A stretch of 64,000 nt of DNA from Pseudomonadota bacterium (GTDB lineage Bacteria > Desulfobacterota > Binatia > Binatales > Binataceae): the NCBI GenBank assembly GCA_021323945.1, contig JAJPKA010000020.1, positions 868,001-932,000 of the forward strand, given 5' to 3'. Every line of letters begins with the position of its first letter. The first letter of the stretch is position 1. Under the pieces are notes generated by a model, which was not told the origin of the DNA, did no database searches, and worked only from the letters and a program-made list of their open reading frames with translations. Below are positions 1 to 64,000 of this stretch, one piece after another. The position numbers and the translations under genes are program-made.

Positions 1-1473
1 CTCGGTGTCGTGCCGTTGTCCGCTCATGAAGCCCGACACGCACTTTTTCAGTACGATCTTGTCAACCGAACAAATTGGGCGGCTGCCGCGGGCTTTCATC
101 CAACCAGCGGTGCCTGGATGCATCTGCTCGAGGCGGCGCTTTTCGCGACAGTCGGGACCAACGATTCGGCGGCGCGCTTAGGATTTGCTTTAGCTGGCAT
201 ACTACTGGTTGCGATGATAGCCCTGATGCGTCGGTTCATCGGACGCGCTGGAAGCATCGGTGCAGCCACCTTGGTTGCCATCTCGCCCACATTCACTTTT
301 TTCTCGCGGAGCAGTTCGACGGCCATCGTGGTTGCGACGCTCACCCTAGCGTCGTTCGTTGCATTTATAACGCTAGTGCACAAGCCGAGGCTTCTGCCAT
401 CGACTTGCCTGGGTGTGGCGGCGGGGCTTCTCTGTGAAACCTCGGCCGCTGGGATAGCCACTGGCGGAATTCTGATTGCTGGCCTGATGCTCCTGGGGGT
501 GTTTCTGATGATGGTCTTGGAGCGGCCCTTGCTCGAGCTTCGCGTATGGCTTGGGCGCTACGCGTCGTTCATCCTGACGGCGGGCGTCACGGCCGCAGTC
601 TCGTGGTTTCTCCCACACGCACTTTTGTTCAAAATTGCAGATATTTACCAAAGCCTCAGGGAGCTCAGTGCGGGGTTCAGCGCTCATTCTTATTTCAAAG
701 GTGTGGAATTCTATGCTCCTGGGTTGTTGCTTTATGAGTTTTCGCTTATCGCAGCCGCTATTGTCGGTTTGGTAGTTACCATTTTCAGCGTACCCCGCTC
801 TCGCTTGGCCTTTTATCTACCGTGCTGGACGCTGCTCACGCTCGCATTCTTCGTCGGCAGTCACACTCGCGAACCGGACCGGCTTGTGATTTTACTCGTG
901 CCGATGGTAATGCTTGGCGGCAGCGGCATTGAATACCTTTACCGCAGCAGAGCGTGGCGTTTTGCCAGATATTTTGTCTTGATCCTGGGTGGGATTACGG
1001 TTTACTGCCAGATAGCGGCCAGCTTCATTTACCCAGCCCCGGCAGCCAACCGGCTTGGTCACGCAAACCTGTATTGGACGGATGGTGCAACTCTTCTGGC
1101 CGCACGAACGCAACTCAGAGCGATACGGACGCGCTTCCCCTCGCAAGGTGGCACCGTATTCATGCAAGGCAGCTGGCCACCGTGCCTGCGGTGGTACCTG
1201 CGCGATTTCCGCCCCGCCACGTCCAGCAAAAGCGCCGATTTAGTAGTTTATTCCAATCCTCCTGCGAGCTTGAGCGAGCCTGATTTCAACGACGTCTCGA
1301 GCCTCGATTTGCAAACCGCCTGGCAACCCACACTACATACTCTGAATCCGGCACGGGCCTTTCGATTTGTGTTCTTTGCGGAACCATGGCTCGAACTGCA
1401 AACGACTACGGTATGGGTGGTGGTGCATGCACCGGCTGATGTCACCCCCACCCTGGTGATCCCACCCAATTAA
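1..1473 (+). CDS. Polytopic membrane glycosyltransferase-like protein (GT39/Agl23 type), 5' partial
   Basis: The frame is open from base 1. A GTG at 10 is available, but the protein would then begin inside the acidic first extracytoplasmic loop (HEARHALFQYD), so the first membrane helix very probably lies upstream of the window. The visible part has many hydrophobic helices and a C-terminal soluble region of about 120 residues. The E-A-x-H-A loop resembles the donor-binding loop of PMT_2/GT39 and TIGR03663-type transferases, which move sugars from a lipid carrier. The substrate cannot be told. The stop overlaps the stop of the convergent HAD gene within TTAA at 1470-1473. Confidence 0.6.
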   Translation, partial: LGVVPLSAHEARHALFQYDLVNRTNWAAAAGFHPTSGAWMHLLEAALFATVGTNDSAARLGFALAGILLVAMIALMRRFIGRAGSIGAATLVAISPTFTFFSRSSSTAIVVATLTLASFVAFITLVHKPRLLPSTCLGVAAGLLCETSAAGIATGGILIAGLMLLGVFLMMVLERPLLELRVWLGRYASFILTAGVTAAVSWFLPHALLFKIADIYQSLRELSAGFSAHSYFKGVEFYAPGLLLYEFSLIAAAIVGLVVTIFSVPRSRLAFYLPCWTLLTLAFFVGSHTREPDRLVILLVPMVMLGGSGIEYLYRSRAWRFARYFVLILGGITVYCQIAASFIYPAPAANRLGHANLYWTDGATLLAARTQLRAIRTRFPSQGGTVFMQGSWPPCLRWYLRDFRPATSSKSADLVVYSNPPASLSEPDFNDVSSLDLQTAWQPTLHTLNPARAFRFVFFAEPWLELQTTTVWVVVHAPADVTPTLVIPPN

Positions 1474-2189
1474 AAACAGGTTCTTTGCGGCGAGGTCTCT
1501 GAGCCGAATAGGCGATAGGCCAGATCACCGGGAGACGAGAAAACCGCACTTGCCCCTAGCTCCTGCAATCGGGCCTGCATTGCAGGGTCGCTCGCTATTC
1601 CAAGAAAATCCACTCCAGCATCGCGAGCAGCCTGGGCGTCGGCTTCGCTGTCACCGACCATAATGGTTTCGTTCGCCACCCGACAACTCATCTGGATTGC
1701 ACGAGCCAACATCATGGGCGAAGGTTTGAGGGGCAACAGGCTATCACGGCCGACGATCGTCCTGACCGTATGAGTGAGCCGATGCAGCTGCAACCAGCGT
1801 TCGACGGTCCGAGATGAGTTGGACGTGACAATTGCGATCTGCCTCCGACGAGCATTCAACAATAACATCAGCTCAGGCGCACCATGGAGCGGGACGGCTT
1901 TCTCGACTCCTCTAAGTTCGTACGATTCGATAATCGCAGAGGCCTGTCGGGAGATTTCAGTGCCTCGGTGGGGCTCAGCCATCTGGCGAGCGAGCAGAGC
2001 GTCGTACAGTGGTAAGTTGCGAGTGGGGAACTGCCGGAGGAGAGCTTCGTCCACGCCTTGGCGACGGAGAAAGCATTCCAGAGCCCGACGGCTGGCTTTC
2101 CAATCGACCTGCCTTTCCAGGGCAGTCAATGTGTTGTCGAAATCAAACAGCCAGAGCCTGCGTTCTAAAAAGGCATATAGAGCTGGCAT
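1470..2189 (-). CDS. HAD-superfamily hydrolase (phosphoglycolate phosphatase-like)
   Basis: This 239-residue protein has the HAD motifs in order: FDFDNTL with nucleophile Asp16 and Asp18, an IVTSNSS motif II near residue 120, KPSPMM with the motif III lysine near 155, and MVGDSEAD motif IV near 178. A helical cap is inserted after motif I. The family hydrolyses small phosphate esters in the cytoplasm, and the substrate cannot be predicted. It lies 18 bp downstream of the cupin gene on the same strand, so the two are probably cotranscribed. The ATG start has no clear Shine-Dalgarno. Confidence 0.8.
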   Translation of the reverse strand: MPALYAFLERRLWLFDFDNTLTALERQVDWKASRRALECFLRRQGVDEALLRQFPTRNLPLYDALLARQMAEPHRGTEISRQASAIIESYELRGVEKAVPLHGAPELMLLLNARRRQIAIVTSNSSRTVERWLQLHRLTHTVRTIVGRDSLLPLKPSPMMLARAIQMSCRVANETIMVGDSEADAQAARDAGVDFLGIASDPAMQARLQELGASAVFSSPGDLAYRLFGSETSPQRTCF

Positions 2190-2207
2190 TGGCAGTCGTT
2201 ATAGCTT

Positions 2208-2570
2208 TCAATCGCCATCCACCAGCCGGTGAGAATCGCTGTTAAAGTGCTGGGTCGAGAACTCAAACAGTTCTGCGTCTTCAAGCGCCTCCATTTGATG
2301 GACCAAGCCGGGTGGCACATCCATACACTCCCCTGGCCCCATCTCGAATTCGTCAATTACATCGGAATCGGCCGACTCTTTAATCCGTACTTTGAGTCGA
2401 CCCGAGCGCAGGAAAAACGACTCCGTCTTGAGCTTGTGAAAATGCAGTGAGCATTTGTGCCCGCGTCGTATTTCCAGGATTTTGCCGCAGTAAAGCTCAT
2501 TATTTGCGATCCAGATTTCGCGGCCCCATCCCTTCGGCTCGATGTGAATTGGTTGGCGTGCTCGTGACAT
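2208..2570 (-). CDS. Single-domain cupin protein
   Basis: The 120-residue protein carries a complete cupin motif 1: G37, H43-x-H45, E50 and G57 with exactly canonical spacing. Motif 2 is represented by PPGLVH with His91. The fold binds one divalent metal. The N-terminal GWGREIWI stretch recalls small cupins found beside sugar-phosphate or nucleotide-sugar genes, related to mannose-6-phosphate isomerase type II cupins. Together with the HAD phosphatase 18 bp downstream it forms a likely two-gene operon on a phosphorylated small molecule, which is inference. About 210 bp of AT-rich sequence upstream holds the probable promoter. Confidence 0.75.
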   Translation of the reverse strand: MSRARQPIHIEPKGWGREIWIANNELYCGKILEIRRGHKCSLHFHKLKTESFFLRSGRLKVRIKESADSDVIDEFEMGPGECMDVPPGLVHQMEALEDAELFEFSTQHFNSDSHRLVDGD

Positions 2571-2783
2571 CTAAAGGTCATCCTTTGCCGTGTTGATTGA
2601 TTCTACGTGAACATTATGCGCGAAGGTACAGTTACATGGTATGGCATTTTGGTCTAATTAGATTAATTAAGTGGTGAAAATAGTTCTTGTGACGAGTCGA
2701 AGGCACAAGAATTCCCACAAGCTTGAATTTGCTGCTATAGAGCTTAATCATAGTCAACGATACTTTGCTAGGATTTTCGGCGG

Positions 2784-4190
2784 CTATTTTCGTTGGAAGT
2801 GGTCAGCAATCACCTTTGCCACGCAGCCAGTGATTCTTCGTGCCGTTGGTAAGTGTAAGAATTCGTTGGGTCCGTGCGCGTTCGCATGGGGACCCAAGAC
2901 TCCGGTGATGAAAAATTGCGCCTCGGGAAAGCGTTCGCCGAGCATACTCATGAAAGGGATTGTGCCCCCCACTCCCATGAACCCGGGTGGCTCACCAAAC
3001 CACTCTCGCGAAGCCGCATCCAATGAACGCTCTAGCCACGGAGCTAAAGGGGGTGCGTTCCATCCCGCCGCGCCCCAGTCGCCGGTAAAACTGACCCTTG
3101 CCCCGTAGGGCGGATCGGACTCCAGAATCCTCTTTACTGTGAGCGCGGCGGCTTTGGGATCAACTTTCGGTGGAATGCGAATCGAGAGCTTGAGCGCGGT
3201 GAACGGCCGCAAGACATTACCCGCATGCTCGACGGGTGGTAAGCCATCGGCACCTAAGACAGCCAAAGCCGGTCGCCAGTCACGATTCAGGATTAATTCT
3301 GCAAGATCCTGGTCGACTGGACTGGCCCCTGGCACGAAGGGAAATTCCTCGGCGATCGAATTGCCCAGGACAGCGGCGGCAGCAGACGCTTCGCGGATGC
3401 GCTCCGGCGGAATCTCAGTGTACAACTCCGGCAACAGCACTTGACCACTTTTTTCGTCTTCAATCCTGCTTAACAGCTGGCGCACCAGCCGAAAACTGTC
3501 GGGTACAATGCCGCTACTTCCTGAATGCACGCCTTCAGTCAGGATCTCGACCTTCAGCACACCGCCGATTAAGCCGCGCAATGAAGTCGTGCACCAAAGC
3601 TGACGATAATTGCCACAGCCAGAGTCAAGCCCGATCACCAACGTGGGGTGTCCGATCCGCTCGCCGATCTTTTCCAGATAAGCCGGCAGGTCCGAGCTGC
3701 CGCTCTCTTCACAAGCTTCGATTACTATGACGCAGCGGGCATGAGGTATCGATTCGGCGCGTAAAGCAGCGATCGCGGTCAAGCAGGCGAACATGGCATA
3801 GCCATCGTCGGCGGCTCCGCGCCCGTAAAGGCGTTCTTCTTCGATCACCGGTTCCCAGGGGCCTAAGCCTTCGCGCCACCCATTCATCTCCGGCTGCTTA
3901 TCGAGATGGCCATACAGGAGCACGCAATCGTCAGAATCGCCAGGAATCTCGATCAGCAGCAGGGGGGTCCGGTTCTCAAGCCGTTGAATCTCAACAGTTG
4001 CGTTTCCCAAGGGCTGGGCGCGAGCCCATGCGGCGAAGCGGCTAATCGCATGTTCCATGTGGCCATTGAGGTGCCATTGAGGATCGAAGGCAGGGGATTT
4101 ATTGGGGATGCGCACATATTCGACGAGCTCTGGTAGCACTGATTGGCTCCAGGTCCGCTCAATGAAATTCCGCATCGCCGCCGAACTCAT
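2784..4190 (-). CDS. M20 family metallopeptidase (dipeptidase-like)
   Basis: This 468-residue protein keeps the di-zinc site of M20 peptidases: YGHLD (His95, catalytic Asp97), GRGAADD (bridging Asp near 128), EACEESG (general base Glu161 and ligand Glu162), an Asp189 ligand, and a C-terminal His in ANAHGPNE near 440. The lid domain around residues 205-330 has the usual GVHSGSSG. The family cleaves dipeptides or N-acyl amino acids in the cytoplasm. The ATG is preceded by GGAGG about 10 bp upstream. Length and motifs fit the succinyl-diaminopimelate desuccinylase/carnosinase branch, but specificity is unresolved. Confidence 0.88.
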   Translation of the reverse strand: MSSAAMRNFIERTWSQSVLPELVEYVRIPNKSPAFDPQWHLNGHMEHAISRFAAWARAQPLGNATVEIQRLENRTPLLLIEIPGDSDDCVLLYGHLDKQPEMNGWREGLGPWEPVIEEERLYGRGAADDGYAMFACLTAIAALRAESIPHARCVIVIEACEESGSSDLPAYLEKIGERIGHPTLVIGLDSGCGNYRQLWCTTSLRGLIGGVLKVEILTEGVHSGSSGIVPDSFRLVRQLLSRIEDEKSGQVLLPELYTEIPPERIREASAAAAVLGNSIAEEFPFVPGASPVDQDLAELILNRDWRPALAVLGADGLPPVEHAGNVLRPFTALKLSIRIPPKVDPKAAALTVKRILESDPPYGARVSFTGDWGAAGWNAPPLAPWLERSLDAASREWFGEPPGFMGVGGTIPFMSMLGERFPEAQFFITGVLGPHANAHGPNEFLHLPTARRITGCVAKVIADHFQRK

Positions 4191-4265
4191 TCTATCGGTA
4201 CCTCCCGCACGGCGTTTTTAATGCAGACCTCCCATCCACGGGTGTGATGGGCAAGCGCAATGGTG

Positions 4266-5039
4266 TTACACCAGATAGAAGCGCGTGCCGCAAATTGACA
4301 CTTGATCGTCGCTGACTCTGCGTCCGCGTCGCTCGGCGGCCTTTAAGACGCGTTCACGATCATTGACCGCCAGGTCCACGCCGGCGAGGCCTTCGCCGCG
4401 GCCGTCGGTTGCTTCGATAAACCTCACGCTCGCATTGTCGAGAGGCATTTCCAGCCTGCCATGCGAGTCTTGTCGTAACGGGATCTCAGTAATAGCGGAC
4501 CAACGTTGAGCTAGACCGGTCGGGTCAGCAGACTGTAATTCGACGGCTCGGTATCCGCCTACGACCTCGGTGCGCGAGGCCCTCTGCCATCCATCTCCAC
4601 CTGCAGGTTCCCAATGTCCCTCCGGTTCGCCTTTGGCGTCCCAATCAATTTCAAGAAAAGCACCGCCGGTGTCCGCCGGATGGAGCTGAAGCACGTGGAA
4701 AATTGCGGATTCGTGCTCCCAGGCGACCCTTATATTAAGTGCAGCCGCCCGCGCCTTCCTCGCCTGCTGGACCTCGTGAGAGTCGCATTGACAGATGACC
4801 ATGTAGCCGCCGTCACCATTGCGGCGCTTCAGGTAGCGCCCTGCGGCGGTGTTGTCCTGAATTGGGGCCACCACCTCGATAAAGTTGGTTCCGACCGGCA
4901 TCAGTGAGTTTTCGAGGCCAAACGCAGCGACCCTCTTGTCGACGAAACAGACTTCCAGACCGAAGATGTCCCTGAATTCGTCGATCACTGGAGCTAATCG
5001 TGTCGCCACGAGGCATATCTGGCGAAGACGGATTGACAT
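4266..5039 (-). CDS. VOC-superfamily (glyoxalase-like) protein
   Basis: The 257-residue protein contains two vicinal-oxygen-chelate halves. The N-terminal half starts RLRQICLVATRL, a typical first beta strand, and the second half begins near residue 160 (YRAVELQSADP). Acidic and His positions typical of metal ligands are present (E54 in FIEVV, H119 in LQLHP, E129 in FLEID). VOC enzymes include dioxygenases, isomerases and lyases, so the reaction is unknown. A strong GGAGGA lies 8 bp before the ATG. It may be cotranscribed with the M20 peptidase 75 bp downstream. Confidence 0.75.
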   Translation of the reverse strand: MSIRLRQICLVATRLAPVIDEFRDIFGLEVCFVDKRVAAFGLENSLMPVGTNFIEVVAPIQDNTAAGRYLKRRNGDGGYMVICQCDSHEVQQARKARAAALNIRVAWEHESAIFHVLQLHPADTGGAFLEIDWDAKGEPEGHWEPAGGDGWQRASRTEVVGGYRAVELQSADPTGLAQRWSAITEIPLRQDSHGRLEMPLDNASVRFIEATDGRGEGLAGVDLAVNDRERVLKAAERRGRRVSDDQVSICGTRFYLV

Positions 5040-5511
5040 TAGGATTTCCTCCGTGTTTTAAGCTGACTGTTGAATCTTGCCCGTTCAAAAGTGGCCGATT
5101 GGTACGCCTGCATTCCTCGCGCTAGGATCCGGTATCCAAGCGCTCGGGACAAGCTCCGAGCCGGTTTAGGTTACGAGCCCGAATTACGCTAAATTTGTCA
5201 ACTCGCCACCGGTGGCTGGGCAGTGTATACTAACAGATCCAGTGCCGAAGAGCGTCTGGTTTTACCTGACGCGCGAGATGGGAGTAAAGTCTCTGATTCC
5301 GTTTCCCGAGGTGTCCAGATGGCTGGTACTCGAAACCTGCGGAAAGCCCGAGGAGTAATTACTGTTATGCGGTGCTGATCCGATTTGCTGGCGATCACGG
5401 CATGTATCTTGGATACAGCATAGCCCAGCGGGGCACAGCCAATCAGCCGGTCAGGGTGGCTGTGCTTGCGCCTCACGATGAACGATTCAGGAACACGAAC
5501 GGAAGCAAAAA
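5040..5511. other. Intergenic region between divergent VOC and DksA-like genes
   Basis: No gene is supported in these 472 bp. It must hold both divergent promoters. A short inverted repeat (arms 5142-5147 and 5156-5161, 6 bp) is the only secondary structure I noticed. Antisense frames here have no recognisable protein signature. Confidence 0.5.
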
Positions 5512-6090
5512 ATGGAGACTTCGGCACAAATGACAGATGACAAGCGGCGAACTGAGCTGCAAGCAATCCTCCGCCGTTTGCGAGACGAAACATACGAAGG
5601 AATCGCCCGATACCGACAGGATCAGAGCGAGGAAAAGGAATCCTCTCCGGGCGACGAAATGGATGCAGCGCGAGCTTCGGCCGCAGTTGATACCCATGCG
5701 AATCTCATTGACCGAGCAGAGAATCGCTTGCGTATGATCGAAGAAGCGCTGGCCCGGGTCGATGACGGTACCTATGGTATCTGCGCCGACTGCGGCGATG
5801 AGATTGGGCTCGAACGTCTCAAGGTTCTTCCTTTCGCGGTAAGGTGCGTGGACTGCGAGTCCAGACGCGCCAGAGGCGAGGGGGCTAGTTCGCGCTTTGC
5901 CGAGGGCATCGGGCAATGGACGCCGCCGCCCGATATGGTTGAAATCGATGCGGACGAACGCGAACGGGAGGCGCCGGAAGACCTTGGCGTGCTTGCTTCA
6001 GAATCGGTCTTTGACGTGGAGCCCGAAGAACTCGAGGAACAACCACCGCCGCGGACGCGGGGCCGACGCGGCCGCCCGCGTAACACTTGA
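5512..6090 (+). CDS. DksA/TraR-family C4 zinc-finger protein
   Basis: The protein has 192 residues. A coiled-coil region (about 8-85) precedes a C4 zinc finger with Cys91, Cys94, Cys112 and Cys115, the DksA/TraR arrangement. Such proteins bind the RNA polymerase secondary channel and modulate initiation. Unlike DksA, it has a long acidic/proline-rich tail after residue 120 ending in a basic RGRRGRPRNT. The tail is probably disordered and could contact nucleic acid. The coiled-coil tip lacks an obvious DksA DxxDxA motif, so true DksA function is uncertain. An internal ATG at residue 7 is an alternative start. Confidence 0.85.
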   Translation: METSAQMTDDKRRTELQAILRRLRDETYEGIARYRQDQSEEKESSPGDEMDAARASAAVDTHANLIDRAENRLRMIEEALARVDDGTYGICADCGDEIGLERLKVLPFAVRCVDCESRRARGEGASSRFAEGIGQWTPPPDMVEIDADEREREAPEDLGVLASESVFDVEPEELEEQPPPRTRGRRGRPRNT

Positions 6091-6108
6091 CCTAAGCGCT
6101 GCGTCGGG

Positions 6109-6142
6109 GCGCTCACTGCACGCTGGCGCGAGCAGTGAGCGC
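6109..6142 (+). terminator. Hairpin, probable terminator after the DksA-like gene
   Basis: A perfect 11-bp GC-rich stem (6109-6119 with 6132-6142, loop 12 nt) begins 18 bp after the DksA-like stop. It has no clean U-tract. It also lies at the 3' end of the convergent phosphoketolase gene and could serve both. Confidence 0.5.
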
Positions 6143-6235
6143 GCTTGTGCCGGTCAGTCGTCTTGGGCTGACTGTTAGATAAGTGCCACGGCCTCGCCAA
6201 TTCCGCCGAGGCGCTGCAGCCCTTCAGTTAATCGA

Positions 6236-8605
6236 TCAGTACGGCCATTTCCAATTACGAATCTCGGGCCGGTCGATCCCATATTCGAACGCATACGCTT
6301 GATGGTCCAGGATCTGGTTTTTCAGCCATTCTTTAACGTGAGCTCCCACCTCGCGTAGCCTGGGCACCCGATCGATCACATCGATGGCTAGATTAAACCG
6401 GTCAGTCTGGTTATCGATGGCCAGACCCAGAGGGGTGTTGATACTGCCCTTTTCCTTGTAGCCTCTCACATGGAGATTGTCGTGGTTGGTGCGACGATAG
6501 GTTAGTTTGTGGAGCAGCCAGGGATAGCCATGAAAATTGAAGATGATGGGCTTGTTAGTCGTGAAGAGACTGTCGAAATCACGGTCTTCTAATCCGTGAG
6601 GATGCTCGCTGCGCGGCATCAAGGTGAACAGATCCACGACGTTGACGAAACGCACTTTTAGGTCGGGGAACTTCTCGCGTAAAAGTGCGGTCGCTGCCAG
6701 TGACTCGATCGTTGCCACATCACCCGCACTGGCCATTACGACGTCCGGCTCGCTGCCCGCATCGGTCGACGCCCACGGCCAGATACCGATGCCTTTGCTG
6801 CAATGCCACACCGCGTCATCGATTGCCAGAAACTGCAAATGCGGTTGTTTGTCAGCGACAATGACGTTCACGTAATTGGTGCTACGCAGGCAATGATCAG
6901 TAACGCTCAGCAGGCAGTTGGCATCAGGCGGCAGGTAAATCCGCACTACTGCGGGACTCTTGTTGGTGACGACGTCGATGAAACCCGGATCCTGATGGGT
7001 AAAGCCATTATGGTCTTGTCGCCAAACGGTCGAACTTATCAGGATGTTAAGCGAAGAAATCGGTGCGCGCCACTTAACTTCGGATGTACACTTCTCCAGC
7101 CACTTGGCATGTTGATTGACCATTGAATCGATGATGTGGGCAAATGCCTCATAAGTGTTGAGCAGTGCATGGCGTCCAGTTAACAGATAGCCTTCCATCC
7201 AGCCTTCTAACGTGTGTTCGCTGAGCATCTCCATCACCCGCCCATCGGGTGCCAGCTCACTGCCATCGGTATCCTCAGGCAGGATTTGCTCAAGCCAGGT
7301 TTTGCGCGAGGCCTCGTAGATGAGCGTAAGCCGATTTGAAGCAGTTTCGTCCGGACCAAAAATGCGAAAGTTGTCCCTATTGTTGCGCATGACATCGCGC
7401 AAAAAGCCGCCCAGGATAAAGGTGTTTTGTCTTTCCTCGGTCCCGGGGCGAGTTACAGTGACCGCATAATGACGAAAATCCGGAAGCAACAGCGGACGGC
7501 GTAACAGCCCGCCGTTTGCGTGCGGATTCGCGCTGATTCGTCGGTTGCCACGCGGGGCGAAGGCGCGCAATTTCGGGATCAAGCGGCCGTTTTCGTCAAA
7601 TAGCTCGTGCGGTCGATAGCTCTCCATCCATTGTTGCAGGATGTTGAGGTGTGCCGCGTTATCAGCAACGTCTGCAATTGGCACCTGATGAGCTCGCCAA
7701 AATCCCTCAATACGGTGCCCGTCGACCTGCTTCGGCGCAGTCCATCCTTTTGGACTTCGCAGCACTATCATTGGCCACTGGGGAAGATCGGTCCTGCCGC
7801 TCGCCCTGCGCTCGCTCTGAATTGCGCGGATCTGTTCGATGCAGCGGTCCAGAGTCCCCGCCATAAGCTGGTGCATTTCGACGGGATTATCACCTTCCAC
7901 GAATTCAGGCGAATAACCATAGCCACGGAACAGGTTTTCGAGCTGATCGCGCGGCATTCGAGCCATGATCGTGGGATTCGCGATCTTGTAACCGTTTAGA
8001 TGCAGAATTGGTAGTACGGCTCCGTCACGCACCGGATTGAGAAACTTGTTCGAATGCCACGAGGTTGCCAGCGGTCCGGTCTCTGCTTCGCCATCGCCAA
8101 TCACCGCCACTACCAATAGTGAAGGATTATCGAATGCGGCACCGAAAGCATGAGAGAGGCTGTAGCCGAGTTCGCCCCCTTCATGAATCGAGCCGGGTGT
8201 CTCGGGCGTGCAGTGACTGCCGATGCCGCCAGGGAAAGAGAACGATTTGAAGAATTTCTGCATGCCGGCTTCATCCTGGCTGCGGTCCGGATAGACCTCC
8301 GAATAGACTCCCTCAAGGTAACTATTGGCCAGTGTCGCCGGAGCGCCATGGCCAGGACCTGAGATGTACAGGATGTTGAGATCGTACTTTTGAATGACTC
8401 GGTTCAGGTGAGCCCAGATAAAGGTTTGACCAGGATCCGAGCCCCAATGTCCCAACAGACGGCTTTTGACGTCGTCCGGTCGCAGCGGCCGTCGCAGCAG
8501 CGGATTCTGCCTCAAATAGATCATCCCAACGCAGAGATAGTTGGCCGCACGCCAATATGCGTCGATCGTGTTTAGTTCTTCCTCAGTAAGTGGTGAGTTC
8601 GCCAT
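6236..8605 (-). CDS. xfp: Xylulose-5-phosphate/fructose-6-phosphate phosphoketolase
   Basis: Phosphoketolase is a thiamine-diphosphate enzyme that cleaves xylulose 5-P or fructose 6-P with phosphate to acetyl-P and a shortened aldose phosphate. The 789-residue length is that of full family members. Both family signatures are present: [15 protein letters not shown] at 142-156 and the ThDP/Mg motif GDGEAETG at 170-177 followed by SWHSNKFLN. The N-terminal, middle and C-terminal (XFP_C) domains are all intact. No acetate kinase or phosphotransacetylase gene is in the window, so the acetyl-P must be handled by genes elsewhere. Specificity for X5P versus F6P cannot be read from sequence. Confidence 0.95.
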
Positions 8606-9426
8606 GACTTCAGAGTAAAGAGTTGACGATCCTGGTCAACGGGTAAGCCACAGATATGGATTGCCGATACGGCGCAGGCCAACAACTGCGACCGCCGGGC
8701 AGGACGACCGTCAGTCGCAGCATCAGCTGCCGACCCGCGACCCTAAAAGTCTTTCATCAAATCAGTCGCTGCCTCTGTACCAAAAAGCTTCGCGATCGAA
8801 GATTCTCCTGCCACTTTGGGCTGTGAAACTGGGATGCGAAGCAACGGCAATGTCCGCGCTGCTCGCCGATACGACGATACTCCGCCGAGTTCAGATGAAA
8901 TCGCTACAGCATGCACAATCTGATCTTAACCCTTGTGAGAGCGTTGCCGCGAGGAAGCCCGAGAAGTCTGGTAGAATTTCAATTGCTCACGGTGTCACCC
9001 TTTAAATTCTACAATGTCATGCCTTGTCGTACCGACTAGGTCCGTAAAAGGTGATACGTGACTCCGGCACGAATTCTGCTCACGACGATCGTCGGTTTGC
9101 ACCTGCGAGACTTGCTACATTGGCGCGTTCCTGTCGCGCAGCAGAGGGGTGTCAGATAATGCTAGTGATATTTGCTACGTCCGGCGCGTCTCAAGCCTTT
9201 AGCATATCAACGAGCAAGTACTGAATTAGTTACATCAGTGATTTGTCAACTGGACGCGTCTTCGGTTTTAACTCTCACGCGGCAACAAACAAGCCTGGTT
9301 ACTGACTCGTTGATGAGCCAGGCTCCCGAGGCCTTATCCAACCATCGGCGCTGCACCCGACCTTCTTCGAAACAGTCGCCTGGATGGCCAGAGCCGGTTG
9401 GCCGCGTTTGAGAGGAAAGGCCCGTG
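8606..9426. other. Long intergenic region with inverted repeats
   Basis: These 820 bp between divergent genes hold no convincing protein. A perfect 9-bp inverted repeat (8971-8979 with 9004-9012, 24-nt loop containing a nested GGTG-T-CACC) and a 7-bp one (9292-9298 with 9318-9324) stand out. The second lies about 100 bp before the DUF799 lipoprotein and could be part of its leader. An unannotated small RNA is possible but not shown. Confidence 0.4.
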
Positions 9427-10302
9427 ATGAATCGGTATTGGTGTCTGCTCACGTTGCTCTGCGCTACAACGAGTTGTTCGACTCAGAACTATGAAACCCG
9501 CCCGTTTTTTCAACGCGAATATCAAGTCCAAAGCCACGGCCGTAAGACCGTATTCGACCATTTAGTTGAACTCGACCCGGGCACTTTTAGAGTTAAAATT
9601 GCTCCTAACTATCTTGCCAATCCTCCGGCCCGAATAGCGGTGCTACCCTTTATGGATGTCGGGCGCGCCAATTTTGTGGTCGACAAAATGTCGCTGACCT
9701 TCCGTAATGAACGCGAACGTGACAGCTGGGCATGGACTCATGCGCAACGGCTCAGAAGGGCGCTCGATGGATACTTGGCGCAGCGTGAATTCGTGGTGGC
9801 GAATCTGGACGGCGTCGACGCAGTGCTTCAAGCACGTGGTGTTGGCAATGGCAGAAAACTCATTGAAGTATCGCCGCACGACCTTGGTAGCTGGTTGGGG
9901 GTGGATGCGGTGGTGTACGGTACCGTGCAGACCTACGAAGCGTATTATTTGGGGTTGGTCGCGGCCTGGCGTGTAGGCCTGGAGATGCGGATGGTGTCAA
10001 CTCATACCGGTGAGACACTCGTTTATGCGACCGGCACGCGCTATGACACGAACCTACTCGTCGCGACAACCGTTGAGGATATGGCAATCAGCTCAGCCGA
10101 GAATCTTCTGCAGTTGCGTGACGTCAATCTTGCACGGTCCGAAGAAGAGACCTGCCGAGAGATTGTCCGACGCATACCCATCTCGCGGCAATTGCAGGAG
10201 CGCAACCAGAAAGCAGCGCTGCTGTTCGCGGCCTCGTCTAAGGATTGGATTATCGGACGCGAAATTCCGGCCATGAGCACAGGCACATCCCCACGCCGGT
10301 AA
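9427..10302 (+). CDS. DUF799/GNA1162-like lipoprotein
   Basis: The 291-residue precursor has a lipoprotein signal with lipidated Cys17 in TTSC. The body (ARIAVLPF near 60, then a region around LGVDAVVYGTVQTYE) matches the DUF799/GNA1162 outer-membrane lipoprotein family, whose fold resembles TolB N-terminal or CsgG-associated domains. In other bacteria these are encoded with CsgG- and DUF4810-type lipoproteins, but no such partners lie here. AGAGGAAAGG upstream favours the ATG at 9427 over a GTG directly before it. Confidence 0.7.
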   Translation: MNRYWCLLTLLCATTSCSTQNYETRPFFQREYQVQSHGRKTVFDHLVELDPGTFRVKIAPNYLANPPARIAVLPFMDVGRANFVVDKMSLTFRNERERDSWAWTHAQRLRRALDGYLAQREFVVANLDGVDAVLQARGVGNGRKLIEVSPHDLGSWLGVDAVVYGTVQTYEAYYLGLVAAWRVGLEMRMVSTHTGETLVYATGTRYDTNLLVATTVEDMAISSAENLLQLRDVNLARSEEETCREIVRRIPISRQLQERNQKAALLFAASSKDWIIGREIPAMSTGTSPRR

Positions 10303-10480
10303 AGGTATCGAAACTGTGCCTGATCATCGCTACCGGTCAGACGCTTCCTAAATCCGGCCCAGCCCGTTCCCCGCGCAACAAACTCTCGCTCGTGGCGCTT
10401 GCGCAATTAGCCGAAAAAACGCAGCCTGTGGATAGGAGAGGCATTAAGTGTGGCAGCTTTGATTGCTGCCGGAGTGCCAC

Positions 10481-11581
10481 ATGCATTTGGCTAGGTTTAT
10501 CAGGGAAGGTCGTAATCAAATTCTTCAGGAGTGGGAGAGATTCACGCAAAAAATCAGCGCCAACCCTCTACCCAAATGGATTCTGCGGGATCATGCAGCC
10601 GAGATCGTTGATCTGATTGCGCAGCAACTGTTGGTTCGAACCGAGGTCTGCGATGCCGCGAATGGCACTACGTTTCGAGCGGATGATTCACTCGAATATC
10701 TCGCCGGTGCCCATGTAAAAATTCGAATCGATTCGGGTTTCGACCTGGCTCAAATCGTCTCTGAATATTGCGCCTTGCGCTCCTGCGTCCTCAGCCTTTG
10801 GCGCGAACGCGAACCGGACCAATTCGCAGCTGGAGCGGCTGAAATCACCCGGTTTGATGAGATAGTGGATGCCTGCATTACCGCTGCAGTCTCCTATTAC
10901 AAAGACCATGAGAGCCAGTATCGCGACCGCTTCCTCGGCATCCTGGGTCATGATTTGCGCAATCCGATAAATGCCATCGTCCTCGCCGCCGCCGCCTTGG
11001 CGGAACAACGGCTCGACGAGACGCAGCTCAAGATCGTTACCAGCATTCAAAACAGCAGCCGGCGTTTGACCGGGATGGTTAACGACATTATCGACTTTGC
11101 GCGCGGTCGCCTTGGCAGTCCGATGCCCATCAACACTGCAGCGGCGGATTTGCGGCTCATCGCCCGGGAGGTGGTCGATGAGGTTCAAGCAGCCAATCCG
11201 GCCTGTCACATCGACTATCAAGCCGAGGGAGATTTGCAGGGCGAGTGGGACGCTGGGCGGCTCAAACAAATGGTCGCCAATTTGCTGCTTAACGCAATTC
11301 AGTATGGCACGGGAGATTTCGTCAGACTGAAAGTTGCAGGCGAAGCCGAAACTGTTGTGCTGGAGACCTACAATGAGGGCCCGCCAATTCCGCCCGAGCT
11401 TCTTCCATCAATATTTGACCCACTGGTCCGCGGGTTCGACGCCGGCCGTAATCAACAGGGTCTGGGACTTGGGTTGTTTATAGTTGACGAAATCGTGCGC
11501 GCGCACCATGGTACGATTACTGTCACTTCCTCGGAGGACGCAGGGACAGTCTTTGTGGTGCGGCTACCACGTCGCTGCTAA
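10481..11581 (+). CDS. Soluble sensor histidine kinase with RsbRD-type N-terminal domain
   Basis: The 366-residue protein lacks membrane helices. Residues 1-140 form an all-helical domain like the RsbRD_N sensor domain (RFIREGRNQILQEWE). This is followed by a HisKA domain with GHDLRNP (phospho-acceptor His157) and a HATPase_c domain with N-box NLLLNA and the GLGLGLFIVDEI G-box. It should autophosphorylate on His157, but no response regulator is adjacent, so it is an orphan kinase. The start is the ATG with GGAG 6 bp upstream rather than a TTG 18 bp earlier. Confidence 0.85.
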   Translation: MHLARFIREGRNQILQEWERFTQKISANPLPKWILRDHAAEIVDLIAQQLLVRTEVCDAANGTTFRADDSLEYLAGAHVKIRIDSGFDLAQIVSEYCALRSCVLSLWREREPDQFAAGAAEITRFDEIVDACITAAVSYYKDHESQYRDRFLGILGHDLRNPINAIVLAAAALAEQRLDETQLKIVTSIQNSSRRLTGMVNDIIDFARGRLGSPMPINTAAADLRLIAREVVDEVQAANPACHIDYQAEGDLQGEWDAGRLKQMVANLLLNAIQYGTGDFVRLKVAGEAETVVLETYNEGPPIPPELLPSIFDPLVRGFDAGRNQQGLGLGLFIVDEIVRAHHGTITVTSSEDAGTVFVVRLPRRC

Positions 11582-11700
11582 TCGTCGTTGACGCGACGTT
11601 CTGATGTCTATACTCAAGCAAACGTATCGCTTTTTTCGACTTCCTTTGCCACACGACTCGTGCGAACGATTTTCACGCAGAAAGTCGCGGCGGTCCCAGC

Positions 11701-12813
11701 TTACACGGTAAAGCCGTACAGATGAGCTGCATTCTCGCGGATCAGCCGACGGCGATCCTCCGGCGGCACATTTTGAAAGTCGCGCTCTACCACCTCGCGA
11801 GAGTGAGGCCACGTAGCAGCTTGATGTGGATAGTCAGTGGACCACATGAAATTGGTACGACCGGCGCTAAAGTGAGTATATGTCCTGATTCCCTCGGGAT
11901 CATCGATGAACGTGGCGTAGACCTGACGGGCAAAATATTCACTCGGCTTTAATGACAGGGAGATACTATAACCCTGCTTCCAGCGTCGATAGTACTTGTC
12001 GGCGCGCTCCATTAGGAACGGTACCCAGCCAATGTCGTTCTCGGCCGAGACGATTTTTAAGCCTGGGAAGCGCTCGAACACACCCCCAAATATCATGCTT
12101 AATATCGTGTTCTGGACATCCAGGGTGCGAGCAACTGCCCGGGTATAGAAGAGGGCCCGGTCAGTCTCCGCCAGTGAATCGTGTTTGGCTGTACCGAGGT
12201 GGAGCGAAAGCGGCATCTCATTATCCTGAGCCACGGCCCACAGTGAATCGTATAGTGGAAGATGGTAAGGTCGCTCTGCTGGTGGCGAGGCCCAGATCAA
12301 GCCGCCCTTGAGACCAATTTTGCGACAGCGCGCGAGCTCCTTGGCTCCCTCATCTGGATCATATAGCGAAATAAGGCCCAGGCCTGCGAAACGATCGGGC
12401 GCGTAGTTGACAAACTCGGCCAACCAATCGTTATAAGCGCGGAAGCAGGCCTGTTGGAATTCGGGCTCCTCTATACGGAAAAGGGCGAATCCAAAAGTCG
12501 TGTAAAGTACCGCACATTCGACTCCGTCGATTTCCATATCCTTGAGCCGGGCCGCCGGGTCCCATCCCCCGGGCAAAGCGCTATCGAGTCCGGATTCGAG
12601 AAACTTTTCGTCGAAAGTCTGGCCGGCGGCGAACACGCCCGCAACCCGCATATTGTTGTGGCGGTCCACCACAAAGAATTCGCCTTTTTGACCTGCAAAA
12701 TTTCGGACGATACGAGGTGCGCGGTCGCGAAAGCGCCGCTCCAGCCGTTCGGTCCAGACCTGGGGTGGCTCGCACATATGAGCATCGGCGTCGATAATTT
12801 TGTAGGATTCCAT
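11701..12813 (-). CDS. Amidohydrolase_2 family metal-dependent hydrolase
   Basis: This 370-residue TIM-barrel protein opens with IIDADAHMCEP, the D-x-D-x-H-x-x-EP variant of the first metal motif (His12). It has SLHLGT near 200, SAENDIGW near 254 and the late WSTDYPH near 325. This is the ACMSD/aminocarboxymuconate decarboxylase-like amidohydrolase_2 family, which decarboxylates or hydrolyses cyclic substrates. Similar genes are common in soil bacteria near acyl-CoA metabolism genes. The substrate is unknown. It stands alone upstream of ftsH on the same strand, with about 110 bp between. Confidence 0.85.
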   Translation of the reverse strand: MESYKIIDADAHMCEPPQVWTERLERRFRDRAPRIVRNFAGQKGEFFVVDRHNNMRVAGVFAAGQTFDEKFLESGLDSALPGGWDPAARLKDMEIDGVECAVLYTTFGFALFRIEEPEFQQACFRAYNDWLAEFVNYAPDRFAGLGLISLYDPDEGAKELARCRKIGLKGGLIWASPPAERPYHLPLYDSLWAVAQDNEMPLSLHLGTAKHDSLAETDRALFYTRAVARTLDVQNTILSMIFGGVFERFPGLKIVSAENDIGWVPFLMERADKYYRRWKQGYSISLSLKPSEYFARQVYATFIDDPEGIRTYTHFSAGRTNFMWSTDYPHQAATWPHSREVVERDFQNVPPEDRRRLIRENAAHLYGFTV

Positions 12814-12924
12814 CTTCTGACCCTTTCCGCGATTGTCGCGACTAAGACTCAGAGCAGGACCTTAAAGATATCACCCTGAGATTTGCCCTCAGAGCGTGCG
12901 CGCTTTTAGTTCGATAGTCGCTTC

Positions 12925-15033
12925 TTAACGCGGTGGGCGCGATTGACGCAAGGGAATTGCTTCTCCCCCCGGCCCGTCAGCGGTTGCAGGATCGGCCGCG
13001 ACCGGTTGCGGGCGGGGACCGAGCAGCTGGACCAGCCGGTCGAGGCTGACGGTTTCTTCATCGAGCAGCGTGGCGGCCAACGCATCCAGGTAATGACGCA
13101 AATCCAGCAGCTGCCGCCGTACCTGCTGATGGACCTCGTTGAGGAGCCCTCTCACCTCAAGGTCGATCTCCGCCGCGGTTGCCTCGCTATAATCGGACCG
13201 CTGCGAGAGCTCATAGCCGAGGAATGGCTGCTGCTCATCGGCACGGAAAGCAATCAGTCCAAGTTTCCCCATACCCCACCTGGTGACCATCCGGCGTGCC
13301 AGGCGGGTTGCCTCCACCAAGTCATTCTCGGCACCGGTCGTTACGTCGCCAAAGACAATCTCCTCAGCGGTACGTCCGCCCAGCATGACGGCCAGACGGG
13401 CGTAGAGATATGATTGGCTCAGATTGTGACGATCCTCACCGGGAACCTGTTCAGTAACTCCGAGCGCCTGACCGTGTGGAACTATTGTGACCTTCTGGAC
13501 TGGATCAGCGGCAGGAGTGAACCAGGCCACCACCGCGTGACCGGCCTCGTGATAGGCGATAAGCCTGCGTTCCTTGGGATCGATGAGCTGTGGATGGGCA
13601 GCGCCTAGACGAATCTTATCGTGTGCTTCTTCAAAGTCCGCCATCCCGACCGCGCGGCGATTGCGCCGTGCGGCGGCCAACGCGGCTTCGTTGCAAAGAT
13701 TTGCCAGGTCAGCTCCACTAAGGCCGATGGTCATGCCGGCGAGCGTTGCGAAATCCACGTCATCAGCCAGCCGCATCGACCGCGTATGGATGCGCAAAAT
13801 TGCTTCGCGGCCTTTGCGATCCGGCATTCCGACCACGACTTGCCGATCAAAGCGTCCGGGGCGCAACAGTGCCGGATCGAGCACATCGGGCCGATTAGTA
13901 GCCGCGAGGATAATCACCTCCTGTCGGGGGTCGAACCCGTCGAGTTCGCCCAACAGCTGATTGAGCGTCTGTTCGCGCTCGTCATTAACGGTGCCGACGC
14001 CCGCTCCGCGGCGGCGCCCGACCGCATCCAGCTCATCAATAAACAGAATCGCTGGAGCTGCTTCCTTGGCTTGTCGAAACAGATCGCGCACGCGGCTTGC
14101 TCCCACGCCCACAAACATTTCGACGAACTCTGAAGCGTTAATCGAGAAGAACGGTACCCGTGCCTCCCCAGCCACAGCGCGGGCCATCAGGGTTTTGCCA
14201 GTGCCGGGCGGTCCAACCAACAGCACGCCTTTGGGAATACGAGCTCCTAGTTCATGGTACTTGGCCGGATTGGTCAGAAAGTCAACTTCTTCTTGCAATT
14301 CCGCCTTGGCTTCATCTGCACCCGCGACGTCCGCGAAGGTGACGTCGGGCTTTTCGGCTGAATAGCGTCGTGCCTTGATCCGGCCGAAGCCGAACATACC
14401 TGATTGGGCCCTGCTGCTCTTGGCAGCCATCCACCAGAAAAATCCAATCAACAGCAGCATCGGGACCCAATTGGCCAAGAGCGACATCAGCCAGGAGTTG
14501 GCGGGTGACGATGAAACCTCGATCGCCACATGATGGTGCTCGAGCAGACCGATTAGCTGCGGGTCGCCGATCGCGCTTGGGAAGATAGTGCGAAACTTGG
14601 AGTAACGGGCGGGCGTGAGATTGGCCGTGGCCTCATGCGCCGACTTTGTTTTCTCCCCTTCGCGCTGTGAGTTGACACCGCTCCTGCTCGACGAAGCCGG
14701 AGTCGAAACCTGCGGAGTGGCGGTTGCGGCGGGTGGCTGAGAAGGTGTCGGCCACAGCAGCGGGGTGACAAATTCGCCGGTAATATCGTCCCCGACTATG
14801 TGGACCTTTGAGACATTATTTTCTCGTACCTGGTCCAAAAACGTCGAATACGGGATACTGACGACGCTGCTGCGAGACGGCCACCAGGCGAAAAGATTCC
14901 AAACCAGCAACGAGGCAAAGATGAGCCACCAAAGCCATAGATTTTGCCGCAATTGCTGACGCGAATCCGGCTCGCGCGGCGGCCGTTTCGAGGTTAATCT
15001 GTCCGGACGTTGCTTGGGTTCGAGTGAAGGCAT
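12925..15033 (-). CDS. ftsH: ATP-dependent zinc metalloprotease FtsH
   Basis: FtsH degrades membrane and regulatory proteins at the inner membrane. The 702-residue sequence has membrane helices at about 32-51 and 183-202, Walker A GPPGTGKT at 274-281, Walker B FIDELDA near 331, the AAA second region of homology near 380-395, and the zinc motif HEAGH at 495-499. The periplasmic segment between the helices is about 130 residues, longer than typical, because of a Pro/Ser/Thr/Ala-rich stretch at about 94-140. The C-terminus ends in a disordered Pro-rich tail. All catalytic elements are intact. Confidence 0.96.
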
Positions 15034-15067
15034 TGACTCAGATCGGAACTTGCAGTTCCCAGCGTCA

Positions 15068-15502
15068 TTAACCAGCTCTCAGTGTAACCATGGCCACGGT
15101 GGACTCGCGCGCGACGCGTTCGCCGCTACTCCCAACGAGGTGCTTAAGACTGCGACGATCGCAGGTCGCCTTCACGGCTAGGTTGGCCCCGAGTCGCTCC
15201 TGGACCGTGGCTACCACGTCGCCGGGTTTCCCGATTGCGAAAGTCGGCTCATTCTTGATGCCTGGCGGAGCCTGAGCTGCCTGATTCCCAACTTGCAACC
15301 GCGCGGCTGACACCTGCGAATCACACGAATTGGCGTCGGGATATGCCTGCGCCTCGCCCTGTGCAGTCCAAAAATTAATCGGTAGGGTATACAGGGCAGG
15401 GTTGGTCCTCGCCAAATTGTCAGCTAACGATATCGCCTGAGCGAGCGGTTGTGCTGCGACAATTGCAACCAGGTACAAGATCTTACGGTACGAAAAAGAC
15501 AA
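15068..15502 (-). CDS. Small exported protein of unknown function
   Basis: This 144-residue protein starts with a signal peptide (basic SFSYRK, hydrophobic core, AQA cleavage site near residue 23). I do not recognise the mature part. It has two cysteines (C60, C114), possibly a disulfide. The TTG start is supported by GGAG 8 bp upstream and an in-frame TGA directly before it. It lies 34 bp upstream of ftsH on the same strand and could be cotranscribed. It could also be a chance frame, so confidence is moderate. Confidence 0.5.
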   Translation of the reverse strand: MSFSYRKILYLVAIVAAQPLAQAISLADNLARTNPALYTLPINFWTAQGEAQAYPDANSCDSQVSAARLQVGNQAAQAPPGIKNEPTFAIGKPGDVVATVQERLGANLAVKATCDRRSLKHLVGSSGERVARESTVAMVTLRAG

Positions 15503-15678
15503 TCAGGATTCTCCGGTTTTGCAACGGTAGATCACATCGCAATCATATCATGTCCGCCCTGGCACCCGCGAAAGCTATAAGGCAGCAAATCGCAGCCGAG
15601 AAGGGCGCCGACTGCTTTATCGGCGCGAGCCCACCGCAAAAAAGTGTCCAGTTAGGCTCAATCGAGCCCTGACTCGCC

Positions 15679-16632
15679 TTACTGCTCGAAGTAGCGACGC
15701 GGATTCTCGACCATCATCGTATTGATCTTTTCTTCGGGAACACCCGCGTTCCGCAGGGCGGGCAAGATATGTTTAAAGATGTGGGTTGGTTCCCAATTGC
15801 GTATGGTCTCCATTATTTCAGGGGATAGACCAAGACCGCGGCCCAGAACGCAGGCGACGGAATCGTGCGACAGCACGATCTGTCGTTCGAAGCCGATTCC
15901 CAGTAGCCCGATCAAGGCCGCCAGTCGTAGTCGATCGGGTTGAAGAAACTCCAACCCAAAACGATCGAAGCCCAGGTAGCATCCACGGTCCAGCATGTCC
16001 GTGTGATAGCGGAGGTCGGCAGAGCCGCAACTATGGCCAATGATGACTTTGCGTAGATCTACTCCCTCGGACTCGAAAATATCGAGTTGCTCGCGTCCCA
16101 TCGTGCCATCATCCGTATGCGTTGTAATCGGCGCGCCCGTGCGCTTGGAAGCACGAGCGGCCGCGCGCAGGCATTTCTCTTCGTATTCGGTAATCCGATC
16201 CTTACCGGTCGCGCATTTGATGAGGGCGGCCTTGATTCCGGTTTCGCCTATTCCTTCTGTCAATTCGGCCGTGTAGATGTCGGCAATTTCATCAGCAGAA
16301 CGCTGCTTCATGTATACGGTGTTGCCGAGATCCTCTTTGTACAAGCCGGTCGTGCAGATGATATTTACCCCGCTCGCATCCGCTACCTCAGCCATGAAGA
16401 CGACGTCGCGCCCGATATCATTGGGGCAGGGATCGAGAAAGGTGCTGAGCCCCAGATCCTTGAGCTCCTTCAATCGCTCGACCGCTCGTTTAAGGGCGGT
16501 CTTGCGGTCAAAGCGCGGCGCCTTGCAATCAAGTTCCCATCCAGCCCAGCCGACGAGCAGATGCTCGTGCATCAAGGTGGTGCCGAGCTTGTCCGTGGTG
16601 ACGGTTCCAGTAACCGTGTTGATCGTCTTCAT
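15679..16632 (-). CDS. Phosphotriesterase-family hydrolase
   Basis: The 317-residue TIM barrel keeps the binuclear metal centre of the phosphotriesterase family: HEH (His22, His24), the carboxylatable Lys139 in LIKCATG, His172 in TTHTDDG, His200 in IGHSCGSAD and Asp257 in LSHDS. Family members act as lactonases, organophosphate hydrolases or carboxyl-esterases. This subgroup in soil bacteria is most often lactonase-like, but the substrate is not determined. Start and length are typical. It is monocistronic, with the FMN oxidase gene upstream. Confidence 0.88.
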   Translation of the reverse strand: MKTINTVTGTVTTDKLGTTLMHEHLLVGWAGWELDCKAPRFDRKTALKRAVERLKELKDLGLSTFLDPCPNDIGRDVVFMAEVADASGVNIICTTGLYKEDLGNTVYMKQRSADEIADIYTAELTEGIGETGIKAALIKCATGKDRITEYEEKCLRAAARASKRTGAPITTHTDDGTMGREQLDIFESEGVDLRKVIIGHSCGSADLRYHTDMLDRGCYLGFDRFGLEFLQPDRLRLAALIGLLGIGFERQIVLSHDSVACVLGRGLGLSPEIMETIRNWEPTHIFKHILPALRNAGVPEEKINTMMVENPRRYFEQ

Positions 16633-17025
16633 TGCTCCTTAGACTCCTCTGGCGGTGAAAGCTAAAAGAGTGGGTGGCACCGGGCGTGGTCGGCCTGCGG
16701 GGTCATCTCGATTGCTCACGTCTTCGTTTGCTGTCGGTTGCAAGCCCCACAGCCCGAAACTTGTTACCCATGGCCCGCGGTCAAATTAGTCCCGTGCGGC
16801 TGAGCTGGTCAATGTGCAGATCCGCAATCTTACGCTTCAACCGCTCCGCTAGGTGTTGGCATTCGGTGGCAAAGCTGGATCGTTTTGGCCATTGATCGCC
16901 CAGCGACGGTCGAGTTACCTCAGTACAGGTCCATAATGGCCGCGACGCTATCCCGGGTTGGGACCATAGTGTGGACTCGTTGCGGCCGCGCACCGGTCGG
17001 AACCCAATCGACCAAAGCTGCATAC
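16633..17025. other. Intergenic region without recognised gene
   Basis: These 393 bp separate two same-strand genes. An 80-codon minus-strand frame (16781-17023) has no recognised domain and no good ribosome site, so I do not annotate it. A promoter for the phosphotriesterase-family gene is expected here but no clear hexamers were found. Confidence 0.4.
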
Positions 17026-18192
17026 TTACGGCTTACCGTCGTAAACGAAACTGGCATCGAGCTGATCAAGGCTGGGACAGCCGATCTGTCCCATCGTCAG
17101 ATCGATTTCGCGGCGAAGAATACTGATTGCTTTGCGCACGCCGGCGATACCCGCTGCGGCAGCGCCATACAGGGTGGCGCGCCCGACGAACACAAAACGT
17201 GCTCCTAGGGCCAAGGCAATGATAATATCGGCTCCGCGCCTGATGCCACTGTCGAGCATCACCGTGACGCGATCTCCCACCACACGACAAATCGTTGGGA
17301 GAACTTCAATCGACGCCGGCGCTCGATCGAGCTGTCGCCCGCCATGATTAGACACGATGATACCATCGACACCCAGGTCGGCCGCACGAACCGCGTCATC
17401 CTTGTTCAGAATGCCTTTGACCACCAGGTGTCGCGGCCAGAGCTTGCGAAATTTCTCGAGGTCCGCCCAGGTTGCGACCGACGGCATTTGCGTCGAAACA
17501 AAATCCGCAACTTGGTCAGCATTCGAGCCGGGCGGCGCATACGGCGCCCAGTTTTCCATCAAGGGCGTGCCATAGCGCAGATACTCCGCCATCCACCGCG
17601 GATGGGTGAGCGCCTCGAGCATGATCGGAAAGGTCATTTTGAGAGGCCGTCCGAAGCCATTGCGAATGTTACGCTCGCGCTTGGCCGCAACCGGCACGTC
17701 GACTGTGAGCACCAGCGTTCCAAGGCCTGCATCGCGAGCGCGCCGAATCAAATCCTCGGATATCTTCGGATCCTGCGCGGCATATAGCTGATACCAGGTG
17801 TGGGCGGGCGCAACCTGGGCAGCAGCTTCGATGGAACCCGTGCTGGCGCCCGACATGATAAACGGGATGTTGGCCCGTGCTGCCGATTCGGCCAACATCA
17901 AGTCGGCGCCGTGACGAAACAGGCCGGCAGCACCAGTTGGCGAAATTCCGAATGGACTCGAATAGACGCGGTCGAACAGCTTGGCCGTCTGATCGCGTCT
18001 GGTGACGTCTACCAGGTAGCGCGGCATCAAGCAAAAACGCGTAAATGCTGCTTCATTGCGCGCAATTCCGAGTTCATCCTCTACTCCGCCTTCGATAAAG
18101 TCGAATGCCACCTTGGGAAGGCGCCGCTTCGCCATTCTATGAAGGTCTTCGATATTGATTGCCTTTTCGAGCTTCATCTCAGTCTTGGCCAC
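17026..18192 (-). CDS. FMN-dependent alpha-hydroxy-acid oxidase/dehydrogenase
   Basis: The 388-residue protein belongs to the lactate/mandelate/glycolate oxidase family and oxidises L-2-hydroxy acids to 2-keto acids with FMN. It has the active-site motif SNHGGRQLD (281-289, base His283, Arg286), Lys259 binding the flavin N1 region, Tyr134 and Tyr137, and the FMN-phosphate motif DSGIRRG near 317. An insertion at about 185-235 is in the position of the variable loop that acts as membrane anchor in mandelate dehydrogenase. Whether it uses O2 or the respiratory chain is unknown. It is preceded 50 bp upstream by the MAPEG gene on the same strand. Confidence 0.9.
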   Translation of the reverse strand: MAKTEMKLEKAINIEDLHRMAKRRLPKVAFDFIEGGVEDELGIARNEAAFTRFCLMPRYLVDVTRRDQTAKLFDRVYSSPFGISPTGAAGLFRHGADLMLAESAARANIPFIMSGASTGSIEAAAQVAPAHTWYQLYAAQDPKISEDLIRRARDAGLGTLVLTVDVPVAAKRERNIRNGFGRPLKMTFPIMLEALTHPRWMAEYLRYGTPLMENWAPYAPPGSNADQVADFVSTQMPSVATWADLEKFRKLWPRHLVVKGILNKDDAVRAADLGVDGIIVSNHGGRQLDRAPASIEVLPTICRVVGDRVTVMLDSGIRRGADIIIALALGARFVFVGRATLYGAAAAGIAGVRKAISILRREIDLTMGQIGCPSLDQLDASFVYDGKP

Positions 18193-18242
18193 CTTCGGAG
18201 AGTCATTTGCTCGCGCGGGCCGGCGGCGGCTTGCGCTTTAAA

Positions 18243-18662
18243 CTAGACAACGACGGCAATGAACAAATGGATCATCAACGCCAGCATCGTCAACGCGCCG
18301 ACCGCAAAGGCTATCGTCCGGCCGGGTTGAATCGCATTAAGGTAGCAAAGTGTGTGAGTGATGCGGCCCAGCATAAACAAAACGCAGTAGACAATAAACG
18401 CGCCGGCTGCTAAACCTGCGTAGACATAAATCCAGGCGAGAATCAGGAATATAGGGATGTTTTCAAGGTCATTGCGCCAAGCCTTGCTCGCCCGTTCCAC
18501 GAGCGGCGGTTCTGACGAGGCCAGTTTTGCACCGAAGGCCTTGGCATCCTCGGGGTTAGTGAAAGCCCCCGCGTTGAGGCGTGCACGACCTTGCACGACG
18601 GCAAGAGCCGCCATCTTTAGCGCAAGTACGATCGCTGTTATCGTGTACATTCGCAGCAACAT
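18243..18662 (-). CDS. MAPEG-family integral membrane protein
   Basis: The 139-residue protein has four predicted membrane helices and the MAPEG pattern ERASKAWRNDLENIP (residues about 55-70) and RITHTLCYL followed by QPGR. This is closest to microsomal glutathione S-transferase 1. The family conjugates glutathione or reduces lipid hydroperoxides in the membrane. Catalytic activity in bacteria is often untested. It probably shares a transcript with the downstream hydroxy-acid oxidase. Confidence 0.85.
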   Translation of the reverse strand: MLLRMYTITAIVLALKMAALAVVQGRARLNAGAFTNPEDAKAFGAKLASSEPPLVERASKAWRNDLENIPIFLILAWIYVYAGLAAGAFIVYCVLFMLGRITHTLCYLNAIQPGRTIAFAVGALTMLALMIHLFIAVVV

Positions 18663-18905
18663 GGCTCACCTACTCCATTGCGATGGCGGTCACAATCCCG
18701 ATTCTGCTCGCAACTAGCTGCGCTTAAATACATCTGAATCGATTCTTCGTAAACTTCCTCCCTAATGTTATCGCGCATCACTCACGGCCGGGGTGGGGCG
18801 CCCCCGGGTGCGGACGAAAAGAGTAGAAAACTCGTGGTTGCTGCTCTCAAGTCGACATTGGCGGTGCTGGTCGAGTAGAGGGCTGAGGCGAGGTGGATAA
18901 GGATC

Positions 18906-19511
18906 GTGCTCGATAGCTTTATGACTGCGTTGTCGACCTGGATCGTCGCTACGATCGCGGCGATGGGGTATGGCGGCGTCGTCCTGATGATGGCGGCTGA
19001 GAGCGCGTGTGTGCCGTTGCCCTCGGAAGTTATAATGCCTTTTTCCGGCTACCTGGTTGCTAGCGGGAGATTCGACCTCAATCTGGTGGCGCTTGCGGGT
19101 GCGTTAGGCTGCCTTCTCGGTTCCGCGATCGCGTATCATTTGGGTGCAACGGGGGGTCGATGGGTGTTCGAGCGTTACGGCCGCTACTTTCTCATTAGTT
19201 CGCACGAACTCAGGATAGCCGAAGAGTTTTTCAACCGTTGGGGCGCGCCGGCGGTCTTCTTTAGTCGCCTGCTGCCGGTAATTCGTACCTTTATTTCATT
19301 TCCTGCCGGCGTGGCCCGGATGCGACTTGTACCATTCGTCTTCTACACGTTAACCGGTTCTTATTTTTGGTGCCTCGGGTTAGCCTATGTTGGACGCCAG
19401 CTCGGCCGTCATTGGCAATCGATAGGGCCATATTTTCATCGATTCGACGGCCTTATGGTAATCGCCATGGCGGTTGCGGCTCTATGGATGGTGTGGCGGC
19501 GACTTAGTTGA
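18906..19511 (+). CDS. DedA-family membrane protein
   Basis: This 201-residue protein shows the DedA/VTT signature: an acidic ESACVPLPSEVIMPFSG segment with the conserved Glu and Pro near residues 32-48, and the RLLPVIRTFISFPAG motif near 128-142, with re-entrant and transmembrane helices. DedA proteins act as lipid-carrier transporters or scramblases needed for envelope homeostasis. A GTG start with AAGGA upstream is used here. An ATG five codons later is an alternative. It stands alone between divergent and convergent neighbours. Confidence 0.9.
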   Translation: MLDSFMTALSTWIVATIAAMGYGGVVLMMAAESACVPLPSEVIMPFSGYLVASGRFDLNLVALAGALGCLLGSAIAYHLGATGGRWVFERYGRYFLISSHELRIAEEFFNRWGAPAVFFSRLLPVIRTFISFPAGVARMRLVPFVFYTLTGSYFWCLGLAYVGRQLGRHWQSIGPYFHRFDGLMVIAMAVAALWMVWRRLS

Positions 19512-19866
19512 TGTCGCGCAGTTAACAATCTGTTGGGCAGAATCTGCAAAAAGCTTCGAGCGCGCTGCCTGCCGACGGCTGTAAGTTGGTAGGATTCTGT
19601 CAATATATCAATATTAAGCTCCAGCCGACTTGACGGCTGCTGGTTTCAGGGCTGATTCGCCCGTTCCGTCCGACGGGCTCATTCAGACCACCCAATCTCA
19701 TGCGCAAATGGTTGTGGGTATAAGCGAGCCGCAGGTGCCGAAAAGTAGCGATCAGGAACCCGAAGCATAATTGTTCGGATAGCCGGTCGATCCGGGTTTG
19801 ACCACCGTCGATTCGGAGGCGAAAGATGGCACGTGGTGCGGGCAAAGGGGTAGCTCGCCGTCCCCA
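19512..19866. other. Convergent intergenic region with a small hairpin
   Basis: These 355 bp between the convergent dedA and LuxR-type genes show no gene. A 6-bp perfect stem (19622-19627 with 19634-19639, 6-nt loop) may be part of a terminator, but it lacks a U-tract on either strand. Confidence 0.35.
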
Positions 19867-21312
19867 TCATACCCATGTGGTTCGTGCAAACTGACGAACG
19901 TGGGCAGCGCGTTGTTCGGGGTCAAGCTTCGCGCTGAGGCGTCGGAGATAGACTCTGAGCGTATCTATAGTTATTCCCATGTTGAGCGCAAGCTGCGCGC
20001 CGCTCAAACCGTTGCGCAGCCCGTCCAACAGCGCGATATCGGTTGCGCTTAGTCCCAAAGTTGCGGCCAGTCTGGTTCGCCTGTGAGCGCGCAGTTCACC
20101 TCGCTCGAGCAGCACGATGAAGTAAGGTTTTCCTTCGACGCTACGCGTGCTAACTCCTCTCATCTTGAACAAAGCGCCTGTACGGTGGCAGTAAAGTCGA
20201 ATCACTGGGACATCCAAAACCGAATTATCCGTTGGGTCTTGGAAAATACTCTCGAGCGCCTGGGCGATATATGAGAACAGTTCGTGAGCGCGGTCAGGAG
20301 CTGCCAGCTCCGGCCTGAGTCCTTCGGCGATAGCCATCTCGGCAAACATGGCCTCCGCCTGCTTGTCGACCCCGACCACTCTCCGACGTTCATCAAGAAC
20401 GACGGTGCCGAGTCCTGGCTTCGGGTTGCCAAGAAACTGATCGAGAGTGGCAGGCTTGCCGTCCTCAATCAGGGACGCAACCTTTAGAGCTTGAGCGATA
20501 TGCGGTGCCGCCAGCCTAACGAACTTCAGGTCATCTCGACTGAAGGAACGCATCTGCGCAGATCGCCATATGGGGTAAAGGCCAAGTCGCTCGGCATCGT
20601 CGGCGAAAGTCACCCACAACATGTGGTCGAAGCCGAGGGGGCGCAAAAATTCGTTGTACCCCTCGGAGCGCCGGAAATGCGGTAAGGCAAGATCCTCGCT
20701 TGTGCCGGCGACGTGGTAGAAAAGTGACGACAAATCGGGTTCGACAAAGCGGATACGCAATCCGGAGACCGAGCTGGGTGCCTCTATGTAGTAGTGCTTG
20801 TGCACCGGCGTCCATCTGGCGAGCTCGGGATTGTTCATCAAGTAACGTGAAGGACTAGCACCCGAACCGACCAGGAATACTTTGTTGTCACAATTAGGTA
20901 CCGCCTGCTGAACCACATCGAAAATACCGGATATCAAGGGCGTTAGCGGGAGCCCCGAGTTGCATAGACGGCGAAGGTTTCTTAGCGCCCGGCGCTTTTG
21001 TTCCAGGTCCGAAACAAACATACGCCTTAACGCAGGGGTGAAGTTGACCTTCTGTGTAAATGTCGGGCGACCTTGAGAATGCTGCGAAGCGCAGGCCGGC
21101 TTCCTGTATCCCACTCCCAGCTTGGCGAGAATACGCCTGCAGTGACGCGGGCTTATTGCAGTCCCGTAGCGGCGCCGAAGGTGGAGGGACAGGATACGCC
21201 CGCTCCACGATCCGACCCCATAGCCGAAAGCGACTGGTGAGACCATGAGTTCGTGGCGGAGAGCTTCCAAGATATGGGCTGAAAGAATCGGCGGTCTGCC
21301 TGCGCGACCCAT
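19867..21312 (-). CDS. LuxR-type regulator fused to an IS630-transposase-like winged helix
   Basis: The 481-residue protein has three parts. Residues about 27-72 resemble the HTH_33 winged helix of IS630-family transposases (SWSGRIL, GTAISPRHCRRILAKLGVGY, RKP). Residues about 100-400 are a GAF/PAS-like sensory region without recognisable ligand residues. Residues about 414-470 are a LuxR/GerE-type helix-turn-helix (GLSATDIALLDGL...GITIDTLRVYLRRL). It is divergent from a set of secreted-protein genes and probably controls them, binding in the 244-bp spacer, which is inference. A second start at Met99 would remove the N-terminal domain. The ATG at 21312 has only a weak ribosome site. Confidence 0.72.
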   Translation of the reverse strand: MGRAGRPPILSAHILEALRHELMVSPVAFGYGVGSWSGRILSLHLRRRYGTAISPRHCRRILAKLGVGYRKPACASQHSQGRPTFTQKVNFTPALRRMFVSDLEQKRRALRNLRRLCNSGLPLTPLISGIFDVVQQAVPNCDNKVFLVGSGASPSRYLMNNPELARWTPVHKHYYIEAPSSVSGLRIRFVEPDLSSLFYHVAGTSEDLALPHFRRSEGYNEFLRPLGFDHMLWVTFADDAERLGLYPIWRSAQMRSFSRDDLKFVRLAAPHIAQALKVASLIEDGKPATLDQFLGNPKPGLGTVVLDERRRVVGVDKQAEAMFAEMAIAEGLRPELAAPDRAHELFSYIAQALESIFQDPTDNSVLDVPVIRLYCHRTGALFKMRGVSTRSVEGKPYFIVLLERGELRAHRRTRLAATLGLSATDIALLDGLRNGLSGAQLALNMGITIDTLRVYLRRLSAKLDPEQRAAHVRQFARTTWV

Positions 21313-21414
21313 AGCTAAGTCTCAATTCATTAAAGCGTTTTAGGCGAAGAAATAGGTCCGCGCCCGAATTTTGTCCAGACCCCGTTGCCGAGGCTTGAAC
21401 CTGCGCGCACGAAC

Positions 21415-21442
21415 TTTAGAGTAGAACTAAACACACTCTAAA
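21415..21442. promoter_or_regulatory. Inverted repeat, candidate operator
   Basis: A perfect 8-bp inverted repeat (TTTAGAGT at 21415-21422, ACTCTAAA at 21435-21442) has centres 20 bp apart, two helical turns. It sits in the spacer between the LuxR-type regulator and the divergent secreted-protein genes, just before the first ribosome site. It is a plausible dimer binding site, not proven. Confidence 0.4.
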
Positions 21443-21463
21443 AGGAGCAAAACGGTAGGAAAG

Positions 21464-21559
21464 ATGTATCCGAGACTTATTGGACCGCGTTCGCATTATT
21501 TGAGTGGTAAAAGCGTCTCGCTTGGCGGTTTCGGATCATCAGGGAGGAGCTTACGATGA
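21464..21559 (+). CDS. 31-residue leader ORF, translationally coupled
   Basis: An ATG preceded by AAAGGAG and TAGGA opens a 31-codon frame (starts MYPRLIGPRS). Its TGA overlaps the ATG of the following exported protein as ATGA. The peptide contains no recognised domain. The overlap suggests coupled translation or a regulatory leader. It could be a chance frame. Confidence 0.35.
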   Translation: MYPRLIGPRSHYLSGKSVSLGGFGSSGRSLR

Positions 21560-22167
21560 AGATGAACGCTCTGCCCAATCGGGTGGCGACTTGTGCCCTC
21601 ACCTTGCTTTTCGCGACGGGCTCGTTTCCGAAGCCTCTTCTAGCCGCTACTACTCCGAGTATTAGCGTTCAGGCCTTCCACGCGACCGGGACCGGCATGG
21701 GCCTGGCTACCACGGTGACGTGTTCCCCCGGCAGCCCGTCGGGCGCCTCCTGCTTCAGCATTAGCGGCGACGTGCATGGTAATCCTATTGGTCAAGGGAC
21801 GTTTTCCGGGACGCTCGACGTCAATTCTGCGGCCTCCTCCGACAATGGGAGCGGTGGTAAGTGCGCGCCCGCAAGTGGCGCGATGAAGATCGCTTTCGAT
21901 AGTTCAAAAAAAAGTGTCACGCTTGGGTTCGTAGGGCTCTATTGCGACGTTGGTGCGACACCCACTTTGCCTAATGTCGGGCCGACTGTGCTAACCGGCA
22001 GCTTTTTCGTAACGGGGGGCTCCGGCGGGAAATTCGGTGAGCTCACGGGCAGCGACGGGCCCGGCGAGGGGGGTGCAGGTTCGGGTACGATGACAATCAG
22101 CGGCGACACTGATGACGGCGATGTGGTCCTGACGCTCGCTGGCGTTCTCGTGTTTGCTCCCAAGTGA
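21556..22167 (+). CDS. Exported protein of unknown function, Gly/Ser/Thr-rich
   Basis: The 203-residue precursor has a signal peptide ending in LLAA near residue 31. The mature part is rich in Gly, Ser and Thr, with alternating short hydrophobic strands (TFSGTLDV, VTLGFVGLYCDVG, GTMTISGDT), suggesting a secreted beta-sandwich. Four cysteines could form two disulfides. AGGGAGGAG lies 7 bp before the ATG, a strong site suggesting high expression. I recognise no family. It heads a run of secreted genes divergent from the LuxR-type regulator. Confidence 0.7.
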   Translation: MKMNALPNRVATCALTLLFATGSFPKPLLAATTPSISVQAFHATGTGMGLATTVTCSPGSPSGASCFSISGDVHGNPIGQGTFSGTLDVNSAASSDNGSGGKCAPASGAMKIAFDSSKKSVTLGFVGLYCDVGATPTLPNVGPTVLTGSFFVTGGSGGKFGELTGSDGPGEGGAGSGTMTISGDTDDGDVVLTLAGVLVFAPK

Positions 22168-22266
22168 CCGCTGCATAGCCTGCCGAACTTTGCACGAGCA
22201 GCCGCCGAGCAATTGCTCATCACCCGCGGCGTCAATTAAACCGTAAGCGTCTCCACGAATGGATAT

Positions 22267-22725
22267 ATGGCGTCAATAACCCGCAAAAACGCCTCGCTCT
22301 CGTTGAGCCAAGGGAGGCTCTTACTGGTACTGATAGCGCTATCGTTGTGCCCGGCCTGCCACAGTCGGAGCGGCGCGGACGACAGCGTTATTCGCGGCCG
22401 CTACCTGGTCGAAAGGGTCATGATGTGTGGAGAGTGCCATACGCCAATCGCCAACGGCCAGCCCGACCGCACACGATGGCTTGAGGGCGGGCCATTACCC
22501 TTTCCCGTCGCCGCCGGTTTCGCCAAAGTTGCTCCGCCGATCGCTGGCCTGCCGTCGGGCTGGACGCGACAGCAATTCATTCGATTCATCGAGACTGGAG
22601 TTGACCCCAATGGAGATTCGGCGAAGCCGCCGATGCCCGCCTACAGATTAAATGCCGACGATGCACAGGCAGTAGCTGCGTATCTCATATCGCTGGGAAA
22701 ACCAAGTCAATTAACAAAGTACTGA
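22267..22725 (+). CDS. Exported class I cytochrome c
   Basis: This 152-residue protein has a signal sequence and one clear heme c site, CGECH at 54-58, with Met123 (KPPMPAY) as probable sixth ligand, so a mono-heme electron carrier of the cytochrome c family. A second C-P-A-C-H (28-32) falls at the end of the signal peptide. It could be part of a lipobox-like cleavage region or, if retained, a second heme site. The domain resembles those fused to or paired with periplasmic dehydrogenases. The redox partner is not in the window. It lies 99 bp after the exported protein gene. Confidence 0.82.
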   Translation: MASITRKNASLSLSQGRLLLVLIALSLCPACHSRSGADDSVIRGRYLVERVMMCGECHTPIANGQPDRTRWLEGGPLPFPVAAGFAKVAPPIAGLPSGWTRQQFIRFIETGVDPNGDSAKPPMPAYRLNADDAQAVAAYLISLGKPSQLTKY

Positions 22726-22764
22726 GCAATCGCTCAACTTTACGAGGGAAGGAGAAAAAAAATA

Positions 22765-24279
22765 ATGGCTGGGCTTTACGCGATCGCGCGCCAATTTCGT
22801 CTAAGGGCTATCAGCGTTTTTGTGCTTGAGGCAGTATTGACCGTTTTGCTGTTAGGTGGCTCGCAGGCGACAGCCAACGTGTGCGTAAGCCCAAAAGGAA
22901 ATGGCTGTTTCATCACGATACAGGCCGCGATCGATTCTGTCTCGACCCCTAATACGACCATCGTAGTCCAACCAGGCACCTATAGCGCCACGTGCAATTC
23001 GCCGGCATGTTCGGTGGCTACTATAAGCAGCGCGGCACCGAACGGTTCGTCGCTGACGGGTCTTATACTGCAGTGCACACGTAAGGAAGGGCAGTCGGCG
23101 ATTCTCGATGCCACTTCGCTCGACCATGCGGTCTATGTGAGCGGCGTAAACCGAGTAACTATTCAAGGTTGCATTGCGGCAAACGCGGCACGCGAGGGAA
23201 TCTTGGTCGAGAACGCCGATAATGTTCATCTCGTAGCCAACGAGGTCAAAGAAAACGACCAGGCGATGGGCTTTACCGTCGGCAAAGGCAGCCCACCGTG
23301 CCCGACCTTCGTCTCGCCTGGCACTCCCGGCACCGGTGCGATTCAGTGTTGCCCGGATGCCTTCAGCGGCGGTCCAGGAAACTTTCCCGAGGACAACGAT
23401 GATTGCGGCGAGGGCATCCACTTGCGTGGCGTGAGCAATTCAGTGGTCGAGGGCAACTGGGTTCATGACAATATCGGCGGAATCCTTCTGACGGACGAGA
23501 CGAGTCCCAATTACAACAATCTCGTGGTCAACAATAACTCGAGCAATAATCGTCTGTTCGGTGGCGATTGCGGAGTCACGCTACCATCACACTCACCCTG
23601 CAGCCCGACCAGCACCGATGCCTCAGGATGCCAAGGTTTTAATCCGACAGCGCAAGCTAACGGCGTCTTTCACAATGAAGTGGTTGATAACGTTCTGATT
23701 GGCAACGGCGCCGCCGGTGCAGGTGTGTTCGCCAATCCGGGTGCTCCTCCCGGCGAGGCCACCCTTGCGTACGGCAACCTCATCGCTGACAACGTTGTAA
23801 AGGAAAATGGTCAGCCCGGAATTGCCATTCACGTACATGCCGCAAACGGCAACGCCGATAATAACGTCATTGTTGAGAATGTCGTCAGCGGCAATGGCGG
23901 AGATGCTGAAGCCGTGCCAGGGACGCCGCCCCCCGGAATGGGAATCGAAGTGCTGAGTAATGCGAGCTTGGGCGGCGGGTTTAGTCCAGCTTCGCCCATC
24001 GCCGGCACGATTATTTCGCAAAACAAGGTGTCGAACGAGGACTTCGATCTGTGGGTCGGGAATACTGCAACTAATGTCCGTGTGTTTTTGAACGACCTTC
24101 TCGGCAGGGGAGCGAGTGGAATCGCGAACGCCGGCAGCGGGACCGTGACCGCGACCGACGACTACTGGGGTTGCCCAGGCGGACCCGGCGCGTCCGGCTG
24201 CTCCAGCATCTCGAACACTAGCGGCGGAACGGTCATCAGCAAGCCGTTCCTCTCGCATCCTGTGAATCCGGAGGACTAG
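22765..24279 (+). CDS. Secreted right-handed parallel beta-helix protein
   Basis: The 504-residue precursor has an N-terminal signal (cleavage near residue 38, ATA-NVC) followed by an FITIQAAIDS start typical of pectate-lyase-like folds. Repeated N-x-V-x-x-N coils (VVEGNWVHDNIGG, LIADNVVKENGQPG) follow to about residue 450. The repeat pattern is that of NosD/PbH1 proteins. Several cysteines lie in loops and no clear catalytic Asp cluster is visible, so it may be a carbohydrate-binding or structural surface protein, not a lyase. It is 39 bp after the cytochrome c gene and probably in the same transcript. Confidence 0.82.
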   Translation: MAGLYAIARQFRLRAISVFVLEAVLTVLLLGGSQATANVCVSPKGNGCFITIQAAIDSVSTPNTTIVVQPGTYSATCNSPACSVATISSAAPNGSSLTGLILQCTRKEGQSAILDATSLDHAVYVSGVNRVTIQGCIAANAAREGILVENADNVHLVANEVKENDQAMGFTVGKGSPPCPTFVSPGTPGTGAIQCCPDAFSGGPGNFPEDNDDCGEGIHLRGVSNSVVEGNWVHDNIGGILLTDETSPNYNNLVVNNNSSNNRLFGGDCGVTLPSHSPCSPTSTDASGCQGFNPTAQANGVFHNEVVDNVLIGNGAAGAGVFANPGAPPGEATLAYGNLIADNVVKENGQPGIAIHVHAANGNADNNVIVENVVSGNGGDAEAVPGTPPPGMGIEVLSNASLGGGFSPASPIAGTIISQNKVSNEDFDLWVGNTATNVRVFLNDLLGRGASGIANAGSGTVTATDDYWGCPGGPGASGCSSISNTSGGTVISKPFLSHPVNPED

Positions 24280-24314
24280 GTCTAACCCGGAAAGGCAGCC
24301 AGACGAGGTAGCAG

Positions 24315-24953
24315 ATGATGAGAAGCGCACGGCCGCTTGTTGCGCTGGTGTTTCCCGAGCATTACCTGGACGCTGCCGGCGTGCTTAGCCGCGCTTTCGC
24401 CGCGGAACCTCGAACATTGGCAATAGCTCCGACGCCAAGGGAACCGAGCGAGCGCGCGGAGCGCTTAACCGGCTTGTTTGCCGCTATGATCCGTACCCAT
24501 GGCGCCGCTGGGGAGCCGGTGTTAGGGATATACGAAAGTGGCCAATTGGTTGCGGTGGCGGCAGTTGAGGGCTCGATGCATCCGCGGGCGACGCAAACGG
24601 TTCTAGCTGGTCTGGCGACGCTCCCGAGCCTGATTCGTGCGGTCGGGTGGGGTGGCGTGATTCGTTCGCTCAAGGTGGTCGATGCGCAGTCGCGCAACCA
24701 TCCGCCCCAGCCCCATCTTTACCTCAACATCTTGGGCGTTGACCCGCCGTTTCAAGGCCGTCATTTTGGCGTTGCAATTCTCGACTATCTCCGCAAGATG
24801 GCAGCTGTGCGCTCCGATCTCGCCGGTGTTTATCTCGATACTTCCACCGAGGCCAACGTCACTTACTATTGTCGCAACGGCTACGAAGTGATTGGTGAAT
24901 TCTACCCGCTCGGGGTCCGAAGCTGGTGCATGTTCCAACGGCGACCGGATTAA
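24315..24953 (+). CDS. GNAT-family N-acetyltransferase
   Basis: This 212-residue protein has the GNAT core: a strand LYLNILGVDPPFQGRHFGVAIL (about 135-156) that contains the Q-x-x-x-G acetyl-CoA pyrophosphate loop, and the C-terminal YLDTSTEANVTYYCRNGYEVIGEF motif B. It is the first of three genes (GNAT, tandem GNAT, MBL) in close order, with 54 bp to the next. The acceptor is unknown. Two ATG codons in tandem serve as start after a GAGG site. Confidence 0.8.
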   Translation: MMRSARPLVALVFPEHYLDAAGVLSRAFAAEPRTLAIAPTPREPSERAERLTGLFAAMIRTHGAAGEPVLGIYESGQLVAVAAVEGSMHPRATQTVLAGLATLPSLIRAVGWGGVIRSLKVVDAQSRNHPPQPHLYLNILGVDPPFQGRHFGVAILDYLRKMAAVRSDLAGVYLDTSTEANVTYYCRNGYEVIGEFYPLGVRSWCMFQRRPD

Positions 24954-25007
24954 GAGTCGCGCCACTCAAGATCAAAGTCCGTCGCAGAGCTCCAGGAGAA
25001 AATAGAG

Positions 25008-25868
25008 ATGAACCTCAAAATTCGTCAGGGGACTCCAGAAGATGCCCAAGCGCTGGGGGTTATCGAATTTGAGGCTTTTAAATCGATCGCGAGCCAGCAC
25101 AACTTTCCCTGGGACTTTCCCTCGGTCGAGATCGCGACCGCCGTCGTCACCATGCTGCTTTCGCATCCGAGATTCTACTGCGCGGTCGCCGAGCTCGACG
25201 GTAAGGTGGTTGGCAGCAACTTCCTCGACGAGCGCAATCCCATCTCGGGCGTCGGTCCGATCACGGTCGATCCGGCGGTCCAGAATCAGACCATTGGGCG
25301 TCAGCTGATGAAGGCAGTGATGGAACGCTCGGAGAAGCGAGGCTTTGCAGGCATTCGGCTGGTGCAGAGTGCCTATCACAACCGTTCGCTTTGCCTCTAC
25401 ACCAAACTCGGTTTTGAGACTCGTGAAACCTTATCGAAAATGGATGGTCGGCCGATCGGGAAAAAGTTCGCCGGCTACGAGGTCCGCCCTGCGACCGAGA
25501 ATGATCTACCCGAATGCAACCGACTGTGCGTACGCGTTCACGGGCATGATCGCGCCGGCGAACTTCGCGACGCGCTGAAGGCGGGCACCGCGAAGGTGGT
25601 CGAGCATCTGGGACGGATTAGCGGCTACGCTACGGATATCGGCTTTTTCTCGCACGCGGTAGGCGAGACGACTCAGGACATCATCGCGCTGATTGCCGAC
25701 GCGGGCGACTTCTCCTCGAAAGGCGGCTTCCTCCTCCCGACCCGCAATGGCGAGTTGTTTCGATGGTGCCTCAATAATGGCCTGCGTCTGGTGCATCAAA
25801 TGACACTGATGACGATCGGCCTCTACAATGAGCCCTGTGGTGCGTATCTGCCGTCGGTGCTGTACTGA
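25008..25868 (+). CDS. Tandem-domain GNAT acetyltransferase
   Basis: The 286-residue protein has an N-terminal GNAT domain (LKIRQGTPEDA start, VDPAVQNQTIGRQLM acetyl-CoA loop near 84-98, SAYHNRSLCLYTKLGF motif B) and a second, degenerate GNAT-like half (YEVRPATENDLPE at about 152 onward). The arrangement is common in proteins annotated as GNAT plus acetyltransferase_18-like domains. AGGAGA precedes the ATG. The gene ends 21 bp before the MBL gene, consistent with an operon. Confidence 0.82.
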   Translation: MNLKIRQGTPEDAQALGVIEFEAFKSIASQHNFPWDFPSVEIATAVVTMLLSHPRFYCAVAELDGKVVGSNFLDERNPISGVGPITVDPAVQNQTIGRQLMKAVMERSEKRGFAGIRLVQSAYHNRSLCLYTKLGFETRETLSKMDGRPIGKKFAGYEVRPATENDLPECNRLCVRVHGHDRAGELRDALKAGTAKVVEHLGRISGYATDIGFFSHAVGETTQDIIALIADAGDFSSKGGFLLPTRNGELFRWCLNNGLRLVHQMTLMTIGLYNEPCGAYLPSVLY

Positions 25869-25889
25869 AACCAGCGATGAGGTGAGCGA

Positions 25890-26612
25890 ATGATCGAATC
25901 AAGTGAGATCGCGCGCCGCATCTACCGGATCGCGATCTGGGACGATCCATGCCTTGAAGGCATCTCCTTCCCAGGCACTTCGTACAATCTGTTTCTGGTG
26001 GCGGCTGAGAAACCTGCGATCATCAACACGTTGTTTCGCCGCAGCTTCGAGCCGGTGCGCGCGCAGGTCGCCGAGATCCTCGATCCGGCGCGGCTTCGCT
26101 ATATCGTTGTGCCGCATCATGAGGGCGATTCCAGCGGTGCTATCAACGAGTGGCTGGCGGCGGCGCCGGAGGCTGTGCCGGTGTGCTCGGAGCTATGTGC
26201 GTCGCTCTCGCTGCGCGACTTCGCTTCCAAAGAGCCGAGGGTGGTAAACGACGGGGACGTCATTGATCTCGGCAGCCATCGCTTGCTTTTTTTGATGACC
26301 CCACAGGTCAATCAATGGGATAGCCTGATGGCGTACGAGGAGACGACAGGCACGCTTTTCTCCAATGATCTTTTCTCCATGGACGGTGTAGAAACCGTCA
26401 CTGACAGGACTTTCGGTCCCGAGTTTGTCACCGCCACCGCCGCAGTCGGGTATCAACCCGACGATCGCGCGCGACTTGCCGAAGCGCTCGACAAGATCGA
26501 AGGCCTACGTCTGCGTGCGATCGCGGTGATGCACGGCCCGGTCATCACCGGTCATTTCAAAGAGCTGCTAAGCGCCTTTAGGGAACATCCGCTGGTGGCA
26601 CCTGCGCGCTGA
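25890..26612 (+). CDS. MBL-fold protein of the flavodiiron (ODP) type with a missing ligand
   Basis: The 240-residue protein aligns with the oxygen-binding diiron domain of flavodiiron proteins. It has H76-x-E78-x-D80, Asp160 and His215, but the position of the usual His in TPxxHxxDS is Asn141 (TPQVNQWDS). There is no flavodoxin domain. The site may hold one metal or a modified diiron centre, so O2 or NO reduction is not assured. Related stand-alone ODP proteins exist in many bacteria. It is last in the GNAT-GNAT-MBL operon, with GAGGTGA before the ATG. Confidence 0.8.
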   Translation: MIESSEIARRIYRIAIWDDPCLEGISFPGTSYNLFLVAAEKPAIINTLFRRSFEPVRAQVAEILDPARLRYIVVPHHEGDSSGAINEWLAAAPEAVPVCSELCASLSLRDFASKEPRVVNDGDVIDLGSHRLLFLMTPQVNQWDSLMAYEETTGTLFSNDLFSMDGVETVTDRTFGPEFVTATAAVGYQPDDRARLAEALDKIEGLRLRAIAVMHGPVITGHFKELLSAFREHPLVAPAR

Positions 26613-26999
26613 GCCGGATGGCCTTTCGCCCTGTTTGGGAGTTGCCGAAATGCTCCGCAGCCCTTCTCACCAAGCGACGATCTCGCACGAAGATCTAACG
26701 AGTTGACTCGTGGTCTGCGGTTGCCACGACGTGCATCGCGGGTGGAGCAGGTCGATGCTACAACAGGCGTTTCTATCGGAGTTGGTGAAGCGGACCTGAG
26801 CTTTGCCGTTATTCGGTTTCCTGGATGTCCTCGTAGTCCCCATCGCTTAGCGATGGGGTGCCGACTTTCTGAGTAGCGCAATGCTCGGTTGGGGCAGGGG
26901 TTGTGATTTGCCCTAACGTGACAGCCGCAGCTTCTCGCATTAAGCTCGCCACAGGAGAGTCATCGCGAACAATTCAGGACGACAGTTAGGAGAAGGGGG
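26613..26999. other. Intergenic region with a strong hairpin
   Basis: No gene is supported in 387 bp. The region contains the perfect hairpin annotated at 26838-26858 and a 5-bp stem at 26698-26711. No SAM- or B12-type riboswitch signature was recognised before the MetE-like gene. Confidence 0.4.
26838..26858 (+). repeat. Perfect 9-bp hairpin with 3-nt loop
   Basis: CCCCATCGC at 26838-26846 pairs with GCGATGGGG at 26850-26858 around a TTA loop. It is 225 bp after the MBL gene and 140 bp before the MetE-like gene, with no U-tract. It could be a terminator, an RNA processing site or a REP-like element. Confidence 0.5.
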
Positions 27000-28154
27000 A
27001 TGAAACGCAGCACTCAGCGGATTCTAACCACGCACACCGGAAGCTTGCCGCGACCCCAGGAACTTTTGACGACGCTGCAGCGCAAAGAGTCAGGTGAGCC
27101 GATCGAGGCAGCTGCGCTTGCTGCCCAAGTCAAATCAGCGGTCAGCGAAATTGTGCGCAAGCAAATCGAGGTTGGGGTTGATATCGTCAATGATGGAGAA
27201 ATGAGCAAGCCGTCTTATTCCACCTATGTCAAAGATCGAATGAGTGGGTTTGACGGCAGTGAAAAGAGCACACCCCTGCGAGCCGCTGACCTTGCCGAGT
27301 TTCGCAATTTCGCTCGCCGCGGCGCTAACGAAACCGGCGTCGCAGTTCTTCGGCGGCCAGCCTGTACCGGGGCCATTGCCTACCGCGATTACGGTGCGCT
27401 TCAGAATGATATCCGAAACCTGCAAGCCGCAATTGCCCAGAGTCAACCGACCGAGGCATTCATGACCGCGGCTTCGCCTGGCGTGATCACTTTTTTTCTG
27501 ACCAACAGGTTTTACCCAACACACGAGGCCTACTTGCGAGCCCTGGCCGAAGCGATGCGCACCGAGTACGAGGCGATCTGCGCAGCTGGCTTCATCCTGC
27601 AAGTCGACTGTCCGGACTTGGCGATGAGTCGTCACGTGCAGTTCAAGGATCTGAGCCTCGCTGAATTCCGCAAAACTATTGAATTGCATGTTGAGGTGCT
27701 GAATTACGCCTTGGCGAACGTGCCAGCGGAGCGCGTTAGGTTACATCTTTGCTGGGGAAATTATGAAGGTCCCCATCATCATGATGTGCCGTTAAGGGAT
27801 ATCCTCGATGTGGTCCTCAAGGCGCGTGTCGGCGCCATCTCCTACGAGGCATCCAATCCTCGGCACGAACATGAATGGGCTGTCTTTAAAGATGTGAAGC
27901 TCCCCGATGGCATGATCTTGATACCAGGTGTTATCGATTCCGTTACTAACTTCATCGAGCACCCTGAACTCGTTGCCCAGCGAATCTGCAATGTGGCGCG
28001 CTACGTCGGGCGCGAAAACGTCATTGCGGGTACCGACTGCGGATTCGCGACGATTGCGGGTTCTTCGCGCGTCGATAGCGAGATTGCCTGGGCGAAATTT
28101 AAAGCCATGGCCGAAGGCGCCAAGCTGGCTAGCCGGGAGCTGTGGCGTTCCTGA
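27000..28154 (+). CDS. MetE C-terminal-type (cobalamin-independent methionine synthase family) protein
   Basis: This 384-residue single barrel corresponds to the catalytic half of MetE. Zinc ligands are visible: His249 and Cys251 in LHLCWGN, Glu283 in SYEASNPRHEHE, and Cys347 in GTDCGF. The opening TTHTGSLPRP is typical of the short MetE-like family, which transfers methyl or related groups to thiols in place of the full-length enzyme. Actual methyl donor and acceptor are unknown. GGAGAAGG precedes the ATG. Its 3' end is followed directly by smpB. Confidence 0.88.
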   Translation: MKRSTQRILTTHTGSLPRPQELLTTLQRKESGEPIEAAALAAQVKSAVSEIVRKQIEVGVDIVNDGEMSKPSYSTYVKDRMSGFDGSEKSTPLRAADLAEFRNFARRGANETGVAVLRRPACTGAIAYRDYGALQNDIRNLQAAIAQSQPTEAFMTAASPGVITFFLTNRFYPTHEAYLRALAEAMRTEYEAICAAGFILQVDCPDLAMSRHVQFKDLSLAEFRKTIELHVEVLNYALANVPAERVRLHLCWGNYEGPHHHDVPLRDILDVVLKARVGAISYEASNPRHEHEWAVFKDVKLPDGMILIPGVIDSVTNFIEHPELVAQRICNVARYVGRENVIAGTDCGFATIAGSSRVDSEIAWAKFKAMAEGAKLASRELWRS

Positions 28155-28159
28155 GGGAA

Positions 28160-28648
28160 ATGGGGACTGGCAAGCAAAAGGGCGTGACCAAAGACGGCAG
28201 CTTGCTAATTGCGGACAATCGCAAGGCGCGTCACGACTTTTTCGTTGAGGAATCGCTTGAGGCCGGCTTGGCCCTGACTGGCACCGAGGTTAAATCGCTG
28301 CGTGACCACCGCGTTAACCTGCGCGACAGTTACGCCCGGATCAAGAACGGCGAAGCTTTTCTATACGGGGTGCATATCGCGGCGTACGCTCCGGCGGGGC
28401 AGTTCAGCCACAAGGAGACCCGGCCGCGCAAACTGCTGATGCATCGGCGCGAAATCAATCGCCTGTGGGGCCGGGTGCGGGAGCGCGGATATTCGCTGGT
28501 ACCACTGAGGATCTACTTCAAGAACGGCCGCGCCAAAGTTGAGATCGCCTTGGCGAAAGGCAAGAAATTGTATGATAAGCGCGAGGCACTTTCGCGTCAG
28601 GCCAATCGTCGGGAAATCGAGCGTACTTTAAAAGGTCGCAATCGATAG
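28160..28648 (+). CDS. smpB: SsrA-binding protein SmpB
   Basis: SmpB binds tmRNA and allows rescue of stalled ribosomes. The protein of about 162 residues has the conserved IADNRKARHDFF, LTGTEVKSLR and YGVHIAAY stretches of the OB-fold and a basic C-terminal tail. The start chosen is the ATG at 28160. A GTG at 28142 inside the MetE-like gene is in frame and would give 168 residues. The first five bases follow the MetE-like stop, so translation may be coupled. No tmRNA gene was found in the window. Confidence 0.93.
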   Translation: MGTGKQKGVTKDGSLLIADNRKARHDFFVEESLEAGLALTGTEVKSLRDHRVNLRDSYARIKNGEAFLYGVHIAAYAPAGQFSHKETRPRKLLMHRREINRLWGRVRERGYSLVPLRIYFKNGRAKVEIALAKGKKLYDKREALSRQANRREIERTLKGRNR

Positions 28649-28911
28649 GATTGGCCAAAAGCCTCACTGCCCAGCCTCGGGTGAGCGCTTCTCGGATGGC
28701 TCCTAATGGAGAAACCCCCGGGGCTCTATCGCTCGCGCAGAAGCAGCCTGGGCGCGAAAACCGACCTATTGGTTGAATTGCCTGTTGTACGCGCCGTTGC
28801 CGAAGTTGGAATCCAAGCCAGAATTAGTATGGTTGTCTCAGTGGCATCGCGTGCGCTTGCGATTGCCTCGCCCAATATGGTGCAATCGCGTCTTGTTCGA
28901 AGGAGATTGCT

Positions 28912-30585
28912 ATGGCGGAGAATTTTCGGAGCAGGCTAATCACCGAGGGAGTGCAACGCTCGCCTAATCGGGCGATGTTGCGGGCGGTGGGCTTCAAAGA
29001 CGAGGATTTCCAGAAACCCATCGTCGGAATCGCCAACGCCTACAGTACTATTACGCCCTGCAATCTCGGCCTCAATCTGCTCGCTCAACGCGCAGAGCGC
29101 GCCATCGCAGCTGCCGGTGCTATGCCTCAGGTGTTCGGCACGATAACCGTCAGTGACGGCATCTCGATGGGCACCGAGGGAATGAAATATTCCCTTGTGT
29201 CACGCGAGGTGATCGCTGACTCGATTGAGACCGCGTGCAATGCCCAGGCCATGGATGGGGTGGTGGCAATCGGCGGCTGCGACAAGAATATGCCAGGTGC
29301 GATGATCGCATTGGCGCGAATGAATATTCCAGCAATTTTCGTCTACGGCGGAACCATCAAAGCGGGTCATTACAATGGCCGCGACCTGACTATCGTGAGT
29401 GCGTTCGAAGCAGTCGGCCAGTATAGTGCTCACAAAATCGACGACCGGGAGCTGCTCGAAATCGAACGCCGTGCCTGCCCTGGCGCCGGGTCCTGTGGCG
29501 GTATGTACACGGCCAACACTATGTCTTCGGCGATCGAAGCGATGGGAATGAGCCTGCCATACTCGTCAACAATGGCCGCGGAAGACGAGGAGAAGGCGCG
29601 CAGTGCCGCTGAATCGGGTGAGGCGGTCGTACGCGCGATTCGTCAACGGCTGCTGCCACGAACGATCATGACGCGTCAGGCCTTCGAAAACGCGATCGCG
29701 GTGGTTATGGCGGTGGGCGGATCGACCAATGCCGTTCTACATCTGCTCGCGATGGCCCATGCTGCAGAAGTGCCCCTGACTATCGATGATTTTGAGGTTA
29801 TTCGGCAGCGGGTACCGGTACTATGCGATCTCAAACCCTCGGGGCGTTATGTTGCCACCGATCTGCATCGCGCCGGCGGCATCCCTCAGGTGATGAAAAT
29901 GTTGCTTAAGCACGGCCTGCTACATGGTGATGCCATCACCATAACCGGCAAGACCGTTGCCGACAATCTGGCCGAGGTGCCGGACAAGCCATCTGCACAG
30001 CAGGACGTTATTCATCAATGGGAGGAACCGGTCTATCCACAAGGTCATTTAGCGATTCTTAAGGGCAATCTTGCGCCCGAAGGATGTGTCGCGAAGATCA
30101 CCGGCATAGCCCATCATCAAATCACCGGCCCGGCCCGCGTCTTCGAGCGCGAGGAGGACTGTCTGGCGGCGATCTTGGCAGGAAAGATCAGGAAGGGTGA
30201 CGTGGTCGTCATCCGCTACGAGGGGCCCAAAGGGGGACCCGGGATGCGGGAGATGTTGTCGCCGACCTCAGCAATCATCGGTGCCGGTCTCGGAGATTCC
30301 GTCGGCTTGATTACCGATGGCCGCTTCTCGGGAGGAACATACGGTTTGGTGGTAGGCCACGTCGCCCCAGAGGCCCAGGTTGGCGGGCTGATCGCACTGG
30401 TCCACGAGGGCGATTCAATTACAATCGATGCCGATCGCAAACTGCTGCAGCTCAATGTTTCTGATGAGGAGCTTGCCCGGCGGCGCGAGGCTTGGCGCCC
30501 GCCACCGCCGCGCTATACCCGCGGCGTTCTGGCTAAATACGCGGCACAAGTGTCGAGTAGCAGCCTGGGAGCAGTTACAGATTAA
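28912..30585 (+). CDS. ilvD: Dihydroxy-acid dehydratase
   Basis: IlvD makes 2-keto acids for isoleucine, valine and leucine synthesis by dehydrating dihydroxy acids. The full-length 557-residue protein has Cys50, Cys123 (GGCDKNMPG) and Cys195 ([12 protein letters not shown]) in the positions that bind the Fe-S cluster, with Lys125 as the carbamylated Mg ligand. The spacing fits the [2Fe-2S] type. AAGGAG lies 8 bp before the ATG. Other ilv or leu genes are not adjacent. Confidence 0.96.
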
Positions 30586-30642
30586 CTGCCCGCGAGGTTT
30601 TCGGCCGAATGAAATTCTGCGCGGCGGCGCGTCGCCGTTGGC

Positions 30643-30918
30643 TCAATGCAATTGGCGCGGGGCCCGAACCAGACGTTGTTGCCGCCGCACGAGCAGATGA
30701 GCCACGCGCAAGAGCGACTGTGCATCCTCGGGCAGCTCAAGGTATTCGGTGGCACTGGTAGGACGCAGTGTTAGTCCTTGGGCTGAGCGCGTCAACACCA
30801 GGATCTCCGCGCATCCGCGGCAGATACTGACGTCTTGCGCCCCAGGGTCGCGACGGCCGGCAATTTTACCCCCGTCCATTAGCTGTGTTCCGCAAGTTGG
30901 GCAATTAGTTCCCCCCAC
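30643..30918 (-). CDS. Small zinc-ribbon protein of unknown function
   Basis: The 91-residue protein has a CPTCG knuckle (Cys6, Cys9) and a CRGC knuckle (Cys33, Cys36), forming a four-cysteine zinc ribbon, followed by a helical part (LPEDAQSLLRVAHLLVRRQQR). A GTG start is chosen because GGAGG lies exactly 6 bp upstream. A longer frame to 30957 lacks a site. It may bind nucleic acid or a protein partner. No family is recognised. Confidence 0.6.
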   Translation of the reverse strand: MGGTNCPTCGTQLMDGGKIAGRRDPGAQDVSICRGCAEILVLTRSAQGLTLRPTSATEYLELPEDAQSLLRVAHLLVRRQQRLVRAPRQLH

Positions 30919-31559
30919 TCTAAACCTCCAAGCTGATCGAGACCTGGATGCAGCCAAAGCCCATCCGATGGTATCAATAGATCACGAGCCGCCGGCCCGT
31001 GGCCGATGGCGGCCAACGTAAATCAATGTCAGCGGCGCTCTCTCTTTGGATTCCATATTTTAATTGGACACAGTCGGCACAAATCGCTGATCTAGCAGCA
31101 ATGTCTTCAAGGCAAGGCTGAGAAGAACAAAAGGCGTCAGGGGTCTTCGACGGCGTTTCATTCTGCCCACGTGCGCTCGAGTTCGACGAGCTTTGAGAAG
31201 AGGCGCTGTAGGGCTTGGCATGGAATGATCGCAAATACGACTCCGGTAGAGCTTCAAATGTTCGGTGCCCCCCATGCGGAGTTCCACCAGTATCGCCAAA
31301 ACTGCAAAGGTGAAGCAAGCAGTTGCGATCAACTGGCTTGGCGTCAAACCTTGATTTGAGCTGTCGAGCTGGGTCAGGGACCTGCCTGCGGGCAACAGTC
31401 GCAACTCTTAGATACATTGTGGCAATTATAGAAGTCGAAAAGAGGAGGTTCATTTGCTGATTTTTCAGGCCGTCGAAGCCTGGATAATCTGTTCTCGTTA
31501 GCAGTCGCGATTCGTTTAGGATGGAGGGGCAGTGCTCGAGTTCCGGCCGGAGGTGAACC
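30919..31559. other. Intergenic region without recognised gene
   Basis: The 640 bp between the divergent zinc-ribbon and NAD synthetase genes contain only overlapping frames on both strands with no protein features. The AT-rich stretches around 31050-31065 and 31415-31445 could hold promoters. I see no hairpin of note. Confidence 0.4.
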
Positions 31560-33635
31560 GTGCGTTTGGGCGAGAACTTTTTCAATTTGTATAGCCATGA
31601 CTTCATCCGCGTGGCGGTTGCCATTCCACCGGTCCGAATAGCCGACCCCGAGTTCAACGCGAAGCAGACAATCGAGCTGATGAAAAGCGCCGGGCAGAAA
31701 CGCGCGGCGCTGGTTTTGTTTCCAGAATTGGGGCTGTCCGCTTATACCTGCGACGATCTGTTTCATCAACGTGCGCTCCTCGAGGCCTGCCACGACGCCA
31801 TCGGTCGGATCATTGAAGCCTCGCGCGAGGTGCCGATAGTCGCAGTGGTGGGGTGTCCAATCCCGTTCGACCATCTGCTCTACAACTGCGCGGTGGTCGT
31901 CTCACGCGGGCGGATTCTCGGGGTGGTCCCGAAGACTTATTTGCCGAACTATCGGGAGTTCTACGAGGCTCGCCAGTTCAATTCGGGTGAAAACGCGCTT
32001 CGAGATACGGTCGAGCTCTGCGGCCAGCGAGACGTACCGTTCGGCTCGCGCATAATTTTCGTATGTAGGACGCAACCTCTGTTCAGCTTTCATGTTGAGA
32101 TCTGCAAGGATCTCTGGGTACCGATCCCGCCGTCGACTGATGCTGCTTTGGCCGGCGCCACCGTACTGCTCAACTTATCGGCGTCCAACATCACGGTGAG
32201 TAAGGCCGGATACCGACGTCAGTTAGTGTCGAGCCAGTCAGCCCGGTGTCTGGCCGCATATCTCTACAGTGCCGCCGGTACCGGTGAATCGACCACGGAT
32301 TTAGCCTGGGACGGGCATGCCCTGATTGCCGAAAACGGCAACGTCGTGGCTGAGTCGCGGCGATTCGAGGATCCGCCACAACTAATCTGCTCCGAGATTG
32401 ACTTGGAGCGGCTTGCGCAGGAACGCATGCGTCAGACGAGTTTTGGCCAGGCGATTCGGCGCGAGGTCAGCCGGTTGCGTGGCTTCCGGACGGTGAACTT
32501 CGAGATCGAGCTACGCCAAAACGAGCCGTTGCTACTGGAACGGAGCTATGAGCGATTTCCTTATGTTCCCGCCGATCCCTTGGGACGTGAAGAACGTTGC
32601 GCCGAGGTCTATCAGATCCAGGTTCAGGGATTGATGACCCGACTGCGTGCCACGGGGCTTCAGCACGTCGTGCTTGGCATCTCCGGCGGCATCGACTCGA
32701 CTCAGGCTTTGCTGGTAAGTGCCCAGGTAATGGACCGGCTTGGCTATCCGCGCCGGAACATCATCGCGTATACAATGCCTGGCTTTGCGACTAGCAGCCG
32801 AACCTTGGATCAGGCGAAGCGTCTGATGACCAGCATTGGATGCGAAGCCCACGAACTCGACATCAGGCCTGCTGCCCGTCAAATGTTGCTGGACATCGGT
32901 CATCCTTTCGGCTCAGGCAGCGAGACCTTCGACGTAACGTTTGAGAACGTACAAGCTGGAGAGAGGACTAATTATCTCTTTCGTATCGCCAATTTACGCA
33001 ACGCCCTGGTGGTAGGAACGGGCGATCTCAGTGAGCTTGCTCTGGGTTGGTGTACCTATGGCGTTGGCGATCATATGTCGCACTATGCGGTCAACGCGAG
33101 CGTGCCCAAAACTTTAATACAGCACGTTATCCGTTGGGTAGCGGAAACCGAACGCTTCGGCGCGGAAACCAGTTCTATCTTGCGTGACATTCTGGCCACC
33201 GAGATCAGTCCCGAACTTGTGCCGGGTAAAGCCGGGACGATTCAGGCGACGGAAGCGTTCATTGGACCTTATGAACTGCAGGACTTTAATCTCTATTACA
33301 CGGTGCGCTTTGGATACCGACCGAGCAAGATAGCCTTTCTGGCATATTGTGCCTGGCGCGATCGCTCTGCCGGGCTATGGCCTGATATTCCGCCCGACAA
33401 GCGCCATGAGTACACGCTGGGCGAGATCAAAGGGCATTTGCGCACCTTCCTGCTTCGTTTTTTTCAACTCAGTCAGTTCAAGCGAAGTTGCATTCCGAAC
33501 GCGCCGAAGGTTGGATCGGGTGGCTCACTTTCCCCGCGCGGTGATTATCGTGCACCTAGCGACAGCGATGCCGCCGCATGGTTGGCAGAGTTGGAATTAG
33601 TGCCTGAATCAGAAGAGCATTCCCATACCTCTTAA
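31560..33635 (+). CDS. nadE: Glutamine-dependent NAD+ synthetase
   Basis: NadE makes NAD+ from deamido-NAD+ with glutamine-derived ammonia. The 691 residues contain an N-terminal nitrilase-type glutaminase with triad Glu56 (FPELGLS), Lys125 (PKTYLPNYREFYE) and Cys182 (EICKDLW), and a C-terminal synthetase with the PP-loop SGGIDS at 375-380 and the FGxGS/NVQAGERTNYL region near 445. Length matches the two-domain enzyme found in Mycobacterium. GTG start with CGGAGGTG 6 bp upstream. Confidence 0.95.
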   Translation: MRLGENFFNLYSHDFIRVAVAIPPVRIADPEFNAKQTIELMKSAGQKRAALVLFPELGLSAYTCDDLFHQRALLEACHDAIGRIIEASREVPIVAVVGCPIPFDHLLYNCAVVVSRGRILGVVPKTYLPNYREFYEARQFNSGENALRDTVELCGQRDVPFGSRIIFVCRTQPLFSFHVEICKDLWVPIPPSTDAALAGATVLLNLSASNITVSKAGYRRQLVSSQSARCLAAYLYSAAGTGESTTDLAWDGHALIAENGNVVAESRRFEDPPQLICSEIDLERLAQERMRQTSFGQAIRREVSRLRGFRTVNFEIELRQNEPLLLERSYERFPYVPADPLGREERCAEVYQIQVQGLMTRLRATGLQHVVLGISGGIDSTQALLVSAQVMDRLGYPRRNIIAYTMPGFATSSRTLDQAKRLMTSIGCEAHELDIRPAARQMLLDIGHPFGSGSETFDVTFENVQAGERTNYLFRIANLRNALVVGTGDLSELALGWCTYGVGDHMSHYAVNASVPKTLIQHVIRWVAETERFGAETSSILRDILATEISPELVPGKAGTIQATEAFIGPYELQDFNLYYTVRFGYRPSKIAFLAYCAWRDRSAGLWPDIPPDKRHEYTLGEIKGHLRTFLLRFFQLSQFKRSCIPNAPKVGSGGSLSPRGDYRAPSDSDAAAWLAELELVPESEEHSHTS

Positions 33636-34152
33636 CTCGAACAACCTGCCATGCAAAATTTGCCGCCCGCGGCTGTGCGACTTGGAAAAGCTGGGGCCGT
33701 CAAAACGCAGTCAAGAGCTGGTGATCCAGAACGAAAAGGGATGGTCGACCACGTCGGTCAAGCGCCAACGAGAAGTGGGATTCGGCGAGATGCCTTTGCC
33801 TAGGCCCAACTAGAGGTAAATTCGACCACATAGAATCACCTCATCTTTATGCGGTTCGGCTGTCTCGTGGCCGGGTAGACAGGTTCCCTCCAGCCATGGC
33901 CTCAAGTTGGGCGGTCGCTCAAGCGCTCGGGAGAGCCAGTACCTAACTGGGCATGTCTATTGCACCCAGACGCTTACAATTGTGAAATCCAAGTAGTGTT
34001 GAGTTTGGTGATTTTGGGCCGCCAACTTCAGGTATCGGCTTAGGGCTCGAAGTTGTAAGCAATAAGAGCTGAATCATTCGGTGAATGGGAATTCAACTTA
34101 GGGTAGAACGCGAGCATCCAATTGCTAGTAGTAATTAACAGGAACTATCGAT
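33636..34152. other. Intergenic region without recognised gene
   Basis: These 517 bp lie between two same-strand genes. A 49-codon frame beginning at 33651 (MQNLPPAAVR) lacks a ribosome site and homology. Codon usage and AT-rich patches look non-coding. The last 60 bp probably hold the promoter and the AGGAA ribosome site of the ferritin-like gene. Confidence 0.4.
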
Positions 34153-34806
34153 ATGAAAAAACGTAGCATTTCGCGCGCTCGCAGCGATGGGCGACCGTCG
34201 GCTCGCAAGAAGCCTACGTTGCGCCGGCCCCAAGCGCGCAGCAGGACCTCACTCAGCTCGCAATGGCTGAAGGAATTTTTCTCGGAAATGCTCGCCGTCG
34301 AGCAGGGCGGAGTGGAACTCTACGAGCGCGCACTCAAAGAGCTCACGCATGACGATCTCAGGCCGAAATTGGAACAGTTCCGTGAGCAGACGCAACAGCA
34401 CGTCGAACTCTGCCAAGAGATGCTTAATGCAGCTGGCGGAGGTGAAGGAGAAAAGAGTCCTTCTGCCGAGGCGGCCGAGCACAAAGCCCGGGGCCTTCTG
34501 TCAACTGAGGTTCCGGATAACTTGAAGGACATCAACAATCTCGAAAATCTGCTCCTTGCCGAAACCAAAGATCATTGGAACTGGGAACTGCTCGGCTCGC
34601 TGATGGACCAGATCGAAGGGCGCGATTTGAAGAAGGTCGTGAGCCGGGCGGTTCGGGAGGTTCGGCGCCAGGAAAACCAGCATCTGAGCTGGAACCAGAA
34701 AATGCTTACTCGCCTCGCGACGGAGACAGCTCATCGCGAGCCCCAGACGGACGAGCGGAGCGAACCAGAGGATCAAGAAGAGGAAAGCGCGGAACATGAT
34801 TACTAG
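34153..34806 (+). CDS. Ferritin-like diiron-domain protein
   Basis: This 217-residue protein is a four-helix bundle (about 35-195). It has Glu in EQGGVELYERAL (helix 1), EQTQQH (helix 2), AETKDHWNWELL (helix 3) and the ENQH E-x-x-H motif in helix 4, giving possible iron ligands. The N-terminal 35 residues are highly basic and disordered (KKRSISRARSDGRPSARKK), suggesting DNA or RNA contact as in Dps-like proteins. The C-terminal tail is acidic. It could store iron or protect against oxidative stress. AGGAA precedes the ATG. Confidence 0.72.
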   Translation: MKKRSISRARSDGRPSARKKPTLRRPQARSRTSLSSQWLKEFFSEMLAVEQGGVELYERALKELTHDDLRPKLEQFREQTQQHVELCQEMLNAAGGGEGEKSPSAEAAEHKARGLLSTEVPDNLKDINNLENLLLAETKDHWNWELLGSLMDQIEGRDLKKVVSRAVREVRRQENQHLSWNQKMLTRLATETAHREPQTDERSEPEDQEEESAEHDY

Positions 34807-34956
34807 AAGGACTCTGATTTGGATCTATAGTCGCGCATGCCGACGTGACGTATCATCGTTCGAGTCCGATGTGGCCGCTGCAAACACGGGCAAATCGTCC
34901 ATTCGTACGAGTAAACGGCCGACTTGCTCGGCAGATGCCGCGGGAATTCGGCCGTC

Positions 34957-36783
34957 ATGCCAAATGCTCAGCTGACAAAGATCGGTGCGGATGAGGTTAT
35001 CGAGGACCGGTTTGATGGCGGTCGAGCAGCACGACCGCTGCTCGGGATAGTCATCGCCACAGCGATTCTCTACTATGGCCGCGATCTTCTGCTACCCATC
35101 GCCTTTGCCGTCATCCTGGCGATCGTTTTCAGCCCTGTCGTGCGGCGTATCGAACCATGGCTGGGCCGTGCGTGGAGCAGTGCGATCGTCGTCGTTACCG
35201 GAATGCTTGCGATCGCCGGGATCGTTTACTTCCTGACCATCGAGCTGACCGCTGTTGCGGTAGAAGTTTCATCGTATTCCACGAATATTGCTACTAAGCT
35301 GTCGCACCTCGAAAAGAGCACGCCGGCCTGGCTACGGGCAATTGAACAGGCATTTCATAATATCGAGAGCGAGCTTCAGCGCAACCAGGCGCACAGAGTT
35401 CCAACCCAACGGACGTTGGAGGCGGCGCCGGCTTGGTCTCCTCTGAATGAGTTTGCCAAATCGGCAGGATCCCTGATTGGAGGAATCGCCGAAGCGGTGT
35501 TGACGGTCGTCTTGCTTTTTTTTCTGCTGTACAGCCGACTCGACTTACGCGACCGTTTCGTCCGGCTGGCAGCGCGTGCCGGGATACCGGTAGCCGCCCA
35601 AGCAATCGAGGCGGCTGGCAACACAGTGAGTCGCTACCTTTTCTTGTTCTCAGTCGTCAATCTTTCCTACGGCATTATTAGCGGCCTCATCCTGTGGGGC
35701 ATAGGAATGCCCAATCCCGAACTGTGGGGGACACTCGGCTTTGTGCTGCGATATATTCCTTACGTAGGCGCAACGGTTTCGGCGGTTTTGCCCACTCTGG
35801 TGGCGTTTGCAGTATTCCCAGGCTGGACCAAAGCCATCGAAGTAGTCGCCACATTTGTCGGACTGGATCAAGTTGCAGCGCAGTTTGTCGAACCGTTCTT
35901 CATCGGCGCCGGGGTGGGTGTGTCTCCGGTGGCATTGCTGTTTTCCGCCGCATACTGGACCTGGCTCTGGGGTCCGGCAGGTCTGGTGATTGCCACGCCC
36001 CTGACGGCATGCATCAAGGTGGCGGGAGATTATATCCCGTCTCTGGATTTTTTCTCGTTGTTGCTCGGGGCTGATGTCGCGCTTGAGGATTATCGCGACT
36101 ATTATCGTAAATTGCTCGAGCTCAATCGTGAAGAAGCGGCAGCTTTTGCCACGCGTTACTGTGACGAGCACGGACTCGAGGCGACGTACAAAGAACTGTT
36201 CGCACCGGCAATCGAACTGGCCGGACAGGAATTCGAGCAGGATCATTTAAGCCCCTCAACCGGGCAATTTATCGTCGATACGACCCGCGAGCTCATAGCG
36301 CAGCTCGGCAGCCGCTTCACCAAGCCGCGCGTCCTACCACCATACCGCGTTCTGGGCGTTTGTGCGCCCGGTGAATATCACAGCCTCGGGCTTATCATCG
36401 TCCTAGAGCTGATGCGTCAGGACGGCATTGCGGCCAGCTTTGTTGGCGAGAACAAAACACTTGCCGAGATTCGTGATTTCGCCAATCGCTATACACCCGA
36501 TATCATCTGTATCAGTTGCACCACGAGCTCGAATCTGGCAGCGACCGTACAGGCGGTGCGTGCCTTGAAGGCTGACAGGCCGCAACTCGTGATCTTTGCC
36601 GGTGGCGCCGCGGCTGCCGCTGCGAGCCAAGAATTGATTGAAGCGGGATGTGCGAGAGTATGCGCTAATGACTCTGAGGGGCGCAGAGCTGTTCGGCAAT
36701 ACGCATTAAACCGAGCGCGAACACGACCCTCCGGCGAGTTCTGGTTTCCGATCCGCTTCCCATCAAAACGGCAGACTCGGTGA
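34957..36783 (+). CDS. AI-2E-family transporter fused to a B12-binding-like domain
   Basis: The 608-residue protein has an N-terminal AI-2E/PerM domain of about eight membrane helices (roughly 25-375), with the family loop between helices and LRYIPYVGA. It continues into a cytoplasmic helical cap (about 375-450) and a Rossmann domain (about 460-580). The latter has APGEYHSLGL, which matches the cobalamin D-x-H-x-x-G motif with Asp replaced by Glu and His475 retained, and the following GGAAAAAA phosphate-loop-like segment. The transporter class exports small molecules or acts as an Na+/H+ antiporter. Cobalamin or another ligand might gate it, which is inference. The ATG at 34957 is preferred over a TTG 33 bp upstream. 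Confidence 0.8.
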   Translation: MPNAQLTKIGADEVIEDRFDGGRAARPLLGIVIATAILYYGRDLLLPIAFAVILAIVFSPVVRRIEPWLGRAWSSAIVVVTGMLAIAGIVYFLTIELTAVAVEVSSYSTNIATKLSHLEKSTPAWLRAIEQAFHNIESELQRNQAHRVPTQRTLEAAPAWSPLNEFAKSAGSLIGGIAEAVLTVVLLFFLLYSRLDLRDRFVRLAARAGIPVAAQAIEAAGNTVSRYLFLFSVVNLSYGIISGLILWGIGMPNPELWGTLGFVLRYIPYVGATVSAVLPTLVAFAVFPGWTKAIEVVATFVGLDQVAAQFVEPFFIGAGVGVSPVALLFSAAYWTWLWGPAGLVIATPLTACIKVAGDYIPSLDFFSLLLGADVALEDYRDYYRKLLELNREEAAAFATRYCDEHGLEATYKELFAPAIELAGQEFEQDHLSPSTGQFIVDTTRELIAQLGSRFTKPRVLPPYRVLGVCAPGEYHSLGLIIVLELMRQDGIAASFVGENKTLAEIRDFANRYTPDIICISCTTSSNLAATVQAVRALKADRPQLVIFAGGAAAAAASQELIEAGCARVCANDSEGRRAVRQYALNRARTRPSGEFWFPIRFPSKRQTR

Positions 36784-37331
36784 CTAAACTCATCTGCTCT
36801 TCGAGGAACCAGAAGCGGTCGTGACAGCAATCTCAGCCCCGAGTTTTCAGTCGGTTGTCGACCTTTTTATGTGGTCCGCTTGGGGAGCAGGGCCGGTTGC
36901 AATCCGGTCGAGTCCGAGGGCTGGAGCCATAATCGAAAATCACCAGAAATACCAAACGCCTAATATAGTATTGGCGAAATTACATAGTCGGATGCTACAC
37001 GAATCCCAACCGACGCGCGTCTCGCTGCATTATAATTGATGAGCACGAGCTGCGCCGAGAACGCTGTGAAGAAAAGTGTAAAGTGGCAACCTAATCGAAG
37101 CACACCGTCTCAGCAAAGTGGGATGTTGGCTGCTTTCCTTTTTAACGCGGTTGAGTCGGGCGAAGCGACAGCCTGCGACGTGATAGAGATCCCATTGTTC
37201 ATAGTAATTAAGTCGAGTGGTTCAGATGCGTCTAACAATGGGAAGCTTGGACTGATTGCTGTCGCTAGGATACGTTCGGAAGTCAGCGCCCTCAAGCGTA
37301 TGCTGGCATTGAATTCAGAAAAGGACAGGGC
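36784..37331. other. Intergenic region, AT-rich part with a TATAAT hexamer
   Basis: No gene is supported in 548 bp. A perfect TATAAT at 37031-37036 has no matching -35 at 17 bp, so a promoter is only possible. A 117-codon plus-strand frame (37036-37389) overlaps the next gene and carries no recognised features. The segment 36930-37045 is noticeably AT-rich compared with its neighbours. Confidence 0.35.
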
Positions 37332-37763
37332 ATGGTCGATTTTGATCGTTCATTATTGGGACGGGTGTTCGAAACAACCGCCCCCATAAACATTACCGCT
37401 GATATGATCGAAAGCTTCCGCCGCATGATGGGCGAGAGCAACACCGAAGTTACGGTGCGCTCCGATGATGGCGCGGAGTTGTCGACGGCCCCGCCAGCTT
37501 TTGTGGCAACGTTCCGCGCACTGGAGGACATCTTCGAGTACCTTCCCCAGCACGTGCCGCGCCTCGCGGCCGGGATGGATATCGAATTTGGTCAAGCGAT
37601 CCGAGCGGGCGACGCAATTTCGATAAGCTCGCAACTCGCTGAAACCTACACCAAGACGGGACGAAGCGGCAAAATGACCTTCTTTCTCATCCGTTCAACT
37701 CTAAAAAATCAGCGCGGTGACGTTGTCGCGCGAATTGACCACCGCTTCACCTATCGCGGCTAG
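37332..37763 (+). CDS. MaoC-like FAS1-type dehydratase domain protein
   Basis: The 143-residue protein matches the N-terminal hot-dog half of FAS1-like dehydratases (FDRSLLGRVFETTAPINITADMIESFRRMMG). It has no hydratase-2 D-x-x-x-x-H catalytic pair in this half, as usual for the non-catalytic subunit. Such subunits pair with a MaoC catalytic subunit to hydrate enoyl-CoA thioesters. The separate MaoC gene at 39007-39462 could be its partner, although it is 1.2 kb away on the other strand. Confidence 0.8.
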   Translation: MVDFDRSLLGRVFETTAPINITADMIESFRRMMGESNTEVTVRSDDGAELSTAPPAFVATFRALEDIFEYLPQHVPRLAAGMDIEFGQAIRAGDAISISSQLAETYTKTGRSGKMTFFLIRSTLKNQRGDVVARIDHRFTYRG

Positions 37764-37857
37764 CAGTACAGGTGCTGAAGTCGCGAACCGTCAGCCGCTG
37801 GTTGGGGGCCCTTCCAATCGGCGCAAGGGCCTGCAATGATCGTCATTTGTTGTTTGT

Positions 37858-37931
37858 GAGCCGTTAGCTCAGGCCGGTAGAGCATGTGACTTTTAATCAC
37901 AGGGTCCCGGGTTCGAGTCCCGGACGGCTCA
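37858..37931 (+). tRNA. tRNA-Lys (TTT)
   Basis: The 74-nt cloverleaf folds fully: acceptor stem 37858-37864 with 37924-37930, D arm GCTC/GAGC, anticodon stem TGTGA/TCACA with loop CTTTTAA (anticodon TTT at 37892-37894), and T arm CCGGG-TTCGAGT-CCCGG. Discriminator A is at 37931. CCA is not encoded. It stands between two plus-strand genes with no integrase nearby. Confidence 0.95.
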
Positions 37932-38247
37932 CAAATATCGATCAACTCGGCAAGTGTTACAAAACCGCGATGGCCGGCCTGGAAATTCGAGCATGATAAA
38001 ATCTGAAGCAGCAAAGCTTCCGTCCCGCCAGTTGCGTCGGTCGCACTTCCTATTGCTCGCCAAATCTGTTGCGAACGCCGTTTAGGCATCGCGCACCTCC
38101 GAGCCGCATACCGCGATCGGGAGCGGCACACATTTTGCCCCAATCATTAGCAGAAACCTGAGTAACCCTCTTTATGTGTCTCGTGTTGGCTGGGACGCAC
38201 CGCAGAGTATCAGGATCTTCGTAGCTCTATCTTAAGGAGTTCAATTC
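37932..38247. other. Intergenic region downstream of tRNA-Lys
   Basis: These 316 bp contain no supported gene. Minus-strand frames here have no protein features. The final 30 bp carry the ribosome site (AAGGAG) of the PRC-barrel gene. Confidence 0.4.
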
Positions 38248-38784
38248 ATGTCGCTCAACAAAGAAACCACTGACTATAGCTCTTCCTACTCCAGTAGGCG
38301 CGTAATTTCCGCTCATATGTTTACCGGCAGTCGCGTTCGCAATCGGATGAACGAGGAGCTGGGCTCGATCAAAGATATCATGATCGACTTCCGTTCGGGC
38401 CGTGTCGCATACCTGGCTCTCGCATACGGAGGTTTTCTGGGGATCGGAGAGAAGCTGTTCGCAATTCCCTGGCAGGCGATGGTGCTCGACGAGGATCGTC
38501 AGTGCTTCATACTGGACGCTGACAGAAGCTACTTCGAAAATGCTCCGGGGTTCGACAAAAACCACTGGCCCGAAGTTCCCGATCCAAGATGGAGTTCGCG
38601 AGGCCCGGAGGACGAGCCTTACAGAGAGTACAGCCGCAATTTAAAGGAATTTGCCGCAAGCGTAGAGGTTGAGCAGAAAGCCGCGGAGGCCGAACGAGCC
38701 CTGAACAGCACCGAAGGGCCTGAGCTGAGGCGGGCTGAACAAATTGGCAAACAGCGAAGCAAGATTTCCGGCGAAGAACGTTGA
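38248..38784 (+). CDS. PRC-barrel domain protein
   Basis: The 178-residue protein holds a PRC-barrel (about 15-95) with a GSIKDIMIDFRSGRVAYLALAYGGFLGIGEKLFAIPW core. The C-terminal half is charged and helical. PRC-barrel proteins have stress-related roles in soil bacteria or act in RNA processing and photosynthesis (RimM, reaction-centre H subunit). This stand-alone type is often upregulated under stress. TAAGGAG lies 9 bp before the ATG, and a terminator follows. Confidence 0.85.
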   Translation: MSLNKETTDYSSSYSSRRVISAHMFTGSRVRNRMNEELGSIKDIMIDFRSGRVAYLALAYGGFLGIGEKLFAIPWQAMVLDEDRQCFILDADRSYFENAPGFDKNHWPEVPDPRWSSRGPEDEPYREYSRNLKEFAASVEVEQKAAEAERALNSTEGPELRRAEQIGKQRSKISGEER

Positions 38785-38820
38785 GGACGCCAGGCAAATA
38801 GGCCTCGGTAGACATTAATT

Positions 38821-38848
38821 TCACCGGCGTCTCTGAAGACGCCGGTGA
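38821..38848 (+). terminator. Strong hairpin after the PRC-barrel gene
   Basis: A perfect 12-bp stem (38821-38832 with 38837-38848) closes a 4-nt CTGA loop, 36 bp past the PRC-barrel stop. No U-tract follows immediately, and a T6 run lies about 40 bp farther on. It is probably a transcription terminator serving the plus-strand gene and limiting the convergent MaoC gene. Confidence 0.6.
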
Positions 38849-39006
38849 GACCAGTCACGATTTTGAGGAGGCTGATCAGCAGATCGGGCTTTTTTCTGAT
38901 CGGCGAAAGTGTCCGCGGTGCAACCGCCCGACATCCGCGAGGAGCTGTCTCGAAAGCGGACGGTCGCGATTCTGCCCCGCTGTTCGGCCCCGCATGCAGA
39001 CTTGAA

Positions 39007-39462
39007 TCACGCTGCGGGCTTGCGGCGCATCATACCGGCGCGCCGCGCTCTAACCACAACCTCGCCGCGCTGATTGATACCACGATGCTCAAACATCACG
39101 ATTCCCCACTGAGGCCGCGATTTTGACTCGCGGACTTCGATGATCTCGGTTTCCGCCGTAATGGTGTCGCCGATGAAGACAGGCCTCGGGAACTCGGTTT
39201 TTTCGAACCCGAGATTACCGACTGTTGTGCCAAGCGTTAATTCGCCGACCGAGAGCCCGACCACCAGGCCGAGAGTGAAAATGCTATTGACCAGGCGCTG
39301 GCCGAATTCCGCATTTTTAGAGAACTCGGCATCCAGATGAAGCGGTTGCGGGTTCATGGTCAGCGCGGTGAAGAGCAGGTTGTCGGTTTCCGTGACCGTG
39401 CGGCTGGGTTGATGACGAAAGACGTCGCCGACTCGAAATTCCTCAAAGTATTTTCCCGCCAT
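39007..39462 (-). CDS. MaoC-family (R)-specific enoyl-CoA hydratase-like protein
   Basis: The 151-residue hot-dog protein has the hydratase-2 signature: [25 protein letters not shown], with Asp and His as catalytic pair, then [13 protein letters not shown]. It hydrates trans-2-enoyl-CoA to (R)-3-hydroxyacyl-CoA. The start is the second Met (MAGKYFEE) because GAGG lies about 6 bp upstream. A longer 160-residue form is possible. It lies downstream of the HsaA-like flavoenzyme on the same strand with 108 bp between. Confidence 0.85.
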
Positions 39463-39570
39463 AGCAGCCTCGCAGAATTCATTTACCAATCGCCAATTCC
39501 GACCTGCAAATGTTAGTCACCAAAGTCGTTCGGCGATCGAGCGGGAGGGAGAATAACGAGAGTGTACAGG

Positions 39571-40746
39571 TCAGAGCAACGGGTCGCGAATATCGAAGCC
39601 GAGCAGCACTCGCCCTGCGACTTCGAAGATCTTCAGAGAATTCATCGTATGCTGATTGATGGTCAACAAATCCCGAAGACACCGATCGAAGGGGCTGGAC
39701 GAGTAGACCGCTCCACCCCCATAGGCTTTGAAAAGACCCTCGACCGCCTCGACACAGGCGGCGTGAGCCTGAGCAATGGCAATCCGATACAGCGCGCGTT
39801 GCTTAACCGTTGGCTGTTGGCCAGCCAGCAACGTTTGCCAGATGTCGCCCAGCCGTGCGAAAACGTATTCTCTGGCCGAGTCGACCAGGCCTTCAGCGCG
39901 TGCCAAGGCGGTTTGTGCATAAGCCTCATCCCGCAACATTACCGGCTTGCCGGTTAACATGCTCATTGTAACCTGCTTGCGGGGCGCGTTCTCGACAAAG
40001 CTATCGATAGCGGCGCGGGCGATGCCAAGCGTGACGCCGGGCAGATTATAGGCGAACATCAAAGGATAGGCGTAAAGAGCACCGCTGCGCTGCGGCGGCG
40101 ATGGAAAGCTGAAGGTCCGCTCCGTCGGCACGAACAGGTCTGCAACCGCGACATCGTGGCTGCCGCTGCCGCGCAGTCCCGTCGTGTACCACGTATCCAG
40201 CACCTGGGTTTCGTGGGCTGGCACGAAGCAGAGCCGTAGTTCCGGCATGCCATTGGACGTGGTTCGCAGTTGGCCATCCTCAACGACATTGCAACTGAAG
40301 ACGAGCCAGTCGCAATGCGTGCAGCCGCTGACAAAAGGCCATCGTCCGTTGATTCGATAACCGCCAGCGACTGGCTTGGCGCGCCCGGCGAACAATAGAC
40401 TGCCGCCGGTCGGGGAGTCGAGGTCGCGATACATCTCGCGCGCCACGTTAGGGTCCAGATAGGCACTGAAATAGCCGCCGTCGCTGTTGATCATCGCGCA
40501 CCATCCGACCGATCCGTCGGCACACGCAAGGGCCTCGATTACTCGAATCTGCGTCAAGGGATCAAGTTCGGGTCCGCCCCATTGACGTGGCATTGTCATC
40601 CGAAAGACGCCGGCGCGTTTCAGCGCGTCGACAATTGGTTCCGGGAGGCAACGGTTAGACTCTATTTCTGCCGCCGCCGCACGAATTTCGGGTGTCAGTG
40701 CGTGTACCGCTTCCAGGATGGGTTCAGCCTGCCGTATGTCACTCAT
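39571..40746 (-). CDS. HsaA/DszC-like acyl-CoA dehydrogenase-fold flavin monooxygenase
   Basis: The 391-residue protein has the acyl-CoA dehydrogenase fold with the type 2 C-terminal domain (Acyl-CoA_dh_2): FRMTMPRQWGGPELDP near 48, INGRWPFVSGCTHCDW near 133, and RCLRDLLTINQHTMNS near the end. This group comprises flavin-dependent monooxygenases of aromatic or steroid substrates (HsaA, HpaB-like, DszC). They need reduced flavin from a separate reductase, which is not nearby. It may also be a non-oxygenase dehydrogenase. It is probably in an operon with the MaoC gene. Confidence 0.83.
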   Translation of the reverse strand: MSDIRQAEPILEAVHALTPEIRAAAAEIESNRCLPEPIVDALKRAGVFRMTMPRQWGGPELDPLTQIRVIEALACADGSVGWCAMINSDGGYFSAYLDPNVAREMYRDLDSPTGGSLLFAGRAKPVAGGYRINGRWPFVSGCTHCDWLVFSCNVVEDGQLRTTSNGMPELRLCFVPAHETQVLDTWYTTGLRGSGSHDVAVADLFVPTERTFSFPSPPQRSGALYAYPLMFAYNLPGVTLGIARAAIDSFVENAPRKQVTMSMLTGKPVMLRDEAYAQTALARAEGLVDSAREYVFARLGDIWQTLLAGQQPTVKQRALYRIAIAQAHAACVEAVEGLFKAYGGGAVYSSSPFDRCLRDLLTINQHTMNSLKIFEVAGRVLLGFDIRDPLL

Positions 40747-40990
40747 GAGGGTTCGATTGGCTCCTTGATATTTAGAAATGGGGGGAGAGCGTCGCGACCT
40801 CTGGAACTGTCCGACAATTCGGCAACGCTATTTGAATGGCCAATTCGGTCGTCTTGCGTTCGCATCGTTCAGCCTGCACCTAGACCGCCCAGCTTGCTAT
40901 AGCATGTTTGAAGCCGATGCGAGAATGCGGTAGTTAAGGGCCGAACTGTTGGATCGAGCCATTGCAACTGCTCACTCGAGGGGTTTCGGT

Positions 40991-41536
40991 ATGACTAAAA
41001 GTCACGCGCGTCGAATCTTCGAGAGCATCTTGAGTGCCTTAATAATGGTCGCCGCCGTGAACACCAGCGGAAATGCCGCAATTTCTGCACGCGATCGGCA
41101 GGCGTTGGCCAAGGCTGATTTGATCTATATAGCGACCGTCCGCAAGAACGGCACGCAGAGCAAAGCAGCGCCGGTATGGTTTACCACCGGGACCGATAAC
41201 GATTCCATTCTGATTCAGACCGGCCCTGGAACGTGGAAAGCAAAGCGAATCAAGCGTGGCAGTCCGGTATTAGTCTGGATCGGCAAGGCCGACGGCCCGG
41301 CCTTTATCGGCAAGGCGGAAATCACCAGTGACTCCGTAATCGAGGACAAGATTCTGAAAGATTTCCGGCAAAAGTACTGGCAAAATCGTGTGATGGGTAT
41401 CGGACCGTCTCGTGCCAGATTTCAAAGCGGCGAGCGCATTGCAATCCGGATTATACCGATTCGTGACCTGCCAGCAGGATTTGTCTCCCAGCCGGGTTCA
41501 CCTCCCCCGCCTACCCAGGCGGCTACCTCACAGTGA
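40991..41536 (+). CDS. Exported PPOX-like split-barrel protein, first copy
   Basis: This 181-residue protein has a signal peptide (basic KSHARR, hydrophobic core, SGNA-AIS cleavage) followed by a pyridoxamine-phosphate-oxidase-like barrel: ADLIYIATVRKNGTQSKAAPVWF and DNDSILIQT. Such barrels bind FMN, F420 or heme. Export is unusual for this fold. The start is the Met after GAGGGG (spacing about 7). The upstream Met at 40949 is less likely. The stop overlaps the GTG start of the next, very similar gene. Confidence 0.78.
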   Translation: MTKSHARRIFESILSALIMVAAVNTSGNAAISARDRQALAKADLIYIATVRKNGTQSKAAPVWFTTGTDNDSILIQTGPGTWKAKRIKRGSPVLVWIGKADGPAFIGKAEITSDSVIEDKILKDFRQKYWQNRVMGIGPSRARFQSGERIAIRIIPIRDLPAGFVSQPGSPPPPTQAATSQ

Positions 41537-42129
41537 CTGTGCGCCGTCTTTTCGGTTTCGCGATGCGGTATTGTTTGATGACAGTTGCCCGGCAACGTTC
41601 GGGCACCTTTCTAATCATCCTACTGATGACACTGGTGAGGCCCCACCTTGGGAGGGCAGCCGCTCTGTCAGTTCGCGATCAGCAAGCGCTCTCGACGGCG
41701 GATCTGGTGTTCGTGGCGACCGTGCGCCGCAATGGCACTCAAAGCCGAGCGGCGCCTGTCTGGTTCACGCTCGGGGCGGACAACGATTCAATTCTGATCC
41801 AAACCGAACAGACCACATGGAAAGCGCGGCGCATAGCCCGCGGCAGTCCCGTGCTCGTATGGATCGGCCGACCGGACGGCCCGGCCTTTATCGGCCGGGC
41901 GGAAATCAGCCGCGACCGTGCATTGCAAGACAAGATCTTGACCGACTTCCGACGGAAGTATCTTCAGGATCGCCTATTCGGTATGGGACCGTCACGCTCG
42001 GAATTCGAAAATGGTGAGCTGCTTGCAATCAAAATAACGCCGGTACGCGATCTTCCGAATGGCTTCCTTTCTCATCCGGGGGCACCACCACCGCCGCTGC
42101 GGAGCCCCAGCCAGGCCGACGGAATTTAA
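41533..42129 (+). CDS. Exported PPOX-like split-barrel protein, second copy
   Basis: The 198-residue paralogue shares the core of the previous gene nearly throughout (ATVRRNGTQSRAAPVWF, DNDSILIQT, GSPVLVWIG, DGPAFIGRAEI, GPSRSEFENGE, PPPP end), clearly a tandem duplication. It has its own N-terminal hydrophobic segment (LIILLMTLVRPHLGRAAA), so it is probably also exported or anchored. GTG overlaps the previous stop as GTGA, indicating coupled translation. A dimer or heterodimer of the two is plausible, since PPOX-type barrels act as dimers. Confidence 0.78.
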   Translation: MTVRRLFGFAMRYCLMTVARQRSGTFLIILLMTLVRPHLGRAAALSVRDQQALSTADLVFVATVRRNGTQSRAAPVWFTLGADNDSILIQTEQTTWKARRIARGSPVLVWIGRPDGPAFIGRAEISRDRALQDKILTDFRRKYLQDRLFGMGPSRSEFENGELLAIKITPVRDLPNGFLSHPGAPPPPLRSPSQADGI

Positions 42130-42133
42130 CAAC

Positions 42134-43186
42134 TCAAAATCCGAGCGCTCGGGCGGCCATATCGAGTACCACGGGCACCGAATACGTGGTACGCGCCAGT
42201 CGCAGATCCTTATTACGACCGTCAGCGAAAAGTCCCGATGCGCTCAACCAGAAAGCTGCGCTTCGCATCATGTATAGAATCTCGTAATAGCGGCATATTT
42301 CAAGGTCGACCTTGAGCCCGGTGAGTTGCTGGTAGTAGTCGAGAAAAAAATCGCGGTCGACAATGCAGGAGAGTAACGGTGAGCCCTCCCGATTTAGATC
42401 CGAGAGCACGTAGGCCACATCGTACATCGGATCGCCAATCACCTGCAGTTCCCAGTCAATTATTGCCGCGACAGCGTCATCCCTGATGATCAAATTGCCC
42501 GTCCGATAAGCACCGTGGACGAAGGCCAGACGTTGAGCTTCGGGGGCGTTGACCTTGAGCCACATCAGGATTTCGGTCAAAACGGGTTCGGGCTTCCTAA
42601 GAGATTGCTTAATCAGACCTTCCCATTTTGCGACTTCTCGGAGAGCAAAGTCGTTTCCCGGTCTAGGAACTCCAAGAAAATCAAGTCCGGCCGCGCGCCA
42701 ATCCAGGTTATGCAGTGACGCCAACGCCTCGACAAAACTGCGCGGCAATCGACCGCGCTGGGCCGCCTCAGCATAAAACTGCTTGCCCACCCGTGACCAG
42801 GGATTGGGCACCTCGCCGGGCACCTTTTCCATGACAAAGAAAGGTCCACCCAGGATGGAGGTATCGGCTTCGTACCAGTAAGCCCTGGGTGCCGGCACGG
42901 TGGTTGGCTCGAGGGCTTTGAGCACCCGGAACTGTTGCTTCAGGTCAGATAATTCCCGGAGCAAGCCAGCACCTGGATCCTTGCGCAGACAAAAGCCGCG
43001 TTCCCGCTCATTGCCGTCCTCGTTCCAGTGAGCGTCAAAAACATAGATCTCGTGCGACCATCCGCCGGCGGCCTGAACAAAATTCGAAAGAGTGAGCGAG
43101 CGTGCCCCTGTCAATTTGTGTTGCAGGTAATCGCGTATCTTATCCTGGATGTCTGCCATTTCGGTCCTGATGTCCCGCTGCCCCAT
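42134..43186 (-). CDS. APH/ACAD10-like phosphotransferase-fold protein with altered catalytic Asp
   Basis: The 350-residue protein belongs to the APH/choline kinase fold. It has the N lobe GGWSHEIYVF and LRKDPGAG, then HGAYRTGN (His224 to Asn231) in place of the catalytic HGDYRxGN, and the metal motif IDWE (Asp244). The catalytic base is therefore Ala226 (codon GCT at 42509-42511, one base from GAT). Family members often phosphorylate hydroxyacyl compounds and are encoded with acyl-CoA dehydrogenases, as here. This could be a pseudo-kinase or a sequencing error. The protein may start at the Met 27 bp in. Confidence 0.82.
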   Translation of the reverse strand: MGQRDIRTEMADIQDKIRDYLQHKLTGARSLTLSNFVQAAGGWSHEIYVFDAHWNEDGNERERGFCLRKDPGAGLLRELSDLKQQFRVLKALEPTTVPAPRAYWYEADTSILGGPFFVMEKVPGEVPNPWSRVGKQFYAEAAQRGRLPRSFVEALASLHNLDWRAAGLDFLGVPRPGNDFALREVAKWEGLIKQSLRKPEPVLTEILMWLKVNAPEAQRLAFVHGAYRTGNLIIRDDAVAAIIDWELQVIGDPMYDVAYVLSDLNREGSPLLSCIVDRDFFLDYYQQLTGLKVDLEICRYYEILYMMRSAAFWLSASGLFADGRNKDLRLARTTYSVPVVLDMAARALGF

Positions 43187-43201
43187 CGCAACGCAGCCTC
43201 G

Positions 43202-43597
43202 TCAGGCGGGCTTGGCAATTTTCAGTTCCTGATCGAGCAACTGCCGTAGGGTGCGTCGGATTCGATGGTTGGCGGTGGTGAAAGCCCCCGGGGCCAACCG
43301 GTCGCGTTCCTCATACAACGATTCTATCAGCTTGCACAGCCTCAGCTCACTCGGAAGCGAGTTATCGACAAGCCGAGCGATCTCCGGTAAGTCGGCCAAG
43401 TCGCGAAAAAATGCGTCGAGCGTGACCTTCCTCTGCGCTTCAAGGTCCGCTCCCTCTTCAATTTGCCTTGATACGAACTCCAGGATGACTGCGGCCATAT
43501 AAGCCTGGGCTTTCGGATAAGGCTCCGCGACAGCAGGGGCGATCACATGGCGCAATGAATTTATAATCTCGCTCAAAAGCTGCCTGGCCGGGATCAT
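43202..43597 (-). CDS. Conserved helical protein in an ACAD operon
   Basis: The 131-residue all-helical protein has no domain I recognise. Its start ATG overlaps the stop of the acyl-CoA dehydrogenase gene by four bases, and its stop lies 15 bp before the APH-like gene, so the three form one operon. The position between ACAD and APH is typical of small companion proteins in such operons. It is rich in Leu, Glu and Arg and lacks signal or cysteine motifs, with one Cys at residue 108. Confidence 0.7.
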   Translation of the reverse strand: MIPARQLLSEIINSLRHVIAPAVAEPYPKAQAYMAAVILEFVSRQIEEGADLEAQRKVTLDAFFRDLADLPEIARLVDNSLPSELRLCKLIESLYEERDRLAPGAFTTANHRIRRTLRQLLDQELKIAKPA

Positions 43598-44754
43598 TGG
43601 CTTCTACCATCGAGTCCCATTCGGCGGGCGATGATGACCTTCATGATCTCATTGGTTCCCGCATAGATCGACTGAACCGCGGCGTCTGCATAGTCGGTTG
43701 CCACCGGAAACTCGAGCATAAAACCGTAACCTCCGTGCAATTGCAGGCACTGGCTGGTAAGTCGCTTGAGCAGGTCAGTAACCCACCATTTGGCCATGCT
43801 GACTTCGGTTACGATCTCATCCCCGCGCACGTGTGCCGCCATGCAGCGATCAACGAAAGCCTGTCCGACTTCGACTTCCGTGGCCATCTCAGCCAGCTTG
43901 AACTGGGTATTCTGAAAACTGGCAATGGCCTGGCCGAACGCCTTGCGCTGCTTGGTATATTCCACTGTGTCGTCGAGGCAGCGGCGCGCACTTGCCAAGG
44001 CGCCGATAGCACAAACCAAGCGTTCCTGTTGGAGCTTTTCCATCAACATTTTGAAACCCTGTCCCTCTACACCCAACAGGTTGGTTACAGGCACCCGACA
44101 ATCCTCGAAGAACAGCTCGCTGGTGTCTTGTCCCCGTAGACCAAGTTTGTCGAGTTTACGACCGCGAACAAATCCGGGCGTGTCGCGCTCGACCAGGATC
44201 AGGCTGATGCCGCGATGTGGAGGATTGGCTTGAGGATTGGTCTTGGCGACCACGATTACCAGGTCTGCGATTTGACCGTTGGAAATAAACATTTTCGAGC
44301 CATTAAGGATATAGTGGTCGCCATCGCGCCGCGCGCTGGTCTGCACGGCGGCCAGATCAGAACCAGTCCCCGGTTCAGTCATCGCGATCGCCAGGATAAG
44401 CTCGCCGCTGGCCGCCGCAGGAACGTAGCGGCGCTTTTGAGCCGGCGTTCCGTAGCTAAGGAGATAGGGCAGGCAGATGTCTGAGTGCAGCCCCATCATC
44501 AGACCATGAGCGCGAACCCGAGCGAGTTCTTCGATCACGATGGCGTCGTAAAGGAAGTCTGCTCCGCTACCGCCTAGTTCTTCAGGTACGCTTGGCGCAA
44601 GGAAACCGGCTGCTCCCATCTTGCGCCAGCTTTCGCGATCGCTCATTCCTGTCCGGTTCCATTCGGGGATTCTCGGCACGAGCTCAGTTTCCGCGAACCT
44701 GCGGACCTGGTCGCGAAAAATCTCGTGCTCCTCGGTAAAAATATCGCGCCGCAT
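43594..44754 (-). CDS. Acyl-CoA dehydrogenase (LCAD/IVD-like)
   Basis: The 386-residue flavoenzyme oxidises acyl-CoA to enoyl-CoA and passes electrons to ETF. It has the FAD motifs AIAMTEPGTGSDL (about 122-134) and KMFISNG (about 154-160), and the C-terminal IYAGTNEIMK. The catalytic base in MCAD-type enzymes (Glu in YEGT) is Ala here, but Glu244 in LQQERL occupies the LCAD/IVD base position. The start is the Met with CAGGAG 7 bp upstream, and a 77-codon upstream extension lacks homology. It overlaps the next gene by 4 bp. Confidence 0.92.
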   Translation of the reverse strand: MRRDIFTEEHEIFRDQVRRFAETELVPRIPEWNRTGMSDRESWRKMGAAGFLAPSVPEELGGSGADFLYDAIVIEELARVRAHGLMMGLHSDICLPYLLSYGTPAQKRRYVPAAASGELILAIAMTEPGTGSDLAAVQTSARRDGDHYILNGSKMFISNGQIADLVIVVAKTNPQANPPHRGISLILVERDTPGFVRGRKLDKLGLRGQDTSELFFEDCRVPVTNLLGVEGQGFKMLMEKLQQERLVCAIGALASARRCLDDTVEYTKQRKAFGQAIASFQNTQFKLAEMATEVEVGQAFVDRCMAAHVRGDEIVTEVSMAKWWVTDLLKRLTSQCLQLHGGYGFMLEFPVATDYADAAVQSIYAGTNEIMKVIIARRMGLDGRSQ

Positions 44755-45013
44755 AGACAAGCTCCTGTACGACTCGTCGCCGTCCCTCTTCTGCCGCTCT
44801 TCGTTGAGGTTTCCGCTTCCGCCGCGCAGAGCGACTTGGCAAGACCGCAAATGGCTCCTCGAATCGAAAAAGAGCGGATTATCCACGAAACCTAGCATGC
44901 GCTGCCGACCCGGCGAAGGGCTGGACGCGGTATCGGCGAAAAAATGCCTTCTGGCTCGTTCAGTGGACAACTCTCTGATTGACAACTGCTAAATAGCACA
45001 ACAGAGTCTTCTC

Positions 45014-46039
45014 ATGCCGATGCAAGTAGCTCGCCTTTACGATTTCGAGGACATCCGGCTGGAACAAATGCCGCGGCCACAGCCCGGCCCGAATGATCTA
45101 TTGGTCAAGGTAACGGCATGCGGAATTTGTTCAGGCGATATCATGCCTTGGTACATCCGACGTAAGGCACCTTTGGTGCTGGGCCATGAGCCCGTTGGCA
45201 TCGTCACAGAGACGGGGACGGAGGTGCGCGATTTCCGCCCTGGTGAGCGGGTGTTTGTTCACCATCATGCCCCTTGTTTCGCCTGCCGATCCTGCCTGAA
45301 AGGTGAATACGTCCAGTGCACCACCTGGCGTTCGAGCCAGATAATCCCTGGCGGAATGGCGGAATATTTTCTTGTCAGGCCGACCAATCAGCGCGACACG
45401 CTGAAGTTGCCCGATGAGGTAAGCGACCTCGACGCCGTGCTGGTTGAACCTGCTGCCTGTGTGATCAAGTCTTTGCGCCGTGCTGGTCTCCGGCCTGGCG
45501 ATTCGGTTCTTATTATCGGACTTGGCATCATGGGAATGCTGCACGTCAAGCTTGCCCGCCATCTTGGTGCCGAGGTGATAATCGGTGCTGACCTGGTCGA
45601 GCAGCGCGTACGCCTGGCGCAGCAGCTCGGAGCTACTCATGGGATTGTCGTGGCTGGTGACAACCTGTTGGCTGAGGTCCGCGAAATCACCAAAGGGGAA
45701 ATGGCCGACGTTGTGATCGTGGGTCCCGGAAGCAGGAACGCGCTAGCGATGGGAATCGCCGCTGCAGGAAAAGCGGCAACCGTGCTTCAGTTCACTGCTA
45801 CACCGCCGGATGAAGAACTCCTTGTGCGACCTCACGACCTCTATTTCAAAGAAATCAGGCTGGTTCCGAGCTACTCATGTGGCCCCGATGATACACAACA
45901 GGCTCTCGAGATGGTGCGCCGAAAGGTGGTCAACGGACAGGAGTTGATTACGCACTGCTTCCCGTTGGCCCAGATCGGTGAAGCCTACCGGCAGGCGCAA
46001 AAGGCAGAATCGCTGAAAGTAGTGGTGACTTTCGCCTGA
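45014..46039 (+). CDS. Zinc-dependent MDR alcohol/polyol dehydrogenase
   Basis: This 341-residue protein has the catalytic zinc site Cys39 and His58-Glu59 (GHEPVG), the structural zinc cysteines Cys88, Cys91, Cys94 and Cys102, and a Rossmann NAD(P) loop GLGIMGMLH near 167. It resembles sorbitol/threonine-dehydrogenase-type MDR enzymes. The oxidised alcohol is unknown. It is separated from the ACAD operon by the divergent spacer and ends at a clear terminator. Confidence 0.9.
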   Translation: MPMQVARLYDFEDIRLEQMPRPQPGPNDLLVKVTACGICSGDIMPWYIRRKAPLVLGHEPVGIVTETGTEVRDFRPGERVFVHHHAPCFACRSCLKGEYVQCTTWRSSQIIPGGMAEYFLVRPTNQRDTLKLPDEVSDLDAVLVEPAACVIKSLRRAGLRPGDSVLIIGLGIMGMLHVKLARHLGAEVIIGADLVEQRVRLAQQLGATHGIVVAGDNLLAEVREITKGEMADVVIVGPGSRNALAMGIAAAGKAATVLQFTATPPDEELLVRPHDLYFKEIRLVPSYSCGPDDTQQALEMVRRKVVNGQELITHCFPLAQIGEAYRQAQKAESLKVVVTFA

Positions 46040-46053
46040 TTCGCTTAGCAATA

Positions 46054-46086
46054 AAAGAGGGCGACCTCACCACCCGCGCCCTCTTT
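46054..46086. terminator. Bidirectional terminator hairpin
   Basis: A perfect 10-bp stem, AAAGAGGGCG at 46054-46063 with CGCCCTCTTT at 46077-46086 and a 13-nt loop, lies 15 bp after the alcohol dehydrogenase. A and T runs at its ends give a U-tract on both strands, so it probably ends both the plus gene and the convergent lipoprotein gene. Confidence 0.75.
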
Positions 46087-46112
46087 CAAACTCTTAAATG
46101 GCGAACTGCTGA

Positions 46113-46523
46113 TTATGATGCCGAAGGAGCCGGTTCGCCGGCAGCCGCTCCTCCTGAGGATGCGCCACCGGCTCCAGTTGCAGCCGCCGTATGACGGCGA
46201 CGAGAACGACGCCGATAATGATGATGATAGGATCTGGTTTCCGTTTTGGCCGCAATTGCCTCGGCGCGATCAGCCGCAGCCTTGGCGTCGGCTGCTGCCT
46301 GCTCAACTTTGCTGGCCGAAGCTTGAGCAGAGTTGGCAGCCTGTTGCGCGCTAGTTGCTGCGCTCTCGGCGCGCGAAGCGGCGGCGTCCGCTTGGCTCGC
46401 GGCGTTGGTCGCCCGCTCGGCCGGATCCGGTCCCGAAGAGCAACCACCAATTAGCGACAGGGCTAGCATAGCCCCACCGACCAACCAGAGCCGTTTCGAC
46501 GTCTTCCCGATCAACCCGTCCAT
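46113..46523 (-). CDS. Alanine-zipper lipoprotein
   Basis: The 136-residue precursor has a lipobox LIGGC with Cys28 as the lipidation site. The mature part is an Ala-rich heptad repeat (about 34-95), like Lpp-type alanine zippers forming trimeric coiled coils, then a basic HHHYRRRSRRR segment and a Gly/Ala-rich tail. It may tether envelope layers through its basic tail, which is inference. AAGGAGG is 7 bp before the ATG, a near-perfect site suggesting abundant expression. A second such gene is at 49128-49409. Confidence 0.78.
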   Translation of the reverse strand: MDGLIGKTSKRLWLVGGAMLALSLIGGCSSGPDPAERATNAASQADAAASRAESAATSAQQAANSAQASASKVEQAAADAKAAADRAEAIAAKTETRSYHHHYRRRSRRRHTAAATGAGGASSGGAAAGEPAPSAS

Positions 46524-46744
46524 CCCTTTTCCTCCTTAGGAAGTCTACTTTGGTGCCCTCGACAAGCTTACGCAGGACCCCGCTTAGATTATCTGCAAGC
46601 TAATTGCGCGTAGCATACAGTATCAACCATTAAGTCGCAATCGAGTGAGGATCTACCCACCGCCTCAAGCCAGTACTGGCGCGCATCCACGATGGTTGAG
46701 GGCACCAGCTGGCGGGCAGCCAAATGATAGCTGCGACACATCAT

Positions 46745-48433
46745 CTAGAAATCGTCGCCGCCGAAATCGTCCTCGCCTGCGCCCATTCCGCCCGAACCGC
46801 CCATACCACCCATACCGCCACCCGGCGGCATAGGCGCTGGTGCGACCGGCTTCTTTGGCTTCTCCGCGACTGCCGCCTCGGTTGTAATCAGAAGCGCGGC
46901 AGCGCTGGCGGCGTTTTCGAGCGCGGTGCGGACAACCTTGGTTGGATCAATAACACCCGCTTGCACCAGGTCTTCATACTTTTCAGAGCGGGCATTAAAG
47001 CCAAAATCGCCCTCGGCATCCTGTACCTTGCCGAGCGCGACACCGGGATCATGGCCGGCGTTTGCCACCAACTGGCGGAAGGGTTCGGTCATCGCCCGTA
47101 GCACGATCTCGACGCCGGCCTGCCGCTCAGGATCGAGTTTCAGCTCCTGGACCGCTTTTCGCGCTCTCATCAGCGCGATCCCGCCGCCGACCACCACCCC
47201 CTCGTCGACCGCGGCCTTCAGGGCATGCACGGCGTCATCCACGCGAGCTTTTTTCTCCTTTAGCTCAACCTCTGTCGCCGCGCCAACTTTGATCACGGCT
47301 ACTCCACCCGCCAGCTTCGCGAGACGCTCTTCAAGTTTTTCACGGTCATAGTCGGAAGTCGTCTGGGTGATCTGTTTGCGGATCTGTTCCATCCGCCCCT
47401 GAATGTCACTCTTGCTACCGAATCCTGCGACCAGCGTAGTGTTGTCTTTGTCGATGATCACCCGACGGCAGCGGCCCAGCTGGTTGATTTGAACGTTTTC
47501 GAGCTTGGTCCCCAATTCTTCGGCGATAACCTGGCCTCCGGTCATGATCGCCATATCCTGCAGATTCTCCTTGCGACGATCGCCGAAGCCAGGAGCCTTG
47601 ACCGCTGCGGCCCGTAAAGTTCCGCGCAGCTTGTTAACCACCAGGGTAGCCAGGGCTTCGCCCTCGACTTCTTCGGCAATGATCAACAGGGGCTGCCCTG
47701 ACTGTACGACCTTTTCAAGCAGCGGCAGTAACTCTCTGAGATTTGAGATCTTCTTCTCATGAAAGAGGATGAGAGGTTCCTCCAACTCAACCGTCATGCG
47801 GTCGGGGTTGGTGATGAAGTAAGGGGACAGGTAACCACGGTCGAAACGCAGCCCCTCGACGAGCTCGAGGGTGGTTTCCAGACCACGAGCTTCTTCAACC
47901 GTGATGACCCCATCTTTGCCGACTTTTTCCATGGCGTCAGCGAGGATCTTCCCAATCGCTGAGTCCCCGTTGGCGGCAATCATTGCGACCTGTTCCATAC
48001 GGGTGTGGTCGGTTACTGGCACCGGTCGCGACATGCTTTTAAGGGCACCCACAGCAACCCTGACTGCCTCGTCGATGCCGCGCTTGAGCTGCATTGCGGG
48101 GATGCCGGCGGCGAGGAGCTTAATGCCTTCACGAACGATAGCGCGAGCTAAGACAGTAGCGGTGGTGGTGCCGTCGCCGGCCACGTCAGAAGTCTTTTGA
48201 GCGACCTCGCGAATCAGTTTAGCGCCGATATTCTCGAACTTGTTCTCGAGTTCGATTTCTTTGACTACTGTAATGCCATCTTTGGTGACGACGGGAGCGC
48301 CAAAACTTTTTTGAATCATTACATGGCGGCCGCGAGGCCCCAGAGTTACTCGTGCAGCCTCCGCCACCAGGGTCGCGCCGGCGATAATCCCTGTACGGGC
48401 GCGCTCATGAAGTTCAACCACTTTGGCTGGCAT
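46745..48433 (-). CDS. groL: Chaperonin GroEL, orphan
   Basis: The 562-residue chaperonin has the ATP-site Asp87 in [11 protein letters not shown], the ATP-binding NGDSAIG region and the full equatorial, intermediate and apical domains. The tail is a GGM repeat ([14 protein letters not shown]) capped by an unusual acidic EDDFGGDDF. No groES is upstream or downstream, and no CIRCE inverted repeat (TTAGCACTC-N9-GAGTGCTAA) was seen in the spacer. It is probably an additional GroEL with a cochaperonin encoded elsewhere. GGAG lies before the ATG. Confidence 0.95.
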
Positions 48434-48622
48434 TCGTCCAATCTCCGTTCCGCTGGTTTATTTCTTTGATCAGCATTACGCTGTCCGATGCAGTTGCCCA
48501 ATCATGCTTCCACTCGATGGTGGACAGGTTATGAGCCACGGGACAGACTAAACCCCGTTAAGCCGACCCAAAGATAAGCACTAAAGCGCTATTTGCAAGC
48601 ACCTTTTCCGCGAGACTCGCGA

Positions 48623-49057
48623 ATGTCAATATGGTGTACGAGACTAGGCGCTGTGTTTAACTATTCATTGTGTAGCAATTTGGTAGCTGTTGCGATGCTA
48701 TTGGCGCTGAGCAATTTTATTGCGCCGGAAAGAGGGGCCGCGTCGGTAGGGAGCAGCGATTCGTTCCAATCGCAATTTCGCTTGCGGCAGGGCTCTTCAC
48801 CTTCGCCGACAGCGCAAAACGAGGAAGCGGATTTTAGCGAGGTCTCGCCTGATGAAATTGAAAAATACGTTTCAGTATACAAGGCGATGCAGCGTAACCG
48901 GAAGCTGACGGTCGACCAGGCGGTCAAGGCTCAGGGGCTCACGCTGAAGCAGTTTCGCGCTCTTGAAAACCGCGTTCAGCGGGATGACGCAGCCCTGGAA
49001 CAGGCACGCACCGAGCTTCAAGCTGCCGCCGAGCAGCGGCTACAACATGCGGAATAA
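48623..49057 (+). CDS. Exported helical protein of unknown function
   Basis: This 144-residue protein has a signal or anchor helix (about 14-32), a disordered Ser/Pro stretch and a C-terminal helical domain (VSPDEIEKYVSVYKAMQRN...LTLKQFRALENRVQRDD), resembling DUF4168-type domains. It is possibly envelope associated. The ATG at 48623 is taken, and a TTG 30 bp upstream is an alternative. It is divergent from groL across about 190 bp. Confidence 0.6.
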   Translation: MSIWCTRLGAVFNYSLCSNLVAVAMLLALSNFIAPERGAASVGSSDSFQSQFRLRQGSSPSPTAQNEEADFSEVSPDEIEKYVSVYKAMQRNRKLTVDQAVKAQGLTLKQFRALENRVQRDDAALEQARTELQAAAEQRLQHAE

Positions 49058-49127
49058 CGAAAGACGTAGGCGTGTGGGTTCGATGATGCGGGACAGGCTT
49101 TACGCCTGCCCGCAAATTGTGTCGGTA

Positions 49128-49409
49128 TTACTTTGTAACCGAAGTCGAAAAAGCCGCTTCTAAGCGGGCAACCGCATCATTAGCACGCCGTACTGAGTCT
49201 TGGGCAGACGCTGCTTCCTGATCCGCTTTTTGGCTTGCTGCCATAGCACTTTGAGCAGCGTTCTGAGCGGTAGTCGCCGCTGCCTCTGCTCGCTGTGCGT
49301 CAGATTGGGCTCGCTGGGTAGCCGCATCTATCTTGGCCTGATTCGCGCTGCATGCGGCAAACAACGCGGTAGCGCAAAGAATGCCGATGCCACTAACCAA
49401 CTTCTTCAT
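49128..49409 (-). CDS. Lpp-like alanine-zipper lipoprotein
   Basis: The 93-residue precursor has a lipobox FAAC with Cys20. The mature part is an Ala heptad repeat (about 24-85), like Lpp/Braun-type lipoproteins, ending in SVTK. A terminal Lys is the residue through which Lpp is joined to peptidoglycan, so this may be a true peptidoglycan-linked lipoprotein. GGGAGG lies 7 bp before the ATG. It resembles the lipoprotein at 46113-46523 but lacks the basic and Gly-rich tail. Confidence 0.78.
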   Translation of the reverse strand: MKKLVSGIGILCATALFAACSANQAKIDAATQRAQSDAQRAEAAATTAQNAAQSAMAASQKADQEAASAQDSVRRANDAVARLEAAFSTSVTK

Positions 49410-49641
49410 CCAAGCACCTCCCACCGTTGCGAATGAACCGACCAACTATCGTCCCGGCCCGACACCACTAGACTTCGGCGCCATACTTACAGATCGGCTT
49501 GGGCGAGGCAACCAGCTCAGCAAAGCTGCCGGGCGAGTGCGTGAGCGGGCGAAGTTATTGACATCACATTTAGGGGCCGATAATCGTTCCAACCAAGGTG
49601 CGCGATGCCTGGCAGGCTCGATATAGCGATGTAGTTTCCTC

Positions 49642-50562
49642 ATGGCTGCCGACCAGACCAGTAACCGACGAAGCATTGAAGATGCAGCCGTTACCAGCTC
49701 ACCGGCACAGGACCTAAAATTCGACCAGTCGCAAGCCTCGGCGATCAACTCCGATTCCGGAGCCGGCGAGCGACAAGCAATTGCACAAGACGCGCCGCAC
49801 TCCACACCGAAGGCGGGTCCGCGAAGCTCGTTTTCGGCTGCTACAGCGCCGCGTGCCGATAAAGGAACCCCACCGAAGCCGCCCCCCCACCAACATGGGT
49901 CAGAAGGACTCAATCGACCGCAACGGTCATTGCCCGTATCTATGATAGTTCGCCCGAGCTCAAATCATGTGGACGACGTTTCGTCGACCCATCCTGGCGA
50001 GCTGGAAGAAAGCTTTGAAAGCGCGCTTGCGCGCGTCGAGCCGTTGCCCGATCGAACGTCTGTTTGGGCACGTCTCACGGGACTCTTGCGGAAACTAGGG
50101 TTATCGGGTGGTCGGGATACCAATTTTATCGACCCGCATCGGACCATCGCCTTCGACGGATTTCACGACAGCCTGTTCGAAGAGAAGCGCGAGCGTGATC
50201 GACGATACGGGACCGTTTACGCGGTAGCAGAGCATCCCAACGCGTTTGTGGTAAAATTAGAGCTGCCGCGCCGGATGCCGCGGTCGGCTCTCAAAGCGAC
50301 CTGGGAGGTGCCCGATGAGATGCCGGATTACATCTGTCAACTTCGGTTGGACCGTGGAGTCCTGACGATCCGTGCGGGCTTGCCAGACGAGGCGCGACGG
50401 CGCTTATCGTATATTTCTCCCTCGTTTCCGCCGGATTTTCAAACGCGCATCGAATTTCCGCTTCCCGTGGAGGGGTATAAGCATCGGGTGCTCAACAAGA
50501 CGCTCGAGGTGATCGTGTTCAAAAAGCGTGACACATTCGATACGCGGTCAGTTGAACAATAG
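49642..50562 (+). CDS. Hsp20-like protein with long disordered N-terminus
   Basis: The 306-residue protein has about 180 disordered residues rich in Ser, Pro and Ala. A C-terminal domain (about 190-300) has an alpha-crystallin-like strand pattern: YAVAEHPNAFVVKLELPRRM, LRLDRGVLTIRAG, FQTRIEFPLPVEGYKHRVLNKTLEVIVFKK. The LEVIVFKK ending matches the Hsp20 terminal strands. The N-terminal part is unusually long and without signal peptide. It may be a small heat-shock protein variant, fitting the neighbouring groL, but the assignment is moderate. Confidence 0.6.
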   Translation: MAADQTSNRRSIEDAAVTSSPAQDLKFDQSQASAINSDSGAGERQAIAQDAPHSTPKAGPRSSFSAATAPRADKGTPPKPPPHQHGSEGLNRPQRSLPVSMIVRPSSNHVDDVSSTHPGELEESFESALARVEPLPDRTSVWARLTGLLRKLGLSGGRDTNFIDPHRTIAFDGFHDSLFEEKRERDRRYGTVYAVAEHPNAFVVKLELPRRMPRSALKATWEVPDEMPDYICQLRLDRGVLTIRAGLPDEARRRLSYISPSFPPDFQTRIEFPLPVEGYKHRVLNKTLEVIVFKKRDTFDTRSVEQ

Positions 50563-50621
50563 CTCGAGATTGTTGGCATCTCTTTCTCCAAGACTTGGTT
50601 TGCCCAGCGAGCGCAGGGTCG

Positions 50622-51080
50622 ATGACGGTGAAGATTCGGGAGGCGTCGGCTGACGATCTGTCTGAGATCGTCGAGATCGAACGTTTATCGTTTGAGAATC
50701 CGTGGAGTCGCGAGTCGTTTGTACGGGAGCTGGCCCTGCCATTTTCGCGGACCTGCGTTGCTACCAAGACTAACGGCTCGAGCGAAACGGTAGTTGGTTA
50801 TTTATGTCGATGGCTGGTGGCTGATGAATGCCACATTCTGAACGTGGCAGTGCGCCCGTTTGCGCGACGCTGTGGGATTGGCGAACGATTGATGAGACAC
50901 GCGATCTGCGAGGCAAAACGCGAGAAAGCCCGTTTTGTCACGCTCGAAGTCAGACGTTCAAATCTGGCAGCGCGCAGTCTTTATCGCAAGCTCAGCTTCG
51001 AAGAGCGGCGGCTCAGGCGAAATTACTATGGCTCGGGCGACGATGCGATCGTGATGGAACTGCGCCTCGACCGCACTTAA
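50622..51080 (+). CDS. rimI: Ribosomal-protein-alanine N-acetyltransferase RimI-like
   Basis: The 152-residue GNAT protein has the RimI pattern: IREASADDLSEIVEIERLSFENPWS, ILNVAVRPFARRCGIGERLM (acetyl-CoA loop R-R-C-G-I-G) and LEVRRSNLAARSLYRKLSF. RimI acetylates the N-terminus of ribosomal protein S18. The ATG at 50622 starts the domain, and an extension to 50595 lacks a site. It is followed by carD, an arrangement that need not imply function. Confidence 0.85.
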   Translation: MTVKIREASADDLSEIVEIERLSFENPWSRESFVRELALPFSRTCVATKTNGSSETVVGYLCRWLVADECHILNVAVRPFARRCGIGERLMRHAICEAKREKARFVTLEVRRSNLAARSLYRKLSFEERRLRRNYYGSGDDAIVMELRLDRT

Positions 51081-51116
51081 CAGAACGGCGTTCCATTTCT
51101 GTTCGATTTCCGCCCA

Positions 51117-51145
51117 TTACAATTCTGCGAATTTTGTGCAATAAT
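51117..51145 (+). promoter_or_regulatory. Candidate sigma70-type promoter for carD
   Basis: TTACAA at 51117-51122 and AATAAT at 51140-51145 are separated by 17 bp, matching three of six and five of six consensus positions. This would put the start site about 70 bp before carD, between rimI and carD. It is a visual match, not tested. Confidence 0.35.
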
Positions 51146-51223
51146 AGGGCTAGGGTTCGGGCCAAATCGGAAGCCCTATATGGCTCCGAAATCAGCCGCT
51201 CGAAGACTCCCGCCGAGAGGCAA

Positions 51224-51718
51224 ATGAATCTGCCGTTTAAGAAGGGTGAGAAAGTCGTTTATCCGGCGCACGGTGTCGCCGTCATAGAAGATATTCAGAG
51301 CCGCGTCATCTCCGGAACGGAGCGCAGATTCTATATGCTGCGCATCCTCGGCACCGAAAAGATGACCATAATGATTCCGACGGAAAACGTTGATGCAGTC
51401 GGCCTCCGACGGGTGATCGGCAAAGACACTGTCACCAAGATTTACAAGATCCTGCGTCAGAAAAAGGTCGAGGGTGACGCCCAAACCTGGAACCGTCGCT
51501 ATCGCGAGTACACCGAAAAGATAAAGACTGGTTCGCCGCTGGAAATTGCCAAGGTGCTGCGCGACTTGCTCGTGCTTAAAGGCGATAAGGAATTATCTTT
51601 CGGTGAGCGTAAGATGCTGGATACTGCGCGCAGCCTGCTGGTAAAGGAGCTGTCCATCGCCAAGGCCCATCCTGAAGAAAAGATTATGGAAGAACTCAGG
51701 ACAATCTTCGCCAACTGA
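51224..51718 (+). CDS. carD: CarD-family transcription regulator
   Basis: CarD binds the RNA polymerase beta subunit and stabilises open promoter complexes. The 164-residue protein has the RNAP-interacting Tudor-like domain (KGEKVVYPAHGVAVIEDI, FYMLRI) at the N-terminus and a helical C-terminal domain (LRDLLVLKGDKELSFGERKMLDTARSLLVKELS). GAGAGG lies directly before the ATG. Longer frames reaching 50828 overlap rimI and are not supported. CarD followed by ispD is a known arrangement in several phyla. Confidence 0.93.
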   Translation: MNLPFKKGEKVVYPAHGVAVIEDIQSRVISGTERRFYMLRILGTEKMTIMIPTENVDAVGLRRVIGKDTVTKIYKILRQKKVEGDAQTWNRRYREYTEKIKTGSPLEIAKVLRDLLVLKGDKELSFGERKMLDTARSLLVKELSIAKAHPEEKIMEELRTIFAN

Positions 51719-51814
51719 CCTAGGGCAGTTCGGTTCGTCAAAGCTGCTCACTTTGGACCTGCCAAAATGCTGGAGCCCGCCGGGATTCGTTAACGGGCAC
51801 GATCGGCCTCGCTG

Positions 51815-52507
51815 ATGAGAGTGTCGGCCATAGTGGTTGCGGCCGGACTGGGAACCCGGCTCGGAGGCACTATACCAAAAGCCTTCGTTAATCTGGGTAA
51901 CGTCTCGTTGTTGTTCCGCGTTCTCCGGGCAATCGTGGGAGCAGGTGCCTGCGACGAAATTGTGGTGGCCGTGCCGGCAGGCCTGGAAGGCCGCGCACGG
52001 ACTCAGGCGGAGGCGGCTCGAGTTCAAATTCCGGTCAAGATTGTCGCCGGCGGTGAGGCTCGCCAGGATTCTGTCAGACTCGCTCTCAGGCTTACGAGTG
52101 CGGAGTCAGAGCTGGTGGTCATTCACGATGCAGCCCGCCCGTTTGCGACGCCGGCGATGTTCTCTGCCTGTATTGCCGCCGCAGCGGCCAGCGGTGCCGC
52201 GATCACGGCGATTCCTGTCACTGATACGCTCAAACGAGTCGATGGACGTACAGTCACGTCGACGCTGCACAGAGACGGTCTGTGGCAAGCGCAAACTCCT
52301 CAAGCGTTCCGCCGCGACCTGCTGCTTAAGGCGCACGAACAGGCTCGCCGCGACGGTGTGACTGCGACCGACGATGCCTATTTATGCGAGCGCTTGGGCA
52401 TCTCCGTGCAGGTGGTGCAGGGCTCGGCGGTTAATTTGAAAATCACGAGCCCGGACGATCTCGAGATTGGCGAGGCGCTTGCCTCATCCCGCCTCGTCGC
52501 TGACTAA
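51815..52507 (+). CDS. ispD: 2-C-methyl-D-erythritol 4-phosphate cytidylyltransferase
   Basis: IspD attaches CMP to MEP in the non-mevalonate isoprenoid pathway. The 230-residue protein has the AIVVAAGLGTRLG nucleotide loop with K in PKAF, VVIHDAARPF (Asp), LWQAQTPQAF and the VNLKITSPDDL terminal motif. It follows carD by 96 bp. The ispF gene that often follows or is fused is not here, since the next gene is convergent. A full-length monofunctional enzyme is predicted. Confidence 0.94.
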   Translation: MRVSAIVVAAGLGTRLGGTIPKAFVNLGNVSLLFRVLRAIVGAGACDEIVVAVPAGLEGRARTQAEAARVQIPVKIVAGGEARQDSVRLALRLTSAESELVVIHDAARPFATPAMFSACIAAAAASGAAITAIPVTDTLKRVDGRTVTSTLHRDGLWQAQTPQAFRRDLLLKAHEQARRDGVTATDDAYLCERLGISVQVVQGSAVNLKITSPDDLEIGEALASSRLVAD

Positions 52508-52510
52508 GAC

Positions 52511-53359
52511 TTACTGACCGGGCTCCGCGGTTGGAGCAGAAGGTTGTGGAGCTTTAATCCCTTCGTTGAGCGAACCCGACCGGAAGCCTCTTAAGTCAAC
52601 TGTCACAAACCGAAAACCAATTTCGCGTAATTGTCGGTCAACTGTATGACGTATGGCGTCGTCGAGTATCCGCGCGAAGTCGGTCGGTTCCAGCTCCACT
52701 CGAGCAATGTCGCCGTGGTTTCGCACCCGCACAACCTTGAAACCCAGCGCATGCAGCACCTGTTCGCTGCGTTCGACCCTGCGTAAGCCCTCCAGAGTGA
52801 TCTCCATTCCATAGGGAAAGCGTGACGCCAGACATGGGGAAGCGGGACGGTCCCAGGTCGGCAGTCCTAACCACCGCGACAACTCACGAACTTCAGATTT
52901 AGTCAGCTCCGCCTCGACGAGCGGGTGTCGGATACGCTTCTCCGCGGCAGCCTTGATGCCCGGTCGATAGTCACGCAGGTCATCGAGATTGAGCCCATCG
53001 AGAATGGTCTCGATCCCGAGTTGCCGCGCCTGCTCTTCGCATACGGCAAACAGATTGTGCTTACACAGATAGCAGCGGTTAACCGGGTTTTGAGCATAAC
53101 CGGCAATTTCCAGCTCGTTCGATTCGATGACGAGGTGCCGAACGCCGAGCGATCGAGCCATGGCAATGGCGTCGTCTCTGTCACGCTGAGGCATTGTGGG
53201 CGACGTGGTAGTGAGGGCCAAAACCCGCTCCCCCAGTGTGTCATGGGCGACCTTTAACACCAGGCTCGAATCGACCCCACCCGAGAAGGCAACCATAACC
53301 GAGTGCATCCCACTCAGGCTCTGGCGCAAATTGTCGAATTTGGCTGCAAGCGATTTCAT
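52511..53359 (-). CDS. larE: ATP-dependent sacrificial sulfur transferase LarE, three-cysteine type
   Basis: LarE converts pyridinium dicarboxylate-type precursors of the nickel-pincer cofactor by adding sulfur. The 282-residue PP-loop protein has SGGVDSS at 26-32, WDRPASPCLASRFPYG with Cys176, and an extra NRCYLCKHNL pair (Cys96, Cys99). The additional two cysteines with Cys176 match the [4Fe-4S]-type LarE that uses the cluster to carry sulfur rather than giving up its own cysteine. No larA, larB or larC is in the window. It ends 4 bp from the ispD stop. Confidence 0.9.
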   Translation of the reverse strand: MKSLAAKFDNLRQSLSGMHSVMVAFSGGVDSSLVLKVAHDTLGERVLALTTTSPTMPQRDRDDAIAMARSLGVRHLVIESNELEIAGYAQNPVNRCYLCKHNLFAVCEEQARQLGIETILDGLNLDDLRDYRPGIKAAAEKRIRHPLVEAELTKSEVRELSRWLGLPTWDRPASPCLASRFPYGMEITLEGLRRVERSEQVLHALGFKVVRVRNHGDIARVELEPTDFARILDDAIRHTVDRQLREIGFRFVTVDLRGFRSGSLNEGIKAPQPSAPTAEPGQ

Positions 53360-53436
53360 TCAACCACCACCATTTTTGCAGATAGTCCGGAACGACGGCG
53401 CCTTTGTCCTTTGGTCCTTCCGCTCCTGCTTTGCTT

Positions 53437-54372
53437 TCAGATACCTTCCGCCTGAAAGAGGTCAGTAGTCAGGTAGCGTTCGCCGGTATCACAGAAAACG
53501 ACGACCACTACTTTGCCTGGCCCGAGACGCTTCGCAATTTGTAGGGCGGCTGAACAGTTTGCGCCGGAAGAGATCCCCACCAGCAACCCCTCCTCGCGCG
53601 CGAGGCGGCGCGAGAAGAGCGTTGCCTCTTCGTCACTTATCGCTATGACCTCGTCATATATCATGGTGTCAAGGTTCTCCGGAATAAAGCCCGCTCCGAG
53701 CCCTTGAATTTTGTGAAAACCGGCTTCGCCGCCGGAAAGGACGGGGGAATTCTTCGGCTCGACCGCCACGATCCACACCTTATTCTTCAGATGCTCACGG
53801 AGATAGCGACCAGTGCCGCTAATCGTACCGCCAGTGCCGACTCCAGCGACGAAGGCGTCAATGCGATCGAATTGCTCCAGTAACTCGGGGCCAGTGGTGG
53901 AGTAGTGGATTTGAGGATTGGCCGGATTACTGAACTGCTGCGGCATAAAGTATCCCGGATTGTTCCTCACCAATTCTTCCGCTTTCGCGATTGCTCCATG
54001 CATCCCGCGCGTATCTGGCGTCAACACCAGTTGGGCGCCGTAAGCGGCCAACAGTGACCGCCGCTCCTCGCTCATTGTGTCGGGCATCGTCAGGATAAGC
54101 TTGTAGCCTTTAACCGCACAGACTAATGCAAGGCCGATCCCCGTATTACCGGAGGTAGGTTCGACAATGGTATCGCCAGGCTTGATACGGCCGTCCTTTT
54201 CCGCCTGTTCAATCATCGCCAGACAGATTCGATCCTTGACACTGCCACCTGGATTATAGTTTTCGAGCTTGGCCCAGACTTCCGCATCGTCGCGTGACGG
54301 CATCCGATTGAGCCGCACGACCGGAGTATGGCCGATTAATTCCAGGGGTGAATGGGCAACGCTGATGGGCAT
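53437..54372 (-). CDS. cysK: Cysteine synthase A
   Basis: This PLP enzyme makes cysteine from O-acetylserine and sulfide. The 311-residue protein has the PLP lysine in NPGGSVKDR (Lys46), the phosphate/substrate loop PTSGNTGIG (73-78), the [13 protein letters not shown] loop near 177, and the C-terminal [10 protein letters not shown]. The start is the Met before PISVAHSPL, since a longer frame to 54510 would run into the divergent GT9 gene. It may be cotranscribed with larE, and a sulfur-supply link is plausible but inferred. Confidence 0.93.
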
Positions 54373-54439
54373 GGCCCAGATTTTAGCCGTAAGGCCATGC
54401 GAATTGCGAATTGTCGCGTGACCGCGGGACTGAACAGGT

Positions 54440-55360
54440 ATGAGAACCGGACGCGGATTAATCATTTTTCCTGGCGCCCTGGGTGATCTGGTTTGTCTAC
54501 TACCCACCATTGAGGCGTTGCGTCGCCGCTATCCCTCAATCGAGTTTGAACTCATGGCACGGTCGGACCTGGCACTTTTCGCGCGACAGCACCTGCGGTT
54601 AGCCGACGGCCATTCGATAGACCGCTACGAGGTTGCCTTGCTGTTCCGCGCAGACGGTGGTGAGGTACCGGCCGCCACCAGGTTTTTTGGTCAATTCGAG
54701 CGAATCGAGTGCTTCTTCGCTTCTGATAACCAGACTTTTCGCGCTGCGCTCACGCAGGCGGCGCGCGGCGTGGTGTCGTTTTACCCATTTCGACCTCCCG
54801 GTAGCGGCCATGTCGCCGCTTGCTATCTCCGCGCAATCGGCGCTTCCGTACCCAGCCCATTGTTGGCAGAAATTGAGCTGCAGCCCGAAGACGTGCACAG
54901 CGCAGAGCGAACACTGGCCACGCTCGCACTTCAGCCGCAGCGTTTCGTGCTCATCCTGCCCGGCAGTGGAAGTGCAAAGAAGAACTGGCCGGCGGAGAAT
55001 TTCGCCTTGCTGGCCGAAAAGGCGAACCGAACCGTCGGGTCCGTGACTGTCTTGGGGCCGGCCGAAGAGGGGCTCCTGGGTTTTTTTTCCTCGCGGGGAC
55101 TGCAGGTGCTGAACAACGTCGACCTTGGCCAGCTTGCGGCGATTGCGCGACTTGCGCGCTGCTTTATTGGCAATGACTCTGGCGTCTCCCACCTGGCAGC
55201 GGCGTCCGGGGCGCGTGGAGTGGTGTTGTTCGGCCCAACAGATCCGACACGCTGGCATCCTTTGGGGAATGTCCGGATTCTGCACAGGGAACCATTGGAC
55301 GCCTTGTTACTCGACGAAGTCTGGCCTCATGTTTTGGAACTGCTGGAACGGGGGCTTTAG
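54440..55360 (+). CDS. GT9-family glycosyltransferase (heptosyltransferase-like)
   Basis: The 306-residue protein is a GT-B glycosyltransferase of family 9. It starts [25 protein letters not shown] (N-terminal glycine-rich loop), with [23 protein letters not shown] near 170 and the donor-binding [31 protein letters not shown] near 240. Such enzymes add heptose or related sugars to the lipopolysaccharide core. The acceptor is unknown. It begins a run of plus-strand envelope genes. Confidence 0.86.
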
Positions 55361-55499
55361 GTGGGGCTTCAGACCGGCTGACCAACGATTTCTCGTCAGG
55401 ATATCGGCCCCCTACAATCGTGCTTATTATAGGATTAAAAGAAAGGAACAGGCGCTCTCCGGATAACGACGTGCCTGAATTCGGCGAAAAGGTCCTAAG

Positions 55500-56351
55500 A
55501 TGATGACGAGTGCGCTTAAAACTACTGTACTGCTGGGCGCGTTAACAGGCCTTGTAATGTTGATTGGAGGCTTGCTCGGCGGTCACGGCGGGATCGAGGC
55601 CGCCTTCGTTATCGCGTTGGCCATCAATTTTTTCAGCTATTGGTTTTCGGACAAACTGGTGCTTAAGACGTACGGTGCGCAACCGCTCGACGAAGGCAAC
55701 GCACCCGAACTCTACGCCATTGTCCGTGAGTTGGCAGACGATGCCCGGATTCCGATGCCGAGGCTTTATCTAATCGACAGTGACACTCCCAACGCTTTTG
55801 CCACCGGGCGCAATCCAAACCATGCCGCGATTGCGGTTACTCGCGGCATAATGCGGCTGTGCACGCGAGAAGAGCTCAAGGGCGTTTTGAGCCACGAACT
55901 CTCGCATGTGCTCAACCGCGATATTCTGGTCAGCTCGATCGCGGCGACGCTCGCCGCCGTCGTCATGATGCTGGGCAGCTGGATTCGGTGGGCGGTGTTT
56001 TTAGGTGGAGTCAGCAATCGTGACGATGAAGGGCCAGGAGTCATCGAGCTGCTGGTAATGGCGATACTGGCGCCCTTGGCGGCGACGTTGATCCAACTTG
56101 CGATCTCGCGCACCCGCGAATATGCTGCCGATGCCAGCGGGGCACGCCTGTCTCGTCATCCACTGTATCTTGCCAATGCCTTGCGCAAGCTGGAGATGGC
56201 GAACGAACGGATGCCGATGATTGAGGCTGGTCCAGCGACCGCTCACCTTTTCATTGTAAATCCCTTGCGGAGCGGATTTCTCGCGCGCCTCTTTTCGACT
56301 CATCCGCCCCTGCAGGAGCGCATCCGGCGGCTCGAACAAATGGCGGTTTGA
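55500..56351 (+). CDS. htpX: M48 membrane protease HtpX
   Basis: The 283-residue inner-membrane zinc protease has N-terminal helices (about 8-28 and 32-52), the HExxH site at 132-136 (SHELSHVLNRD), two further helices (about 143-166 and 181-203), and the third zinc ligand Glu207 in SRTREYAADASG. HtpX degrades damaged membrane proteins with FtsH. It follows GT9 by about 140 bp and precedes a DUF1844 gene. Confidence 0.93.
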   Translation: MMTSALKTTVLLGALTGLVMLIGGLLGGHGGIEAAFVIALAINFFSYWFSDKLVLKTYGAQPLDEGNAPELYAIVRELADDARIPMPRLYLIDSDTPNAFATGRNPNHAAIAVTRGIMRLCTREELKGVLSHELSHVLNRDILVSSIAATLAAVVMMLGSWIRWAVFLGGVSNRDDEGPGVIELLVMAILAPLAATLIQLAISRTREYAADASGARLSRHPLYLANALRKLEMANERMPMIEAGPATAHLFIVNPLRSGFLARLFSTHPPLQERIRRLEQMAV

Positions 56352-56424
56352 TGCCGAATGCCAGTCGATGAGTGAGCTCGAAAATGGTCTTCTCCTAACG
56401 CTTGAACTTATTCGATAAACGAAC

Positions 56425-56892
56425 ATGGACTCCGAAGAAGAAAAGGAACAATCCAAGGGATTCAAGGTCGAGGACCGCCGGCGGTTTTCCGCCGAAGGAG
56501 AGTTGAAACCCGAGTACAGAGGACCTGAGCAAGCCCAAAGTCAGCCGTCGAGTGCGACCCATACGGAAACGGCTGGAACAAGTGAGAAACCAGCCTCCGC
56601 GGGTGATACGAAGACCGGCGGTTCCTTTTCTCGAGCTCGGGAGGTGCCAGAAATCACCTTTTCAACCTTCGTGGTTGGCTTGTCGACTCAGGCTCTGGTC
56701 CATCTCGGCGAGCTGCCGGACCCCCATACCAACCAGGCGGCGATAGATTTGCCCGCCGCTCAGCAATTGATTGACATCATCGCCATGCTCGAAAACAAAA
56801 CGCGGGGCAACCTCGATCGCGATGAACAGGCAATGCTGCAATCGATCCTCTTTGAGCTCAGAATGAAGTACGTCGAACGAGCGCGACACTAA
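56425..56892 (+). CDS. DUF1844-domain protein
   Basis: This 155-residue protein has a disordered, charged N-terminus beginning with a KVEDRRRFS motif that is typical of the family. A C-terminal DUF1844 domain (about 75-152) follows, ITFSTFVVGLSTQALVHLGELPDP then LDRDEQAMLQSILFELRMKYVE. The function is unknown. DUF1844 genes often sit next to IspD, tRNA-processing or protease genes in deltaproteobacteria-like lineages. The 16 bp to the HtrA gene suggest an operon. Confidence 0.85.
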   Translation: MDSEEEKEQSKGFKVEDRRRFSAEGELKPEYRGPEQAQSQPSSATHTETAGTSEKPASAGDTKTGGSFSRAREVPEITFSTFVVGLSTQALVHLGELPDPHTNQAAIDLPAAQQLIDIIAMLENKTRGNLDRDEQAMLQSILFELRMKYVERARH

Positions 56893-56938
56893 GGGGGCGA
56901 CGCGTCCCATGCGCTGGGCCCCGCATCGACGAGATGCT

Positions 56939-58345
56939 ATGAGCGCTAGGCTCGCCGGCGGGAGATTACTTTGGTTGTTGGTAGCGAGCGTGCTGTTTGC
57001 GCCAATCGCTTACGGCTCCACGCTGTGGACTGATTCCACGGCGGTTAGCCTGCCTGTTCAGACTCTGCCCGATTTTGTCGCACTGGCCGCGAAATTGTCA
57101 CCCGCCGTGGTCAATATTTCGACCGAGCAGAGCGCAGCCGAGGCCGACGACCCGTTAGCCCAACCCTTTGGCAGGTTTGGTCAGCCCTTCGGCGATGATG
57201 GACCGACAAATCCTCAGAGTCTTGGGTCCGGTTTCATTATCAACAAGTCTGGATATATCGTCACCAATGCCCACGTAGTCGAAGGCTCCCATCGAATCCT
57301 CGTGACGTTAAAAGACGGGCGGCAGTTTCCGGCTCGTCTGATCGGGCGTGATGCCAAAACCGACATCGCGCTGATTAAAATCTCCGCAAATGACGACCTG
57401 CCAATAGCGCCACTGGGAGATTCCGACCAGGTTCAGGTAGGGCAATGGGTGATCGCGATTGGCAATCCGTTTGGCTTTGACCATTCGGTGACTGCAGGCA
57501 TTGTCAGTGCCAAGGGCCGATTTATCCCAGGGAACTACGATGCCTTCATTCAGACAGATGCGTCGATAAACCCGGGAAATTCAGGAGGGCCGCTCATCAA
57601 TCTGGCCGGCGCCGTAGTCGGCGTCAACTCCGCGATTTATACCCGCAGCGGAGCGAACATGGGAATCGGCTTCGCGATTCCGGTTAACCTGGTGAAGGAA
57701 GAATTACCCCAGCTAAGCGCAAACGGGAAAGTCGTAAGGGGCTGGCTCGGAATTTACATTCAGCAGGTCTCACCGGAGGTGGCAAGACGCGCGAGAATGG
57801 CGCAGCCGCACGGCGCCCTCGTTACGGAAGTGCTGGCCGACAGTCCCGCGGCCGGCGCGGGTCTGCGCCGCGGCGATATCATCGTCGAGTTCAACCATCA
57901 TCCGGTTGGCGATTCTCAGGAGTTGCCCCTTCTAGTGGGCACAGTTCCGATTGGTCGAACTGTGCGGATAAAGATTTTGCGCAAAGGTCTGACGCTCGAT
58001 CTGCCCATAACAGTAGTCCGCTCCGACGAAGAGAGGATTGCTCGTGCCTCGTTACAGGAGGAAGCAGTTGGCCTCGAGCTGGAGGATTTAACGCCTGGGC
58101 TGCGGCAGGAACTTAATCTGAGTGATCCACAAGGTGTCCTAGTCGCGGCGATCCGACCCGGCAGCGCCGCTGAAGCTGCAGGATTGCACGTCCACGACCT
58201 CATCCTGGAAGTCAATCGTAGGCCGGTCAGTGGTCTCGCTTCGTATGCCCGAGCGCTGAACTCAGGCGCCTCGGGGAAAATCGACTTGCTCCTGGTGAGG
58301 CGGGGCAACGGAACGCTCTTCATTGCGCTTAAGCGTCACGAGTAG
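56939..58345 (+). CDS. DegP/HtrA-type periplasmic serine protease
   Basis: The 468-residue precursor has a signal peptide (LLWLLVASVLFAPIAYG), the trypsin-like domain with His112, Asp142 and Ser215 (GNSGGPL) and two PDZ domains (about 250-340 and 365-460). It degrades or refolds misfolded periplasmic proteins in trimers. The ATG at 56939 is preferred, and an in-frame ATG at 56909 would add 10 residues to the signal. It sits between DUF1844 and the PBP1b-like gene in the envelope block. Confidence 0.92.
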   Translation: MSARLAGGRLLWLLVASVLFAPIAYGSTLWTDSTAVSLPVQTLPDFVALAAKLSPAVVNISTEQSAAEADDPLAQPFGRFGQPFGDDGPTNPQSLGSGFIINKSGYIVTNAHVVEGSHRILVTLKDGRQFPARLIGRDAKTDIALIKISANDDLPIAPLGDSDQVQVGQWVIAIGNPFGFDHSVTAGIVSAKGRFIPGNYDAFIQTDASINPGNSGGPLINLAGAVVGVNSAIYTRSGANMGIGFAIPVNLVKEELPQLSANGKVVRGWLGIYIQQVSPEVARRARMAQPHGALVTEVLADSPAAGAGLRRGDIIVEFNHHPVGDSQELPLLVGTVPIGRTVRIKILRKGLTLDLPITVVRSDEERIARASLQEEAVGLELEDLTPGLRQELNLSDPQGVLVAAIRPGSAAEAAGLHVHDLILEVNRRPVSGLASYARALNSGASGKIDLLLVRRGNGTLFIALKRHE

Positions 58346-58409
58346 AATCAAACAGCAGCAGAGCTGTCCAGCTACCTGGTAAGCTGGAGCGCTGCCAGGC
58401 AGCAGTGTG

Positions 58410-60776
58410 ATGCGACTACTCAAAATAATAGCGGCGGTGTTGGGTGGGATACTGGTGTTCGCGGCGGCTCCCTTAACATATGAATTCATTCGCTATTATA
58501 AGTCGCTCGAACAGCAGGTCGTGACTCGCTTTTCCGGCCAGCATTGGACACTGCCTTCATTGCTTTACTCGGATTCGACAATTCTGTACCCGGGTGAGCG
58601 ACTCGATGATATCGGTTTCTTTCAGCGGCTTGCGCGTCTGAATTACCATCGAGTCGAGCCCGGCCGGGTACGTTTTCGCGGCGAATACAGCTTCGATCGA
58701 GCTCGTGGGCTGCTGGTCATTTTTCTGCACGATTTCCGGTATCCTTACCGGAACTTTGCGGGGTCGCTGGTTGCGCTCAAAATCTCGCCGTTGCAAACCA
58801 TCGAATCGATCGAAGATGTTGCCAGCCACAAACCCGAATATTCGATCGAGCTCGAGCCCGAGTTACTGGGGGCTATCTTTCAAGGGAATTGGGAGCAGCG
58901 GCGGCTGGTGCCGCTTTCGGAAATCCCGCCGGCATTTGTCGACGCCGTGCTCGCCGCTGAAGACCACCGCTTTTACTCGCACCATGGAATCGATCTCTTG
59001 CGGACGCTGCGGGCGGCTTGGATCGACCTGACCGCGCATCACGTCGTGCAAGGCGGTTCGACCCTCACGCAGCAGTTGATGAAGAATTTTTTCCTGAGCA
59101 GCAAACGCGACTGGCATCGAAAGCTCACCGAGGCCCTGATGGCCTATATCGCTGAGAAACGCTATTCGAAGGACGAAATTCTCGAGCTTTATCTCAACGA
59201 TATTTATCTTGGGCAGCGCGGCCAGGAAGGAATTTATGGCGTTTGGGAGGCATCGCAATTTTATTTCTCTCGAACTCCCCGAGACCTGACGATTGCCCAA
59301 ATGGCGACCATTGCGGGCATGATTCGCTCGCCCAATCGGTTCAACCCCTTCCGTCACCCACTGAGTGCTATCCAGCGGCGTAATGAAGTCCTGGCGGCGA
59401 TGCTTCAGGACGGCTACATCAGCAAAGCTGCTTACGATGCGGCAGTCGTCGAACCATTGCGAACGCGCGAGCCATACACCGAGACCAATGATGCGCCTTA
59501 TTTCGTTGACTATGTGAAGCATGAACTGGCGGAGCGCTATCCGCCATCGGTGCTCACCGGCGAGGGTTTGCGAATTTTTACCACCCTCGACGTACACATG
59601 GAAAAGCAAGCCGAACGCGCTATCGAGCACAATCTGCGCATGCTCGAGGAAAAACATCCCTCGCTTCGACGCAAAGAAAAAAGCCAGCAACTTGAGTCAT
59701 GCTTAGTCGCGATCGAGCCGCAGACGGGCAAGATCCGCGCAATGGATGGTGGTCGGGATTATCGCCAGAGCCAGTTCAACCGCGTCACGCAGTCTCGTCG
59801 ACAGCCTGGTTCGGCATTCAAGCCGATTACCTATCTCGCTGCGCTCGAACAGACTTTCGAGGGCGGCTCACCCAAGTTCCTGCCTAGCAGCTATATCGAT
59901 GACGAGCCCTTTACGTGGCGATTTGGCACCACTTCCTGGACGCCGAAAAACTATAAGGACAGGTATTTCGGGCGAGTAACGCTTCAGTTTGCGCTGGAAG
60001 AGTCTTTGAACGCAGCAACCTTGCGGCTCGCCAACGCGATCGGTCTGGACCGGGTGTTGGCAATGGCAGCGAAGCTCGGGTTCGATAATCTGCCGCCTTA
60101 CCCTTCGGTAGTATTGGGCGGAGTTGAGGTAGAACCGCTCAAGCTGGCGGCGATGTACGCCATCCTCGCCAACGAGGGCATGGCGGTGCCCCCTTACGCG
60201 GTCAGCAGCGTCGTCGATGCCCAGGGGCAGGTAATCGAAGGCCATGAACTGAGGGCTGACCAGGTAATTGAGCCGGAAGTCGCCTATATCATGGACTTCA
60301 TGCTGGAGCAGGTAATAGCGCACGGCACCGGCGAGGGTGTACGCAAGGCCGGTTTTCTCCGACCAGCAGCCGGCAAGACGGGCACAACGAACGATTCAGT
60401 CGATGCCTGGTTCGCAGGCTTTACGCCGAATTTGCTCGCCGTAGTTTGGACAGGGTTTGATCAGAAGGAGGCGCTGGGTTTAACTGGGGCTGAAGCCTCG
60501 CTGCCGGCCTGGACAGAGTTCATGAAAGCTGCGACCGCCTCCCGACCCGACGGTGATTTTCCGGTTCCGTCCGATGTCGTTCGGCTCCGAATCGATCCGC
60601 TGACCGGATACCTGGCAAGCGCAGATTGCCCCGTGACGATGGAGAGTGTGTTCCCCAAGGCGTTGGCGCCGACCATTGTCTGCCCGTTTCATTCAGGGCA
60701 TAAGAATGTGTCCGCACCGCCAACTCCCACCTCGGCGGACTCCTATATTGAATCAGTGGACGCGCCCAACGACTGA
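58410..60776 (+). CDS. Bifunctional penicillin-binding protein, PBP1b-like
   Basis: Class A PBP joining glycan polymerisation to crosslinking. The 788-residue protein has an N-terminal membrane helix and a UB2H-like segment (about 48-122; FFQRLARLNYHRVEPGRVRF). The GT51 transglycosylase has EDHRFYSHHG (Glu184) and GGSTLTQQL, and the transpeptidase SxxK at Ser468/Lys471 (SAFK), SLN at 532-534 and KTGT at 656. The UB2H domain is the docking site of Lpo-type activators in PBP1b. A GTG directly before the ATG is an alternative start. The stop overlaps the start of the TPR gene. Confidence 0.94.
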   Translation: MRLLKIIAAVLGGILVFAAAPLTYEFIRYYKSLEQQVVTRFSGQHWTLPSLLYSDSTILYPGERLDDIGFFQRLARLNYHRVEPGRVRFRGEYSFDRARGLLVIFLHDFRYPYRNFAGSLVALKISPLQTIESIEDVASHKPEYSIELEPELLGAIFQGNWEQRRLVPLSEIPPAFVDAVLAAEDHRFYSHHGIDLLRTLRAAWIDLTAHHVVQGGSTLTQQLMKNFFLSSKRDWHRKLTEALMAYIAEKRYSKDEILELYLNDIYLGQRGQEGIYGVWEASQFYFSRTPRDLTIAQMATIAGMIRSPNRFNPFRHPLSAIQRRNEVLAAMLQDGYISKAAYDAAVVEPLRTREPYTETNDAPYFVDYVKHELAERYPPSVLTGEGLRIFTTLDVHMEKQAERAIEHNLRMLEEKHPSLRRKEKSQQLESCLVAIEPQTGKIRAMDGGRDYRQSQFNRVTQSRRQPGSAFKPITYLAALEQTFEGGSPKFLPSSYIDDEPFTWRFGTTSWTPKNYKDRYFGRVTLQFALEESLNAATLRLANAIGLDRVLAMAAKLGFDNLPPYPSVVLGGVEVEPLKLAAMYAILANEGMAVPPYAVSSVVDAQGQVIEGHELRADQVIEPEVAYIMDFMLEQVIAHGTGEGVRKAGFLRPAAGKTGTTNDSVDAWFAGFTPNLLAVVWTGFDQKEALGLTGAEASLPAWTEFMKAATASRPDGDFPVPSDVVRLRIDPLTGYLASADCPVTMESVFPKALAPTIVCPFHSGHKNVSAPPTPTSADSYIESVDAPND

Positions 60777-61705
60777 TGCGCAGCCTCACCCTATCCAAGC
60801 TAGCTTGGTTGCCGCTGGTCGTATTGAGCGCCGGGATTTTGGCGGCGAATAGCTTTGCGCTGACCTCTCAAGATGTCCCATCGGCTGATTGGCCATCGCG
60901 CGACACCACACCGACCGCAGCGACAAGTCCTGCAAGTACGGCGTCGCCCATGCCTTTGCAGATGACTCCCCAACAGGGCGATGGTGGTGCCGCCGCGACC
61001 TCAGTAACTCCTGCGGCCGATTCCAGAGCCAGTAGCTCGGTTGAAAATGGAAGCGGCCCGGTTAACGCCGAAGCGGCGCAGGGCGAAGGTGCTTCGCTTG
61101 GACAAACTCAATCCGCCCCTGGTCAGCCACCTCCAGCTTTGGACGTTGACGCAGTGACGATAAATTCTCAAATCAGCGAGCAGTCGCTCGAGCCGGAAAT
61201 TAAAAAAGCAGTCGCCCCGGCTTTGGCCGCGTCTCTACGGTTCACGGAAGATGCGAGAGAGCGGTTGCGCGATGGCCAGATCGACGAAGCTTTGCGGGAT
61301 TTGGCCCGGGCGGTTTCGCTCGATGCTTCGAATGCTTTCGCCTACTTCTACCTCGGGCGTGCTTATCTCGCTCGGAAAAATTATCCTCAGGCGCTGACTT
61401 TCTTTCGACACGCAGTGATCGGCTTCAACGGACGACCTGACTGGGCTGCCGAGGCCTTGACTTACCAAGGCCTATGTGACGAGGAATTGGGCAAGAATCT
61501 GGACGCGGCTCAAGCGTACAAGCAAGCGCTGGCTTTGTCACCCAACAACTTCCGGGCGCGGGTGGGGTATGGGCGTTTAGCGAGCGTTGTGGCACCGGTC
61601 GGAACCATCGACGCGCCGCCGCCCACCGCGGATTTAGCACTCCCGGCGCCCAGCGGCGCTGCGGAGTTGCCGCCAGTCGAGGAACCACCTCCGCCGCCAC
61701 CCTAA
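60776..61705 (+). CDS. Exported TPR protein, candidate PBP1b activator
   Basis: The 309-residue precursor has an N-terminal signal or anchor (LAWLPLVVLSAGILAANSFA), a long Ala/Ser/Thr/Pro-rich linker (about 30-125), three TPR-like repeats (about 150-265; AEALRDLARAVSLDASNAFAYFYLGRAYL and following) and a Pro-rich tail. Its ATG overlaps the PBP1b-like TGA in TGATG, giving coupled translation. The layout recalls LpoP, the TPR lipoprotein activator of Pseudomonas PBP1b encoded beside its synthase, but there is no lipobox Cys here. Role as activator is inference. Confidence 0.75.
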   Translation: MRSLTLSKLAWLPLVVLSAGILAANSFALTSQDVPSADWPSRDTTPTAATSPASTASPMPLQMTPQQGDGGAAATSVTPAADSRASSSVENGSGPVNAEAAQGEGASLGQTQSAPGQPPPALDVDAVTINSQISEQSLEPEIKKAVAPALAASLRFTEDARERLRDGQIDEALRDLARAVSLDASNAFAYFYLGRAYLARKNYPQALTFFRHAVIGFNGRPDWAAEALTYQGLCDEELGKNLDAAQAYKQALALSPNNFRARVGYGRLASVVAPVGTIDAPPPTADLALPAPSGAAELPPVEEPPPPPP

Positions 61706-61794
61706 TTGCAGTCAGCACAAGGACCGATTGATCAACAGCCTGCCCTTAACTATTGGTCTTAGGATTTGACCGAAGCCTTGAAAGGAATGGGAAA

Positions 61795-62448
61795 ATGCGT
61801 GTGAAGAGGTTTGCGTGGGTTGTCGCCTGTATCCTGGTGCTCAGTACTACCGCTTGCGTCAAGCAACGACCGGTTTTGCACGGTGCGCGCACCGTGCTGG
61901 TGTTGCTTAACTACCAGGTGGATTACTTGAGCGCGAGCGGCAGGATGCCGGTTGCACAAGATCAGGTCGACGGCCTGATCCGCGCCACCAACAAAATGGT
62001 TCAAGCGATGCGTCAACGGTCAAACCCGGTTATCTACACCATGAATGAGTTCAGTCCCTTCCAACCAATTATCGACATATCGCAGAAGTTCTCGGCCATG
62101 CGTTTCGAACCCGGCTCCGCGCTCGACCCGCGGATCAATTACCTCGGTGGCGTCTATTTTTCCAACAATGACTGGGACGCTTTCAGCAATCCTCAGTTCG
62201 AGCGCCATCTGCAGCTAATTGGAGCCGGTCGCCTGGTGCTGGCCGGCACCTATCCGGAACGCTCGGTGCTCGATACGGCGCTTGAGGCGAAGCGACGCGG
62301 CTACAGCGTTATTGTGATTAGTGACGCCGTGGCCAGTTCGGATGCGAGCCGGCGGGACGCGGCCTTGCAATCGCTCAAGGAAGCAGGGGTCGAGGTGGAG
62401 AGCAGTGATCAGTTCATCGCAAGTCTTCGCCCGCAAATCGGCGGCTGA
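61795..62448 (+). CDS. Lipoprotein with isochorismatase fold lacking catalytic residues
   Basis: The 217-residue precursor has a lipobox TTAC (Cys21) followed by a cysteine-hydrolase fold (about 30-205): VLVLLNYQVDYL, then LVLAGTYPERSVLDTALEAKRRGYSVIVISDAVASS. By comparison with isochorismatase-like enzymes the catalytic Asp is Asn39, the Lys position is Asn124 and the Cys position is Ser157, so it should be inactive. It is 89 bp after the TPR gene in the same direction and is probably part of the envelope operon. A start 42 bp upstream is less likely. Confidence 0.75.
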   Translation: MRVKRFAWVVACILVLSTTACVKQRPVLHGARTVLVLLNYQVDYLSASGRMPVAQDQVDGLIRATNKMVQAMRQRSNPVIYTMNEFSPFQPIIDISQKFSAMRFEPGSALDPRINYLGGVYFSNNDWDAFSNPQFERHLQLIGAGRLVLAGTYPERSVLDTALEAKRRGYSVIVISDAVASSDASRRDAALQSLKEAGVEVESSDQFIASLRPQIGG

Positions 62449-62475
62449 GCGACCCTGGGCTTCGCACAAAGTGGC

Positions 62476-62964
62476 TTAGTCCCTCGCCCCTCCGACCAGT
62501 GAATCCGAGATAGTAGTCTTTTGCTTTTGAGCGACTTTGCGGCGCGCGAACACCGCGGGATCTGAAAGGGGAGAATGGGAATGGTTGGGCGGGGGCTTAC
62601 CCGCCTCGTCGCTTTCGCCGCGTTGCCTTGCAAGCTCTTGGCGAGCCGCGACAGTGTCATCGTACTCGGCGCCACGGCCCGCCATGTAGGCCGCCATCCG
62701 AGAGGCCGACTGATCGTCCATCCAGCAAAGTCGAGCCGCTGGAGGTAACGTCAACCTGGTGACGTCGGGCTTGCCGTGCCCGATGGACCGCTCCAAGGGG
62801 TCACGCCTGGAGCCGGAGGTTGCAAAGTTCACCGTCGAGAGGATCCGGCGGGAACCGACCCCGCACTCAGGACAGGGGCAATTGTCGCGGCCCGAGTCGC
62901 TGGAAAACACCAGCGACTCGAAGCTCCTCATGCACTTATCACAAAAGTATTCGTACAACGGCAT
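62476..62964 (-). CDS. FmdB-family zinc-ribbon protein
   Basis: The 162-residue protein starts MPLYEYFCDKC with Cys8 and Cys11 and continues to CPECG with Cys31 and Cys34, the FmdB regulatory zinc ribbon. The rest is charged and disordered. FmdB-like proteins are small putative regulators with unclear targets. It is downstream of the MBL gene (9 bp apart), so the two are cotranscribed. Confidence 0.82.
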   Translation of the reverse strand: MPLYEYFCDKCMRSFESLVFSSDSGRDNCPCPECGVGSRRILSTVNFATSGSRRDPLERSIGHGKPDVTRLTLPPAARLCWMDDQSASRMAAYMAGRGAEYDDTVAARQELARQRGESDEAGKPPPNHSHSPLSDPAVFARRKVAQKQKTTISDSLVGGARD

Positions 62965-62973
62965 CGCTGCGCT

Positions 62974-63741
62974 CTACTCGATCCGATGCGGATGCTCCTT
63001 CCAGTCGTCCGGGTCATGAGTGATCCAAACCGTTGCATCCTGCATGTCGCGGATCGCTTTTATGCGCTTAATCGATCTGACTGCGGTAATCGGATCTGTG
63101 TCGATCGGCATCGTGGCTTCCTGGTTTAGCGCCGCCCGCAAATGAACTGTATCACCGGTCAGCAGAATTCGCCGGTTGGGCAGACTAACCAGTAACGAGC
63201 ATTCGCCTGGCGTGTGCCCCGGAGTGTAAAGAAATTGAAGTGCCCCGTCGCCAAAGAGGTCGATGTCATGATCCAGTTCGAGCCAGTCGTAGCCTCTGGT
63301 CGGTAGAAAATCGTTTAGGATAAAGGCCCAGCGGCGATCGGGATCGGGCCAATAGGCGTATTGGAGCTCATGAGCTCCGACTAGGAATTTCGCGTTGGGA
63401 AAGTAAGTGAGACCCCCTGAATGATCCAAGTGGGAGTGCGACAAAATCACGTATTTCACATTTGAGGTTTTATAGCCGACACCTTCAATTTGGCGATCCA
63501 GCGTCTCGGTCTTGCTCCATTTGATCGGCAGCGCTTGCGCTATCTGACCCCAGTATCCGACGGCATCGTCGATTATTTTCGCGTTACAGCCCGTATCGAA
63601 TAAGACCAGGCCTTTGGGGTGCTCGATCAGGAAGGAAGGACACGGCAGCTGTAACAGGGTCGCATCGCCCCCATGCATTAGCAAGGAAGCCGGCGCGGTG
63701 AGTTCGGCGCCAGGCAGTGCCCACATTTTACGTGCGTTCAT
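62974..63741 (-). CDS. MBL-fold lactonase-type hydrolase (N-acyl-homoserine lactonase family)
   Basis: The 255-residue protein has the complete binuclear zinc site: His102, His104, Asp106 and His107 (HSHLDH), His176 (TPGHTPGE), Asp197 (TGDTV) and His242 (ITHDPDD). The overall pattern matches the AiiA-like lactonase family, with FDTGCNA near 48. Quorum-signal hydrolysis is possible, but many relatives act on other lactones or esters. It starts the two-gene operon with FmdB. Confidence 0.85.
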   Translation of the reverse strand: MNARKMWALPGAELTAPASLLMHGGDATLLQLPCPSFLIEHPKGLVLFDTGCNAKIIDDAVGYWGQIAQALPIKWSKTETLDRQIEGVGYKTSNVKYVILSHSHLDHSGGLTYFPNAKFLVGAHELQYAYWPDPDRRWAFILNDFLPTRGYDWLELDHDIDLFGDGALQFLYTPGHTPGECSLLVSLPNRRILLTGDTVHLRAALNQEATMPIDTDPITAVRSIKRIKAIRDMQDATVWITHDPDDWKEHPHRIE

Positions 63742-63838
63742 ACGAAATCACCTCAATTGGGTCGAAGCTTGCGAGATGTGACAAATTTGTCAAGTGCAAG
63801 CCGCCTCGGTAAAGCGTGAAAACGCGGGCCAGTCGGCG

Positions 63839-64000
63839 TCACACATGGGTGCCGTTTCCCTTTACTTTGGCCAGACGAAGAAAGTTGCGCACCGGCCTGG
63901 AGGGCTTAAGCCTGGCACCGAGAATTGTCCACGAGACTTCAGCGACCAGAATGTCTCCCTGCGCAGTCACAGCTATTCCGTGCGGTGCGATGAGTTGGCC
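63839..64000 (-). CDS. NHL-repeat beta-propeller protein, 3' end only
   Basis: A minus-strand frame runs into the window edge and stops with TGA at 63839-63841. The last 53 residues (PHGIAVTAQGDILVAEVSWTI near the edge, then PSRPVRNFLRLAKVKGNG) match the C-terminal blade of NHL/SMP-30-like propellers related to peptidyl-alpha-hydroxyglycine lyase. The rest lies outside the window. It is upstream of the MBL gene on the same strand with about 100 bp between. Confidence 0.7.
   Translation of the reverse strand, partial: GQLIAPHGIAVTAQGDILVAEVSWTILGARLKPSRPVRNFLRLAKVKGNGTHV

Follow-up and report, generated by a model that had tools for sequence, protein, structure and literature searches.

An exported TPR protein encoded in overlap with PBP1b is probably an LpoP-type partner that has lost its outer-membrane anchor

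The window, by which we mean the whole stretch of 64,000 nucleotides analysed here, encodes a PBP1b-type synthase and, overlapping its stop codon, an exported TPR protein. This protein is probably a PBP1b partner of the LpoP kind whose outer-membrane anchor has been lost, and it may bind and activate the synthase from the periplasm. The features that bear on this reading are as follows.

58410 to 60776, + strand: PBP1b-type class A penicillin-binding protein, 788 aa.
58584 to 58835, + strand: UB2H domain (residues 59-142), the docking domain of Lpo activators, from a profile match.
60776 to 61705, + strand: exported, LpoP-like TPR protein, 309 aa, starting within the PBP1b stop codon.
60776 to 60859, + strand: signal peptide (residues 1-28), probably type I, no lipobox Cys; cleavage site placed by eye.
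60860 to 60892, + strand: degenerate copy of a linker motif, LTSQDVPSADW, from comparison with relatives.
60893 to 61174, + strand: low-complexity linker rich in Pro, Ala, Ser and Thr, from the sequence.
61175 to 61582, + strand: TPR domain (residues 134-269) of three TPRs and a capping helix, from profiles and AF2.
61316 to 61366, + strand: TPR1-TPR2 junction, the domain's conservation peak in the window's family (f1) and across all 97 sequences.
61583 to 61702, + strand: proline-rich C-terminal tail ending in PPPPPP, a feature of family f1, from the sequence.
61795 to 62448, + strand: lipoprotein with an isochorismatase fold and replaced catalytic residues, a neighbour outside the conserved pair.

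The synthase has the features of a PBP1b-type class A enzyme: UB2H, GT51 and the transpeptidase motifs SxxK, SxN and KTG, with EDHRFY at 184, SAFK at 468, SLN at 532 and KTGTT at 656. Profiles matched both catalytic domains (Transgly, 4.1e-62; Transpeptidase, 2.5e-32), and E. coli PBP1B structures matched at 1e-111; TIGR02074 scored over its cut-off, and the PBP_1b equivalog model TIGR02071 fell short of its own (588 against 718 bits). The first-pass annotation had proposed a UB2H-like segment in this protein, and the proposal held: the match is weak in the protein scan (22.6 bits against a cut-off of 27), passes the cut-off with the model run against the genome (27.5 bits), and recurs in 59 of 59 PBP1b orthologues scanned (E ≤0.01, best 2e-20). 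The locus is ordered M48 protease-DUF1844-HtrA-PBP1b. At a second PBP1b-like paralogue (L099, 10 kb), no TPR-profile match was found at E 0.01 and no TPR-like ORF by eye.

The TGATG overlap between the two genes lies at 60774-60778, as first annotated. Equally in line with that annotation, which described an exported TPR protein without a lipobox, the signal peptide ends ...LAANSFA-LT (by eye) and Cys is absent from residues 12-42. The linker, whose disorder is judged by composition only, carries a degenerate version of a short acidic motif, E[EQ]x[LIV], that is conserved in the linker of these TPR proteins and takes the form xEE[NS][LI]P in many relatives. Several TPR models exceeded their cut-offs in a profile scan; a scan with named family models gave no match of LpoP type, and its TPR matches fell far below the cut-offs. 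A single-sequence AF2 model covering the TPR domain had a mean pLDDT of 75.8, with block means of 87-96 over model residues 71-150 and lower values before them. In sequences from outside f1, conservation is highest in the first helix, and the TPR1-TPR2 junction is tied close behind. Sequence and structure searches with the TPR domain returned generic TPRs, among them the CpoB/YbgF TPR domain 2xev at Foldseek ranks 16, 20 and 25; LpoP was not among the 50 matches listed, which is uninformative either way.

Conservation reaching far outside the window's genus lends strong support to the link between PBP1b and the TPR gene, which was first proposed from gene order and domains. A TPR match was found in all 35 f1 genomes, adjacent to PBP1b on the same contig in 33 and split at contig ends in two. 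In a sample of the window's class, a TPR gene follows PBP1b on the same strand within 2.5 kb at no fewer than 90 of 107 PBP1b loci, and the pair occurs in 13 of the 15 families sampled; some genomes of the class have PBP1b with no adjacent TPR gene. The two genes overlap in 50 of the 94 pairs with a measurable gap, a count for which the start codon was picked heuristically. Mirror-tree partial correlations with the TPR domain were 0.31 for UB2H, 0.18 for GT and 0.18 for TP over all 90 pairs, 0.40, 0.21 and 0.37 in f1, and 0.27, 0.23 and 0.27 outside it. UB2H thus ranked highest over all 90 and within f1; TP was also significant, and this co-divergence, which is not specific to UB2H, offers weak support for the pairing.

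The generic TPR fold and the weak, unspecific co-divergence could also reflect a general periplasmic scaffold that is co-transcribed with PBP1b and never touches it. We consider this unlikely, since the pair is conserved across families, its genes overlap, UB2H is present in every orthologue scanned, and conservation peaks where LpoP contacts UB2H. In LpoP this contact is at helix 2-3, which is also the protein's most conserved region (PMC7267771). The LpoP-type reading would have the TPR domain dock most likely on the UB2H surface of PBP1b, together with the adjoining GT surface, and the docked protein stimulate polymerisation, the part that LpoP plays in Pseudomonas and Acinetobacter. The overlap of the genes may ensure that the partner is made in step with PBP1b.

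On sequence comparison, the best account of the missing lipobox is that the ancestral protein was a lipoprotein and that the lipobox was lost in particular lineages. All 50 TPR sequences outside f1 and a second family, f5, carry a lipobox-like Cys in residues 12-42. A strict lipobox pattern matches 41 of 50 sequences in other families, 4 of 7 basal f1 sequences and 3 of the 30 sequences of the f1 core; the remaining assignments relied on visual inspection with family membership known. The f1 core, 30 genomes including the window's, forms a clade (support 96/93), the lipobox genera form a grade below it, and the lipobox Cys was lost within f1 on this tree. Hand-labelled lipobox states require 2 changes on a tree of 92 (mean of shuffles, 23), or 10 if ten ambiguous rows are scored as lipoproteins. 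A second, separate loss apparently took place in f5 and is less sure because the deep branches of the tree of 92 are weak; f5 siblings differ at the position of the would-be lipobox Cys, reading LVLAC, LVLAG or LVLAS. The window's genome encodes a lipoprotein signal peptidase, and its Pal carries a lipobox. The ancestral partner would have been an outer-membrane lipoprotein whose disordered linker let it reach the synthase; with the lipid anchor lost in the window's clade, the partner would now be a soluble periplasmic protein, and any targeting would depend on PBP1b or on one of the protein's own segments, the linker motif or the proline-rich tail. No LpoP without a lipobox appeared in the titles and opening lines of abstracts that the literature searches listed.

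Alternatively, the TPR protein may be a modulator of the CpoB kind, holding PBP1b back or setting its timing instead of activating it. Like E. coli CpoB, the protein of the window's clade lacks a lipobox and is periplasmic and probably soluble; the 2xev matches fit as well, and the TPR fold is common to LpoP and CpoB (PMC7267771). However, the window's genome encodes a separate YbgF/CpoB-like protein beside pal (TIGR02795, 77 bits, below the cut-off of 90), and in families other than f1 and f5 the relatives of the TPR protein both carry the lipobox-like Cys and adjoin PBP1b as LpoP does, so we hold a CpoB-like role to be rather improbable. The separate CpoB-like protein itself bears a lipobox, as do its counterparts at 28 of the 30 loci inspected, with 25 of 27 for the f1 core; the two exceptions are matches that start inside the protein. 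A lipobox is present on the CpoB-like protein even in f1 genera whose TPR protein is still anchored (G003, G014 and G016), so a simple account in which CpoB was lipidated to compensate for the lost TPR anchor is not supported.

The first-pass annotation had extended the pair to a three-gene envelope module in which the TPR protein and the downstream lipoprotein form a two-part activator of PBP1b. Its sequence observations on the third gene stand: the ATG at 61795 lies 89 bp past 61705, and the product matches PF00857 (isochorismatase, 2.3e-25) behind a signal peptide with the lipobox LSTTAC (Cys21). Asp, Lys and Cys, which we take to be the catalytic triad of the isochorismatase superfamily, are replaced by N, by N or S, and by S; three relatives without a lipobox keep the triad. 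The module itself was rejected. Among 57 genomes searched, the order PBP1b-TPR-lipoprotein occurs only in the two genomes of the window's genus. Its presence in both of these, together with the lack of a terminator-like site between the TPR and lipoprotein genes, is what speaks for joint action. Yet a close relative of the lipoprotein lies away from the pair in seven further f1 genomes, and in most f1 genomes the pair stands without such a relative (none better than E 1e-8 in the others with the pair). Five genomes share gene content around that relative, and where scanned these shared neighbours are not cell-wall genes (in G033, aminotransferase, coaD-, rsmD- and nuoH-type genes). Furthermore, the catalytic Cys had been lost even in genomes in which the gene lies away from PBP1b. 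A two-part activator is therefore very improbable; the third gene looks like a recent neighbour of the pair, encoding a decayed enzyme that came to adjoin it in one genus.

A bolder reading, conceivable though doubtful, is that an LpoP-kind activator was untethered twice, that the CpoB-like protein is lipid-anchored in a reversal of the E. coli arrangement, and that E[EQ]x[LIV] lets the linker dock either in the protein's own TPR groove or on some new partner. EEVD peptides dock in the grooves of other TPR proteins. Because Lpo activators are tethered to the outer membrane and extend across the sacculus to the synthase, they have been proposed to act as sensors of the state of the wall; if the bolder reading is true, control of the synthase would be independent of an activator reaching through wall pores. 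An activator-like gene kept beside its synthase with the tether dropped would be a natural experiment on the need for anchoring, with the sister genera that have a lipobox as matched controls. LpoB tethered to the CM is reported still to activate PBP1B (PMC9593243). Our data also extend LpoP-like pairing, described as not widely conserved in the LpoP structure paper (PMC7267771), to the majority of families sampled in the window's class.

Among known systems, the closest likeness is to LpoP of P. aeruginosa and A. baumannii, which is likewise exported with a long linker and a C-terminal TPR domain; in LpoP, an anchor Cys19 is followed by disordered residues 20-146 and a TPR domain at 154-258 (PMC7267771). 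The earlier description of the layout as LpoP-like was thus apt: signal sequence, long low-complexity linker, three TPRs and a conservation peak at the TPR1-TPR2 junction, as in LpoP. The A. baumannii lpoP gene is described as adjoining the PBP1B gene, with a product that activates PBP1B (PMC7943195), and the window's TPR gene likewise adjoins a UB2H-bearing partner. Unlike LpoP, the window's clade lacks the lipobox and f1 has the proline-rich tail; the conserved linker motif of the TPR proteins may be a further difference. CpoB (YbgF), the periplasmic PBP1B regulator of E. coli, is also a TPR protein without a lipobox, but the window's TPR gene is encoded outside tol-pal, where the genome's own YbgF/CpoB-like gene follows pal. 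With E. coli LpoB, the likeness would be only in the proposed role as a PBP1b partner at UB2H, since LpoB is a lipoprotein whose globular domain has a different fold (PMC7267771). The third-gene product shares the fold of the isochorismatase-like cysteine hydrolases (PF00857), but differs in having all three catalytic residues replaced and in being a predicted lipoprotein.

Near the right end of the window, which spans G000:C8:868001-932000, genes for an M48 protease, a DUF1844 protein, an HtrA-like protease, PBP1b, a TPR protein and an isochorismatase-fold lipoprotein follow one another on the forward strand. The last three are:

58410-60776, +, PBP1b; catalytic motifs present, residues 29-734 aligning with E. 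coli PBP1B
60776-61705, +, exported, LpoP-like TPR protein
61795-62448, +, third gene, 89 bp after the TPR gene; a lipoprotein by its lipobox

What the first-pass annotation observed of these three genes is confirmed: the window sequence places the TPR start codon inside the PBP1b stop codon, and the spacing and lipobox of the third gene are as described. As for the proposed UB2H-like segment (the Lpo-docking domain of PBP1b), all 59 PBP1b orthologues scanned match the UB2H model, although the window protein itself matches it weakly (22.6 bits in one scan, 27.5 bits in another). A second PBP1b-like synthase in this genome (L099:3735-6338, on G000:C18) has a stronger UB2H match (47.7 bits); no TPR-profile match was found in the surrounding 10 kb.

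The PBP1b-TPR pair is widespread in the class. Among 126 genomes with completeness of 85 or more, 107 had a PBP1b match at E 1e-165, and the other 19 were left out of the pair count. Defined as a TPR-domain-profile match at most 2.5 kb downstream of PBP1b on the same strand, the pair is present at at least 90 of the 107 loci (at least 35/38 in f1, the window's family, and at least 55/69 elsewhere) and in 13 of 15 families sampled, with none in f9 or f10 among the matches listed. The 17 unpaired genomes comprise contig-end splits, judged by position (G010, G025, G075, G114); one with only part of PBP1b (G128); four whose next ORF downstream matches the TPR profile more weakly (G043, G096, G056, G091); three whose TPR match lies at another place in the genome, away from PBP1b (G067, G095, G103); two with the match on another contig (G084, G111); one with a TPR fragment 5.6 kb distant, at the end of a contig (G113); and two in which no adjacent TPR-profile match was found (G051, G083). 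Nor was an adjacent TPR match found beside the PBP1b of G036, from outside the class sample. The two genes overlap in 50 of the 94 pairs with a measurable gap (22/37 in f1, 28/57 outside it), a count that rests on heuristic start-codon choice. Outside the class this TPR subfamily is rare: five of 98 genomes in a phylum sample match at 1e-25, and two of these (the window's own and G041) are from the class.

The third gene has a different distribution. When all three proteins were searched in one set of 57 genomes (that of the window plus relatives from families f1 to f12), PBP1b was matched in all 57 (E 1e-60) and the TPR protein in 40 (E 1e-10), including 35/35 of f1, and the lipoprotein was matched in 19 (E 0.001). 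Besides the window's genome, only eight genomes had a lipoprotein match better than 1e-25. In G001 alone of these does the gene adjoin the pair, as in the window; in G033 and G020 it lies on the TPR gene's contig, 17-19 kb apart, and in G005, G006, G009, G013 and G030 on a different contig. Gene content around the lipoprotein is common to G006, G013, G020, G030 and G033; the five neighbours scanned in G033 are an aminotransferase (also confirmed in G006), a coaD-type CTP-transferase-like protein, an rsmD-type methyltransferase, a nuoH-type NADH dehydrogenase and a chaperonin. Since adjacency is confined to two of 57 genomes and the surroundings shared elsewhere are different, the third gene seems to have become the pair's neighbour only recently. 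Among these 57 genomes the three-gene order is thus not conserved, and the two-part activator of TPR protein plus lipoprotein is not supported, leaving the earlier interpretation partly supported overall.

The lipoprotein's dead isochorismatase fold, also proposed earlier, is borne out by an alignment of 15 sequences (five from other subfamilies; lipobox judged by eye), in which the window and G001 proteins have lost the catalytic Asp, Lys and Cys. The Cys is absent from all seven lipobox-bearing sequences, of which one (G005) retains the Asp and five the Lys; three close relatives without a lipobox (G009, G013, G020b) retain all three residues. Because Cys is always missing from the lipobox forms while Asp and Lys are variably kept, we read the f1 lipoproteins as seeming to have decayed stepwise, starting with the Cys at a time before the gene reached PBP1b.

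The TPR proteins differ among groups in their N-termini, which were taken from fetched pairs and some unpaired TPR genes (G010, G025, G079 and G080 were excluded as cut, unclear in start or masked). A strict lipobox pattern of the PROSITE form occurs in 41/50 proteins of other families, 4/7 of basal f1 (genera g3, g4, g14 and g16), 4/10 of f5 and 3/30 of the f1 core, the clade that includes the window; any Cys in residues 12-42 occurs in 50/50, 7/7, 6/10 and 13/30, respectively. The three core matches are G002, whose anchor status is ambiguous; G017, with the would-be lipobox Cys inside the hydrophobic stretch; and G006, which has a signal-peptidase-I-like site (AQAW) in common with its Cys-lacking sister G030. 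In f5, close relatives differ at the would-be lipobox Cys (L128 and L151 versus L098 and L147). As f5 sisters vary between LVLAC, LVLAG and LVLAS, in each case ahead of the same AGYAQEG-like site, the f5 proteins are probably soluble as a whole family.

A YbgF/CpoB-like protein encoded after pal (TIGR02795 at 77 bits, below the cut-off of 90; matched in 44/57 genomes) served as a positive control. It has a lipobox at 28/30 loci inspected (f1 core 25/27), the two failures being matches that start inside the protein, short of the N-terminus; the pattern used for this control is found in 7/30 f1-core TPR proteins (residues 9-45 only). The window's genome encodes a lipoprotein signal peptidase, and its own YbgF/CpoB-like gene (L192:1809-2693, on G000:C15, after pal) has the lipobox LGLLGC, unlike the soluble CpoB of E. 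coli.

On a PBP1b tree of 92, hand labels assigned with family known (52 lipoprotein, 28 not, 12 unlabelled) require two changes, compared with a mean of 23 for shuffled labels; scoring ten ambiguous rows as soluble again gives two, and as lipoproteins ten. In a second tree of 48 rows, built with a careful mixture model, with all f1-core rows set as soluble and with a warning for long outgroup branches, the core of 30 forms a single clade (96/93) and the lipobox genera a grade beneath it, a topology that makes the direction of change within f1 one of loss. The basal f1 genera are ordered differently in the two trees, and that order is partly weak.

The TPR linker is poorly conserved apart from E[EQ][NSDTRE][LIVM], which most often stands two positions past a hydrophobic residue. 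This motif is found in 27/30 core linkers (shuffled linkers: mean 0.9, maximum 6), 7/7 of basal f1, 4/10 of f5 (shuffles up to 4) and 15/50 of other families (shuffles up to 5). Fourteen of these 15 are from f2, where all 14 readable genomes (of 18 in the sample) have it. In otherwise variable linkers of f1, f2 and part of f5, E[EQ]x[LIV] is kept as a short linear motif of acidic character (window position 60860-60892); it is degenerate in the window (LTSQDVP) and G001 (LTSRDVP), and the G007 linker also fails the pattern. A proline-rich C-terminal tail is an f1 trait (core median 47 residues; 7 in G014, also of f1), with medians of 6 and 9 outside f1. Within the TPR domain, the most conserved 15-residue stretch is the TPR1-TPR2 junction, both in f1 (37 sequences) and in all 97; in the 60 outside f1, the junction (2.56) comes just behind the first helix (2.58). 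This conservation is partly the general TPR consensus.

Judged by layout, neighbourhood and conservation, the TPR protein is most likely a PBP1b partner in the sense of LpoP, the outer-membrane-anchored TPR activator of PBP1B. Published work describes a P. aeruginosa LpoP whose TPR domain binds UB2H near helix 2-3 and raises the glycosyltransferase rate 4.5-fold and transpeptidase products 2-fold (PMC7267771), and an A. baumannii LpoP whose gene adjoins PBP1B and whose soluble construct lifts glycosyltransferase activity about 3.3-fold (PMC7943195). On this reading, the window's TPR protein would be soluble, bind UB2H and activate PBP1b. Because activation persists with soluble constructs (PMC7943195) and mislocalised LpoB (PMC9593243), anchor loss need not end PBP1b activation, but it should alter its place and timing. 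The PBP1b-TPR pair is most likely of the LpoP type, like LpoP in layout, neighbourhood and conservation, and what sets it apart is the loss of the anchor.
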